64,000 nucleotides of DNA, from contig NW_027467782.1 of the NCBI RefSeq assembly GCF_004210375.1, positions 27,507,276 through 27,571,275 on the forward strand, in the 5' to 3' direction. Shown one piece after another: positions 1 through 64,000 of this stretch. Below the pieces are notes generated by a model. That model saw only the letters and a list, made by a program, of their open reading frames with translations, did not search any database and was not told the DNA's origin. A program made the position numbers and the translations under genes. Source of the stretch: Tachypleus tridentatus. Its lineage: Eukaryota > Arthropoda > Merostomata > Xiphosura > Limulidae. Each line of letters starts with the position of its first letter. Position 1 is the stretch's first letter.

Positions 1-838
1 TTTGCTTACATTTTTTTTGTGATCTCTATTTGTGGATTTTAAATACCTAGTTTTTAATTATCTGTTATGTTGACTTTTTTAATGCACAGCAATGAGAAAA
101 TATGTGTTTAGAGTGAGACATGACCCCCACTAGGCACGTATAAAATTATTCCAGTAGAAAAACAGCCCTTTCAAATAAAACAAGTGTGTTTAAAACGTCT
201 CTTTAAATAAAGATTTGTGTCTTTTGAAGTAATTATTTATCAAGGTTTTGTGACTTGTTTAACGTCCAACATGAAAGCAGTCACTCGGAACAACGTTGCA
301 TCTGTTATGCACTTATAACCACATAAAGCATCTTTCACTGAAAATTAACTGATTTTTAAGTAAGCATTCCATACAGCATATCATTCTATGTTGTGGTTGA
401 AAATGCTCAGTCGATTTTGCTGTAGTTTTGTGTAACAATAATATGAATAAAAATAACACGATTAAGTAAGGAAATTTTATCTTTGTCTCAACAATCATGT
501 ATTTTGCTTATTATCAATCTTTTGGTGGTCCAGTCTATTTACAAGAAAAGTTTTCAGTGGTGTTTCAAGAATGAGTCTACTTTTAAAGGGTTTTTTTCCC
601 AAATGATCAGAGATCACTCAAAGGCTTAAAAGAGACATCCCAGTACCACAGGTGGTACTGTTAGAGTTTTTGGTTCATAGATTTTTGGTTCTATGTTTAA
701 AGAAAAATTGTTTTTAAAAGATGCACTTTGTAAACTTGGGAGGATTTTTTTATTATTTTCAGTGAATCCAGTTTCCAATTTTTTGCAGTATGGTATACAA
801 GACAGTTATTTCTCATAATTGTCTCCACGGATAGGTGT
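1..838. other. AT-rich non-coding sequence
   Basis: I see no exon, RNA gene or recognisable repeat here. There is a short perfect-arm hairpin near 640-660 (CAGTACCAC, then its complement). If the anoctamin gene begins outside the window, this is probably intron. Confidence 0.5.
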
Positions 839-840
839 AC

Positions 841-980
841 TGTATTTCAAGATGGGTGGTATGGATATTAAAACTTTTATTAAAATAAATTAGAAAACAA
901 TGTTTCACCTTCTTAGGTATCTCAGGCCTTCAGGATAATAAAAACAGTTTTAATACCCATACCAGCGATCTTGAGATACA
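841..980. repeat. Small inverted-repeat element (MITE-like)
   Basis: Positions 841-880 and 937-980 are diverged reverse complements of each other. Shared cores include TCAAGAT, GGTATGG and TATTAAAAC. The arms are about 40 bases with a spacer of about 56 bases. It has no coding potential and looks like a worn foldback MITE. The family is unknown. Confidence 0.5.
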
Positions 981-1257
981 TTTTTACTTGATGTGGGTTC
1001 CTCATCATCATGAAAGAGATATAGTTTTTCTGTTGCTTCACCTTCTTTCAAACTCTTTTCAGTCGATTGCCATACATACATATCTTGGCAGATTATCCTG
1101 AAACTTGGTAGGGTCATACTTTAGTCCAGTATGTCCAGTAAGTATTTTCATTTTTTTTATTTAGGCTTTTTTAAGGGGCCAGATGCCAAACAACCCAAAA
1201 ATATATATTTTGGGCTCTTGCGTGGTTATATTTACAGCGGTCTGGAAGTCAATTGGC

Positions 1258-1590
1258 ACAAATGTAAATATTCATGAGCTCAATGCAGTGACAAACAAAA
1301 ATAGCTAGATTTGCCCATTTTGAATCTTTTTTTTTTTTTTTTTTTTTTTTTGGGGGGGTGGAGGCAGGAAGAGATCTGAAAAAAGCATAATTTAGAGGTA
1401 TTTGTTGATCATTTACTCAGCCATATTTTGACCAATTTACATGGTAGCTGGTAGAAAGATATTTTTGTACAGGTCCCAAACATTGACAAACAAAAAATTG
1501 TGAAATTGCCAATTTTTAGTAATTATAAAATGGGTTAAGATGCCACAGAAAAGCATAACTTTAGAGTTGTTTGATCAGTTGCAGGTTTCA
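1258..1590. repeat. Two diverged copies of a ~166 bp unit
   Basis: The motifs ATTGACAAACAAAAA or TGACAAACAAAAAT, then GAAAAAAGCATAA or GAAAAGCATAAC, then a TTTAGAG block appear in the same order near 1295-1410 and 1480-1575. The spacing is about 166 bases. A poly-T run at 1327-1350 interrupts the first copy. This is an old duplicated repeat of unknown family. Confidence 0.4.
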
Positions 1591-1866
1591 TGGTTTTTGT
1601 TTTATCATATCCTGCAAAACAATTTGCTGCCTAGAAAATCCAGGCAAAGACTTAGTGAACCACTCCATAAAAGGACAAATAACCTCCAACTGTGTGAAGA
1701 AATCTGGACTTTAACTGCCAGACTCCAGTTATAGTTTGCTACAGCAAAGTGTTTTTTTTTTTTTTAAGTTCCCTAAAACTATTTTAAATTTACATATATA
1801 TTCTGTGTTACAGTAGGTCTTGATGCAGTGATTCTTTATAGACTTAAATTATGTTTTGTTCTTTAG

Positions 1867-2037
1867 GTAACAATAGCTATTGCTGCTGTGGTTGGTGTGA
1901 TTGTTTACAGAATATCCATTCAAACTGTTCTGTACTTCACATTGAGTGACAATCAGACACTAACCAGCATGGTATCTCTTACTACCTCTGTGACAGCTGC
2001 ACTGTTGAACCTTGTATGCATCATGACCTTTAACCTT
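1867..2037 (+). CDS. Anoctamin exon (TM4-TM5 region)
   Basis: The acceptor CTTTAG precedes GTAACAATAGC and the peptide starts [16 protein letters not shown], a typical anoctamin segment. It ends in [12 protein letters not shown] before the donor GTATGC. Another GTATGC, 24 bases upstream at 2014, sits in the same frame, so the exon end is uncertain by eight codons. Confidence 0.8.
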
Positions 2038-5000
2038 GTATGCATCACTCAAATGAGAAACATTAGGGATATGAAATTCACCTATTTTTAGTTGTGTAAA
2101 ATGTACTTTTTATGGCTTTATTGAAGATGATATGGATCAAATACCTGCTTATAGTGATATGTGTATATAAGTGTATGTGTGTGTATACATATATATCAAA
2201 TACATGTTTATAGTGTATATAAGTGTGTGTGTGTATATATGTATATATATGTATCAAGTACCTGTTTAAAGTGGCACGTGTGTGTATATATATGTATATA
2301 GTGGTATGTAAGCATACTAGTTTTGTTGTTTATTTTTTACTTTGATTTCTTAATGACTAAAAGGAAATGTTATATGTAATTACTTGTAATTTTTTAAGGT
2401 TGTTTCTTGTTTTCTGTTCAGCTGTAAATAATGTAATGTTTTTTTTCATGTTTGTATTTTCAAGAATGAAATTAATATAGCTTGGAATTTTTTTATGAGT
2501 GCACCAAAATAACCATAAGAAAATCTTTATTTTGTGTGCCAGAGAAATTATTAAACTTATGACAAACCCTCAGTATTTAAGTTCAGATGCAAGTAACACT
2601 ACCATATATTTGTTTTATAAGATCTTCAGTAGTACTTTTCAGTTTTGGCCATTTCAGCCATGGGGGCATTATAATATGACAGTCAATCCACACTATTCAT
2701 TGGTAAAAGAGTAGCCTCAGGTGTGGCTGTGAATGGTGATGACTAACTGCCTTCTCTCTTGTCTTATGCTGCGAAATTAAGGACTTCAAGTGCAGATAGC
2801 CTTTGTGTAACTTTGTGCAAACTTCAAAACAAACCAAACCAAATAACTTTTCAGTTTTTTTATAAACACACCCATCACCTTTGAGTGGTCAAATACTAGG
2901 CACAGGAATTAGTGTATGTTGATTATGCATTTGTTCTTTTACCTTTGGGCTGGGCATGTATAAATTTGAATCAGAAAAACTTGATTTAAACTCCAAAAAT
3001 TACAAGCCAGAGTAAAAAAAATCAAAAGAGAATGAACACTTAACCAGGGATAAAATTACCTGGATAAAATTCATAAGAAATTTCCAATCAGTGTTTAAGT
3101 CACTAAGTTCAGTATTACTTAAAAACCAATAGAAAGCCGTGGTTTTCATCTGTCAAGCGATTTATCATATTGCAATGTTTCCTGTGAATAAAATTCCATA
3201 TTTTGCTTTCAATTTAACCTTGATTGCCATGAGAAATTATTGTTTAAAAATAGAAATCTCTTTAGATCAGTTAGGTTAGATTAAGTGAAATAAGTACTAC
3301 TGTTACTACTAATAATAATAGGCCTGGCATGGCCAGGTGGTTAAGGCACTCGACTCGTAAATTGAGGGTGGCGAGTTTGAATACCCGTCACACCAAACAT
3401 GCTCGCCCTTTCAGCCGTGGGGTCGTTATAATGGTACAGTCAATCCCACTATTTGTTAGTGAAAGAGTTGGCACTGGATGGTGATGACAAGCTGCCTTCC
3501 CCCTAGTCTTGCACTGCTAAATTAGGGACAGCTAGTGCAGATATCCCTTGTGTAGCTTTGCACAAAATTAAAATAAAACACACCAAATAACACACAAACA
3601 AAAAACTAATAATAATAGTGATATTTTAAAAAATGTTCATGAGTAGCTCGTGCATAATGGAATTCAAAAGCATAGCAAGAGCTGCATATTTGTCACATGA
3701 TTTACAACTTATTAAGGCATGAATAGTAATTAGTTAGGGGTTATAAAGGCAATGAAACAATAACATTTAACAATGTATACACATACACACACTATTAAGA
3801 GCATAAAACTATTTAGTATAAACATAAGTAGTTTAATATCACAATTTAAAGTCATTCCAGACAGTCATTCTTCACTGCTTCATGGGTTACACCAGTAACA
3901 AGGATTTAGGTTTAGATATTACAGAAAAGGTTTGAAATTTTGAGACTAAGAAAAGTATTTTTAAGCTAAACATGGAAATCAACATTCAGACTAACAAACA
4001 GAAATTCTCTATTTATTCATCTATACATATGTAAGTATTCACAGATACATTTTAGTGAAAATACTCCATTAAAAAATATAATCTTTGGTGTGCAAAAAAC
4101 TTTTTATGTTTGCTTAAAGCCTGCCAAATGATGTGAATACATTGTAATACTATAACAAGCACAGAATAATTGTTAGGTCAGTTCCTGGGATTGAGCCTGT
4201 CATGAGAAACTTAAACTATGAAGAATCAATCAAAGTTTTTCATGTTAGTCACACACATTCTTTAAATTTTGAGGTTTGAAACATTATTTTTTTGGACCAT
4301 TTGATCCTGGGCAAGTTATTAGTGCTCTCACTCACTAACTTATATCTTATTGTACTTTTCAGTCTTGTGTCCTTTCTGAGATATTTTTTAAAGTGGTATT
4401 GCCACAGTAATTTTGAAACTGTTTTTCTGCATTTCTTTCTAGTGTGGAACAGGAGGGTGTTTGTTTGAACTCTCTTTGCAGTTAGCTATAATTGTGGCAG
4501 GGAAGCAGCTCATTAACGCCGTGGTGGAAATGGGTGTTCCGTAAGTTTTTTAGTTAAAATAGACATTTATTGTAATAATTTCATGTAAGAACATTTTCTA
4601 TGACAGTTGGCTCATTTTGAGATATTAGAACTGTTGTACTTTTTTTTTCAAAAAGTGATTTTGATATGTTCGAGATTCATAGTTTATTAATGTTCAGTCA
4701 AACATGTGGTATGTCAGATTGTATGTAAAATTAAACTATTTATACATTCATGTCAACAACAAAAACTGATATTATTTTAAAACTAGGTAAAAATATTTTT
4801 GTATTTATCTAGATGGCTGTTACGGGTTTACAAGAAGTGGTCAGTGCATAAAAAGGATCAGTGTGCTTATGAAAACCAGTGGGAGAGTGACTACAACTTA
4901 ATAAACCAAGAAGAATTGGGTCTTTTTAGTGAATATCTTGAAAAGGGTAAGGCTTAAATTTAAAATAATGATGTGAAAATAATTACATTAAGAGATACAT

Positions 5001-8000
5001 ATGTTCTACATAAAAACTTGAACAGATTAAAATGGTACTTTTTCCATGTCTGTGAAAAATGTTAGATCTTTAACAATGACCTTGTAGTTTGTACATCATT
5101 CAAGAGCCTTAAAATCAAGTTATTTTAATTGTAGTTAACTGAGTAACTGACTACTATGGAAATGAATGATATATTATTTTAAGTTCCTCCAACGTAATTT
5201 AAAATACTTTTAGATATTTAATGTATAATTAACAGTAAAGATGAAATGTGTGATATGATAATAATGTATGTGAAAAACTTAGTCGGAGCAGCATTTAGAA
5301 TGTTTTTGATGGTGTAGAAATGGATATGAATTGTGTTTCTTGCTCAGCCTGAAGGGTTATAATGCTAAGATTAAACATTTGATTCCCGCTGTGGTTATGG
5401 GTCAAATTCCACATCGTACAACTTTGCATTTAACAACAAACAAAGAAATTTTTTTTTAATTTTATGGGTTTCAGCTTGTTTTTCAGAACAGTTTAATGTA
5501 TAGAGGAAACATTTATTAAATACCTGTAAAACAGCTACACCACTTCAATGATTAGTATTTTTTGGAACAGCAATTTTAAAGGTCCTTGTCTGTGTTTTAG
5601 TTTGTTTGTTTTTTAAATGAAACATTATTAATATGCTACTTGATTTTGATGTTAATGTTTCTGTCTTGACTTTCATGTTAAACTAGAAATTAAATCTCGT
5701 ATTCAACCACCTTTAGACCTGAATCAACACCATAAGGTTAGAATTTCTGTGTAATAAAGTGTGATACTTCCAAGGAGTCACCACATGTATTATTGTTATT
5801 GTAGTCCACTAATTACATTAATATATTTAACTGTCTAAATCATAAAAACTTCCTCAAACATTAAATGTACAGTTCAATTAATAAACGTTTCTGTAATTTG
5901 TTCCCTTCTCCAGTGTTGCAGTTTGGATTTGTCACAATTTTTGTGGTTGCATTTCCTCTGGCACCATTATTTGCTTTACTAAACAACATCACAGAAATCA
6001 GGCTCGATGCTAGGAAGTTTATCACTTTCTTACGACGACCTGTTGCAGAAAGAGTTAAGAACATTGGTGAGTGCACAGTGTGGTGAATACAGCAAGCTGT
6101 TTAGTTTTAGTCTGTTAAGAAGAAAGTAAATTGACAATGTTACATATTTTTTATTTCAGACAAGTCTCTGATTTATTATGTTACATACATTATGTATTAT
6201 TGCTCTAAATAATCGCTAATTTGAATTTAGTTGTTATTTAAATGTTAGTATGTATTAAAATATGATATTTCTCAACAAGATTGGCATGTACTGTTCTCTA
6301 TTATGACACAAATATATTAAAATATGCAAAAGAAAAACGACACAAATTATAATTATAGTTATTACAAATTAGGGTTTAGGTACAAGAGTTTTAGAAACAA
6401 TACTGAGTTTTATATATGATCTAGAACCCGATATTTTATCGACAGTTCAGGCCCATAACAAGCAAATTCAATCCGAGTTGAGACTGTCACACATCACTTA
6501 AGCTGGCTATCTTGTATGGCTTTGCACTGATTACAAACTGACTTTTTCCAGGGATGCTATTTAATGTTCTTGTAGAAAAAATATCCCAAATTAATGTGTT
6601 GAAATTGAATGGTTTGTAATGTTCAAAATCTACTGCATACCTGGTTCCCAATTTTGTAGTTTTATGATTAATTGGTGTTAATCACAATAATAGCTTCTGA
6701 GGCCTTTATCACACTGACTTTAACTGACTAATAATATTCTTCCTGCTCTTGGCATGTTGGTTTATATAGTTTATTGTGAGTTTCTAGAATATTCACCAAA
6801 GTTGGAAGATGCTAGTGTTTTCATAAAATAAATAAATATTAAATCTTACTCTTGAGATTCTTCTGCAAATTTCAAGAACAGATGGGACTTGTGCAATACA
6901 TAGCCAACAATATACATCACATACAAAAAAGGAAAACTATATTGAAACAAATGTAGGTACTAAAACAAATGTATCGTGGGAAATCTGTTAGAAATCACAG
7001 TCTGAAGCTCTTAAAATGTAGACAATGTTGTGATACCCAACTTCTTTGTGACATACAAACACTCTTCCATTAACTGAGTGAGGACTGTTATTAGTAAATA
7101 ATAACAATCATTTGACAGTCATGTGTGAACCAATCAGTTGTAAGAAATATTTGGATTTTAGCCTTTTAGGTATTTTCATTATGACATTTCTAGTTACCCA
7201 GATAGTGAAGTAATCTAATATTCATACTTTGAAGTTTGTTTTATTTCAAACCTCGATTTTTTTACACTAAATATACAGAGAAGAATTATTAGAGTTAATT
7301 AATAACTCCTGATTAGTCTTTAGTGATAAGTCTTAATTTATAACTTAGCTGAGATATATATAATCCATTCTATACATGAATGTAATGTTAATGAAAGAGA
7401 ATTGTTTTGTAAGCAAAAAAATAATAAAAAGATTAGACAGTAAAGTTATTGAAATATATTCCAGTTATCCTAATAGGTTGATTCTATTTTGATAGGAATA
7501 TGGTACAGAATTCTTAATTCTGTTGGAAAGATTTCTGTCATCACAAATGTAAGTACAGAGAATTATGAGCAATGTTTGTACTTGTTCTTAATACTGTTAG
7601 TAATATCACATACATTGATTACAGTGATAAAGGAATACTTCATACGCATGTATGATATTAGAGTGAGACACCTTAAGAATCATTATAAGTGAAATAAACT
7701 CTTTGCATTTCCTTTCAAATTTTATCTAAATTATGAAATTATTTTGAGAAACGTTTGATGTTTAAGGTGATTATTAAATTAATGTAATTAATGTTATAAG
7801 TATAGGTCAGTTCCAAAACTGTAACTTAATATGATCTCTTTTAGAATTTCTGTGTACTTGTGTTCTTTCTGCAGTGATTTTCTAAAGCACCTTTAGTGGG
7901 TTTATAAAATACATTGATGTGATTTCTTTTTGTGAGTCAGTTTACAAGTTTACACCTACTGACCATTGGTTGTTATTAATTTAAGACGAAATTTTGTGCA

Positions 8001-11000
8001 TTGAACAATTGTCATGGTGTTGATCTATCACAATTTTGATGTGATATAAAAACTTAATTGTTACTATTATGAAGAGACAGGAGTTTATAATGTATTACAT
8101 ATTGATGTCAATAGAAACAATAAATTGTTTTTTACCTTTCTGATCACTTGAAGTACAGTGTCACCATATTATTACTTTATTTTGGAATTATATAGTATAA
8201 TAATTCTATATAGTAAATTGATGTTCATTTAATATAAAAAGTAACAATGTCATAAGAAATTTAAGATGAAAATGCTATTATTTTCTGTTCTATCAAGCAT
8301 GGTTAGTGATGCAATAGACATTTAACACAGTGAATTTTATTATAATCCACAATGTCAAACCCAGTTAACTGTGTTTCACTAATATACTTAATGGTGTGAA
8401 ACTTAATAATGTTTGCTCTTACACAATCAAACTAAATAATATTACAGTATATTATTTAAGGTGAAAGAAAGTGTGTTATTTTCTGAACTGTTAATTCTAT
8501 ATTCTTACTTTTCAGGCACTAATTATTGCCTTTACATCAAGTTTTATAGAGGAGACATTTTATAAAGTTTTCATTTCACCAGATGGGTCACTGAATGGAT
8601 TTCTGAACTTTACTCTGTCAGATTTCAACATCAGTGACTTTCCTGGTGATTTGAATATTCTTTCTGAACCTGACACCAGTGTGGAATACTGCAAGTAAGT
8701 GTTAATTTTGTTTTATTGTTTCAAATTAACAGAGCATAGAAAACAATGTATGTGTGATTAAGAACCAGTGTGGTGTCTCTTTAACCCTACTGACGTGAGA
8801 CATCAAAGTGAACAAGTTACAACCGTTTTACGTAGATTCAAACTTTAACCCTGCTGACATCGGACACGAAAGTGCACAAGTTACTACCATTTTACGTAGA
8901 TTCAAACTTTAACCCTATTGACATGGGATATCAAATTGTGCAAGGTACAAACATTTTATTGAGTTAGTTTCAAAGTTATCATCCATGAAAGTATTTTTCA
9001 TCATTGCAACAACATTTTACCACAATGAACCAGATTCAAGGCAGTTGAATGCAACATGGTACATTTGGCATGTATAAGTTGGTGGAAATGATGCCTAGCA
9101 TGCATAGATAGATGGGTACAGATGATGTCTAGCATGATCAGACATATTGGAAAAGATATCTGGTATGCGTAGATATTTCGATGAAGGTTGTGTCTCGTAT
9201 GCATAGACATATGGATTGAAATGATGTTTGGCATGTGCAAATATAATGCTGTAGGTGATATCTAGCATGTGTAGATATATGGGTGGAGACAATAAAGGGT
9301 TAATTAAACTACTTAAAATAATACATATTATTAAACTTGGTACAAAAAGATACTTTATGACTTAAATATTAGTATTACATAAGATTTAATTCTTAAGTTA
9401 AAAAATGAATATACTTCTCTACACAATCTGGTGATGCTCTGACTTTTCATTTACAAATATTTTTTTTTTCTCTCCTCTTGTGAGGGTTTCAGATTGTTCA
9501 ACCAATTAGAAACGTACATATAGCAGATACTAACAACTCAGAATATAAAATTTCAACCCAAATGACAAATCCTTGTATTATCTTCTGTTTTTCAAGAAAT
9601 TTGTGTAATTCTCATTTATATTGCTGTTGGACAATTGGTTGTATTTATATAACTAATAAAAAGAGTGTATTCTATCCATAAATCAGGCAAGTTTCTTTTT
9701 GTTTCGGCAGTCAAAGCCAAAACTTCACGAAGCTAGCCTGATGGGTTTCGACAAAAAGTGTTGCTTTAAGTAGTAATGAATTTTTTTTTTTATATATATA
9801 TATAAACCTGATTGTGGGTTAGTTAGAAATAACAGTTGTTTTACAATTCTATTCAAGTGCATTATGCAATATTTTTTAATGTAACATAATTATTCATAGT
9901 ACTAAACAGAAATTTTATTATCCTTTTATAAACATTAAAAATAATCACAAGAGATTTCATAACATTCACCATCAGTTTTATTTTTTATTCTGAAAGAAGT
10001 AACATTTGTACAAAACTTTAATACATTTTTCTCCGAGGAAGATGAAAGGATTGTTTCTAGATTCTGTTTTATGTGCAGTAAAAAAGTTATACATCTTCAA
10101 GAGAGAGAACTTTACTGATTTTATCTTCAGCAAAATTTGAATCAACTACACTAACTCTTTTAATGACTGTATTTCAGGATTGATACACAAAAATTGTTCA
10201 AATAAAACACAAATAGAACTTGAAGACAAAACACTTGGATGATGAAATTACTTTTTTGCTGGTACAAATCTATTAAAATTTTCCAGACATCAGATTCACA
10301 AAATTCCAGCAAAATCTCCTCACTCAATAGGATTTCAAAGAAACTTTTTTGGAAGAAAACTGTAGAATTAATTTCTAACAATTAGATATTGCATATAAGA
10401 GCACAAAATGTACTTAGTTGTTTAAGTTAGAAAGTTAACTTTATTTCAAAAAACTTGACTGAGTACAGAAAACAGTTTTAAGGTAAAGTTGAAAATTTAT
10501 AAAATGCAAAACATCCTCTATAAAATAAATTGTTTAAAGTGCTGGCTTCTATTTTAAGGTCATTTTATTTCATGATTTCTTCATTCAGGTACCAAGACCA
10601 TAGAGAGCCTCCAACAGCAAACAACAAATATGAATATAAGTCAATATATTGGCAGTTTGCTACAACTTGCTTGATGTTCGTTTTTAATTTTACGGTTGGA
10701 AACAATTTTTTCAAATTATAGATCTTATTTTTAATCAAACTTAATTACATTTACAGTTCATTTTTAGTTTATATTAAAATAAATCAATTTACAGTATCTT
10801 TCACTTTAGAACATAAAATACAACTTTCTTTCTTCAAAATATGGAATATTTTTAAATGCTAATTGTAGAACAAACCTGAGACTTTTATTTAACTAAAGTT
10901 TTCAAAACAGATATAAAGTGTGAATAGCTTTTACTAAATCACCTTTTATTTGTAATTTAAATTTTTTTGAGGAAGCTAAGCACATGTTTTGATGTACATA

Positions 11001-11720
11001 AACCCACAGGACCAGTTGAGAAATGCTGTATTAAATTAACTTGAAGGGAGTTGGAAACTTTTTAACATTTACTGCAACTGAAAATATATAAACATTATAA
11101 CTATGTTCAGTTGTTTTTAATGAAGCAACATAAATAGGCTATAATAGGTAATACATTTTACTTCAGCCAGGACAATCCTAGAATGTTTTTAAAAGCTTCA
11201 GTAACATTTACTAAGTCATCCTTCACAAAATGGATGGATTAATCATTTTGTTATAAAACTATCCTTTTATTACCCAATTCTAAAAGTGTTAGATTTTTTT
11301 TGTGGCTTCTGTTCATCCAGTGTAATGTTTTTCTAATTGTGTAGCACTGATACTGTTCTGAATGACTGTACATGCTCATTAGTAATTTAAGAAAAATTCA
11401 TGATTTAATCATTGTTCATAAAGTTTTATAATCTGTATTGGTTAAACAATGTTATGTAAAAGGATTATGTTTTAAAAATTGCTCCAGTGAAACTTATCAT
11501 GTTTTTACTTTTTTTTAGTGTCTTGCATTTATCATCTCATCTTGGATTTGTTGGTTGATCCCTGACATTCCAAAGTCTGTGAATCTTCAGATTAGGCATG
11601 AAAATCATGTCATCAATGATATGATTATTGAACATGAACTAAGAAAAGCAAAGTATCTTGCTTTGAATGGAAAAAAAAAAAAAGGAGCCAGGTTGGAAGA
11701 TACAAGTAAGTTGACCAAAG
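1867..11720 (+). CDS. Anoctamin (TMEM16 family, ANO4/ANO7-like), C-terminal half
   Basis: The gene encodes a TMEM16-family membrane protein, a group that holds calcium-activated chloride channels and phospholipid scramblases of the plasma or internal membranes. I see eight exons: 1867-2037, 4443-4540, 4813-4946, 5914-6066, 7496-7548, 8516-8694, 10589-10694 and 11519-11720. From the second exon on, every junction has AG/GT borders and matching phase. Family hallmarks are [62 protein letters not shown] and WLIPDIPK. The six calcium ligands of TM6-TM8 seem kept: N and E in INAVVE, both E in SEYLE, and E and D in EIRLD. The N-terminal half lies before the window. A conserved block between exons one and two is not found. 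The stretch [15 protein letters not shown] resembles ANO7 and ANO4, but the subfamily is not certain. Introns carry SINEs and MITEs. Confidence 0.9.
2155..2310. repeat. TG/TA microsatellite
   Basis: Runs of GTGTATATATGTATAT type recur several times with short interruptions. It is a simple repeat in an anoctamin intron. Confidence 0.8.
2652..2840 (+). mobile_element. SINE-A, 5'-truncated copy
   Basis: It keeps the body and tail of the tRNA-derived SINE-A (GTCAATCCACACTATTCATT, then a GGTGATGACTA block, a worn AAATTAAGGAC and an A-rich tail). The tRNA-like head is lost. It is more diverged than most copies in the window. Confidence 0.75.
3322..3604 (+). mobile_element. SINE-A, full length, with target duplication
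   Basis: The head GCCTGGCATGGCCAGG and the B-box-like GAGTTTGAATACCC show a tRNA origin. It ends in an A/C-rich tail. The 14-base duplication ACTAATAATAATAG lies at 3308-3321 and 3605-3618, a mark of LINE-driven insertion. Confidence 0.9.
4443..4540 (+). CDS. Anoctamin exon (TM6)
   Basis: The exon follows TTTCTAG and reads [20 protein letters not shown], then [13 protein letters not shown], before GTAAGT. The N and E of INAVVE match the TM6 calcium ligands by position. It ends in phase 2, which fits the next exon. Confidence 0.92.
4813..4946 (+). CDS. Anoctamin exon (TM6-TM7 loop)
   Basis: It reads [16 protein letters not shown] through [22 protein letters not shown]. The two E residues of SEYLE match calcium ligands at the start of TM7. 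It has AG and GTAAGG borders and its phases fit on both sides. Confidence 0.92.
4947..5913 (+). other. Intron, mostly unique sequence
   Basis: A worn SINE-like stretch lies near 5345-5450 (TGATTCCCGCTGTGG resembles the SINE-B head region). Nothing else is recognisable. Confidence 0.4.
5914..6066 (+). CDS. Anoctamin exon (TM7-TM8)
   Basis: This is the most conserved exon: [20 protein letters not shown], then [16 protein letters not shown] and [13 protein letters not shown] and D of EIRLD match the TM8 calcium ligands. The acceptor is CTCCAG and the donor GTGAGT. Confidence 0.95.
6067..7495 (+). other. Intron without recognisable elements
   Basis: I see AT-rich sequence only, with no exon or repeat that I can name. 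Confidence 0.5.
7496..7548 (+). CDS. Anoctamin exon (TM9 start)
   Basis: This short exon of 53 bases reads [18 protein letters not shown], the start of a conserved anoctamin helix. The acceptor is TTGATAG and the donor GTAAGT. The phases fit. Confidence 0.9.
7549..8515 (+). other. Intron without recognisable elements
   Basis: I see AT-rich sequence only. Confidence 0.5.
8516..8694 (+). CDS. Anoctamin exon (TM9-TM10 outer loop)
   Basis: It reads [19 protein letters not shown] and [20 protein letters not shown], typical of the last extracellular loop of anoctamins. The NFT, NIS and similar sequons suggest glycosylation, as in relatives. It ends CK before GTAAGT. Confidence 0.93.
8781..8972. 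repeat. 64 bp tandem repeat, 3 copies
   Basis: The start TTAACCCT recurs at 8781, 8845 and 8909, a period of exactly 64. Copies one and two both contain ACGTAGATTCAAACT; the third is more diverged at its end. Confidence 0.85.
9060..9290. repeat. ~33 bp degenerate tandem repeat, about 7 copies
   Basis: CTAGCATG-like cores followed by a TAGATATATGGG-like block recur every 32-35 bases. Open frames on the minus strand here are a by-product of the repeat and not genes. Confidence 0.75.
10589..10694 (+). CDS. Anoctamin exon (TM10 start)
   Basis: It reads [18 protein letters not shown] and [16 protein letters not shown] after the acceptor TTCATTCAG. The donor is GTTGGA, which is weak, but the phase and helix length match the next exon exactly. 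It matches the family segment around YRDYREPP. Confidence 0.85.
10695..11518 (+). other. Intron without recognisable elements
   Basis: I see AT-rich sequence only. Confidence 0.5.
11519..11720 (+). CDS. Anoctamin exon (TM10 end and cytoplasmic tail), two possible donors
   Basis: It reads [20 protein letters not shown] and continues into a charged tail with a KKKK run coded by 13 A bases. Two good donors exist, after 11705 and after 11720. Both leave the same phase and differ by five codons. No later anoctamin exon was found, so the last tail residues and the stop are not placed. Confidence 0.88.
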
Positions 11721-11980
11721 GTAAGTTTGTGAATATTCTGTTTGTTACTTAGTATATATTTTTATTTGTGTGTGAATAAGTAAGAGAGTATAGTTATAGG
11801 TTATGGCTTGTGTAAGTGTGCATACTGCATGTTAGCAGGTTCTTCAACTGATCAAAACTTGGTAAAACAAGATTCTAAACTTCAGTAAGGCAATAAGGTT
11901 GGTGGGTCATTCTAAAAAATAAAATAGCCAGGTAGGAAGATACAAGTATACCAGTGGTAAGTTTGTGAATATGCTGGTTT
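11687..11980 (+). repeat. Duplicated exon end and donor site, 240 bp apart
   Basis: Positions 11687-11740 and 11927-11975 match closely (GCCAGG, then GGAAGATACAAGTA, then GGTAAGTTTGTGAATAT). The first copy is the end of the last visible anoctamin exon. The second keeps a GTAAGT but has no clear acceptor. Confidence 0.85.
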
Positions 11981-12988
11981 TGTGTGTGTGTGTTTGTTGT
12001 TGTTTTTATCAGTGTTCAGTATACGTTGGTTATCAGTTGTTTTTTTTAAGTATTCTGTCAGATTATCAACATATTAAATTTCTTTATATAATTGTAATGA
12101 AGAGAAACTAAAGTTATTTGATTAACTCCAAACATTAATATTTACTCGAAGGAAAATTATTTGAACTTAGTGAAAACTTCAGTTTATGAATTGGTACTTA
12201 CTATTATAAATGTGTGCATTATTAAAAAATATCGAACATTTATCTAGATGTATTGGATACAACTTCAGTTTTTGAACAGATTTGTGTTAAATTATGTACT
12301 TGTTTACATCCTTTAATAATAATTTGAATCACTCATGAGGGTGAATGAAAATTATAAAGTACAAAACTCATTTTTTAAAGTAATGGATCTTTAGTTTTGT
12401 TACTTCTCTTTAAGATGGGCTGATTTTTTTTAAAAGCATTTTTGACATAAGTGTTTCTTTAAACATACATTTCATGTGAAAAATTTCGTGGTTATTTCAA
12501 TCATCAGTAATTTTTAGATTATATAGATGTTTACACACATTGTCTCTTGTCATGTAAAATTAAAACATTTTTATGATGCCAGTTGTAACTGTTACAAAAT
12601 ATTTCTTTGTGTGAATTTTAAACCAGTTATTTTAATTATTACAACTTTTACTTCTGTATATATTTTATTGTTTAAAATTTATGAGCATTTCTGAAGAAAT
12701 AGTTGTTGATGTGTGCATAATTATGAAGTATTTTTCATTTGTGATAAATGAAATTAAACCTTATTTACTAAAGTATTTAGTATTATTACCTGATGTAACA
12801 TGTTCTAGAGCAGAACTTATAAGTGTCGTAGGTTTGTTTCACATATTTCATTTACAAAATTACTAACTAACATCTCGCCTTTAAACATATTTTTTTTAGT
12901 TTGAATAAGAAGTTCCCAGTTCGTGTAACAAAGATAAAATGAAAATTCTGAATATATTATTATTAAAGACTTTTGCGTTTTTTTAAAT

Positions 12989-13076
12989 TTAATCTTCAGA
13001 AGTATTTCATCTGTTATGTTTCTTTTTTTAAATTCATGTTTTAATCTTCAGAAGTATTTCATCTGTTATGTTTCTT
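12989..13076. repeat. 36 bp direct repeat, two perfect copies
   Basis: A block from TAATCTTCAGAAGTATTTC to TATGTTTCTTT occurs at 12989 and again at 13041, 52 bases later. The spacing and identity suggest a recent local duplication. 11981-12988 holds nothing recognisable. Confidence 0.8.
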
Positions 13077-13370
13077 TAAATGTCCAAACTATGTCCCAGC
13101 AATGGAACGATATCAAATTAATTCATTTCTTTATCAAATGAAAACTGTCGTTACAGGCTACATTTAATTTCAGGCTCAACTTCATGTACACTGGCACAAA
13201 TAACACATCTCGAAAACTATTGCACACCGACATCACACATATATATAAACCTTACTTATTGGATTGTCATCATAGACTCATGTTAACTCTTAGTTTATAT
13301 TCGGTCAATGTTGATAAAAGAATATTTCCAGAGTTGAGGGTGAGTGACGTTGTTAAGTCACCCTCCCTCT

Positions 13371-13461
13371 GGTATGGCCAGGAGGTTCAGGTGATCGACT
13401 TGCAATCTGAAGGTCGCCGGTTCGAATCCCTATCACACCAAACATGCTCGCCCTTTCAGCC
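13371..13461 (+). mobile_element. SINE-A head fragment
   Basis: The tRNA-like part (ATGGCCAGG, CCGGTTCGAATCCC, CATGCTCGCCCTTTCAGCC) stops abruptly where the LINE fragment begins. The body and tail are absent. Confidence 0.8.
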
Positions 13462-14400
13462 ACCAAAAAGATCCACCAAAGTTATACATGAATGGATCAC
13501 TTAGACTGCTACTTCTGCTAAATTTTTAGGATTAACTTATGATACCAAATTAACGTGGATACAGCACACAAACAATATCCTGATCAGAATCTGGAAAAGA
13601 GCAAATTATGAAAGTCTTTCAGGTAAAAATCAAGGTACATTACCTGATAATATAATAAACATTTACAAAACATACATTAGACCTATAATAGAATACACAT
13701 CTCCTGCCTGGATAATCATAACAAAAACAATTACAGAAAGTACAAAAAATACAAAATTCAATCTCAAGTTCAGCCTATAAAGTACCATGCACAAGTATGC
13801 AAACGTTGAGCCAATATGTGAAAGACTCTTGCATCATGCACTAAGCTATTTTAATAAAAATTGGCATAAAAATGTTTTAATGTGTGATCTCGACAGATAC
13901 TACGTACATGATGAACATAGTCCTAAGTACCTCTCTCCTATAAATATATATTTAAGAAATATAAATCAAGCTGGCTTCCATACACTAGACGCTTAAAACT
14001 AGTTTTATTTTTTATGCTTTTTATTTATTATTTTTTTCTCTTCTTTCCTTTCTTCTTTTTCTTTATTATTTTAATTTTTCCTTTAAATATATATGAAAAA
14101 AGGGAAAATATATATATATGTGTGAAAAAAACGAGTAGAAATATAAATAAAAATGGAATAGAAGTAAAAAAAGTGGATAAAGGATGAAAAAAGGGCAACA
14201 CAAGACATGGACATTGCCCTGAAAAAGGTTGGAGTATTGTGAAATACTCTGGCCCAAAATCTACAACAACAACAAATTCCTACAAGTAGCCGACATGAAA
14301 ACTAGGAATGGAGGAAGAGGTCCTGTGCACCTGACCATCCTGGGTATTTAAAAATTAAACATATCCAAATACCCACAAAGAAGAAGCGAAGCGAGTAAGT
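13462..14400 (+). mobile_element. Jockey-like LINE, 3' fragment
   Basis: The translation gives FLGLTYDTKLTWIQHTNNI, then YKTYIRPIIEYTSPAW, then YFNKNWHKN and RYYVHDEHSPKYLSPINIYL. These are the end of a reverse-transcriptase protein and its C-terminal part. The C-terminal motifs match the copy at 51.5-53.3 kb (YFDKDWMKN, RYLVHDEGSPKHFYPINTYF), so both belong to one family. A shared 3' region with ACATGGACATTG and a GGAAGAGGTC block follows. The copy is 5'-truncated and carries stops. Confidence 0.85.
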
Positions 14401-14640
14401 TCTGCGAGAAATTAAATATTTTGTTATTAATAAATATCTTGTTTCTTATTTCTCACTATTTATGAAATATTATTAATCTTTATATAATTTGATTTTGTTT
14501 GGCATAATTACAAATAATTTGTGCAACATAAGGGTTGTTTTTTTAAAAGAATTCCTTATTATCAGATATGCTGAGTAAAATTGTCACAACATCTTTATAA
14601 GTTAACTTGGTGAAACGTAACGTGATATTATGTCAGTTTG

Positions 14641-14859
14641 TTTGTTTGTTTTTGGAATTTCGCACAAAGCTACTCGAGGGCTATCTGTGCTAGCCGTCTC
14701 TAATTTAGCAGTGTAAGACTAGAGGGAAGGCAACTTGTCATCACCACCCACCGCCAACTCTTGGGCTACTTTTTCACCAACGAAAAGTGGGATTGACCAT
14801 AACATTATAACGCCCCCACGGCTGGGAGAGCGAGCATGTTTGGCGCGACTCGGGCGCGA
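14641..14859 (-). mobile_element. SINE-A, head-truncated, with 17 bp target duplication
   Basis: The tail lies at the left and the body reads to TTTGGCGCGACTCGGGC. The duplication GATATTATGTCAGTTTG lies at 14624-14640 and 14860-14876. The loss of the tRNA head inside the duplication shows that this copy was truncated when it inserted. Confidence 0.92.
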
Positions 14860-14879
14860 GATATTATGTCAGTTTGATG

Positions 14880-15470
14880 TTTTGTATAACGGAGTGTTAA
14901 GATTTTGTATTACTTTTAAATCCGACTCTTATTTCAAATAATTTTAGTGAATAATTTCGATTTATTCACACGAGTGAAGAACACTGAGGAAACCGCTACA
15001 CATTTTTTTAATCGCTGACGAATGTTGAAAAATATCCTGAAACCCAGAGTTCTTCATACATTGAGAGGATCACGTCCGTGAAAGAAGTGTAATAATTTCA
15101 AGAATACCACGTAGAAAAATTCAACTTGTTCTGGATTCATGTTTACCACGTCCAGTACGTGTAAAACAGTGACAAAAAAGTCATCAAACCACTTGAGAGA
15201 CAGCTTTCACCTGCCCCACCGTTCACCAGGAGTTGCTCTTCTCCTTGATACCCTTTGAACGTCATCATATCGCGCTTTGTGTCACAAAATCAGCACCAAG
15301 CTTCAGCATAGTATATTTTCTTTAGATTCTATTGTCATATACTGGACATTAGGTGTCTTTTTAGTTATTTTTGAACAGACAGTTTGGTACATCTTGAATT
15401 TGACAATATTCTAGAACACTCAAGGTTTTCTATCGCTCGAAGAGCATCTACCACTTTCCTCAATATCAGT
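14880..15470. other. Unassigned sequence
   Basis: This is less AT-rich than its surroundings, but I find no convincing exon or known repeat. Confidence 0.4.
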
Positions 15471-15483
15471 CGCATTTAAAAGA

Positions 15484-15603
15484 TTTTGTTTTGTAATAAG
15501 CACAAAGCTACACAATAGGAAATCTGTGCTCTGCCCACCACGGGTATCGAAACTCGTGTTTTAGCGTTGTAAGTCTGCAGTCATGCCGCTGACCCACCGG
15601 AGG
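15484..15603 (-). mobile_element. SINE-B (second tRNA-derived family)
   Basis: It reads, tail first, TGTAATAAGCACAAAGCTAC, then TCTGTGCTCTGCCCACCACG, ending in GCTGACCCACCGGAGG. The target duplication CGCATTTAAAAGA lies at 15471-15483 and 15604-15616. Relatives lie near 17.75, 38.56, 41.8 and 61.7 kb. Confidence 0.85.
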
Positions 15604-15616
15604 CGCATTTAAAAGA

Positions 15617-16290
15617 AGTGTTTTATTTCTTCTCGTCGAACCGCCTCCAGCGATGTACAGAACACCGTTTTACATTGCAAAATCGGTATCCAAGAGAGTT
15701 CATTACCGTTAGTTCAATATTCCCTTTCATGAGTGAGATTTCTTTTACCATCTTTGAGAACAAACAATTTTTGATGATTCTGCTATACTGTGATGATGTC
15801 TAACCTCCCAGTTGTCAAATTGTCAGCAGCTTTGTTATTTTTTTGTTTATTAAAACAAATAACAGTTACCTTACCAAAATGCCATAGATAGAAAGTAGTC
15901 CAGTTAACTAATGTAGTGACACTCCAGTTAATCATGAAAAAAACTTGCACATTCTGAAATTGAGCAAAATTCCGTAGCAACTGTGAATACATTAAATTAC
16001 AGAAAACTGCGTGCGAAGAATAAAATATGTGAAAACTAAATCGTGAACTAGAAGTTACACAATAAAACCTAAAAACGTCTCAGAAATATATTATTTCGTC
16101 ATTCAAGAAAAGAAGAGCTAATATTAATGCTCCAACAATCGCCATGTTTCAACATTAGGAAATAACCAGTGATTTTTTTTTTCTAAATTTCAAATTAGAA
16201 AATTCGCCCCCAGACCATTTCTGTTTAGCAATTAACCTTTCAAATTAATGTAATTATGTATTACCAACAGACTGAAACAATAATATTTGG
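15617..16290. other. Unassigned sequence
   Basis: Nothing recognisable is seen. Short open frames have no family resemblance. Confidence 0.4.
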
Positions 16291-16291
16291 A

Positions 16292-16551
16292 TGTTTGTTT
16301 TGAATTTCGCGTAAAGCTTTTCGAGGGATATCTGCGCTAGCCGTCCCTAATTTAGCAGTGTAAGACCAGAGGGAAGACAGCTAGTTAGCATCACTCATCG
16401 CCATCTCTTGGGCTACTCTTTTATCAATGAATAGTGGGATTGACCGTCACATTATAACGCCCCACGGCTAAAAGGGGCGAGCATGTTTGGCGCGACGGGG
16501 ATACCAGCCCGCGTCCCTCAGATTACGAATCGCACGCCTTAATCCACCTAT
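16292..16551 (-). mobile_element. SINE-A, near full length
   Basis: It runs from TTTGTTTTGAATTTCGCG through the body to a worn tRNA-like head (CGAATCGCACGCCTTAATCC). Confidence 0.88.
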
Positions 16552-17080
16552 TCGGATCATAAATTGTCAGTCTACAATTTTATATGTGACGAAACGACCA
16601 ACGACGCTCTCTCCCATCCCGAAAGATAACTACAGCCCACTTTACAGCGATTAATCGTATAATTCCATAAAATCCACTTCAATTAGACGAAAATTATAAA
16701 TTAGAATTTCTATATTTATATTATGTACTCACTAGCCGTAGAGCCCTAAAGGAGAACTCACATCAAGTGAATAAGTGTTTGTAAAATAGCAATACTTTTC
16801 AGTGGAGCTAACAACTGCAAGATACAGTAAGAAAGAGGTTTAAGAGGAAAGTTAATTTTAGATCCAGCGAATTTATATAGATTCTTATACAGCTGAAGAG
16901 ATTTGTTATTTATTCTTAACATTAATAAGATAGAATACATAATTTACTATTTTTATTTACTTACTTTCATTAACATTGTTCACCCATTTCAGAATTTTCG
17001 CGTAACAATGCATTAGGGTATATATTTTTAACAAAGGTACAAATGCTTTCTGCCATCATCCCCAATTTAGAACTATTGGT

Positions 17081-17355
17081 TTGGTTTGTCTTGAATTTCG
17101 AGATAAACTGTACGAGGACTATCTGTGCTAGCCGTCCCTAATTTAGCAGTGTAAGACTAGAGGGAAGGCAGCTAGTCATCACCACCCACCGCCAACTCTT
17201 GGGCTACTCTTTTACCAACGAATAGTGGGATTGACCGTCACATTATAACGCCCCCACGGCTGGGAGGGCGAGCGTGTTTTGGCGCGACTCGGGCGCAAAC
17301 CCGCGACCCTCAGATTACGAATCGCACGTGTTAACGCGCTAGGCCATGCCAGGTC
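17081..17355 (-). mobile_element. SINE-A, full length
   Basis: It runs from TTGGTTTGTCTTGAATTTCG to GCTAGGCCATGCCAGG and is close to the consensus of the other copies. Confidence 0.92.
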
Positions 17356-17740
17356 CCGGAGGGATAGGAAATGTACATTATCTAATATACATCACTACTA
17401 CAAACTGCACACTTCTAATTAATTTATATGACGAAATCCGTGTAATAATTTCCTAATCTTTGTTCTTGCGGGTCCACCTGACCTGCTTTCATTGATGTTT
17501 GTGAAACATCGAACTGATTACACAAACCACATTCTTTTATGTTAGCTCTCATTTATTACAAAAACGTGTCCTGTATGCGTTATAAAAGTTACCAAATATT
17601 TCTATTCGATTAGAGTAGCTAAAGAGTTGGCGATGAGTACTGTTAAATAACTGCCTTTCCTGTAGTTACAGATCAAAGATGGTTAATACTTTACGTGAGG
17701 AAACAAATTATATAAAAGTATCACAATTCTTATAATTACG

Positions 17741-17880
17741 CTCTCCAGTGGCTCAGCGGTATGTCTGCGGAATTACAACGCTAAAAACCGGGTTTTGATA
17801 CCTCTAGTTAGCAGAGCACAGATAGTTCATTGTGTAGCTTTGGGCTTAATTCAAAACAAATAAACAAACAAAATATATTG
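17741..17880 (+). mobile_element. SINE-B copy
   Basis: The head is CTCCAGTGGCTCAGCGGTAT, then AACGCTAAAAACCGGGTTTT, and the tail is TTGTGTAGCTTTGGGCTTAA. The box-like motifs suggest tRNA ancestry. Confidence 0.8.
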
Positions 17881-18190
17881 GTGTTGGGACAGAAAAATGT
17901 TTTTATCAATCTTGTTAGCAAATATCATAAATTTGATACATATCAATATTTAATTAGCTACTTATTTTCAAGAGAATTTCCGAATATTTAATATATTTAT
18001 ATATAAATATGTATATTTTAACAAAACCATGTTGTAGAGTTCGCAGTTGAAATCTTAATTTCAATGAAAGTTTCTCACTAATTTCTCAAGTATCATTTAA
18101 TGGTCTATAACAGATTCTCGCTAAGTTTTTTTTTTAAGGTAAAGTAATTCTTTTTTAATATGGTATGCTTGTATGCAACTCATGGGTTAT

Positions 18191-18562
18191 TTAATTTTTG
18201 GATTTTGGTTCCAGTTTCGGATCTCTTGTGAAAACAATCTTGTGAGGGCTGTCAACGTGTTTAATTTGATTATTCTTTTTAGGTTTCTGTACAATAAGTT
18301 TATGTTCGCTTTTGCAACGTTTCAATTGACACGTAGGTGTTGATTTTGGAGTTCTACCAATAACAAATTTGTTTCGGTTTTCACTATTTCCAATAACAAT
18401 AAAAACGTTTCTCTGATGATGTTCTGGCTTACTGCCAAGTCTTACAGTAATAATTTCATCAACATTATGGAAAAGTCTAGTTGAGGGAGGCCTGATGTTG
18501 CTTGACACCTCCCTCTGGATCCAATCAACGTCTCTTATTTCTTTTGAAGCTGGTGTTTCTGC
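18191..18562 (-). CDS. Receptor last exon (cytoplasmic tail end)
   Basis: After the acceptor ACATCTTCAG it reads AETPASKEIRDVDWIQREV and continues, basic and low in hydrophobics, to the stop after PKLEPKSKN. I start at the acceptor because the open frame further upstream runs through poly-T and fits no earlier exon. Confidence 0.75.
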   Translation of the reverse strand, partial: AETPASKEIRDVDWIQREVSSNIRPPSTRLFHNVDEIITVRLGSKPEHHQRNVFIVIGNSENRNKFVIGRTPKSTPTCQLKRCKSEHKLIVQKPKKNNQIKHVDSPHKIVFTRDPKLEPKSKN

Positions 18563-21500
18563 CTGAAGATGTAAATCATAATTAGTGAGGGAACACTCAT
18601 CAATCGGAAAAAAAAAAAACTGTTTTAATAACAATAATCAGGTAATAAACATTTTACTATAATATGAATAAAACCAAATAAGTGTTTATATGAAAATTGT
18701 ATGTTATGAAATTGGATCAAGATATCTGATAAACGTTTTCTCGAAACTCGAAATATATCTCAAGCATTGTCCCAAATAGTGAGGAAGGTAATATAGAGCA
18801 AACAAGAGCTTTAAATAATGTTTAACATTTATGTTTTGTAAGTTCACAAATACTAACTTGTTAAAACAAGATAAAACTACTGTTATAAATAAATGTTTGT
18901 TGTTCTCCTCATTTCATTGTTATATAAATTAAACATGAAAAGTTATGTAATCTGAACTACTAATGACTATTAAGAGAAAGAGTTTTCAAACTGTCTTATC
19001 ATAGTTGTAACACTGAAGTAAATCACGCAGTTTATAGTACTTTAAAATATTCAATAATCTTAGTCCAAAAGAAGACAATTGGATATTTCACTAAATGTCT
19101 GTCAGACCAGTGAAATTTGGCTGACGATAAAAAACAAACTGTTGTAAAATGTATCAAGGTGTTATTAACAAGATATGGTGGAATCACTTGTTACAAAATG
19201 GTACAAATACACTGGTACTAAACTAAGAATGATAAAATCCACATTTTAAGTAAGTTACCGTGATCTAACGATTCGCAGCAATTATGTGATAACTGTTAAA
19301 AACAGAATCAGATGTTCGCAGCTTCAACAGAACGTCATTTCTGTGTATGTACGGTTAAAACTCATAAAGTTTGGTAATATTAACAACGAAAGGTAAATTT
19401 TAGTTATAGTAAGACACAAAATAACTCACTTTAATATCAGTAGTGGAAGTATGTGTGGTAATGAAAAATCATGAACCGACAATCAGACCTTTATGTTTTC
19501 CAGATGTCATAATAGCAATGGAAGTACCTCTTACATTATCATATATTGTAATGTTTGGTTCTGGCTTTAGCTAAATGGATGATAATTGTCTTGCCACATG
19601 TAATAATATTGAAGAAGAGGTAATTGACCAGTTTAACTAGGGTACAGACTTATCAAACCTCAATAGTATCGAACATGTATAGGTCTCTTTTGGAAGAAGA
19701 ATTACATGTATTCAAATGACTCTGAACGCATGTTTTTCTGTAGTTGTGGATGTCTTAACAACACTCATTGTAAGCAAGCATATCATATTGATCACACAGT
19801 TTGACACAGTATACATTACATTAAAGTGAAATGTTTTTAACTCTACCAAATATAAATCATAAACGTAATATGAATGAGAAATTAATTCAATTTTGAACCA
19901 GATACAGATATTCACATAAATTAAGTATCAGAATGGTTGTAATTATTTTATAACAGTAATTTTGCATTAACATTAATAATGTGCTATTAATTCCATTATA
20001 TTTCAGTTGCTTCTTGCAATATATATATGTGTGTAGGTATAAATTAACTTGTACGAAGTGAAAGTTTAATATTAAGAGCGCATCCTATTTATTAATGGTT
20101 ATATACTTGTGCTGTATAATACTGAGTACTATAAAGTAAAAGAATTTTAAACGTATACGAACCGTTGTCAGTGAATCAGATTTTAATGTCCCTTCAGGTT
20201 TCTCATCATTCACGATTGTCTCAACGCGTATCTTTAATTCAGTTTTATCAGGACTTGAAGCAGGCTTGCTCACGTTTTCTGCTCTTTCTGGTTTCTTTTC
20301 TACTGAGTGATTTTCATTTATTGTCTGCAATATGGTTGGTTCTGTTTGATTTTCCTTTAATACCACATTAGTTTCTCTTTTATTGAACTTATTTGTTGGG
20401 ACCTTCTCACACTCAGGGATCATTGAAACAGCTTCCAAAATGTCTAATTCACTGGGGGTGATCTTTTTAGTTACAAGCTCCTGGTCTTCTCTAGCTTCGT
20501 GTAGGCAAAAACACCACAAGACCCGAGGATGCGGTTTTTTAGAGCTTTCCATTTGCCCCGGGCTTTTTCATTCACATTGCAGAAGCAACAAAGAACACTA
20601 AATAAAAAATAAATGAGAAATAAAAACGCGATTTTTTTCTTTCAGTTTTCTATATAAACAATACTATTAAAGATTAACTCTAAATAGTTGTCTTTTTTGT
20701 TGGTTTTATCGTTAGCAAACAGATCTACAAAAACACTTGATAAACCACCATGTAGAAATGTTAACTACAATTGAAAAGTTATTTTGACCTCATTTGTAAG
20801 GTTAATTAAACATATTCAGCTTTACAAGGTTCACATTTGTGTTTTCACAAATTAACTACCAAAGGGGCACTGAACACACTTGACATTTTCAAATATCCAA
20901 CCCTACTATTCAATTAAAAGATAATTGGGTATTGAGGTCAGATGCTCTCTCACCCCTGTTCCACATACTTTAATTAGCAAGAACTGGAAGATAACTTGTA
21001 ACTTACCACAGAGCAATAAGACAAATCGAAATTAGTGTCAGCTCTTCCATCCACCAAGGATATCTTACAACTGTTGGTTTGGAGGCCCAGGGGAAAGTAA
21101 GCTTGAGAACCACTTCAGTTGGATCTTAAGAGAGAGTTGTTTTACACATTGTATCGATTACATAAAACAGAAAGAAAACTTCAAATGTAACTTAATAACA
21201 AAGTGTATAATTCTTTAAACTAAAAATAAACTTGATTTAACATATTAAAAATTACAATTAAATAAATATGATATTTCTTATATATTTTCATATTAAACAT
21301 TGATAACAACCTTTACAAGTTGACAACTGTAAAAATAGATTTTTTCTTTACACTTTAAACGATAATTAGCAAAGAAAAATGACGCCTGTTATATTATTTG
21401 AGCTCCTTACTAGTAGACAAATAGTACAGTTATGTAATAACAACAACTATATAGTTATATAACGGGAAATCAGTCAGGTTTTCCAACATATTTACTTTGT

Positions 21501-24500
21501 GAGACGATATATCACGAAACCTTCTGACTTTCCATTCCAAACACACGTGATCAGACGATATAAGAAAAATCTCGACATTTTCTTTACGATAATGTACATA
21601 TTATTCAACTCAGTATAACACAGTGAGTAAAATCAACTTCGATTTACTTAACTTGTAAGAATATATAACACAAATTAAACAAACCGTCTTTCCATTGACT
21701 AGTTAATAAAGCCAGTTTGTTTAATCGCTATTCATTTACTGAATTAAGTTTTATAATTAGCTTCTTCACTTATTATGGTACACAATTATATTTTGCTATC
21801 GAATCGTATCTACTGAATGGTAGTTTCTGCGTTTTTATAACACTATTAAAAACAGTAATTTTACAAATTTCTCTTTACTCTAAATTTCCCAGATAAAGAA
21901 CGATACCATTTTGACCACAAACACTGAACGTCGTACGTCAATGCTCATGAAGTTTTTTCGCTTACTTTGTAACAATTCTTTCTAATAGTTTTGTTCAGAA
22001 CTTACGAGACGGTGCTAACGTTTTGATAATCCAATGTTATTATAATCTTATATTAAGACATTTGTTTTGTATTTGGACAACTTACTTTCTTTTATCACAA
22101 AACGACATCATGTACACAAAATAAACATATTAAACATAGATATAAATTATGTTTTGGGACATACACTGTTTTAGTTAAATATCTTTACGTCTTTTTAGTA
22201 ATAATGTGACACACACAGATGTGCTATTGAGACACCGTTATATTTGTTTGTTTTTCAATTTCGCGGATAGCTGAACGAGGGCTTTCAGCGCTAGCCGTTC
22301 CTAATTTTGAAATGATATACTGGAGGTAAGACAGCTATTCAATACTATTTGTCGTAAATGTTTGAGCTCATCTTTAAAAAGAGTAGTATGATTTCTCAGT
22401 AAAACCAAATCTTTTTAATGCATTAAAAACCATGAAAGTTATGAAGAAGTATCGTATTATAACAATCTGCCTGAACAAAATAAACATCTTTAAAATGTTA
22501 AGGAAACAATAAAAGAAAACTTTAAAACCCTTTTGTTTCATTACTTCTACAAAGATCTTTATTATCAGCTCCTTCTTCATCAGTAATTTTATCTCCAGGG
22601 CAAGGTATACAGGCGTCAGCAGCAAATGATGTCATGTAAGTCCCTCCTGGACACGGCAGGCAGTGAGTTTGGAATCCATTGTCATAGTGACCAGGAGGAC
22701 ATGGATCTGAAACCGTTAAAAGTACATAGTTAAACATTTATTTACCCAGTGTTAATTTTTATCGTTCTAACAACGTCTTTAGTATCAAAAAACGTATTTG
22801 TTTAACCAAAATTCCATATTTTTAAAAGTCTTTCATCTATTTGTGTTTAATGTGAACAGGTTAAAGTAATTGAGTATCATATATACTTACAACACCTGTA
22901 AACATCTCTTTGGTATCCTCGAGTACAGTTGAGATTCTCGGCTGGAACATACACTGGGGAAAACAACAGAGAGTTAATATTTTTGTAAGCACCTTTTGTG
23001 TCACCGTTGGAATTTTAAGGTTTCTCACAATGAGCACGACGCACTAGTTATAATATTAATTATAACTCGCTCTGTAAAATAACAACATAAATGTTACTTT
23101 TCGTGAGAAAAATAAAACGTGTCGTGCTTCAAAACAGTTTCTTAACAGTAGACTTTTGTTTCTTTATGTACTTCCTGATGGAGTTCACTTATGAAACCAA
23201 TCACACAAACTTGGAAATTTATGAAATTACACACGATCTTTTTTTTATTGATACATTAGATTTCCGTTGGTGTTTCCCTTGCAAAATTCTTATTTGTCAC
23301 AGTTAAACGTGAAACCGTTGTCACTGTTTATGTTAATATCAGGTATGAAAATACAGGTTCTTTTGGGAATATCACGTTGGTAAAATGTATCAGTATATGA
23401 TTGTGTCTTGCAAACAACAAAATATCAAATAATATCCGTGTAATGCAGAAAATGCGTGATATGCATTCCGGGAAAATTTTTCATATGAAGTTAAAATAAA
23501 AGCAAATACTTAATATTTTGTGGATTTATCAAGATAAATAATATTGCGATATAACACCTTTCACTGTAAATTTAAAGTATTGTTTATTCAAAATACGTTC
23601 TTAAAAACTTCGTAGATATGGTTTGTATCTTTACAGTTCATAAGATTTTGATTCAACATTCATAAGTTGAGTTCATTATATCAAAATAACTTTGGAGCCT
23701 CATTACTTCTCTCTACAGGTTTTCCATAATCCATCTAGTCTCTGATCACATAGAAATCTATAATTACTACATCAGTCACGTGACTGGTACATCTGTGTGT
23801 GCATATCTATCTAATTACTCAGCGGTTAGAAAACTGGGACATTTTTTTACGTACCGTCGCCTGGGACACTTCAGCGGTTTTTATCTCTGACATTTGTGTT
23901 CGTACGACTTGTTGCAGGTCTTTTTCCGAATTGTTCTGGCAAACCAAAATTATTTTTCGATGCTCTTAAGTACAATAAATATCTTTGTTTCCAATATTTT
24001 AAATTCTCATTTGAATATATTTTCATGATTTGGGCATATAAAAATTTACATTGAAAAGGTCTGTTACATACCTTTCCCAAAAGCAACCAATTTTCGGTTA
24101 CATTACACCATTTACGAAATGTTAAGCTATGTCATGAAGTTGTTCTGATAAATTCTGTTCTGCCGTAACTTTATATCAGATTAAGTCACATTATATGCCA
24201 GGTTGCATATTCTAAACTGTTTTGGTATGGCTTACTAATCCCTATAAAGTATTATTGCTATGAACATCAGTGACAGCCTCTGACTAATACTGTATGTTTA
24301 TTACAGGAGTACCGATAATATTACGAGTTCGTCTTCATCACTGCCCTGAAAAGTTATTTCAGGGCATCTTCAGCATCAACTAATGGAATGTGATGCATCT
24401 TCCAAGAGTATATTATAGCTGTCAATATCAACATCTGCACCTTGGAGTTGGGCAATGTCACCCATTACTGGAGTCCTGATTAGATGGAACAGTATATGTA

Positions 24501-27500
24501 CGAACAAAGGGTCGTGAGGTTTATCTTTAGAATGTGTAGTATTGATGATAACATTTATAGTAATTATATGTCGATATGTTTACCAATACTTATTTATACC
24601 ACACTTCAACATCGACACTTCCTCTCATGAAAAGTAAGAAAAACTGATTTCATGTTATCTCTAATGTAATAATTCATTGTGAGTAGTTTTAACATTGTTG
24701 TCATAATCTATTTCATGCATTTATATTTCTGAGGAACCCACTTGAAGCTAATAAATTTTGCAGACATTCTACAATGGGTAATTTAAAACTTTTATCACAG
24801 AACTCATATATAATTCGACGTTTTAGGTTATAAAGCGATCAGGAAGGAAATTTGAGATACGGTGATATAGAGAAACCTCAGTCAACAGCACGATACTCAC
24901 CCAGTCAATAACCCCAAATGCAATAAACAAAATACTTAAATTCTTGTGAAAAATAAAGCAAATACAATACTAATGTCATTTATAAAATACTTTATGGCAA
25001 CTTCCACGTATTTTACGTCAGAGAAACAAGCCCGAAACTCAAGACAACATTCATGTAACACAAAAAAAATAGAATGTCACGTTTTAAATTTAACACTGCA
25101 ACTCAAATAAATGTTCTTCAGGTAACATTTAAATACTAAACAGAGAATCCAACTTCACCAGACAATAAACCAAATAATTCCTTGTAATACAAGAGCAAAC
25201 ACACATTAAACCAATATAAAAACACACTTTGATATCTGTATTAATAAAACTTAATAAATCTTGTTCGATGTATTATAGTTTGAAGATGATACTTTTAATT
25301 TACAATATTTTATAATTTACAAAATATTCTGAAAATACTAAGAGTAATGCAGATAGTATTAATGGGAAATTACACGAAGGTTGTTAAAAACTATCATTGG
25401 AAGATAAGACAGTTCAATTTTCATTACAATTAAATGATATACAAGATAACGTGTCGTTTATGAACGAAATTGATAAAAACACAGTTTACTTAACGAAGAT
25501 TTGAGTATTTTAAAATTCCTATCTGGTGCAGTAACAACAGTTTGATCAGCAGAGACAACTACATAAAGAAATTATTTATTTTGTAGGTGAACAAACGAAT
25601 AATATGAATTATTTGACTCAACCAACTGAAAACTATGATTAGAAAAGTATCCAGATTATTGGTAAGTATCACTAATATATCAATACATATCAGAGAAAAA
25701 CAAAATAAAATATATAAAACAAGAGCTGAGATGTTAGTTTTCAATGACAAAATTCAGAATAATTAACGGTAGTTGGCTTTTACAGTGGAAAACAGTAGAT
25801 CGGAGTTAGCTAAGTTAATACAAGCACTGTATGTGACCGCAAATAGAAAGTTAAGTTCTTGCTTTCTACTCTGAGTAAGCTACCAAATCTATTAAACAAA
25901 AGCAAAGATTACTTCACACTTACAGTTTGTGGTCCCTACACAGTTATCAGATTTTCATTTATTACACGCGGACTGACATTACTACAGCTACAATTAGAGG
26001 TACCTTGAAAATGTTTAAACAAATTGAAAAGAAATGCAGCTGTATATTGTAGCTGTATTAATATCAGTCCACGTGTAATTCATGAAAATCTGACAACTAT
26101 ATGTAGGGACCTTCAACTGTAAGTGTGGTGTAATCTTTCGCTTTTTGTCCAATATATTTGATAGCTTACTTGGAGTAGAAAGCAAGAACTTAACTTTCTA
26201 ATTAACTGTAGAGAATGAAAAGCTTTTCGAATGATCAAGCACACATAGTTATTCTTATAGCCAAACCACATCGGGCTATTTACTGTGTCCACCGAGGGCA
26301 ATCGAACTCCTAATCTTAGCGTTGTAAATCCATTGACTTACCGCTGTCCCATCGGAAGACTATTTCATTAAAACAATAACTCCACGAACATAGTTATTTA
26401 AAGTTAAGTGTTAACTAATTTTATCTGTTTGCAGTCCAAAACTGGTTGCTTATCAGTTCGATTATAAGACTATAATCGTAACGTTTTTTAATGAATGATT
26501 AAATGGTACAATAGATTATATTACACGTTTTTAATCTGCGAGTTTTTGTTTCCATATTTCTCTGTAAATTTGCACTCCACTTAAACTAAACACATACTTA
26601 TACGACTTGGATTTAAATCTATTCATAAAGAATGTGAAAAAACAACGTATTTGCAAGTCATTTGAAAATACTGAATCACAAGAATAAGAGGATCAATTTA
26701 AAAGAAAACACCAGTTTTAACAAATGAAGTTTTAATCAAAATTCCTTTTAACCAAAGAAATTATTCAGTCGCATTTATTCCAGTTTAAACATTAAATCAT
26801 CGGGAGTGTAATATCATTGCTTCGCCAACTTAAACATTTTCTACCCATCCTGTACATATTTTACAACGAATAAAAAAAAATATATTTTTGATCGCTATAA
26901 ATGAGACCTACTAACGGGTTCTAGCATTAAAGAAATCTCCTAAAACGAGATTTTCGCACACCACAGACTTAAAATCGGTAATGAGCAAATTGATAAAAAT
27001 GAGGCAGAAATATTTGCGAGCAAATGTGACGTTAAACAAAATTATTAGGCTTCACTAACCTCTGCACTCCCCATCAAAACCTTATACTATTAAAGAAACA
27101 TCCATTTATGGTGAGAACGAAAATATGTAATTTGTATATATAAAAATAAATGTAGAGCTGAGTTGTTTATGTTTGTGTGTTTTCTTTCAGCTAAGCCACG
27201 TCAGGCTATCTATCTGAGCTCACCGATGGGATTCGAACCTCTTATTGTAGCGTTGTAAATCCGTAGACTTACCTCTGTACTAGTAAGGGGCAGAGCTAAG
27301 CTCGCAAAAAAAGAAAAGAAAAAAAGAATCGAACGGCAGTGGTATAAACAGTTTGAAACTACTGTATAGAAACTTTAAATTGATTTTAAGTGTTGTGTAT
27401 CAGTAAGAGTTTCAAATTTTTAACCAAATCTTTGAATACCTAAGGTTGATTTGTCAGAGAGTATCTTGTTTACTTTTAGCCTCGTTAACTAGCAAGCTCT

Positions 27501-28831
27501 GTAAGAGAAAAATCAGGAATTCCATAGCTCTAACCAATGAATACAAATGCTTTGCAAACGATAATTAATGACAGAATTAACTTTCTTTTTTCTTTGTATG
27601 AGCACCCGGCTTGGTTGTTTACAAAAACGTAAAACATAACATGAAATTTTTATTGTGAAATAATTAAGTTAAAAGTGATACTATTGTCAACATAATCTTT
27701 CGTATACATGGGAAATATAAATAATTTTGTAGTCAATACACATGTAAAAACGGGCAAATTTACATAATGTCTGAATAAAACAATATATGATTGTTTGTGA
27801 ATTTCGCACAAAGCTACTCAAGGGCTGTTTGTGCTAGCCGTCCCTAATTTAGCAGTGTAAGACTAGAGGGAAGGCAGCTGGTCATCACCACCCACCGCCA
27901 ACTCTTGGGCTATTCTTTTATCAACGAAAAGTGGGATTGGCCGTCACATTATAATGCCCCCACGGCTGAAAGTGTGAGCATGTTTGGCGCGACAGGGATG
28001 CGAACCCGCCACCCTCAGATTACGAGTCGCACGCCTTAACACACTTGGCCATGCCGAGCCCTAACAGCGTATGAATCAAGATTTACATGTATTTATACTA
28101 AAGTTATACACAAATATTTAGAAGTAAGTACTTTTCGAGATTTGCGACTGAAATATAAATCCCTTTCACGTATCAGCCCTCAAATATATTCTCCCATCAT
28201 GTTTTCGTTATACACGCTCCCAAGTCACAAAAGTAAAGTTTGAAGAGAATAGGCCTTTTCCATTTACTTTTGGCATAAGCAATTAGAAAATAACATTTTG
28301 TGCCCAGAAACAAGAAAAGGTAAAAATTTTCTTACACAGTGTAATCTTACGTATATACAGACAATTATTATTTTAATCAATACACATGGTGAGTGAAATA
28401 TCAAACGAAAAGGTTATGGCTGAAATAAATTTAAAATCAAGATGGACGATTTCGATTTAGGTGTTATTTCTGTTAAATTAGTGTCGTTTAATAAATGAAA
28501 ATACGGTCTTTAAAAAAACCTTTAATTTACCTCTAACATCATGTTTGTAATCACCTTCACGATTTTTGCATGTGTAAATTCCCGCGTCTTCAAATTGGAT
28601 GTCGGTTAGCACTAATTTGCCACCGTATTTTATTTGCGTTTTCTCACTATTAATAACTTGTTCATTGAGATTTGAGAACCAAATTACTGATTCTTCTCTC
28701 GCTCTTTTATAAGCTCGGTTTGAACAAATTAATGTGAGAGTAGAACCACGTTCAGTTTCGTAGACGAATCTAAAACCTGAAACAAGCAGGAAATTAGCGA
28801 AAATATAAAATAATTGAGTGTAATTAGCCAT
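18191..28831 (-). CDS. Ig-domain single-pass membrane receptor with a GCC2/GCC3 cysteine-rich module
   Basis: Read on the minus strand, six exons are visible: 28831-28531, 22953-22891, 22706-22545, 21124-21007, 20597-20163 and 18562-18191. Junction phases 1, 1, 1, 2 and 0 fit the exon borders. The order is a signal peptide (MANYTQLFYIFANFLLVSG), one Ig domain (LTLICSN, VIWFSN, FEDAGIYTCKN), a short Cys-containing linker (NCTRGYQRDVYRC), a PCPPGHYDNG...CLPCPGGTY...CIPCPGD module, a juxtamembrane stretch (EVVLKLTFPW), a helix (LTLISICLIAL plus CVLCCFC) and a tail of about 260 residues rich in K, E, S and T. It should act at the cell surface as a receptor or adhesion molecule. I do not recognise a named orthologue. 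The frame moves by one base within the fifth exon. The tail has no kinase or death domain. Confidence 0.8.
18635..20162 (-). other. Receptor intron
   Basis: AT-rich sequence. I see no repeat or exon in it. Confidence 0.5.
20163..20597 (-). CDS. Receptor exon (membrane helix end and cytoplasmic tail), with frame change
   Basis: Entered in the phase set by the previous exon, it reads VLCCFCNVNEKARGKWKALK, which completes a membrane helix followed by basic stop-transfer residues. That frame stops near 20468. The frame one base away is open from about 20552 to the exon end (LVTKKITPSELDILEAV to LKSDSLTT) and fits the last exon. A one-base gap or insertion near 20540-20570, where A and G runs lie, or an unseen isoform, would explain this. 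Confidence 0.7.
21007..21124 (-). CDS. Receptor exon (juxtamembrane and start of membrane helix)
   Basis: It reads PTEVVLKLTFPWASKPTVV, then YPWWMEELTLISICLIAL, between a CTTAAG acceptor and a GTAAGT donor. It links the cysteine-rich module to the membrane helix in phase. Confidence 0.78.
21125..22242 (-). other. Receptor intron
   Basis: AT-rich sequence with nothing recognisable up to the SINE-A remnant. Confidence 0.5.
22243..22345 (-). mobile_element. SINE-A tail fragment
   Basis: TTTGTTTGTTTTTCAATTTC and GCGCTAGCCGTTCCTAATTT mark the tail end of a worn SINE-A copy. The rest is lost. Confidence 0.7.
22545..22706 (-). CDS. Receptor exon (GCC2/GCC3 module)
   Basis: It reads PCPPGHYDNGFQTHCLPCPG, GTYMTSFAADACIPCPGD and KITDEEGADNKDLC. 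The spacing of cysteines and the CP-PG-Y pattern match the GCC2/GCC3 (ephrin-receptor-like) fold. The donor is GTAATG. Confidence 0.85.
22891..22953 (-). CDS. Receptor exon (linker with two cysteines)
   Basis: This 63-base exon reads YVPAENLNCTRGYQRDVYRC between CCCCAG and GTAAGT. Phase 1 on both sides joins the Ig exon to the cysteine-rich exon. NCT is a possible glycosylation site. Confidence 0.78.
22954..25843 (-). other. Receptor intron, 5' of the foldback element
   Basis: Long AT-rich intron. Phase agreement of the flanking exons argues against a missing exon. I see no named repeat in this part. Confidence 0.5.
25846..26198. mobile_element. Foldback element with ~150 bp arms
   Basis: Arms 25846-25994 and 26045-26198 are reverse complements with scattered mismatches, around a 50-base loop. 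Shared stretches include GAAAGTTAAGTTCTTGCTTT and CAGATTTTCAT. TA stands at both outer borders, so it may be a Tc1/mariner-type MITE. It contains no gene. It would fold into a long hairpin in the receptor pre-mRNA. Confidence 0.8.
26228..26358 (-). mobile_element. SINE-D (third tRNA-like family)
   Basis: CCACATCGGGCTATTTACTG, then CACCGAGGGCAATCGAACTC, then GCGTTGTAAATCCATTGACT define a family also seen near 27.17, 32.04 and 54.02 kb. It lies 30 bases beyond the foldback element. Confidence 0.75.
27168..27296 (-). mobile_element. SINE-D copy
   Basis: GTGTGTTTTCTTTCAGC, then CCACGTCAGGCTATC, then GGGATTCGAACCTCTTATTG, then GTAAATCCGTAGACTTACC match the family. The TTCGAACC motif resembles a complementary tRNA B box. 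Confidence 0.78.
27790..28060 (-). mobile_element. SINE-A, full length
   Basis: It runs from TTGTTTGTGAATTTCGCAC to CACTTGGCCATGCCGAGCC. It is close to consensus. The gap up to the receptor's Ig exon holds nothing else recognisable. Confidence 0.92.
28531..28831 (-). CDS. Receptor first coding exon (signal peptide and Ig domain)
   Basis: The ATG at 28831 opens a hydrophobic signal peptide (about residues 1-19). An Ig domain follows: B-strand Cys in LTLICSN, core Trp in VIWFSN, and the D-x-G-x-Y-x-C signature in FEDAGIYTCKN. The exon ends in phase 1 before GTAAAT. Further 5' untranslated exons are not visible. Confidence 0.85.
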
Positions 28832-29430
28832 TGAATTCTCTCTGCACTGTACGCTTTGTAAATCACTTTCTGTATTGTTTCTAAGTGAAATATCAGTGTT
28901 ACTATGCGCACAAAGTATTCTTGTTTGAATGACGTCATGAACTGAAGTAACATTGTTCGGTGGAAAAACGTTTTACTAACAATAATGATTGCAAAGTTTA
29001 TTGCTTTCTGTCGTGTGAAAGACCTTAAACTGAGAAATTATAATCATGTTTATGTTTTGCATAATTTAGATTTAATAAACAATAACAACACTTGCCTGAG
29101 ATTTCAACTTGAAATTTAGGTAAAAGCAAATAAAATGTATACGAAGTTTTGCTTTGCAATTTCTTCTGACAATACAAGTCTTAGTCGGTATTTATGATAT
29201 CAACCATAATAAGACTGCTAACAGATGTCTCATGATACATGTAAATTATAATTGAGTAGTTATAAATGTATAAACACTGTAACAATATTTAAATTGAAAA
29301 ATCAGTTAAAGAATATTCACATATATAACTTGTGTGACAAATACTGCATTCCACGGTGTTATATAGGGATTAATGACTACAATTAGCTGTATCAAATATT
29401 TTGTTCTTCAAAACTAATATGATTTCAATA

Positions 29431-29472
29431 GTTTGTTTTTCGAATGTCGCACAAAGCTATTCGAAGGCTATC
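29431..29472 (-). mobile_element. SINE-A left part, split by a DNA transposon
   Basis: TTTGTTTTTCGAATGTCGC through GAAGGCTATC is the first 42 bases of a SINE-A. The rest continues at 31663 (TATTTGTGCTAG) after a 2190 bp insertion. Confidence 0.9.
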
Positions 29473-29562
29473 GAGGTTTGCGTGTGACGTCACTCTTGAC
29501 CTAGTTACTGCTGACCGTGTTTATATTCCAACACAAGCGTGATTCATTGTCAAAAGTGTGTG

Positions 29563-30628
29563 ATGGTACACTCGTGTTGTGCATTTAACTGTTCAAATCG
29601 ACGTGGACAGGCGGAAAATGTGTCATTCTACAGATTTCCTATAGATCCCGACCGAAGAAGACGATGGATTGCAGCTGTCAATAGGAAAAACTGGACACCC
29701 ACAGAGCACACCAGACTTTGTAGTAAACATTTTGTGTCAGGTATCTATAATTCATCTATAGCCAGGCTGAATAAATTGAAACTTACACGCATGATATATG
29801 TACAGCAGAGCACACTGCAGCACCAGTCAAAGAAATGTTTTTGCACACTTTTCTTTTACTTTTAAATTACTGAATAGTAAATTTACTGAAGGAACAATAT
29901 TATTCATGATGAATAGGTTATATAGCCATTTGTACATTAAGACAAAATGTTAATATCTCTTAAAGGACCAATTTAAGTGATTCATCAGAAAACTACAACT
30001 GGCACAAAATTAAATAGTGTGCAAATAATTAATTTGTTCGCTGTACATTCAGTTGTTAAACAATGTTCAGCATATTCAGTTATATATATATATATATTTA
30101 GTTAAAAGTGTACAGTGTATGTGTTATATATATAAATATTATCTGATCATGCTTGTAGGTCTATATCTTAACAAAATTATTGTACTCTGTTTCAGGGACG
30201 ACGAGTGATGATCCCCTATCACCTGACTATGTACCTTCCATATTTCATTTTACACGTTCTCCCTGAAGAGAAGGAAAGCTGCTGAATTGTGTAAATATGA
30301 AAACAGGAAAGAAGTGACCAAAAGGAGAAAAGAACAACAAAAGAGACATGAAGCTACTGCTGGGCTGCTTGAACTTGCTTTCATAGAATCTGCTGGCACT
30401 GCTGCCACTGATAGCAGCTGTACTGATTCTGCTGATGAACTTGAAGCTACATGTGATAATTTTGACTTGTGTACATCACAATATACAACTGAGACATGTA
30501 TGCAGACGGAAATATCATTCATAGACTTAGTTAGACTTGAATCTGAATGGCAACGTGGGAGCAGACTTCACCTAGTCCAGCCTTGCAGGTGCAGTGGGAA
30601 GATATTATCTCTCCATTCCTGCAACTAG
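29563..30628 (+). pseudogene. THAP-domain gene fragment of the transposon
   Basis: Exon 29563-29740 and exon 30196 to about 30550 are joined by an intron with GT/AG borders and matching phase. The THAP zinc finger (C2CH) is whole: CCAFNC, FYRFP, RRRRWIAAVNRKNW and LCSKHFVSG. The second exon continues SDDPLSPDYVPSIF, the usual box after THAP. One base appears to be missing near 30263, where the frame moves from ...FTRSP to LKRRKAAELCKYENRKE. Then come a basic coiled-coil-like stretch and CMQTEISFIDLVRLESE. Beyond that the sequence is antisense to the SWIM exon, so the DDE part is lost. The start at 29563 is chosen because THAP domains begin M-x-x-C-C. Confidence 0.8.
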
Positions 30629-31529
30629 CAACCCATAGCTTTAGTGGTGGTTCATTTAGCCGCTGAGAGTGGCACACCTGTAAAATAACAAAGAAAATAT
30701 TAAGTTGTGTATATATAAGCTTTTAAAGACAACTGGGTATCAGGTTGGGATACATGTGTCACTCAAATAATAAAATAATATAAAAAAATAACAGAACAGC
30801 TAAATATTAAATTATTTTTACAGAAACCTAACATGGCTATTGACCAGCTTTAACGGTCTATGTCTACTTGTACTATTTATTATCTATATATTGATTCCTT
30901 ACCAAAAATTAATCATAAATCAAAAATTAAGTTTTGAAACAGCCTAGACAATAAGGTATCTTAATATCATTATACAAACATGTATAGAAGTGCTCCTAGG
31001 CTAGAGCTTTGACAACAGTCAGTACACATGTAGTACAATAATATTGAACCATTTATTAAAATGGGGGCTCTACTTTACTTAAGTATCTAGTCTTCGTCTA
31101 AAATGTAGTTAAATCTATCATACAGAGTACATGATACATGTATGTAATACAACATGATGTACAAACTTTTGCTGTAATGATGACTTTATCCGACGTTGCC
31201 CTGGTTATCTGCACATTCTGTACAAATCCTACCACAAAGTACTTGTACGCATCAAGGCTTTTGTAACCTTTTAGACTTTCATTTGTATAGGTGGAAGTCC
31301 TGTTTATCAAATATATATAAATGTCACCATATGTAATATATGGCAGATCTACTCCGGAAACAGTCTGACTCTGAACAACGTTGTCTTGGCTGGATATTAC
31401 TGGCGTAAATACACGTGGCGGGAGCATATACGGGTCTCCTACACCCAGTTCCTTCACGTTTTCCTCATACCTGGCCTTATCAGCACCTGTCAGGTGTGCT
31501 ACAAGTGATGAAAAGCCAGCAGCAGCCAT
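30531..31529 (-). pseudogene. SWIM zinc-finger gene fragment (YqaJ-associated type)
   Basis: Exon 31529-31167 starts MAAAGFSSLVAHLTGADKAR and contains YGDIYIYLI and YKSLDAYKYFVVGFV. These match the N-terminal region of the SWIM-type, YqaJ-exonuclease-bearing proteins common in invertebrate genomes. It ends ITAK before GTTTGT. Exon 30677-30531 follows TTTTACAG in phase and reads VCHSQRLNEPPLKLWV, then HCTCKAGLGEVCSHVA, a complete CxC...CxH SWIM motif. Right after CSHVA the reading enters the antisense of the THAP gene and stops. The YqaJ nuclease domain is absent. Confidence 0.75.
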
Positions 31530-31662
31530 TTACATGTGAATAGTACTGAATACAGCAGTTGTTAACTCGTTCAGTCATGCGGGATACTTGCCACCCAATA
31601 TGGCGATATGTTTACAAACCTCGTTGTGGTCACGTGACACTAATAGGTTCACGCAAAACCTC

Positions 31663-31895
31663 TATTTGTGCTAGTCGTCCCTAATTTAGCAGTGTAAGAC
31701 TAGAGGGAAGGCAGCTAGTCATCACCACCCACCGCCAACTCTTGGGCTACTCTTTTACCAACGAATAGTGCGATTGACCATCACATTATAACGCCCCACG
31801 GCTGGGAGGCGAGTATGTTTATTGCGACCGGGATTCGAACCCGCGACCCTCGGATTACGAGTCGAACACCTTATCACACTTGGCCATACCAGGCC
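31663..31895 (-). mobile_element. SINE-A right part (continuation after the transposon)
   Basis: It continues from TATTTGTGCTAGTCGTCCCT through the body to CTTGGCCATACCAGGCC. With 29431-29472 it makes one complete SINE-A. Confidence 0.92.
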
Positions 31896-32036
31896 AAGAT
31901 TTCAATAGATCTTCCGTCCTGAAAACAGTAATATGTTCATTACGCTGTTCATGGTTGCCAGGTAAAATACTGTCACAGTTTTGTTGTGCTGTTGCAATAA
32001 AGATAATTCCCTGAATCAAATAAGCCTAAGATTTAT

Positions 32037-32134
32037 TATGTGTGTGTTTTTCTTATAGCAAAGCCACATCGGGCTATCTGCTCAGCCCACCGAGGGGAAT
32101 CGAACCCCATACCGCTGTACTAGCGGGAGGCAAG
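32037..32134 (-). mobile_element. SINE-D copy
   Basis: AAAGCCACATCGGGCTATCT, then CCCACCGAGGGGAATCGAAC. A middle part is missing before CCGCTGTACTAGCGGG. Confidence 0.75.
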
Positions 32135-32180
32135 ATTTATAATAAATATTATAGAAATTGCAAATGCTACTTTCCCCTCA

Positions 32181-32398
32181 GGCCCAGCATGGCCAGGTGG
32201 TTAAGGCACTCGATTCATAATCCGAAAGTCGCGAGTTCAAATCCCCGTTATAATGTGACGGTCAATCCCACTATTCGTTGGTGAAAGAGTAACCCAAGAG
32301 TTGGCGATAGGTGGTGATGAATAGCTGCCTTCACTTTAGTTTTACATTGCTAAATTAGGGACGGCTCGTCTTGTTTTACGCGAGATTAAAAACAAACC
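32181..32398 (+). mobile_element. SINE-A with internal deletion
   Basis: The head GGCCCAGCATGGCCAGGTGG runs to AAATCCCC, then jumps straight to GTTATAATGTGACGGTCAAT, so about 35 bases of the usual body are missing. The tail is AAAAACAAAC. Confidence 0.88.
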
Positions 32399-32944
32399 TA
32401 TCTATTAATTTGACGTTAAGATACATTTGCTTCTAGATTTTTAAGTTGTTCATTTCTCAGTTAAACAACTGAAAACTGAGAAGAATAGCATGCAAAACTA
32501 ACGTATAAATCAATCACACGATGGTACATGAATGAAATCCTTTGTTAAATGTAATTTTTGTTACTGTGACACTTCGGTTTTTGAAACGTAGATTTATGTT
32601 TTTATAAATCTTCAGTTTCATAAATATCTTGTTACGTATTTCTCTTCGTCTTTGAAGTGTGTTCTTGGATATTAAAGGAGGTCCGCAGTGAAGCTTAACA
32701 GTATGGGGTTCACTGTAATGGGGCTTTATTTATATACGAATAAGCCTTTGGGCCCTTTTTTATTATGGCTGACATTTTAATACATATATTTCTGAAAAGA
32801 TGTCTACGAATTTGTGTCATTCGCTTATTCTAGGTCTTTCTACAAGCCTATACAATGCGCATGCACATTATATACTGCACAGTATAAATCTGAGCATCAG
32901 TTGCTGTCAGCGGCAGTTCAGTTTTTTCATGTTAAGGACGGGTG

Positions 32945-34322
32945 TATACCTTTTACAGAGATCATTTTATTATGCGTGAGAAAAAAATGTGTGATGATAC
33001 TGAGCCAAAGAAACCTAACTCGCACGAGACGAAGGAATAAATGAATCATCTGTAAGACTGTTAAATAAAAGAACCAGTAAAAACAGTACTGAATGGCTAC
33101 CAACTGTTTTGCCTCGAAAACAATCGTCAAGAAAAGGAGCTCTCTAATGGTGAATATGGAATGTCTGCTATCAATATGGATAGATGATTGTAATCAGAAG
33201 CGAATTCCTTTAAGTCAAATGGAAATTCAAACGAAAGCTTCGAGTTTTTTAAACGCCTTTAAAGATTGGTTTGTTTTGGAATTTCGCACAAAGCTACTCG
33301 AGGGCTATCTGTGCTAGCCGTCCCTAATTTATCAGTGTAAGACTAGAGGGAAAACAACTAGTCATCACCACCCACCGCCAACTCTTGGGCTACTCTTTTA
33401 CCAACGAATAGTGGGATTGGCCGTCACATTATAACGACCCCACGGCTGGGAGGGCGAGCATGTTTGGCGCGACCGGGATGCGAACCCGCGACCCTCAGAT
33501 TACGAGTCGCACGCCTTAACACGCTTGGCCATGCCGGGCCGCCTTTAAAGAAACCGTTGGTGAATGGGGAACTAAAGAAATATTTTTGGCAAGCCGTGAT
33601 TGGTTCTTTCGTTTTAAAAAACACTCTGGTTTTCATAATGTTCGTATTGCAGGCGAAAGTTCAAATTAATAAAAAGTTCGTTACGAAGATAACCAAATAT
33701 TAATGTTGATAAAAGGGGTTTATTTTGGGAAAAAAAGTGCCTTCAAGAACTTTTCTATCAGAAAATGAAAAAAACTCGGCCACGTTAGAAGGGGTAAAAG
33801 ATCGTTTGACACTTGTTTTGCGGAAATGGATCTGGCGATTTTAAATTAAAACCTGTGCTTGTGTATCGTGCGGAAACACCCCGAACACTTATCAGTTGTG
33901 CAAAGAAGACTCTTCCAGTTGTTTGGCGATCAAATAAAAAAAGCATGGGTCCCAAAACCTTTGTTTGAAGACTGGTTAAAAAAGCTATTTTTGTCCTGCA
34001 GTTGAACATTACTGCAAAAGAAAACAACTTGGACTTTAAAGTCATCCAACAGGACTTTGTGACTTTAATGGAAATGTCAAAATTCATCTTTTCCACCCAA
34101 TACAACATCTCTACTGCAATTAATGAATCACGGTGTCATTGTAACGTTTGAAGCTTATTATTTGAAGCGAACTTTCTCTCAAGCAATAAAGACTACAATT
34201 ACAGAAGCTGCACTATCTTCGACTAAATTCTGGAAAAATTACATCATCAGAAGTGCTATCGAGAATATCAACGAAGCGAGAGTAACATGAGAGCAATATG
34301 GAAGCACGTTCTGCCTGATTGT
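32945..34322 (+). mobile_element. Tigger-type (pogo) transposase relic
   Basis: Mixed frames give the Tigger order: KKPNSHE near the start, WGTKEIFLASRDWFFRFKK (the CENP-B-like helix region), VYRAETPRTL, RSNKK, FEDWLKK, FPPNTTSLLQ, NHGVIVTFEAYYLKRTFSQA, FWKNY and MRAIWKHVLPDCTS. The DDE catalytic region is recognisable but interrupted by several frame changes and stops. A SINE-A at 33265-33540 splits it. It is an old, dead copy. Confidence 0.82.
33265..33540 (-). mobile_element. SINE-A inserted in the Tigger relic
   Basis: It is full length (276 bp). The target duplication GCCTTTAAAG lies at 33255-33264 and 33541-33550. The host Tigger frame resumes right after the duplication, so the SINE is younger. 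Confidence 0.95.
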
Positions 34323-34324
34323 AC

Positions 34325-35940
34325 AAGCTTTAAAAATTTTCCACTGGCTGGTTGAGGCTGAAAAATATGTATAGAGCAAATACATTGTAGAGAAAAGTTA
34401 ATTGCCACTTGACAGCAGTAGAAAGAACTTCGGTCTACCAGATTTAATGAATGGGCTGCACAAGGCACATATATGGCAAACTTATTTTCTTCTAAAATCT
34501 TTTGCTGCATATCCTTACAACGCCCAGACATGTTAGCAGCATTGTGATAAGACTGACCCCTATATTTTGTAAAATTAAGTTTGCAAAGTTCACGTAAGTA
34601 CTGCAATACCTGGTTTGCCATTTCATCAGTCATTTGACTTTTTGGTTCCAAAAAGGTTAAAAAGCATTCAATAGGCTGCTCATTTTTTAAGTATCGAGTT
34701 CAACTCTTATCTGATCTATATGTGATAGATCTGGCGTCGAGTCAACTGACAAGCTAAAATAACAAGAAGAATTTACTTCATCAACAACAAATGTGTAGAC
34801 CTTCTGAACCATTGGTTCAATGAGTTCTTCATTGGCGGTTTTGGACAAGTATGAAGGATTTCCTTTTCCAAAATTTCCATATTTATAAATATGCCCTGCT
34901 AAACTGGATCAAACTGACTTATGAGCTAATGTAGCCCTAAAAAATTCCCATTCTGCAGTGAACCAAATTTCATCTGTTCTGTGAAAAGCCAGGCTACGTT
35001 CAGCTAACGTACAAATAACAACTATTGCATGCTCCAAGACATGTTCCCAGTAATCGCACTCTTCTTTTAATTTCTTTTTCCAACTCTTGTTGCAAGCCTA
35101 AACCTTGTCTGTAAGTTAAGTATGTTAACATAGAGTTTCGGTGAGTAGTGCTTCTTTAATGATGATCAATTACAATAGTATTTCGCCAGTCACTGAACCC
35201 TTCTCTTTCAACAAAACACGAGGCAAATTTAGGGACAAAGAGTCGACAGTGAATACAACAACCATTCTCTCTTGTATTACTCACCATTGGCTTTTACCCC
35301 AAAGAAAAGTTTTTGCAAACAGTATTTCATTAGTTTGCTACTATTGAAAGTCCAGCAAGATTTAACAAATGACCCATTGTGGTGTTAACAGTCAGTGGGT
35401 CCACAAGCAATCGAATAAGCCACATCAGCAGCAGAGAAATCGAGCCACAACCCTGGATCTTTTGCTTTAGTTTCTTCATCTTTTTTAGACTGAAGCATTT
35501 TACCATAGTTCAGCAATTTTCATTTTCAGAAATTATTTCAACTTCAAACTGTCTTGTGGAGAAACTTGCATCAACATTAACACTAGATTTATCTGGAGAA
35601 TTTACAAGCAAAGTAAGATCAGTTGTGAAAGTTGTTGCAGTTGAGCAAGCCTGTGACACCTCAACGTCATCATAATGTTCTGACCTTCAAGTGGACAAAG
35701 TGGTACTTGTAGATGTGGAGCTTGGTTCAACTTTAATCATGTCAGAGTCAGATACAGTACAAGTGACTTCTCATGGCAGAGATGGGTTTTGATTTGGAAG
35801 ATCTTGTTGTGTAAGTTCAGTGAACAAATTAGTCTGCTATCTAGACTTGGCCACTAAATCCAAAGCCTTTTGTTGGTTCTTTTCTGCCAGTTTTTTCTTT
35901 TGTGCACCACTTAAATGAACTTGTTTCATCTTGCAGTCTG
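34325..35940 (-). mobile_element. hAT transposase relic (ZMYM1/DUF4371-like)
   Basis: On the minus strand the reading starts near 35935 with MKQVHLSGAQKKKLAEKN. It then gives LFVPKFASCFVEREGFSDWR (the TTF/BED-like segment), and near 34560 FTKYRGQSYHNAANMSGRCK, QQKILEENKFAIYVPCAAHS and LNLVDRSSFYCCQVAINF. Close to the end comes YFSASTSQWKIFKA in another frame. Several stops and frame changes make it dead. It abuts the end of the Tigger relic on the opposite strand with almost no gap. Confidence 0.82.
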
Positions 35941-36700
35941 AAATATACAGAGAAAAAAACACAAAATAATACGGATCATATATAGTTATAATGATAAGAA
36001 AAACACTGACATTTATGAAAAAAAACATTCGTAAGACAGTCAAACATACTAAACTCTAGGTCTACATTTAGACAAAGACTGTCAGAAAGTTATCCTCGGG
36101 TCCAGATCCATCAGCACATAAACATGAATTCATAAATACTTTTATTGACTTACTGTATTCTGATAACCATTGAAAACCATTCATGACTGGCCTCAATCCA
36201 TTTTAGAAAAATTAATTTTCAGTCATTGCAAAAGTTTCATTAAGGTTGTTGTTATGGTAGCTGATTGCAAGAAGCAATGACAATGGTAATATGTAAATCC
36301 ATTGTGAGCCAAAAGTATTCCAAAACAATTTGTGATCCACAACACATTCTGTAGTAGCCTATATACACAGTAATCATTCTGTAATAATACACATATATAA
36401 CATATAATCAGTTGTAAACTGTATTGCACATTGAATTATTAAATACTGGGTTAGGCCTGGGCTAGAGTACCTTAATCCTAATATCTGAAGAATGAGTTGT
36501 AACCTCAACTTTTCTTTTGACCTCAGATTTGACCTGGGACTTTAGATGAGCCAACAAACCATACATCAACGAAATAGGCATATGTCTGAAACTTTACTTA
36601 CATGCCTGGATGCGAAGGCAAATTCAAAACGACAGCCTTACACTGGGAATAGTCCACTTCATTATTCCAGGCTACAGTAGCGTTTCCAGTGTACTTACAC
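35941..36700. other. Unassigned sequence
   Basis: It probably includes the 5' flank of the hAT copy. No gene is seen. Confidence 0.4.
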
Positions 36701-36715
36701 TAAACTTGTTACAGT

Positions 36716-37034
36716 ATTTAGGCTTAACGTTATTGTCACTCAGTTCTCAGATGACATTAACGTCAGGCCTAATGCTAATACAGGGTGGCCCGTAAGTCCC
36801 TACCCATCCATATGTTATTATGTTATATTCAGTTACGCATGTATTATATATTCGTTTCTTTTTTTCACAGAAATATGGCCGATGTAACCCATTTATACTT
36901 GAAAATATCTCACAGAACATGGCGTCGCATATTATGCAGCGAGATACACTGGATACATAAGATATATGGATGGGTAGGGACTTATGGGCCACCCTGTACA
37001 TTGCAACTGAGGCCACTAACGTTAAGCCTAGTAC
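36716..37034. repeat. Older inverted repeat around the MITE
   Basis: TAGGCTTAACGTTA near 36720 and its complement TAACGTTAAGCCTA near 37018 extend to arms of about 30 bases with mismatches (both continue toward a CTCAGTT block). The 216 bp MITE sits between them. Confidence 0.55.
36781..36996. mobile_element. TA-flanked MITE with ~33 bp inverted ends (mariner-type)
   Basis: The left end is CAGGGTGGCCCGTAAGTCCC and the right end, read inward, is CAGGGTGGCCCATAAGTCCC. The identity continues through TACCCATCCATAT. TA stands on both sides (36779-36780, 36997-36998). The 216 bp carry no transposase. Confidence 0.9.
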
Positions 37035-38550
37035 TTAGTACTAACCTTGCTCACATGAAGTTATTTAGTTTATGCACTTTTTCAATCCTAAATTGATTTT
37101 CTTGATTTTTCAGTTTACATTATCTTCGTATGACCACGGCGCCACAGTACTGTACTACTACTAGTCGTATGGTATAAACATAGCAATGTTAAGAACCTTG
37201 TTATCGAACATGTCGAAGTCTTACGTAATTTGACCTAAAAGGTCGAATTATCGCCTTCAGACTGCTCCGATCATTCAATTGTTTTCCCAGCTTTTCAGAA
37301 ATGTAATACAACACATAGTGAACTGAATTTATAGTCACAAAATAGTTGAATTACACCTGAAAGTTTCTCTTCGTTGTATTTGTGTTTCTGTCTCGGATTG
37401 TTCGTTCGTCTCATAAAAAAAATATCACCAGAAGGCACCCTTGTACGTATCTCCTTAGTAAATCTCAGCTTCAGATCTGCTTATATTATTACATAATTAG
37501 AAGGGTATGCATACATGCCCAAATGCTCTTATAGGTTACATGTAATATATGAACGGTGGCATTGCTACAGTAGCATTCCTTTCTAAAATTTTTCTTGGTA
37601 TGATAAATTGCAAACAATGTACTCACAAACAAAGGTTTTTTAACAGCAAGCTATTTGAAGCCAAAAAACGTAACGGCTCAGAAAACTTCAGTGAAAAACA
37701 CACTTATAAAAATATTACAAAACACACAAATAAACCAATACTAACGCAAATAAAACTAAAACAAACAAGACAATAACCCAAATATAAGGCACGAAAACAA
37801 AGCCGAAAAAAACATTAAACTAGCCACGTCTCTGTACACATGTTACCATTTCGTTTGACTTATATTTCTGTGGTATTATTCTCTTTTGTTTCTGTAGATG
37901 TGACTGAATAAAGCAGTAAATGATAAAACAAAACAGTTCCACTGCCGAAAAGTTCTTATATATAGCCACAGCAGAAGGAATGATTGAGAAAAATATTTCA
38001 TCTGCAAGGTTAGACATCATAACATATGATCATCTTTTACCTGAAGTTGTATCAACATTTTGAACCACTCTTTACAGTAATCTTTCGCAAATCAATTACT
38101 TCTTACTTCAGATATATAGTTTAGTAGATTCTCGAAACTTTAGTCACTAACCGAGCCAAAGAAAACTTTTTTAACAATGCAGAGTAAAGTCAAGCACGGT
38201 AGGTAAGAGCAATTACAAAAAAAAAAAAAAAAAATCAACCAAAGTTAAGTGTGGAAGTGAAAGAGGTAAGGGCATTATAACTAAGGGGAAATCTCTGTGG
38301 TTCTCCCTTCCATTGGTGCCCTAATCACGTGCGTATTTTGCTTAATGGTTAATCCAGGGCTGCTTTAGTTGATTGTTAAGCCTTTATAGTATGTGATTTT
38401 ACGTATGAATGGTGATAATAGTAATATTCAGAGGAAGTTAAACTTGCAAGTTTGTTGCGGGGATTCAGTTCATTTTTGCAGAAAATTTCCTTTATACTTT
38501 GTTTTAAACTTTTAATTTGAAGTTCTTCTGTGATATATTTGATTCTTTGG
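37035..38550. other. Unassigned sequence
   Basis: A poly-A run lies at about 38216-38234. No exon or named repeat is recognised. Confidence 0.4.
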
Positions 38551-38557
38551 TCTGGTT

Positions 38558-38690
38558 GTTGTTTTGTATTAAGCACAAAGCTACACAATGGGCTATCTGT
38601 GCTCTGCCCATCACGGGTATCGACACCCAGTTTTTAGTGTTGCAATTCCGCACACATACTGCTGAGCCACTGGGGAGATTTTGGTCTGGA
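38558..38690 (-). mobile_element. SINE-B copy
   Basis: GTATTAAGCACAAAGCTACA, then CTATCTGTGCTCTGCCCATC, then TGCTGAGCCACTGGGGAG match SINE-B. Confidence 0.85.
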
Positions 38691-39184
38691 GGTATACTTT
38701 AATTTTAGGAAGGTTGGTGTCAATTATTTTAATCTGCAAGTTTTGTAAACGTTAAATTTCGCTTCGTATTTTTGAATTTCATCATATTTTTTTTGTAATG
38801 AAATACATTTCTTATTTTCTATTTCGCCATAACAGAAACAGATTCTTTCGATAAGGCTTACGTTGGTTAGTGGTAACTTTAGGCTTAGCTGGCCTTTTGT
38901 TTTTTAAAATACGTCAAACTGAAGTTAAACTGTAATTTTGATTTTAAAAGATTTAATATAAATATATGCTCAGTTCTCTCTTTGGCGAAATAAATTATTT
39001 TCGTTATTTTTACAATACTCACAATAATATATCAATTATTAGGCCTATATTAATCGTAAGGCCTTCCACGACGATTAACTTCCCTTTTTACTTTTCTTTG
39101 GCCTACTTCCGTTTCGTAACATCTCGTCTGCTAATTTTTGTCTGTTTTTCTACTTCTACTATTCCAATCACACTATTTATTTAT

Positions 39185-39235
39185 CTTTAGCGCAGATAGT
39201 CTAGTTGCTTTGTGCTATGAAACATCAAACCAAAC
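39185..39235 (+). mobile_element. SINE-C tail fragment
   Basis: GCAGATAGTCTAGTTGCTTT, then GTGCTATGAAACATCAAACC match the tail of the elements at 42925-43260 and 59650-60010. 38691-39184 holds nothing else I can name. Confidence 0.55.
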
Positions 39236-39518
39236 TATTTATCTTTATTACACCTAATCGTCTGTCTTCTGTACTCTACACGCGACACTCGATAATCTCT
39301 GCATCAATGAGTTACAAACAATGCGTACGACTCCTATCGAGTTTCGTAATTAAATTTGTCATAATGTTTACTTTAAATTAATTGATTGTGACTCTCATGT
39401 TACAAATAAAGCTAAACAATTATTAAGTATTTATTCTTAAAATATATTGTACAATTTATTTGATAAACATATAATCTTATGTAATTATATACATATATGA
39501 CTTATCCTACGTTACGTG

Positions 39519-39760
39519 CCCCGGCATTACCAGGTGGTAAGGGCACTCGACTCGTAATCTGAGAGTCACGGGTGCGAATCCAAATTTAACTAAACATGTT
39601 CGCCCTTTCATTCTTAGGGCGTTATTATGGTCAATCCCATTATTCGTTTGAAAGAGTACCCCAGGAGTTGCTTTTCCTCTTGTCTTACTCTGCTAAATCA
39701 GGGACAGCTGGCGTAGATCGTTTTCGTATGGCTTTGTGCAATATTCAAAATAAAGAAACA
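39519..39760 (+). mobile_element. SINE-A, worn copy
   Basis: The head CCCCGGCATTACCAGGTGGT and the body GTCAATCCCATTATTCGTT are clear. There are several internal losses compared with the full copies. Confidence 0.82.
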
Positions 39761-40080
39761 GACCTACTTAACGTAATTACAACTTCATAAATAGAGTATC
39801 ATATTATCCAGTGTTTGTTATGTTATTAGAGGCAATATTACCTACTTTCATTCACATCATTCTTGGGTTTGTATGCAACTACTTGAGCATCTGCATGATA
39901 TAAGGTTCTACTCATATATCATTGGGAAAGTATTTGACATATTATTTGTTACTGGGGTCCTTATCTTCACTTCTAGTGTTTTTAACTGAGATGTCCCTTA
40001 TCATTATTACTTCATCAACTAACACAACACTAACATGCTCTGACTCTGAGGTTTCTCTTTATTTACCCGTTCCTCCTCAA

Positions 40081-40349
40081 TTTTTGTTTTCGTTTTGAAT
40101 TTCGCACAAAGCTATTCGAGGGCTATCTGTGCTAGCCGTCCCTAATTTAGCAGTGTAAGACTAGAGGGAAGGCAGCTAGTCATCACCACCTACCACCAAC
40201 TCTTGGACTACTCTTTTACCATCACATTGACCGTCACATTATAACGCCTCTACGGCTGAAACGGTGAACATGTTTGGCGCGACGGGGACGCGAACCCGCG
40301 ACCCTCAGATTACGAGTCGCACGCCTTAACACGCTTGGTCATGCCGGGC
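40081..40349 (-). mobile_element. SINE-A with target duplication
   Basis: Near full length. GTTCCTCCTCAA at 40069-40080 and GTTCCTCGTCAA at 40350-40361 form the duplication with one mismatch. Confidence 0.92.
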
Positions 40350-40633
40350 GTTCCTCGTCAAAAGGTAATTCAGTCTCACTTGAGTTATCGGTTTTTATTT
40401 TGTAACAGATTTACTATTGTACATTTAGTGTAGTACCTTCGCTTCTTTCAGTGTAATTTTATTTTTCTTATGACGTTTACTGTGGGCTGTGTAATTCACA
40501 AGTCCTGCCTGTTCTCGAAATTAATAGAAGATTCTCGATCGTAAGAATCAACAAAGTACTAGGTGTGTATGTAATGCTACTGATTGACAATACGTTTGCC
40601 AAGCGACCTTCGGTGTATAATCTAGTTTCGCAT

Positions 40634-40665
40634 GCTTTATATAAAAGCAGCGCACCAAGAGAGAA
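40634..40665 (+). promoter_or_regulatory. Possible TATA-box core promoter
   Basis: TTTATATAAAAGC lies in a locally GC-richer stretch (CGCATGC before, GCAGCGCACC after). A start site about 30 bases downstream would fall near 40665. No open frame follows, so the transcript is unknown and this may be chance. Confidence 0.2.
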
Positions 40666-40699
40666 GATTAATATTGTTGTTGGGCATCTACAGTCCATG

Positions 40700-41790
40700 T
40701 GCTACAGGCCTAGGAAACTATAATTGTGATTAATGCCGATTAATCGAAAAAACTATAGAATTTAACCACCAACATTTGAAAATTTCAAACATTACATATT
40801 GTTTAACTCAGCAACACTTTAGCTTCAGACACAACAAGCTTGGACTCATCAGTTAACCAATCCATCTACAGGTCTAAAGAAGTAGGGTAAAATAAAATAC
40901 ATAACGAACAAAAGAGAATCCAAAACCCTTGCGTTGAGAATTACAAGTGGCAATTTTTTCATGGAAGAAACCATAGTAACAAAGAGACTCACGCCACTGG
41001 CAAGAGAGTGAGAATACAGTTTTACATCTTTAAGAGCGCTGTTTCATATGGTGTTTCTAATCCAGTTTGTACCTAATGTTTTTCAAAAGAATAATGCAAG
41101 AATATCTTATCTTAATCAATTGAAAATTAATGAGTGGATAAAATTGTCAATGTAGATGAAATCATAGCAAATATAAACACGTGTAGTTCAATGTTTTACT
41201 TCTTGTGATTGGTATATTTTCAGTCATACAAATTGAAATATTTGTGAAAAACAAAGAATTTTATTAGATATTTTATTAATTTTTTTTTTTCATGAGAAGG
41301 ATGACAGATTTAAGCTTCAAAATGCTTGATGTAAGCGTAATAAGGTTAGGCATGGCCACTCGCGTGGCTGAACCTTGTAATTTGTGCTGCAACTGTTAAA
41401 TTTCGTGTGAAGTGGTTTTCATAAGTAAAGCACGGGTGTGTCGTGTGTATAGAATACAGGAGTTCTGGAAGTAGTTGGGCTACCAGTCCCTAAGTTTCTG
41501 ATTATTAGTGTTTCGCTCACTTTTCCATAATAATTTATGAAACTGTACATAAATAAAATTACAGCTTTTGAAAACTAACTTCCCTTTTAATCTGTTTCGT
41601 GGTTATTTAAAACAGTTTTTGTCAAAAGATATCAAATTTCAATTTATTTATTTGCTTGTTAGTATTTTTCTGAAATCACAAACATGGCTCTAATTTATTT
41701 CAGAAACCTTCATTAAGACTCATTTCTTACCAAAAGAGTGTATTTACTGTACATTGCTCGATATCAATACACAATCGATGTTCAAATGTT
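40700..41790. other. Unassigned sequence
   Basis: No gene or named repeat is recognised. Confidence 0.4.
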
Positions 41791-41797
41791 ATTTTCC

Positions 41798-41932
41798 CGG
41801 TGGCTAAGCGGAAAGTCTGGGGGCTTATAACTTTCAAAATCGGATTTTGATACTTGTGGTAGGCAGAACGCAGATAGCCTGTTGTGTTGTTTTGTACTTA
41901 CCATTACCAACCAACCAAACAAAGAAGAGTTA
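41798..41932 (+). mobile_element. SINE-B, worn copy
   Basis: TTCCCGGTGGCTAAGCGG, then CTTGTGGTAGGCAGAACGCA match the family, and it ends in a CCAACC-rich tail. Confidence 0.7.
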
Positions 41933-42559
41933 TTTTATTTTTCATAATCTATAATTAATGCTTATTTATAATTGAAAAAATATGTAAATATAACGTTATA
42001 CAAAATCTAACCACTATGTAGCGCAGAGGTCTTTTGTAGACTATAGTTCATTGTTTGATACCGAAAAATAAGGATTTTCAATAGGAAATTTACAGCTTTC
42101 GGTTATCACAGTTTAGATAACTTTAGTGTAAATGGTGAGTTTAAATGTTTTATTTTCTGGTTGCCAAACATTCTTGGTTGTTTAGGATGTTCTTTTTTGC
42201 AAAAGACAAAATGTAATATGCCGAGTGACCTAGCCAACTCAACAATGTAATTCAGAACCAGGTTATTCATACTCTCAGAAAGAGAATTTATATTTTTGCT
42301 ATACTTTGTTGGCCCAAGTATGATGCATGCAGAAATAAACATAACCTCAACCATTAAAGCATAAATATTAGCATAAAGGTACGTTTGTAATCAAATGGAC
42401 AGTTGATCCGAAATAGAATCATGAGGGGACCAACGAAACAAAAACGAAGTTAGATGTTAGAATAGAACTTTTTTCAGAATTCAGTTTACCCAATACTATA
42501 TTCTCCTACGTTGTATGGTCTTACTCTTTCAGTACCATAGTGAACCATGTAATACTAAC

Positions 42560-45200
42560 AACAAAGCTGAGTTCGAAGCTACATTATCGACAAAAGTTTT
42601 ATTGTTGCATTAGAAACATATTAAATCTTCTGGAATTAGACTGCAGTCTGAAGCACTGGACATAATATATAACGTTTTGGAACAGTATGGGATCTCTTGG
42701 TCCATCCTGGCTCTTACATCCTCTAATTCAAACTATAAATGTTAATGAATTAATTTTTAGAAGTCTTAAAGCCAACACTTATTCATATACTTATCAAGCT
42801 TTCTGTTAAACTTGTTTAAATTTTCTGCTCCATAACATCCAAAGAAAACTCATTTCAAAGGCTAACTATCTTGTAAGAAAAATAAAGTTATCATAGCTGA
42901 AGGTGACTTCTACTCTGCCAGTGTCCATTAAGTAACTTGAAACCAGGACTGGAAAGGCCAACTTCAGTTTACTGATGGTGTTTTTTGAACTTATCTGTTA
43001 GTCTTTCTGGTGAGTTATGATTATTACAGTCATGCTACAGAAAGTCCTTTACAACTTTGAATTACTGTATTGTTGACGTTGTAGACTAGATGTAAACATT
43101 GGTCTTATGCTATTTATGTTGTTGTTTTTTAAACTTTGTTTTGTTTTACCTTGATTTCCTTTTATGAATTTTACTAAATTTACTTTTACCTTTTTTCTGG
43201 ATGTTTGGTACAGATAACTTAGCTGCTTTGTGCCATAAAACATTAAATCAACCAACCAACCTGCCAGTGTTTATACTAGAGTCCTCTAGCCCTACTATTC
43301 TCACTGTTAATTATGCACAATTATGATGCATCAATATCATCAATTCCCTTTACAATATTTAACACCTCAATCATATCACACCCCTCCTCTAATTCTTTTT
43401 TTTTCCAAGAGAAAGCAGTACAAGAGATTTCAGCCACTCCTCATATGACAACTCCTCCATCCTAAGCACCATTCTAGTAACCCAACTTTGAACCCTTCAA
43501 ACAATTCAAAGCCCTTCCTAAGGTAAGGATACCAAGACTGAACACAATACTCCAAATATGACACAACATATGAACCATACAATAAAATTATAACTGCTTT
43601 AGACTCGTATTGAAAATCTCTTTAGATATAACATAATATTTATTTGTCCTACCACCAGCAATAACACAATGCTTGGATAGCTTATGAGACTGATCAGCTA
43701 TTACATCAAGATTCTTATTTTTCATGACACTGTTTATATTATTCCCATCCAAATTGTTATTCAAATCATGATAACTCACCAGCACTATTTTGCATTTATT
43801 ATAATTAAATCCCATCTGCCATTTATTTGCCCAATTCACTGAATGATATAAATCCTTCTGTAAATCAGTGGCATCCTATTCACAGGTAGTAACACTCTAT
43901 GTCTTAATGTAATCTGGACATTTAAGTAATTTATTGACCATTCTTTCATCTGTGTCATGGATGCAAATCAAAAAAGAGCAAAGGTTCTAAGACTTGAACC
44001 CTGAGGTACCTCATTTGTGACATTAATCTGGTTTGGTTGAACTGCATTTGTGACAATCCTTTCTTCCAGATCTTCTCTTACTCTCATTTACACAAGTAGT
44101 AACCTTTTGAAAAAATGTCAACAGATTTCTGAGGCAAGGTTTTCCATCAGTGAAATCATGTTAGTTATCTAATAAAATTCTTAGCTTGGTTAAATAAATT
44201 TTTGGAGTTTTTTTTTTAATCAGATTCTCCAAAATGTGTTCCACAACTGATGTAAGACTAATAGGTCTTTAAGTATTGGGACAATTTTCATCACCCCTAA
44301 TTTCCAATTTATTATGCTTCTCATTAATTTTATTTCTATAACTCTTTGTGAGCCAACATTACTTTTACTTGCTGCTTTCCTATTCTTTCTATAAGGAAAA
44401 TATTTACCTTGAACATTGACAGTTTTTTCTTTGAAGATTTTCCACATTGGCTCAGTGTCTCAGCATAACACAGCTGCCCAGTTAACAGATAATTCTTGTT
44501 GTTTCCCTTTAAAATTTGAAATCAAAATATTGTTATTTGTCATTTCAATATGCAGGAAAAAAACATCAAACCTAATACAGCAGTGATCACTTGTACCCAT
44601 GTGTTCCCCAGTTTTCTTCCTGTATTTTCAAAGTTACAACAAATCTGACAGAGCATTTTCTAGTAGATTCCTTGACCAATTGGTAAAAAAAGCCATTATG
44701 AACAGTTGACAAAAACCTTTCTCTCTCACAGGTTGACTGTAGCATTTCCCGTTTTGTATGCTTCAAATTAAAATCACTCATAATTGTGGCTTCACAAACA
44801 GCTGAAAACTTAATCTCATTGTGACTGTTTGAGTTATGTGAATATTCTTTGGTTGTTTGTAACAAATTCCCATTAAATGTCATTTCCCTTCATATACACT
44901 AATAGAAACTTCACTGGATATAATCTCATTGTTGTTATCTTTGATATCTTTAACTAAAACAGGATGTAACTTACATTGTACATGTAAATCCACTTCTCCC
45001 TTTTGTACTCTAATTATTAAAAGACATAAACACTATATTTGAAGGAAATGTTTGTCACACATCATCTTTGTTTAACCGTATTTCAGTTATTCCCATTATA
45101 TTAAAATCTTTCATTCTTACTAATGCTCTGAAGTTATCTATTTTATATCTTTTACTTCTGTTATTATGATAGTAAGAAATAAGTCTACCCTTATATTTAC
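42560..45200 (-). mobile_element. CR1-like LINE, nearly full ORF2, broken
   Basis: Read on the minus strand from about 45190, mixed frames give the CR1 order. Endonuclease: YKIDNFRALVRMKDFNIMGI, TEIRLNKDDV, ISSEVSISVYEG and SDFNLKHTKREML. Linker: WKIFKEKTVNVQGKYFPYRK. Reverse transcriptase: RPISLTSVVEHILENLI and WANKWQMGFNYNKCKIV. C-terminus: NLNKFNRKLDKYMNKCWL with a stop near 42766. Many frame changes and stops make it inactive. Another element (42925-43260) splits it close to its 3' end. Confidence 0.85.
42925..43260 (+). mobile_element. SINE-C inserted in the CR1 LINE
   Basis: The duplication CTGCCAGTGT at 42915-42924 and 43261-43270 defines the insertion exactly (336 bp). It contains ACCAGGACTGGAAAGGCCAA and CTACAGAAAGTCCTTTACAA, and ends GTGCCATAAAACATTAAATC followed by ACCAACC repeats. 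The copy at 59.65-60.01 kb is close. I see no tRNA head, so it may be a SINE of another kind or a LINE 3' end. Confidence 0.85.
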
Positions 45201-47690
45201 TTCTATACTAATTTCCTCAACTGAACTTTTCTCTACCTCTTATTTATTTTTCATTAGTTTATCGTGGACCTCACCACTATCTAGTCATGTTGTGTGTGTC
45301 CCTAGTTACAATAAGTATGAACTTAATGAATTTTAGTATTTAGGTGAGACTTTCCAGTTTTTGAAACACAGTAACCAAAGAGGAAATAAATATGTGGCTT
45401 CTATCAACACTTTAACTCCTCTGCAAACTTGTGCACATTTTTACATTCAACTCATACTCCGAAACTACATACGTCAAAATTTTAGGATTCTTCTATAGTA
45501 GATGTCTGTGATTTGTTAGTGATAAATTTGAAAATAACATGCAGCAAGCAGTCCACTTATTTTAAAATTAGATATTTAAAACAAGTTAAATGTACCTTCA
45601 AGAATTCTTTAGACTATGATGACTACAGTTGTATTTTAAATGTGACAGTTCTCTTCATGTTAAAAGTCCACTTAGGCTGATTAAATTATTTTAGAATCCA
45701 TTTCACAAGCTGAACTAATTTAAAATACTCTGTAACAAGTTATTCTCCATATTTCTATCAAACTGTTAAATTCATTTTTAAATATCAACCAGTTTTAAAA
45801 TGAGTATTGTTATAGATTTTTTAATGGTACATTATGATAATAAAACGAATTAAATATGTTAAAATAATTCACCCAGAAAGTTCAAATAATACAGGTATTT
45901 CATTCAAAGTTATTTTAGTGTTGGCATGCTGTACACTTTGTATTGTACCTCAGTGTTATTACTATATTCTACTTGAGTTAGAGCAATGGAATTTTATTAA
46001 ATCTGTACCAGATTAGGTTAGAAAAACTACTTTCCCAAGAAATGTTTAAGATACATATGTAATACAGACCAATAATGAAGCAACAGTACCATTACATAGT
46101 AAATTTAGAAATTTATCTAAAACCCATATTGAGTTACATTGTCCTTTATGAGCAGAAATATATCAAACAGCTTCACAATTTTCAACAAGAAACATATTGA
46201 AACATGTTTATAATCAGAAAAAATAATCAGGTTTGTTATTCTTCTGAGAACAAAAATATAAGAGAATGTTACTTTGGAAATATGACTGGTTAATTGGTGT
46301 TTAATAATTTTAGCTTAAAGAGACCCACAAAACATTTGCAATAAAATTAATATATTTATTGTAACAGTACTTCTTTAAATACTAGAGTAATACAAAAGAA
46401 CTCTTATCACATACACCAAAAATCTAAGTCCACTTGTCTTAGGCCTGACATTTGTTAATCATTTATTTTGCATACATCCTTTCTGCAATAAAGAAATAAA
46501 TTAACACTGTAATTTATGTATATTTTTTGGTTTAATTTAGTTAGGGCTGAACTTTACCATACTCAAAACAATAAATAGACTTACCATGTTATTGTATGAC
46601 TTATTAATGTTAGATCTTTTTAAAACTTTGATGAGCTTTTAATATGTGTTACTTCAAAATGTTGACTGAAGTATATTTACACCTGCCTTTTGTTTATATC
46701 TTTTAAAATGAAGTGCACATAAAGTTTCAGAACAGTATTATAATGAGAGATAATTTAATGTTATATAATACATTTTGTTAGAATATTTGTTTTATATGGA
46801 AAGAAATGCAAGTTAAACATCTGTGCAATGTGGCTAACTGCATTTCTATTTGTTGTATTAAGATGTGTCTCATTTTAACATTTAGAAATTTATATCAGTG
46901 ATAAAGTGTTTTTTTTAACTGTAATGTTAGTGCAACTTATAGCAGTTTAAATATATCATAAGAATTTTGATATTGTATTCAAACTCAGGTTTTTATAGTT
47001 GAAAGTGACTGATAATTTGTTTTATTCTCTGAATTACACTTTCATGCAGTTGTAAAGTTATATATTTTAATATTAGTAAGACAGTAGTAAATTGCTTTTG
47101 GCAATGTTTTGAATAATATTTCAGTTGGCATTTCTCAAGTTAAATTGATTTTGTTTGTGTTCTGGATGGAATTAACTAGTGTGTTTTCAAATGTATTTTC
47201 AAATACATATTTCACAGATGAGAATGAGTTTTCAATGTTGTAGTGTGGTTAGAAGATCAAGAAATAAGGTTTTATAAGATTGAAGACAGAAAAGAGTTAA
47301 GAAATATTAAATCATTCAAACTGGGAAAGTGTGCCTAAACAAGTGTGTACATGTTTGTATGTATATTAATTGATAGATACTTATATCTTTAATTTTAGGA
47401 ACTGCTCTGGTAGTTTGTTTTCTGGCAAGTAATATTGAGATGCTATTTCAAAGACATGTTTTTCTGTTGAAGGTTGTGGAATAAATGAACTTATCAAGTT
47501 AATCCTAAAATAATTGATAGATTACTCTCTGTTTTATAAATACCATTTTTAAGCAATTTTTGTATCTTGAATTTGTTGACTACAAAATCACATAAAGCTT
47601 TAAACAGAAACACTGTCAGTGATGCAGTTATTTCCTTTTTTTACTGTTTAGGTTTCCTGTGTAGATTACACTATATATATGAAAACTGTG
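45201..47690. other. Long AT-rich stretch, nothing recognised
   Basis: Short open frames such as 45834-46016 show no family resemblance. A pyrimidine tract with TTTAG at 47390-47400 could be an acceptor, but only about nine codons follow in an open frame before a GT. Confidence 0.45.
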
Positions 47691-47691
47691 A

Positions 47692-48912
47692 GGTCATCCC
47701 ATAAGTAATATCATTTTTAACACTAAGATTTAAAAGAAGAAAAATAACTCAAATAACAACTTTCATCAATTACATATTCTTAATCTCTTCTCAATAACAG
47801 TCTGGAAATGTATCAAAATATTTTCAATATCACACTTATAAAAATCAAGTTGTTTTGAGATATAAAAGGTACAAGAGTTACTTTTTAACAAATCATAGAA
47901 GTAAACTGTTTTCCATTCAGATGATGTGTCAAGTTTTTGAAAAAATTATAATCTGAAGGAGCAAGATCAGGAGAATAAGGAGGATAGGGAAGTTTCTTCC
48001 AGCTGAGCTGTTCAATTTTTTTAAAAGTGACCCTAGCAATGTTAGGATGTACATTGTTATGGTGGAAAACAACTCCTTTCTGATTTACCAAAGCAGGTCT
48101 CTTTTTATTTATTTTTTAGTGCAGCTTTCAATTAATCCAATTACTGCCACCATCTCTCAGCAGTTATTGTGTGATTTGTTTGTAACAACTCAAACAGTGT
48201 TACACCATCTGAAGTACAGGTTCACTTTTGACTGTGGTGTTGCTGGTTCTACTGCATTAACCCACTGTTGGCAGTGCAGGACATTTTGATAGAGTATCCA
48301 TTTCTTATCTCCAGTCACTAACTAGGTGGCTCAAAAATGAAGCTTGAAGTTCATGAGAGTGAAGAGATGTGCAGATGTCTACTCATTCTCTCAGATTATA
48401 AGCTGACAACTCATGTGGTACCCATTTTCCAAACTTTAAAACTCTACCAAGTTGCAAATGTTGATGGACAATGGAAGGATGGACAACAGTTACAGCACAA
48501 TCTTTCTCATGTATTGCTAGAAGCAGGTCATTGTCAAACTCAGCAGGGCACTCAGTGCGAGCTGCATCCGTCAAACTGTAGTCACCAGTTTTAAACTTAT
48601 GGAACCATCTTTGACACTTCCCTACATTCAGAATGTCATTGTTGTATACATTTTGAATGCTTCTTCAGTAGCACTCTTTCATTTTCTGAAGTTGTAAAAC
48701 ATTATATTCTTTATGTGCTCTTCTGATACCTCCATGATAATTGGGGCTTCTAAAATAAATACAACAAAATTAGTGAAGAAACAAATTGGTTTACTCTGAA
48801 TGTTATCATTTCATCCCACATAACTTGTGTGACTTTGAGAATAACTTCATTTAGCCAAGAAATATGCATTTAAACTTATCCTATCCCAAAAAACGACATT
48901 ACTTATGGGATT
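47692..48912 (-). mobile_element. mariner transposon, decayed
   Basis: The inverted ends are TCATCCCATAAGTAATATC on the left and, read inward, TAATCCCATAAGTAATGTC on the right. On the minus strand the transposase starts MEVSEEHIKNIMFYNFRK near 48740. The C-terminal catalytic part is GVVFHHNNVHPN (where HDNARPH is usual) and PPYSPDLAPSDYNFFKNL, the third D of the DD34D signature. Stops and frame changes lie between, and the middle aspartate of the N-terminal catalytic pair was not located. Confidence 0.88.
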
Positions 48913-48920
48913 AATAATTA

Positions 48921-48921
<1 letters not shown>

Positions 48922-48957
<36 letters not shown>

Positions 48958-48958
48958 C
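48922..48958. repeat. CA/TA microsatellite
   Basis: An (AC)n run followed by (AT)n directly borders the mariner right end. Confidence 0.9.
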
Positions 48959-50129
48959 ATGTTACTGTTTGTTTATGGTAGTAGAAATCACTATCTACTT
49001 GCTCCTTTTCTATGCATTTTTTCAGAAGCAAATATTTCTATCATGTATTTTATTCTCAAATATCTGATATATATAAAATAAGTGAATTACTGTGAGTTGC
49101 ACATCTTTCATATCAAGCTTACCAATTTGTGTTGCTGTGAATGTAATTTACTACATAATGTCTTGAGGAGGAAGTTACACTAGAACCTTTCTAATTAATA
49201 CTTCATGTCATATGATACAGTTTTGAAAGTTCAGGAAAATGACACACCTACAATGTCATGCATTATGAAAATAATGATGAAAGTTGGATGTTAAGTAAAT
49301 TTTCATAAAGACCATTTATGGATATTTATAGAAATTTAAAGATATCATTCCACCTTTTATAATATTTGTTGAGTGAGAGAAAAATGAACAAATCAACTAA
49401 AAAAACATGTACTTTTAAATGTAAGTGATACCATTATCAGTACTGGTAACTTGTAATATAAAACAAATATTTTAAAAATGGTGATGGAAAAGTTTAAATT
49501 GTTTACAATAATTAATGGAGAATTTCACTAATTGTTTGAGAAACAAGAAGAAAATATTTTTTTTTGTTCTTCAAGTTTAACTCCAAAGTAAAGAACATTC
49601 TGTAATATCTTGTATTGCTAATAAAATTGGGAATTATTCAATAAATTACAGTAAGACTCTTGTAAGACTGTTAATGAGTTGAGAGTTAATTTTTTGTAAT
49701 GTTATTTTTTGATGCTTTTTATGATAAAGCATATGTAACATTTTTGTCAGTAGAAATTTCAAGCTTGAAAACATTTTCTTACAGAGGAATGGTTAAGTAT
49801 GAATCCCTATAGATTCTTTCACAATGCAAGTCAAATTTACAGTACACTTACTTTGTCATTGTTTATACAAATTGTGTTGGTAAAAAGTTGTAGTTTAATG
49901 TTATATACTCTTTATTTATCAGCCTGTCTTTATAATGCTCTTCCCTGTAACATATGTTAAACTTGTAATACAGAAGTGTGGAAATGTGTTAGGACAAAGT
50001 CAAAAATAGATTTCAGGTTGTCTCAAAAGAACAATAGAAGGTGAATCCCATACTAAACTCAGTACAACTGAAATGTAGTTAGAGTGATTGATTAAGGAAA
50101 CAGTTAGCATTTTGTTGTCTCTCTCTTGT
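48959..50129. other. AT-rich sequence, nothing recognised
   Basis: No gene or named repeat is seen. Confidence 0.45.
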
Positions 50130-50745
50130 TTTAATTACTATGGATGGTTTTTTAGGTATTGCTGCAAGATAATTAATAAGAGTGTCCTTTGAGATTTTAC
50201 TCCAAGTGTCTCTGATACACTCATATGAAGCTTTTTTGGAAGTAACTTTTGATTTGTCAAGTTTTCAATCTATCAAATCCCAGATCTGCTCAATTAGGTT
50301 GAGACTGCAACTCTTTGGGAGGCAATTACATCATTTGAATGATTTTAGCAACAGCTTTCATAGCTAAGTAAATTTTTCTACATTGGTTGTATGAGTATCT
50401 GAGGTTATTATAATCTTGGCAGTAGAGTCCTTTACCAATAATATGCAAACCACCGGGTATACCATACTCGATCAGTACTGCATTGTATTTGTGCTGGTCT
50501 ATTATTCCATTTATTTTGTAGATATTTTCTATTACCTCAGCGGAGAAATGTCTCCAGATCATCACACTGCTTCTGCCATGATTTATGGCAGGTGCCATGC
50601 ATTGAGATAAGTATCTTTCTACTACCTTCAGCCAGACATACTACCAACACTTTGACCGAAATACTTCAAACTTGGATTCATCCATCTATAACAGCTCTTT
50701 CCAATTATAAGCAGTCCATTTTTTGTATTTTTCAGTAAATTTAAG
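50130..50745 (-). mobile_element. Tc1-like transposase fragment
   Basis: Minus-strand reading gives MAPAINHGRSSVMIWRHFSA, then IYKINGIIDQHKYNAVLIEY, then GIPGGLHIIGKGLYCQD. Further on come LNLIEQIWDLI and SYECIRDTWSKISKDTLINY. These are the central and C-terminal Tc1 regions. Stops and at least one frame change are present, and the N-terminal DNA-binding part is missing. Confidence 0.83.
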
Positions 50746-51222
50746 TCTCTTGCAAATATTTGAATATCAAAGTAAAAGCTTTTTACTCAAAAAACTCAAA
50801 ATACATTCATAATTAATGATAAGTTAGGATTTACAATCCTAAAATCGAGCATTTGATTTCCCATTGGTAGACAGAGAGGATTTCCTGTTGTTGCTTTGCT
50901 GTAAGAACAACACATTTTCACAATAAGAGAAAAACATAAAGTGACTGGAAATGTTTGAAAGAAGATATTCCAAAAATATTAAAATTATTTACGAAATCTT
51001 GAGTTTATCATCTTTTACAGAAGAGAGAGTAAACAGATACCGGCATGGCCAGGTGTTTAAACTAGTTTAGCAAAGTTTTAAATGTTTTCACACTTGAGAA
51101 GGTTTAACAATTTTCTGGAGGTTTTCTTTTCCTTTCTGTTTTCAGTCACTTCCTTATAAATTAATTGATGTACATTATAATATCTACACAAATTTTGTTC
51201 AGTATTCTTTTTTTTGTAAATA

Positions 51223-51490
51223 GCCCAGCATAGCCAGGTGTTTAAGGCACTCGACTCGTAATCTGAGGATCACGAGTTTGATTCCTCATCACACCAAACA
51301 CGCTCGACCTTTCAGTCGCAGGTTTGTTATGATGCGACGGTCAATCCCACATTCGTTGGTAAAAGCGTACCCCAAGAGTTGGTGGTGGATGGTGATGACT
51401 AGCTGCCATTCCTCTGGTCTTACACTGCTAAATTAAAGACGGTTGGCGCAGCAGGTCTACGTGTTGCTTTGTGCGAAATTTAAAACAAAC
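51223..51490 (+). mobile_element. SINE-A, near full length
   Basis: The head GCCCAGCATAGCCAGGTG and CACTCGACTCGTAATCTGAG lead to the tail GCGAAATTTAAAACAAAC. It ends just before the LINE copy. A small extra scrap of SINE-A head lies at 51040-51060. Confidence 0.9.
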
Positions 51491-51539
51491 TCAATTAAGT
51501 GAACCAACCACAGAATACATTTAAAATGCATACAGATCT

Positions 51540-53350
51540 GGATATAAATGCTTATTTTTACAACAAAGTCACAAATTATATTCTAAACAACAAAGAACAA
51601 TTTGAACCAATTTTTCTTAACAAGTGTATCTGAGGAAAATACAAGACACATCATAAACTATGAAGACACGATCCTAATGAAAGAAATATTCATACATGAA
51701 CTTCTTGAAGCAATAAAAAAACACAGAAACAAATCTTCGGGTGAAGATGAGATACAAGCCATCTTCCCAAAAAAGGGCACTCCAAAATTGTTTGATCACC
51801 AAAGAACACTTTTTAACTTATCACTATCCTTAGAACACATACCAATTTCTTGGATGCATGTTAATATTCTAATGTTCCATAAGGTATGAAAGCCAGCAGA
51901 TAAACCTAATGGCTACCGACCAATCAGCTTGATCAGCTGTGTAGGCAAAATTCTTGAGAGAATAGTCAGTAATAGGCTCTCCACATTCTTGGAAATAACA
52001 TGAAAGTTACCAGAAGAACAAAAAGTATTCAGAAAATTTAGACAACAACTGACCACTTAGTGAGACTCACTGAAGAGATAGTCGACAGCTTTAACAAAAC
52101 CAATGCACTGTCTCCTGCTTTCTTGACATTGAGAAAGCATATGATACTGTATGGCACAATGGTCTACAGTTACGTGTGAAGGAAATGTGACTACTGCGTG
52201 GAATTATTTGCTGGTTATCTACCTTTTTTGAAAAATAGAAAATGTGGAGTAAATGTAGAGGGAACCTCTTCTGAGTACTTTACTCCAGAAGCTGGTGTAC
52301 CTCAGGGAGGGGTGGTCAGCTCTATACTCTTCATCATGTATGTTAACAATTTGCCATTGAAGGATCCTAAGCATGGATTCTCTTCATAGTTTGCTGATGA
52401 TGTGGCAGTATCGAAAAGTGCCACAGCACCAACAACAGCAGCCATAAACATACAACAACAACTAAACAGAATAAACGATTATTGTCGAAAATACAAAATA
52501 AAAATAAATACAGCAGAAACACAACTTGTCGTCTTTACATAGTTGACAAGATACAAAAAAATACTTCAGCCTGAAGAATATGTGAATGGAACACTGCTTC
52601 TGCCTACCACATTGGCAAGATTTCTAAGTCTTGCCTATGACACTGAAAAAACTAACCATGTAAATGAAACTAAAGTCTGGCGAAGAACCAACTATGCTTG
52701 AGTCTTATTTGCATGAATAGTGGAGCATCAACAGACAATACACGAAAAATATACAAAACATGCATCAGACCAGTAAATGACTGCAGCTCCAACATTGTAA
52801 GTGACAAAACAATTAAAATGAAGTTGCAAACAATTCAAAACACACTCCTCACAACAGCATATAGAGTTCCCAGAGAAGCAACATTCAAATTCATACACAA
52901 ATATTTAAACATACCAACCATACCAAATAGACTGTTACGTCGTACAAAAAAGTATTTTGATAAAGATTGGATGAAAAATGAATTATTAAGCGAACCAGAG
53001 AGGTACCTCGTACATGATGAAGGTAGTCCTAAACACTTCTACCCGATCAACACATATTTTAAACACAAAAAAATGAATGAAGAAAAAAGATTAAATCATA
53101 ATATATATTGAAAAAGGGCCACCATCAATCTAGACTTCTTACTGACAAGGCAAAATAATATCTGTATATGTATACCAGTACATGGACATTGATCTTAAAA
53201 GGGTCGGAGTAAATTCAGCCCACTCTGACTCTAAAGCAGGAACTAACACCAACCAACACTGCATGATCATTTTAATAAAGAACAGCGGAAGAGGTCAAAG
53301 AGCACCTGACCCTCCAGAGTACATATGATACCCAAAACCCAAGAGATAGA
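51540..53350 (+). mobile_element. Jockey-like LINE, 5'-truncated, with reverse transcriptase
   Basis: The reading gives IHELLEAIKKHRNKSSGEDE, then PNGYRPISLISCVGKILERI, then FAGYLPFLKNRKCGVNVEG, EAGVPQGGVVSSILFIMYVN, FADDVAVSKS (the catalytic F/YxDD box) and VNDCSSNIV. The C-terminal motifs are KYFDKDWMKNELLSEPERYL and HDEGSPKHFYPINTYF. The endonuclease is missing and several stops and frame changes are present. The 3' region shares motifs with the copy at 13.5-14.4 kb. Confidence 0.88.
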
Positions 53351-53445
53351 ACAATACGAAGTGCTGTATTTATTCTCAAATTTTGCTTTCTCATTGACAC
53401 GTTGATCCGACAGATAAAGATATCTTCCTAGATCAAAATTAAAGA

Positions 53446-53512
53446 TTTGTTTCTTTGAATTTCGCACAAAGCTACATGAGAGTGGCTGCGCAAGCCATCC
53501 CTAAATTATTCG
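53446..53512 (-). mobile_element. SINE-A tail fragment
   Basis: TTTGTTTCTTTGAATTTCGC, then ACAAAGCTACATGAG, then a worn CAAGCCATCCCTAAATT. Confidence 0.7.
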
Positions 53513-54010
53513 TCCGAAAGTGAAAGATATAGTCAGTGATAGATATCAGCTACTTAATACAATAAGCTGTTCAAGGCGTTGAGTTCAATACCTTCACGTT
53601 TAACTGTTGTTTGTGTGGGCATTGCGGTTATTAAAGCACCGAGTGTGATAAAATAAATGTTTGTAAATGTAATTTCATCTCCACTATAACTTTATATCTA
53701 TTTGCACTAAAATTTAAATGTTTTATGTAACTAAGGTTATAAAAGTTTCCTAATTTCTGTGTTGCTAAGAAACTAATTGATTGTTGATATTTTTAATATA
53801 AGCACGTGATTTTACAATGCTTAGAAGCAACAAAGATGTCAGACAAATAATGTATTGTAGAAGTTTTGATTAAATGCCTAAAGCTGACAATGTACAGAAA
53901 CTAGAAGGTGAAAAATTTGTGGTAATGCCACAGAACCACAATTCAATTTGGAAACAGCTTTGATTTTAATTCAAAATATTCAAAGTTAAAATGAGATAGA
54001 AAAAAATATT
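53513..54010. other. AT-rich sequence, nothing recognised
   Basis: No gene or named repeat is seen. Confidence 0.4.
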
Positions 54011-54011
54011 A

Positions 54012-54085
54012 AGATTACGTGTTTGTGTGTGTGTTTTCTTATAGCAAAGGCACATTGGGCTATCTGCTGAGCTCACCAAGGGCTA
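54012..54085 (-). mobile_element. SINE-D fragment
   Basis: TGTGTGTTTTCTTATAGC, then CACATTGGGCTATCTGCTGA match SINE-D. It stops after CTCACCAAGGG. Confidence 0.7.
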
Positions 54086-54228
54086 AAGATTACGCGATTT
54101 TTATTGCAAAATATTGTTTGATAATAATACTTGTTAGATAATCACAATTATTGTTATGAAAATTCTTTAAAGAACTCGCCTGGCAGGTATATAACTTAAG
54201 AGCAAACATTTGGAATATTGTGTTCAGT

Positions 54229-54493
54229 GTTATTTTGAATTTCATGCAAAGCTACACGAGGGCAATCTGCGTTAGCCGTCCCTAATTTGGTAGTTGAAGG
54301 CAAATGGGAAGGTAGCTAGTCAACATCATTCACCGTCAACTATTGGACGACTCTTTTACCAACAAATAGTGCAATTAAGCGCTACATTATGAAGTTCCTA
54401 TGGCTGAAATAGCGAGCATATTGGGTGTGATCGAGATTCAAGCCTGCTACCCTCCGCTTACGAGTCAAGTGCCTTAACCACCTGGCCTATTGT
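54229..54493 (-). mobile_element. SINE-A, old copy
   Basis: TTTTGAATTTCATGCAAAGC, then GTTAGCCGTCCCTAATTTGG, ending CTTAACCACCTGGCC. It shows many changes compared with other copies. Confidence 0.83.
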
Positions 54494-55682
54494 GATCAGT
54501 CTTTTCACCACTCACTCCTCCAAAAAAATTATATTTACCAAAAAGTTTTACCTACTTCAAAGTCATCTTCATATTACTGAAGGAAGAAGAGTAATAACAT
54601 TCATGAAAAGATGTTTTACACCTTACTAAATCACATGTTCATTGCAAATTTAATAATTTTTCATACCCTTATTTTAAAATAGACCAGAAAATAGAGAGAA
54701 TGGTGTTTCTGATTTTAAATATTTCTTGGGGAGCATGCCTCTGGATCTTCCTTGAGATATTGTGCATAAAATATGGTGAAGAGTCACAAGCCAGCACTAC
54801 ATAGTACACTGACAGGATTATCTCCCTGATTCATCAGTATCACCCACTTAAACATACTAAAAACCTTGTCTGTTGATTTTTTATAAAGAGATCTTAATAT
54901 AACCTTTCCATCCCTGGAGTAATTTTAGTAGCTGTGGTGTGAACAATTTACAACAAATCAGTGTCATGACTCAGACAAAGCTCAGATAATATTTCAAGTG
55001 AAGACTATCGAGGGCCAACTAGTGACTTGAATAGAAAGATAACTTCCTCGTTTTTACTTGATAATCAGTTTAGGTTGCATCACTCTGAACAGTCCTTTAT
55101 ACATCACCATTCCTTCTTGTGTATGAAGACCAAAGTTGTACACTACTTTATAAGTATTTGGTGGATCAGAGCAAGATGTATTGATTGTCTTTTTCATGAA
55201 GTAGTTTGATCCTGCAGGCACTTGTCACCTTGTAATTCAGAAGTTACTTTTTGTTTCATAAATGTTTAACAGAATTTGAATTAATAACTTTTTCTTTAAT
55301 TATGTTTTTTATGTAAATCACTAAGATTTTCTATACTTAATCTTTTGCCATAGAAAGGGATTTTAAGATTATAAAATTTATTTATTTCAATATAATTTCT
55401 TCAATAAAGAAATAAGATTTGATATAAAATTGCAGAATGACTTGCCAACATTATGGTTAAGAATGTAACTGAAATGAGTCTGAGGTAATTAACCACCTTA
55501 ATACAAAAGTTTCCAATACCAAATAATTAGTAGTAAACTGTATTTTAACAAAAAGATTAATTATTGGCCATTGAAAAACAAACTTTATATTATGTATTAT
55601 AAACATTGTCCATGATTTTATTCCTCACTCATGTTTAAAATTAACTGTAGCAAGTACATTTATGAAAAGTAATTTTTTACAG
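54494..55682. other. Unassigned sequence upstream of a possible exon
   Basis: No recognised repeat. The open frame at 55027-55209 has no family resemblance. Confidence 0.4.
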
Positions 55683-55772
55683 CATCCAATCAAGAGCAGT
55701 TTTCCTGATGTCACTGGTGGTGTTTTATCAAATGTGAAAAGAAAATTAGGCTTACTAGAAGTTTCCAAAATG
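55683..55772 (+). CDS. Possible internal exon of an unrecognised gene
   Basis: TTTTTTACAG precedes and GTAAGT follows a 90-base stretch open in the frame HPIKSSFPDVTGGVLSNVKR and KLGLLEVSKM (30 codons, phase 0 at both ends). The other two frames have stops. Codon use looks coding. I do not recognise the protein. A possible last exon in the same phase is at 62466-62513. Confidence 0.45.
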
Positions 55773-56430
55773 GTAAGTGTATCTAAAGAATTTTAAAAAA
55801 ATGTACTTCAAACTAAAACATTCAGGCAACTGATTGTGATCCACATACATATTCCATTATCAATTTAATTATCTTCTATTAAACCTGTATGTGTGCTTGG
55901 TCATTCTGACCAGTTTTGTAATCTCCATGTAAACATGAAATTACATAAACCACTGAAATATTCTAAATATACAAAGTGTATCATCATGAGTTTTGGCAAA
56001 TGTTTATCTAAATGTTACATTCCTCTTGCAAACTGAAATTATAGTTCAAGTAAATTGCTTTCATAAAACATTTATCCATTAATTTATGAATTCTCTCTCA
56101 AGTAATTCTGTGTAAAGTGTGATTTGTTATGCTAAGAATAAAATTACTTGTGTTCACCTAATGGTTTTTATGTTTAATTTACATTACTCATTATGCCTTC
56201 GAAATGAATATCATTTTTTTTATTTTTCATAGAACTTTAAACTTGCTCTCTTATCTTCTCTACCATAACACCAACAGTAATGAAAGTAGTGAAACAAATG
56301 TTGGAAGTACATAATAATTGCAGATTGTGAAAATGCAATAACAATTTTTTATTTTTGCACAGCCTCAGTTTTCTAAACATTTCCAATTTGGCTGCTTTTA
56401 CTTTACAATGTCTTTCTGACCCTGTCTAAT
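55773..56430 (+). other. Probable intron, nothing recognised
   Basis: AT-rich sequence only. Confidence 0.4.
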
Positions 56431-57400
56431 GACATAACTGTGAAATATACACAGTAGTAAAAGTGATCTAACCGACTGAAATACGAAGTGAACAAGGGCA
56501 CTGAACATTTTGGAGCTATTATGAGGCAGATTGATTTTTTGTTCAAAACTGGACTGTTTGTCTCTTTATCTAAGTTTCTCTCAGGACCTTGGCCTTGAAT
56601 ATGCTGTATGCTGTTCAACATTTGATACTTCAGCCCTGAACAGGGTCTTTCCACACTTCTCCAGTTCAGAGTCTGTACACTGGGTTCCACTGGCTCTACT
56701 TTTTGGGAATATAGTCTGCCATTCATGTTTTTGGTCTTCATATTTAGGTGTAGCTGACTGAGTTCAGTATGTCATAGATTGACGTTGCTGTTTCCACTGA
56801 TCAGCCCACCATACGATGTTTTATTACCACCTCTGCCTGTTACCTTTCTCTGAGTCATCTGAGGAAGGTTGATACTTCCAATTGGTTGTATTATTTTCAT
56901 TGCCAAACATATTTTGAACCATACTTCTATTCCCTTGTATGCAGTTGGTTTAAAATCAGTTTGTTACTTTAGTTTTACTTTTCCCCTTCTCTCTTTGTTC
57001 TGATTTATTTGTTTTTTGGTATTTCCTTAGTTTGGTGTTCATATCCCTTCATCTTATATCTAGGTACTTTGTCTTGTCTATTGTTTTTTATAGTTCTGTC
57101 TTTTGAGATTGCTCCTAACCCTTTGGAATCCAGGGTTTAGACTTCAAAGGTTATTCTTCTTTGGAACCAGTCCCAGTCTTGGTCCTGTCAGTGCCTTCCT
57201 CTCTCACTTCATCTCCCAGTTTACTTTCTTCTCCAACAACCTGGGGCTTTGAATGTCCTATCTCATAATTTCATCAATCTTCTTTTTTCATACTTTACCT
57301 TTCTTATTGTTCTATTTTCTATCCACTTCTCACTGATCTTCTGTATCTTCATTATTAACAGAAGGAATTATAGAATCTGTCTCCCACTCTACTATGGATT
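56430..57400 (-). pseudogene. Possible decayed processed copy of an unknown gene
   Basis: This stretch is less AT-rich and strongly purine-biased on the minus strand. Minus-strand readings in shifting frames give charged, Q/N/S-rich, coding-like peptide, for example WETDSIIPSVNNEDTEDQ, MNTKLRKYQKTNKSEQREKG, NRSMVQNMFGNENNTTNWKY and WRSVERPCSGLKYQMLNSIQ. The longest open part is 56403-56741. No transposon protein is recognised. A worn retrocopy of a host mRNA is one explanation, and a composition-biased repeat is another. Confidence 0.3.
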
Positions 57401-57479
57401 TTTATTCTAGTCTTTTTGTTGTCCCCATAAAGTTGGTTTTTTATACTGTTCCCTTAGTGTGGATTCCTGTACGTGGTGA

Positions 57480-58750
57480 GGGGACCTCCCAGGTAAGGTT
57501 CTGTTTTGTCTGGTTACCTTCTCTGGGATGTAAACATTTACTATTTAACTTCATTAAAATGTATTTATTTTCACTAATACATATAAACAATTGTGATAAA
57601 AATACTGACAGAAATAGGTTACAACTTCATGTTGCATAACAAAAGTGTAAAATGTTTAATAAATTCCAAAAAAATGAAAATGAAACTAATTCAAGTATTT
57701 GGAAAGACTTGAGACCTACTAGAGCAATAGCTCTGATGATAAAATAATGCTTTTGAGAAAGTATTTAAAAGGTTTAATGAATGAACACAAATTTGGAAAA
57801 TGTTTTTCACTGATAAGATCAACAGTAGAGTTGTTTTATGGAGGATTAGACACTTGTTCTGCAAATATTAAGGCTAATTTGTGACACCTTTGCTATTTTT
57901 CTTATAAGAGCAAAGAAAATTAGCTTATCAAAATATGTTCTGTGATTTAAAAAATTTAAGAATTGGTTTTATGGCGAATCATACCATCTCAGTGCATGCA
58001 TCGTAAGTATGGTCTTTCACTGTCTTTTCATCCTTACTTTTAGACATGGAATTGGTCTCTGTTGGTACTAAGTTTTGTAGTCAGTGAACAAATTTTCAAT
58101 ATCTTGTACATATGTGAACAACTATTTCTGTCCTTATCATGAAATTAGAAACAGTTAAGGAATGTTATGAAGAAAAAAGTATTTAAATGTGATTGTTTGG
58201 AAAGTTTTGAAACATTCTGTTGTGTGTTGGGGGGAAGGGAGTTTCTTCTGGAAGTGGAATTTTATGTTTAAGAATCAAGAGGATTTCTTAAACATTCATT
58301 TGGTATGGATAAATCTACGCTACATCATACGTATGAAAAAATTGCATTATAAAGGTACTTGTCTCAGTTAATGTGACAGTATTGTTTGTTTATTTAATAT
58401 AACCTTCCAGTGTATACAAATAATTTGTGGTTTATGCAGAAATGACTTGAAGTTTCCCTCTTCTTGTTATTGTAGCATGTATTGTAGTACCAATTGCATG
58501 CTAAACAACTGAGAGAACTGTTTAGAACTGGAAAATTTAATTGGTTACCTTCAGGCAGTATTTACATTGATTAGTTTTGTGCAGTTTAATCAAAATTATG
58601 ACTTAATCAATTGTCACAATAATAATAAACTAATTGCAAATAGAGATAACAATTTTCTCTATTTTTGGTAATTTTATTTATCCAAGTAATAAAAATGTTA
58701 CTTTGTTTGCTTCTGAGCACAAAACTGCATACCTGACAAATCATGAACAT
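57480..58750. other. AT-rich sequence, nothing recognised
   Basis: No gene or named repeat is seen. Confidence 0.4.
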
Positions 58751-58753
58751 CAG

Positions 58754-59330
58754 CAGAGATGCCAACCATTATGATTTGAACGTAATCATTACGAGTTTGG
58801 TGTATACATTACAATTACATGCTCATACAGACAAATATTACAACTTGTTGCAACTCCCAAATTATTATATATTATTTTGGCCAATACAATAAAGTGATAA
58901 ATTGTTCCCCAGGACTTGAAAGGGGTGAAAAGAAAATTTCTAGTAAAATGCAAATAAATTTTGATAATAAATAAAAGACATAGTCCAAATGGCTACTTGC
59001 AATAATCATGTTTGTGCTTCAAATAATAAAAAAATATTTGTATCTCCAACATCTACCAATAGTTTAAGTGCAGTGCTTCTCCTACTGGGTATGTGGGGGG
59101 AATCCATAGTTATGTCATCAGTGCTTGTCAGCCAATCAGTGCTCGTGTCGATGGGTATTTATCATTTTCTAAGCAGCATGGAAACACCAATGCGATCGTT
59201 CACAAGATGGAAAAAAGAGGCCTTGTTTACCAGATTGTCTTGTTTCTGGCAAATCTAAAAGGACTGAAACTGTGGAAGGGTTCTGTCTACAATAATTACG
59301 CTCAGTCATTTGAAATAGTTGGCATCTCTG
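58754..59330. mobile_element. 577 bp inverted-repeat element, hAT-like
   Basis: The left end is CAGAGATGCCAACCATTATG and the right end, read inward, is CAGAGATGCCAACTATTTCA. CAGAGATG ends are hAT-like. Flanks ACATCAGC and GTATCAGA could be a worn 8 bp duplication (5 of 8 match). Short open frames inside have no recognised domain. Confidence 0.65.
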
Positions 59331-59649
59331 TATCAGATAGTATAAAACTTTTAATTATAAATATGCTTTAATGTCTAGTTTATTAACATGCATGGATAAT
59401 GAAGTTCATTAATCGTTTTAATGCCATTTAAGTTTTTTTTAATATATACATTACACATTTTTAATGTGGCTCCCTTTTTGAAAATCACAGTATATGTAAT
59501 TTGATTTGAAATTAGAAACTGGCTGTAAAATTAAATCACTTGAAAACATGACTGTAAAGTCCAACTTCAGGTGACTAATGCTGCTGTTTGAACTACCCAT
59601 TAGTTTTCCTGTCTATAATTTTGCAACACTTCTTTTAAAACATTTTTGT

Positions 59650-60010
59650 TACTTTCCTTTTTGAAAATGGCCATAACGTCAAATAATCTGGAACCAGGAC
59701 TAGAAAGGCCAACTTCAGGTGACTTATGGTGGTTTTTGTACTTACCTCTTTGTCCTCCTGGTGAGTTACGATAATTACAGTTACCCTACAGAAAGTCCTT
59801 TACAACTTGAATTACTGTAGTTTTTCTCTTAATGTTGTTGACTTGATGTAAACTTTGGTTTTATGCTATTTGTATGTTGTGTTTTTAAACATTGTTTTTT
59901 TTATCATAATTTCTTTTTATGAATTTTACTAAATTTACTTTTTTTACTGGATGTTTGACATAGATAGCCTAACTGCTTTGTGCTATAAAACTCTAAATCA
60001 ACCAACCAAT
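59650..60010 (+). mobile_element. SINE-C, second long copy
   Basis: GGAACCAGGACTAGAAAGGC, then CTACAGAAAGTCCTTTACAA, then TGCTTTGTGCTATAAAACTC and CAACCAACC match the insertion at 42925-43260. A separate partial copy of its early part (TCCAACTTCAGGTGACTAAT) lies at 59558-59620. Confidence 0.85.
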
Positions 60011-60039
60011 CTCTCACAAACACTGACAAAACTCCCTTG

Positions 60040-60453
60040 CTACTTCTGAAAGATTGTCCATATCAACAAACATATTACCACTGTGGATATTTTCTTGTGT
60101 GATATGTTCTTTGTTACGATACCTTTAAAAGTATACAAATGTCTAGATTTTTTCTTAGAAGCACCTTGCATCATGGAATCGTGCTTAGATGTTAGCTTCA
60201 AAACTGGTACTTGTGCTATGAGTATCAACAGCATTTTTCTACCAAGTGATTCTCTTGTGCTGCTACTAATCTTATTCGTCTTCTCTTTTTTCAGTTGCTT
60301 GTTTCTTGTGTATCTGTTGCCCTGAAACTTCCTGGTTTCTGATTTGTGAGGACCATGCTTCATGTCCAAATTAAAATATTCAGGAATTACAAGGGTAATA
60401 AACATTTTTGTTAGACTACATGAATAAGTAAAAGTATTTTCTTTGTTTAACAC
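60040..60453 (-). pseudogene. Possible transposase N-terminal relic with a KFxGNRYT motif
   Basis: A 137-codon open frame contains SETRKFQGNRYTRNKQLKKE and SSSTRESLGRKM. The KFxGNRYT box near the N-terminus is known to me from arthropod Mutator-like transposase proteins. Nothing downstream supports a complete gene. The C-terminal part of the frame is probably not coding. Confidence 0.25.
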
Positions 60454-61309
60454 ATAGAGTTTAACATTTTTGATTGACTCATCAATAAAAGGTTATTGGT
60501 ACAGTCCATTGAAAGGAAGTAGTAATAAGAAAATCTGCATTTTGATAATGAGGAGGAATTACAGTCAAACTTGGTAAAATTATTAACAAAAATGGATAAA
60601 AACAATTGTGGATCACACTGCCATGAAAATGGAATGTAAATAGGGCATTTAAATAGAAAATCTTTTAGCTTTCATACTTTTTAAGGGTTTACAGTGGTTC
60701 TCAGAGGTTTTGATAAGACATTGAAAATATAGGGCTAAGAATTCAAAATATGCAAAACATTAATTGTGATATTTTTTGATATTTTAAGGGAACATGCTAC
60801 TGTAAAATTAAGAACAGGGAATCCCAGGTGTGATTGATCTGTTTATTTACTGATTCAGCCCCTTAGGTGCCTTTCAAGATGAAAATTTCAGTTAGAGTTA
60901 TTCTGGTAGAAATTATTTTTACTGTACTTAATCTTTCCGAACTGTAGTTGATTATTAGAAAGTACCAAAGTATTTAGAGTTGTAATACTTCACTTACATT
61001 TCTTATACAACCACAAAAAGCAAATATTTGGCTGCGAATATAGATAGTTTTTCTAAAAGTTCTTTAAACACATTTTAAGGGTGTTGAGTGTTGATATAAT
61101 TACTGGAACATTCTTTATCATAAAAACTTTTGTTCTTGAGAATGATTGCATGAGAGATTGAAATATTGTACTTGTTTTAAAATATTCCTTCTTACTATAA
61201 AAGGTGTAACTTCCAATAATCTTACAGCAGTGTTGGTATTATGAGTACTTATCACATTTTCAAACAGTTTTTCCTTTTTATGTACCTGTTAAGAGCAGAA
61301 TGACTTTAT
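60454..61309. other. AT-rich sequence, nothing recognised
   Basis: No gene or named repeat is seen. Confidence 0.4.
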
Positions 61310-61323
61310 AACACCCCTTTGTC

Positions 61324-61600
61324 GGCCCGGCATGGCCTAGCGCGTAAGGCGTGCGACTCGTAATCCGAGGGTCGCGGGTTCGCGCCCGTCGCGCTAAATA
61401 TGCTCGCCCTCCCAGCCGTGGGGGTGTATAATGTGACGGTCAATCCCACTATTCGTTGGTAAAAGAGTAGCCCAAGAGTTGGCGGTGGGTGGTGATGACT
61501 AGCTGCCTTCCCTCTAGTCTTACACTGCTAAATTAGGGACGGCTAGCACAGATAGCCCTCAAGTAGCTTTGTGCGAAATTCCAAAACAAACAAACAAACA
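61324..61600 (+). mobile_element. SINE-A, young full-length reference copy (277 bp)
   Basis: It begins GGCCCGGCATGGCCTAGCG and has a good anticodon-like loop CTCGTAA (CGT, threonine-like) and the B box GGGTTCGCGCCC. It ends in (CAAA)n. The perfect 14-base duplication AACACCCCTTTGTC lies at 61310-61323 and 61601-61614. Confidence 0.95.
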
Positions 61601-61680
61601 AACACCCCTTTGTCAAAAGTTTGAATGAGTTATTCATGTTTTTGCACTTGTTAACAGAGTTCTTAGAATTCTTGCACAAT

Positions 61681-61800
61681 TACCAGCAGCACAGTGTGTG
61701 GACTTTAATGCTAGAAAATTGGTTCTGTGTTCTGATACACATGGTGGGTAAAGCAAAGATAGACTATTGTGTATATTTGTGCTTAATTACAAACACATAA
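61681..61800 (+). mobile_element. SINE-B, worn copy
   Basis: ACCAGCAGCACAGTGTGTGG, then a worn middle, then TATTTGTGCTTAATTACAAA follow the SINE-B order. Confidence 0.55.
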
Positions 61801-62465
61801 ATACTTAGAACTCAACAAAACATTTTGTTTCTGAACAGAATTTAAAAAAATTATACAACAGACATTGTGGAAACACAAATTAAATTTTTATTTTCTTATT
61901 CATAATTGTATGCAGTGGACAGACATCTATATTCACAAATAATATTATCCTTCTAGTAAAATGTGTAAAAAATTGAAATATATATAGTTGACATTTCAAG
62001 TCATAGTCTTAAACTGATGACATTTGAATTCATGTTTGGAAAATTCCTTATAAACAAATGTTTCAATATTTGTGTACAGTAAGAGATATATCAGTTTGGT
62101 GAATAAGTATGACTTGTATAGAGATTTCTAAAGCTAACTGTCATAGAAAATTGGCTCAGCTCAATGCAAACCTAACTGACAGCTGTCTGTTATTTTCAAG
62201 TAATGTTATTATAAGGTTGATAGTGTTGTTACATTTAATAAACAACAACAAAATAAAAATCAAACTTCTTTAAAGCCTCTGTTTGTATGTAATTTTCCTT
62301 TAAGTATTGTATAAGAAAGATTTAATACCAAACTTAAAATACTGAGTAACGATGTGTGCTTGTGAACAAATTCTATGTTATGTCTTTTTGTGTAAGTATT
62401 AAAATTGATGTGTGGGTTAAAGATAAAAAAGTAGTTATATTTTAGTGTCTTTATTTTTCTTTCAG

Positions 62466-62513
62466 GTGAATAAAAAGTATTACATTTGTTCAGAAAGTGA
62501 GATAGAAAAATAA
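62466..62513 (+). CDS. Possible last exon of the unrecognised plus-strand gene
   Basis: A strong acceptor (TTTATTTTTCTTTCAG) precedes VNKKYYICSESEIEK and a stop at 62511-62513. Phase 0 fits the exon at 55683-55772. With 15 codons only, chance cannot be excluded. Confidence 0.28.
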   Translation: MNKKYYICSESEIEK

Positions 62514-64000
62514 CACTTTCATTTAATATATATTAATTAGAGCATAACCTACTATTTTGTAACTTTGATCTTCATCTACATATTCAGAGTAAATCAATGG
62601 ATCATTGTGATATAATTTTTGAGCAACAAAATCTTTCAAAATGCAGAATAACTTTTTATAAACAAGTACTTGTGTTGAGCTGTACTTCATGTTTAAATGT
62701 TCTAATGCTGTGTTTTTATCACCCAGATAAATCATGATTCTAGCCTATCTAAAAGTTTACATTGGATAATACACTCCTTTCTTACATGTGGTAAAGCAGA
62801 ATTTTGTATTATATCAGTGGTGTTGTCCCATGACTATCTGCACAAACAGAAACAAGCTTCAACAAGCTGGGCATTGTCTCTGTGAATTGAACCATCTGCC
62901 AAGATTCTGTGATTTTGAATGTGTGAGGACACTCTTGTAAGTGGAAAGTAAGTTAATTTCTATAGTATTTAGTATCTGCTTAGTTTCATGTAACTTTAAA
63001 AGTTTAAACATTTCAAGTAACTTGTCATTCAGTTTGTTGAAAAAATTTTGGGACCATTCAGCAATTTAACCAGCATTTATTTATTAGCATGTTAAGGTAA
63101 TTAAAAAGCAACACTAACCAAAATTTCAATGTTAGTTACATACCACACTCGGTTATTTATTGAGTCTTGGAATTTAAGATGTCTTTATTAATAATTAAGT
63201 AATTTGCTTAAGTTTAAATTATCTAAGTTTTGAATAAGGCTTAATAGGAACTGAGAATGTCTTTCTATATGTATATTTTAACTTATAATACATTTTCATA
63301 TTCCTATCATTTTATAATAAGTGAATATTGTTTTTGACTTTTTTCATCTTCAGTTTAACATGTGTAAAGAATAGATGTAGATGACTTAATACAGAGAAAA
63401 GTGATGGAATGTAGAAATAAACATAATACATTGAATAGTTATATAGTTGATTCTCTGTCAGTAATGACCTCCACTAGTGCAAACAATAACTAATTTCATA
63501 AACCAATCACACTGATATAAAAATAAGTCTTGCTGGTACCTTGCCATTGTTTTTTAAATTTTAACATTGTGCCCTCTTGTCATAATGGGGTATAAACATT
63601 GTTTAATGAAATTTAGTCAACTTATTGAAAATTTGGTAGTGAGGAAAGCTGAAGAATACTAGTAAATAAAAGGCTGTTACTGATGGAATTTTGGCAAGCT
63701 ATAGTTTTAATTTTGTTGTATACATTGATCAAAGTGAAAGAAACTTAAAATTTAAAATGAATAAACATAAGTAAAGTGTTGAGAAAAAAAGGTAAAATTC
63801 CTACATTACGTGAACATGCATATCGTATCAGTCTTATCATTTGTTGGAAAAGAACTGTTATTTTGGATCAATTGAATGAAATAACAGCTGGAAATATCGG
63901 ATAATTTACGAAAGAAATGAAAGTGAAAGTAATTATAAATAAAGATAAAGGTTTGGCAAGTCAACCAGTATATGAATGACATGTTTTTCTGAAAGTTCAG
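62514..64000. other. AT-rich sequence to the window end
   Basis: No gene or named repeat is recognised. The minus-strand open frame at 62523-62735 has no family resemblance. Confidence 0.4.

What the first reader, a model, noticed from the sequence alone, without database searches (positions are those of the whole stretch)
29473..31662. Two-gene DNA transposon with THAP and SWIM/YqaJ-type genes facing each other
Inverted ends (GAGGTTTGCGTG and GAGGTTTTGCGTG) enclose the first exons of a THAP gene on the plus strand and the first two exons of a SWIM-zinc-finger gene on the minus strand. The SWIM proteins known to me often carry a YqaJ-type exonuclease. A transposase partnered with a SWIM/YqaJ nuclease in one mobile unit would be an unusual transposition system. 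The small target duplication (TAT plus one base) excludes Kolobok and the 8 bp families. I cannot say whether this pairing is already named.
Basis: partly seen in the sequence, partly recalled or inferred. Interest (0 to 1): 0.8.

Follow-up and report, generated by a model that had tools for sequence, protein, structure and literature searches.

The report
Shortened copy of an ISL2EU transposon
This is a jumping gene of the horseshoe crab that has lost its middle; fuller copies elsewhere in the genome carry a transposase gene and a DNA-trimming enzyme gene facing each other, a pairing already published under the name ISL2EU.

Summary
In detail: 29473-31662 has matching inverted ends, THAP exons on + and two exons of a second gene on -. 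It is an internally deleted DNA transposon. The window copy lost about 2.8 kb. The duplication is AT, not 'TAT plus one base': 19 of 25 distinct insertions show AT/AT. THAP-DDE transposase, YqaJ protein and AT duplication is the published ISL2EU group (PMC4482050). So the pairing is real but named. Less familiar: relatives of the second protein end in an ING-type PHD finger (pattern in 103 of 120 listed homologues), not mentioned in the papers searched, and sites favour T|AT|A over the reported A|AT|T. The window copy spread with its surroundings: 13 of 13 closely related loci read share its flanks.

The parts
29470..29471 (.). left target-site duplication AT
   Evidence: SINE empty sites
29472..29484 (+). 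left terminal inverted repeat CGAGGTTTGCGTG (first base A in 22 of 25 distinct insertions taken by their first member; one T fewer than AGAGGTTTTGCGTG)
29563..29740 (+). THAP-domain exon 1 of the transposase gene (donor GT at 29741)
   Evidence: (PF05485, 5.7e-16)
30196..30554 (+). truncated exon 2 of the transposase gene; frame broken in this copy, cut off before the HTH and DDE region
30553..30554 (.). junction of the 2.8 kb internal deletion (about positions 1102 and 3899 of the 5007-bp copy L025)
30553..30677 (-). start of ORF2 exon 2 with the SWIM-type zinc-finger motif; the rest (YqaJ, PHD) is deleted
31167..31529 (-). ORF2 exon 1, begins MAAAGFSS
31650..31663 (-). right terminal inverted repeat AGAGGTTTTGCGTG (read on -)
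31664..31665 (.). right target-site duplication AT
29431..31895 (.). SINE copy (29431-29471 plus 31666-31895) into which the element inserted; related SINEs in the window give empty sites

Best explanation
The window holds a non-autonomous, internally deleted copy of a two-gene ISL2EU (PHIS superfamily, Harbinger-like) cut-and-paste transposon of Tachypleus tridentatus. Shown by sequence: full-length copies of about 5.0 kb have 14-bp inverted ends AGAGGTTTTGCGTG and AT target duplications, and hold a THAP-HTH-DDE_Tnp_4 transposase gene on one strand and, tail to tail on the other, a SWIM-YqaJ-PHD gene. Inferred from the families: the THAP domain binds the ends, the DDE domain cuts and joins, and the ORF2 protein, a lambda-exonuclease-like nuclease tied to DNA or chromatin by its zinc fingers, resects DNA at the donor or target break and so steers repair. 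Deleted copies like this one would arise when the gap left by excision is repaired incompletely; some derivatives appear to have moved later in trans. This copy inserted once into a SINE and was then multiplied together with its surroundings.
For: Both genes between the same ends in 10 of 10 full-length copies. DDE_Tnp_4 3.9e-51, HTH_Tnp_4 1.3e-17, YqaJ 1.4e-17; THAP 5.7e-16. YqaJ beside transposase at 14 of 15 long loci, the 15th an internal deletion. AT/AT in 19 of 25 distinct insertion sites (20 of 25 if L017 stands for the L016/L017 site, whose L016 end is altered). SINE relatives in the window align over the joined flanks without a gap at the junction in 13 of 13 printed rows, with AT there in 10 of 13. 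Published definition: PMC4482050; PMC9179366 agrees (passages). The pair recurs elsewhere: Patiria miniata LOC119734942 (YqaJ) and LOC119734943 (DDE) come from contigs of equal length. L021/L023, L022/L028 and L024/L027 share a deletion junction but not flanks. 13 of 13 other related loci read share the window copy's flanks.
Against: Two traits reported for ISL2EU differ: the AT is mostly flanked by T...A (21 of 25 and 19 of 25) instead of A...T, and the TIR starts AG, not the usual GG. No tree with named ISL2EU, Harbinger or Spy transposases was made. 6 of 25 insertions lack a clean AT/AT. The role of the ORF2 protein is inference; no activity is shown, and Han et al. call it unknown. No fetched copy was shown to have both genes whole; even L025, with no stop in the two conserved parts, has a frame break between its SWIM and YqaJ parts. 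Shared deletion junctions could also be recurrent deletions.
Confidence: 0.95

Rival explanations
1. A new superfamily with a 4-bp duplication ('TAT plus one base') and a transposase-nuclease pairing not seen before.
For: In the window alone TATC/TATT flank GAGG...CCTC, and several insertions read TATA on both sides.
Against: Over 25 distinct insertions the inner A (22) and T (25) are nearly invariant while the outer bases vary (T21/A4 and A19/T5/G1), which fits a TIR base plus an AT duplication. The transposase is DDE_Tnp_4 and the gene pair is published (PMC4482050).
Confidence: 0.03
2. Two separate elements, one with a THAP gene and one with a SWIM/YqaJ gene, side by side by chance.
For: Copies with only one gene exist (L026, L029, L035, L043, L049).
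Against: 10 of 10 full-length copies carry both between one pair of ends; the one-gene copies are internal deletions with the same ends; the pair recurs in other animals.
Confidence: 0.01
3. A Kolobok-type element such as KolobokE, which also joins a transposase with a lambda-exonuclease-like nuclease.
For: [quoted passage not shown]
Against: AT, not TTAA, duplication (TTAA for Kolobok is recalled); the transposase belongs to DDE_Tnp_4/HTH_Tnp_4; the nuclease is a separate convergent gene, whereas in KolobokE it lies downstream of the transposase domain.
Confidence: 0.01

Closest known systems
ISL2EU transposons (PHIS superfamily; Han et al. 2015, PMC4482050)
   Same: THAP + HTH + DDE transposase, second ORF with YqaJ domain, AT duplication, about 5 kb, animal host
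   Different: T|AT|A rather than A|AT|T site flanks; TIR starts AG; ORF2 ends in a PHD finger (the words PHD, SWIM and plant homeodomain do not occur in that paper's text); the window copy is a 2.2 kb deletion derivative
PIF/Harbinger
   Same: related DDE transposase, two ORFs
   Different: TWA duplication and a Myb/SANT second ORF instead of YqaJ (PMC4482050)
KolobokE / KolobokP / KolobokD (PMC9587614)
   Same: DNA transposons that carry an accessory nuclease (passages)
   Different: different transposase superfamily; nucleases of other arrangement or type
RAG1/RAG2-type transposons (recalled)
   Same: transposase gene with a second convergent gene whose product can carry a PHD finger
   Different: unrelated transposase; RAG2 is not a nuclease; likeness of arrangement only, no test made

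Membership tests
ISL2EU | DDE transposase with HTH and THAP domains | tested here: met
   PF05485, PF13613, PF13359; catalytic D, D, E with 74 and 46 residues between
ISL2EU | second ORF with YqaJ exonuclease domain | tested here: met
   (PF09588, 1.4e-17); 10 of 10 full-length copies
ISL2EU | AT target-site duplication (groups are defined by TSD composition in PMC4482050) | tested here: met
   19 of 25 distinct insertions AT/AT; SINE empty sites
ISL2EU | reported trait, not group-defining: A before and T after the duplication (A|AT|T) | tested here: not met
   T before in 21 of 25, A after in 19 of 25
ISL2EU | usual trait, not group-defining: TIR begins GG | tested here: not met
   AGAGG
ISL2EU | autonomous length near 4.8 kb (an average in PMC4482050) | tested here: met
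   4905-5012 bp in 10 full-length copies
ISL2EU | DDE domain falls in the ISL2EU clade | not tested
   no named reference transposases were gathered
PIF/Harbinger | TWA duplication | tested here: not met
PIF/Harbinger | Myb/SANT second ORF | tested here: not met
   the second ORF of L025 gave YqaJ, Viral_alk_exo and a weak PHD hit, no Myb
Kolobok | TTAA duplication (recalled) | tested here: not met

The most novel reading that the evidence does not exclude
The accessory protein of ISL2EU transposons is a three-part SWIM / lambda-exonuclease / ING-type PHD protein, that is, a chromatin-reading exonuclease. Its PHD finger brings the nuclease, and the transposition or repair step it serves, to H3K4-methylated open chromatin, so ISL2EU would be a two-gene cut-and-paste system whose second gene couples a histone reader to DNA-end processing. 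In Tachypleus the cage tryptophan is replaced by H in the copies read, so this lineage may have lost or changed the reading.
Probability: 0.3. Interest if true: 0.6.

Novelty: new member of a known kind. Interest (0 to 1): 0.3.

Why it matters
It settles a first-pass claim of an unnamed system: the pairing is ISL2EU. The useful residue is a horseshoe-crab family with full-length copies, deletion derivatives and a clean SINE empty site, and the SWIM-exonuclease-PHD build of the accessory protein, whose function Han et al. call unknown. That gives a direct, testable idea (chromatin-targeted end resection). It also warns annotators: a clam genome paper counts 'YqaJ-like viral recombinase' and 'herpesvirus alkaline exonuclease' domains as endogenous viral elements (PMC7826175, passage), and the ORF2 proteins here hit the Pfam YqaJ and viral alkaline exonuclease models in 40 of 40 homologues scanned, so some such counts may really be ISL2EU genes (inference).

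Tried and rejected
Rejected: a 4-bp duplication, two adjacent elements, Kolobok (see rivals). A duplication TA directly next to GAGG/CCTC was also rejected, because it would restore a SINE 2 bp longer than its relatives, and none of the 13 printed rows needs a gap there.

Selection: copies were found by the left end or the transposase, so YqaJ-only derivatives are under-counted except through. Genome searches score only the best candidates, so copy numbers are lower bounds. 38 copies entered (37 fetched plus the window); left out were L039, L041 and L045 (one end missing or structure unclear), L001-L008 (only part of the element held; L003 is the window copy) and L049 (fetched later). The 15 long YqaJ loci are those covering about 280 residues or more; C12:12727716 (91 residues) and the shorter or less similar rows of its 71 matches were not counted. 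The 40 homologues of A2 were picked by hand, mostly long ones, from the 120 listed of 829.

Full report
What is there. Between them lie a THAP exon on + (29563-29740; Pfam THAP 5.7e-16), a remnant of transposase exon 2 (30196-30554, frame broken here), and on - two exons of a second gene (31529-31167 and 30677-~30553) that splice in frame into a protein with a SWIM-like Cys-x-Cys...Cys-x-His motif. No YqaJ and no DDE core is present in the window copy.

Source. The window lies at G000:C19:27507276-27571275 of a 2.17 Gb assembly. Proteins named Tachypleus tridentatus come from contigs whose lengths equal C8, C9, C1 and C3 of that assembly, so I take the genome to be that of the tri-spine horseshoe crab.

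Copies. The first 328 bases gave 40 matches, the 40 scored of 102 candidates, the window included. I fetched 20 loci, 20 more and one more. Against L025 (5007 bp), ten copies are continuous from end to end: L020, L025, L030, L031, L032, L033, L034, L036, L040, L044 (4905-5012 bp), pairwise 0.2-3.9% different. All ten carry sequence of both the transposase and the YqaJ protein on opposite strands, tail to tail, most with stops or frame breaks. L016 and L017 carry both genes with a 0.25 kb deletion. The other 26 of the 38 copies with both ends, the window's included, have lost larger inner parts (L023 also holds an insertion). The window copy lost about 2.8 kb between positions 1102 and 3899 of L025: the DDE core, the YqaJ domain and the PHD finger.

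Is it really two-gene? A whole-genome search with the YqaJ protein gave 71 matches. Of 15 long loci of this family, 14 lie 1.5-2 kb from a transposase match; the fifteenth (L049) keeps both element ends and has lost the transposase core and the far end of the YqaJ gene. Transposase-only copies (L026, L029, L035, L043) are likewise deletions between the same ends.

Target duplication. 38 copies fall into 25 distinct flank groups, each judged by its first member; 19 of 25 show AT on both sides. One of the six misses (L016) is an altered end whose twin L017 shows AT/AT. The base inside the left AT is A in 22 of 25 (C in the window, T in two) and the base inside the right AT is T in 25 of 25, so the TIR is AGAGGTTTTGCGTG and the duplication AT. 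The window insertion sits in a SINE. In 13 of 13 printed alignments of SINE relatives over the joined flanks there is no gap at the junction; AT stands there in 10 of 13 (GT, TG and TT in the others). Site flanks: T before AT in 21 of 25 (A in 4), A after in 19 of 25 (T in 5, G in 1).

Known or new. Han et al. 2015 (PMC4482050; [quoted passage not shown] average autonomous length about 4840 bp; animals only. A fish paper says much the same (PMC9179366, passages). The defining features tested (domains, gene pair, AT) are met; the clade test was not made; two reported habits (A|AT|T flanks, GG start) are not met. I therefore file it as ISL2EU with an unusual site preference. The function of the second ORF is said to be unknown.

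How it likely works. Shown: structure, ends, duplication, gene pair, deletion derivatives. Strongly suggested: movement of derivatives in trans (same junction, different flanks: L021/L023, L022/L028, L024/L027), unless the same deletion recurred. Inferred: THAP binding of the ends, DDE cutting and joining, YqaJ resection of broken ends. Most speculative: chromatin reading by the PHD finger.

The window copy's own history. L001, L002 and L004-L014 (13 loci besides the window) share its flanks over the 1.5 kb held to the left (L001, L002, L004-L008) or about 4.8 kb to the right (L009-L014) at 95-100% identity. A probe 29 kb away (60050-60450) also has at least 40 copies counting itself, 22 of the 40 on contig C19. 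So this copy was multiplied as part of larger segments, by segmental duplication or as a passenger of a larger mobile unit (not told apart), rather than by its own transposition.

Noticed in passing
window 27953-36969 and 60050-60450: The window lies in a large, many-copy repeated segment: 13 other loci share parts of 27.95-36.97 kb at 95-100% identity, and a probe at 60 kb has at least 40 copies counting itself, 22 on contig C19, which is only 69.8 of 2167 Mb.
   Followed up: partly
window 28478-28972 (-): An immunoglobulin-domain exon (Pfam Ig_3 1.3e-7) about 0.5 kb from the element, inside the repeated segment, so it may belong to an expanded Ig gene family.
   Followed up: no
window, e.g. 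33269-33540, 61591-61324, 40093-40349, 14644-14854: An abundant SINE (13 alignable copies in the 64 kb); it looks tRNA-derived from memory, but ARAGORN found no tRNA gene.
   Followed up: partly
G000, e.g. C5:9606625-9607638, C1:154400581-154401477: 18 of the 99 transposase matches in the genome are only 43-58% identical: other ISL2EU-like lineages seem to live in the same genome.
   Followed up: no
P0003 residues ~359-406 and homologues P0004-P0123: ORF2 relatives end in an ING-type PHD finger; no mention in the papers and passages seen or found.
   Followed up: partly
PMC7826175: A clam genome paper books YqaJ and herpesvirus alkaline exonuclease domains as endogenous viral elements; some of these may be ISL2EU second genes.
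   Followed up: no
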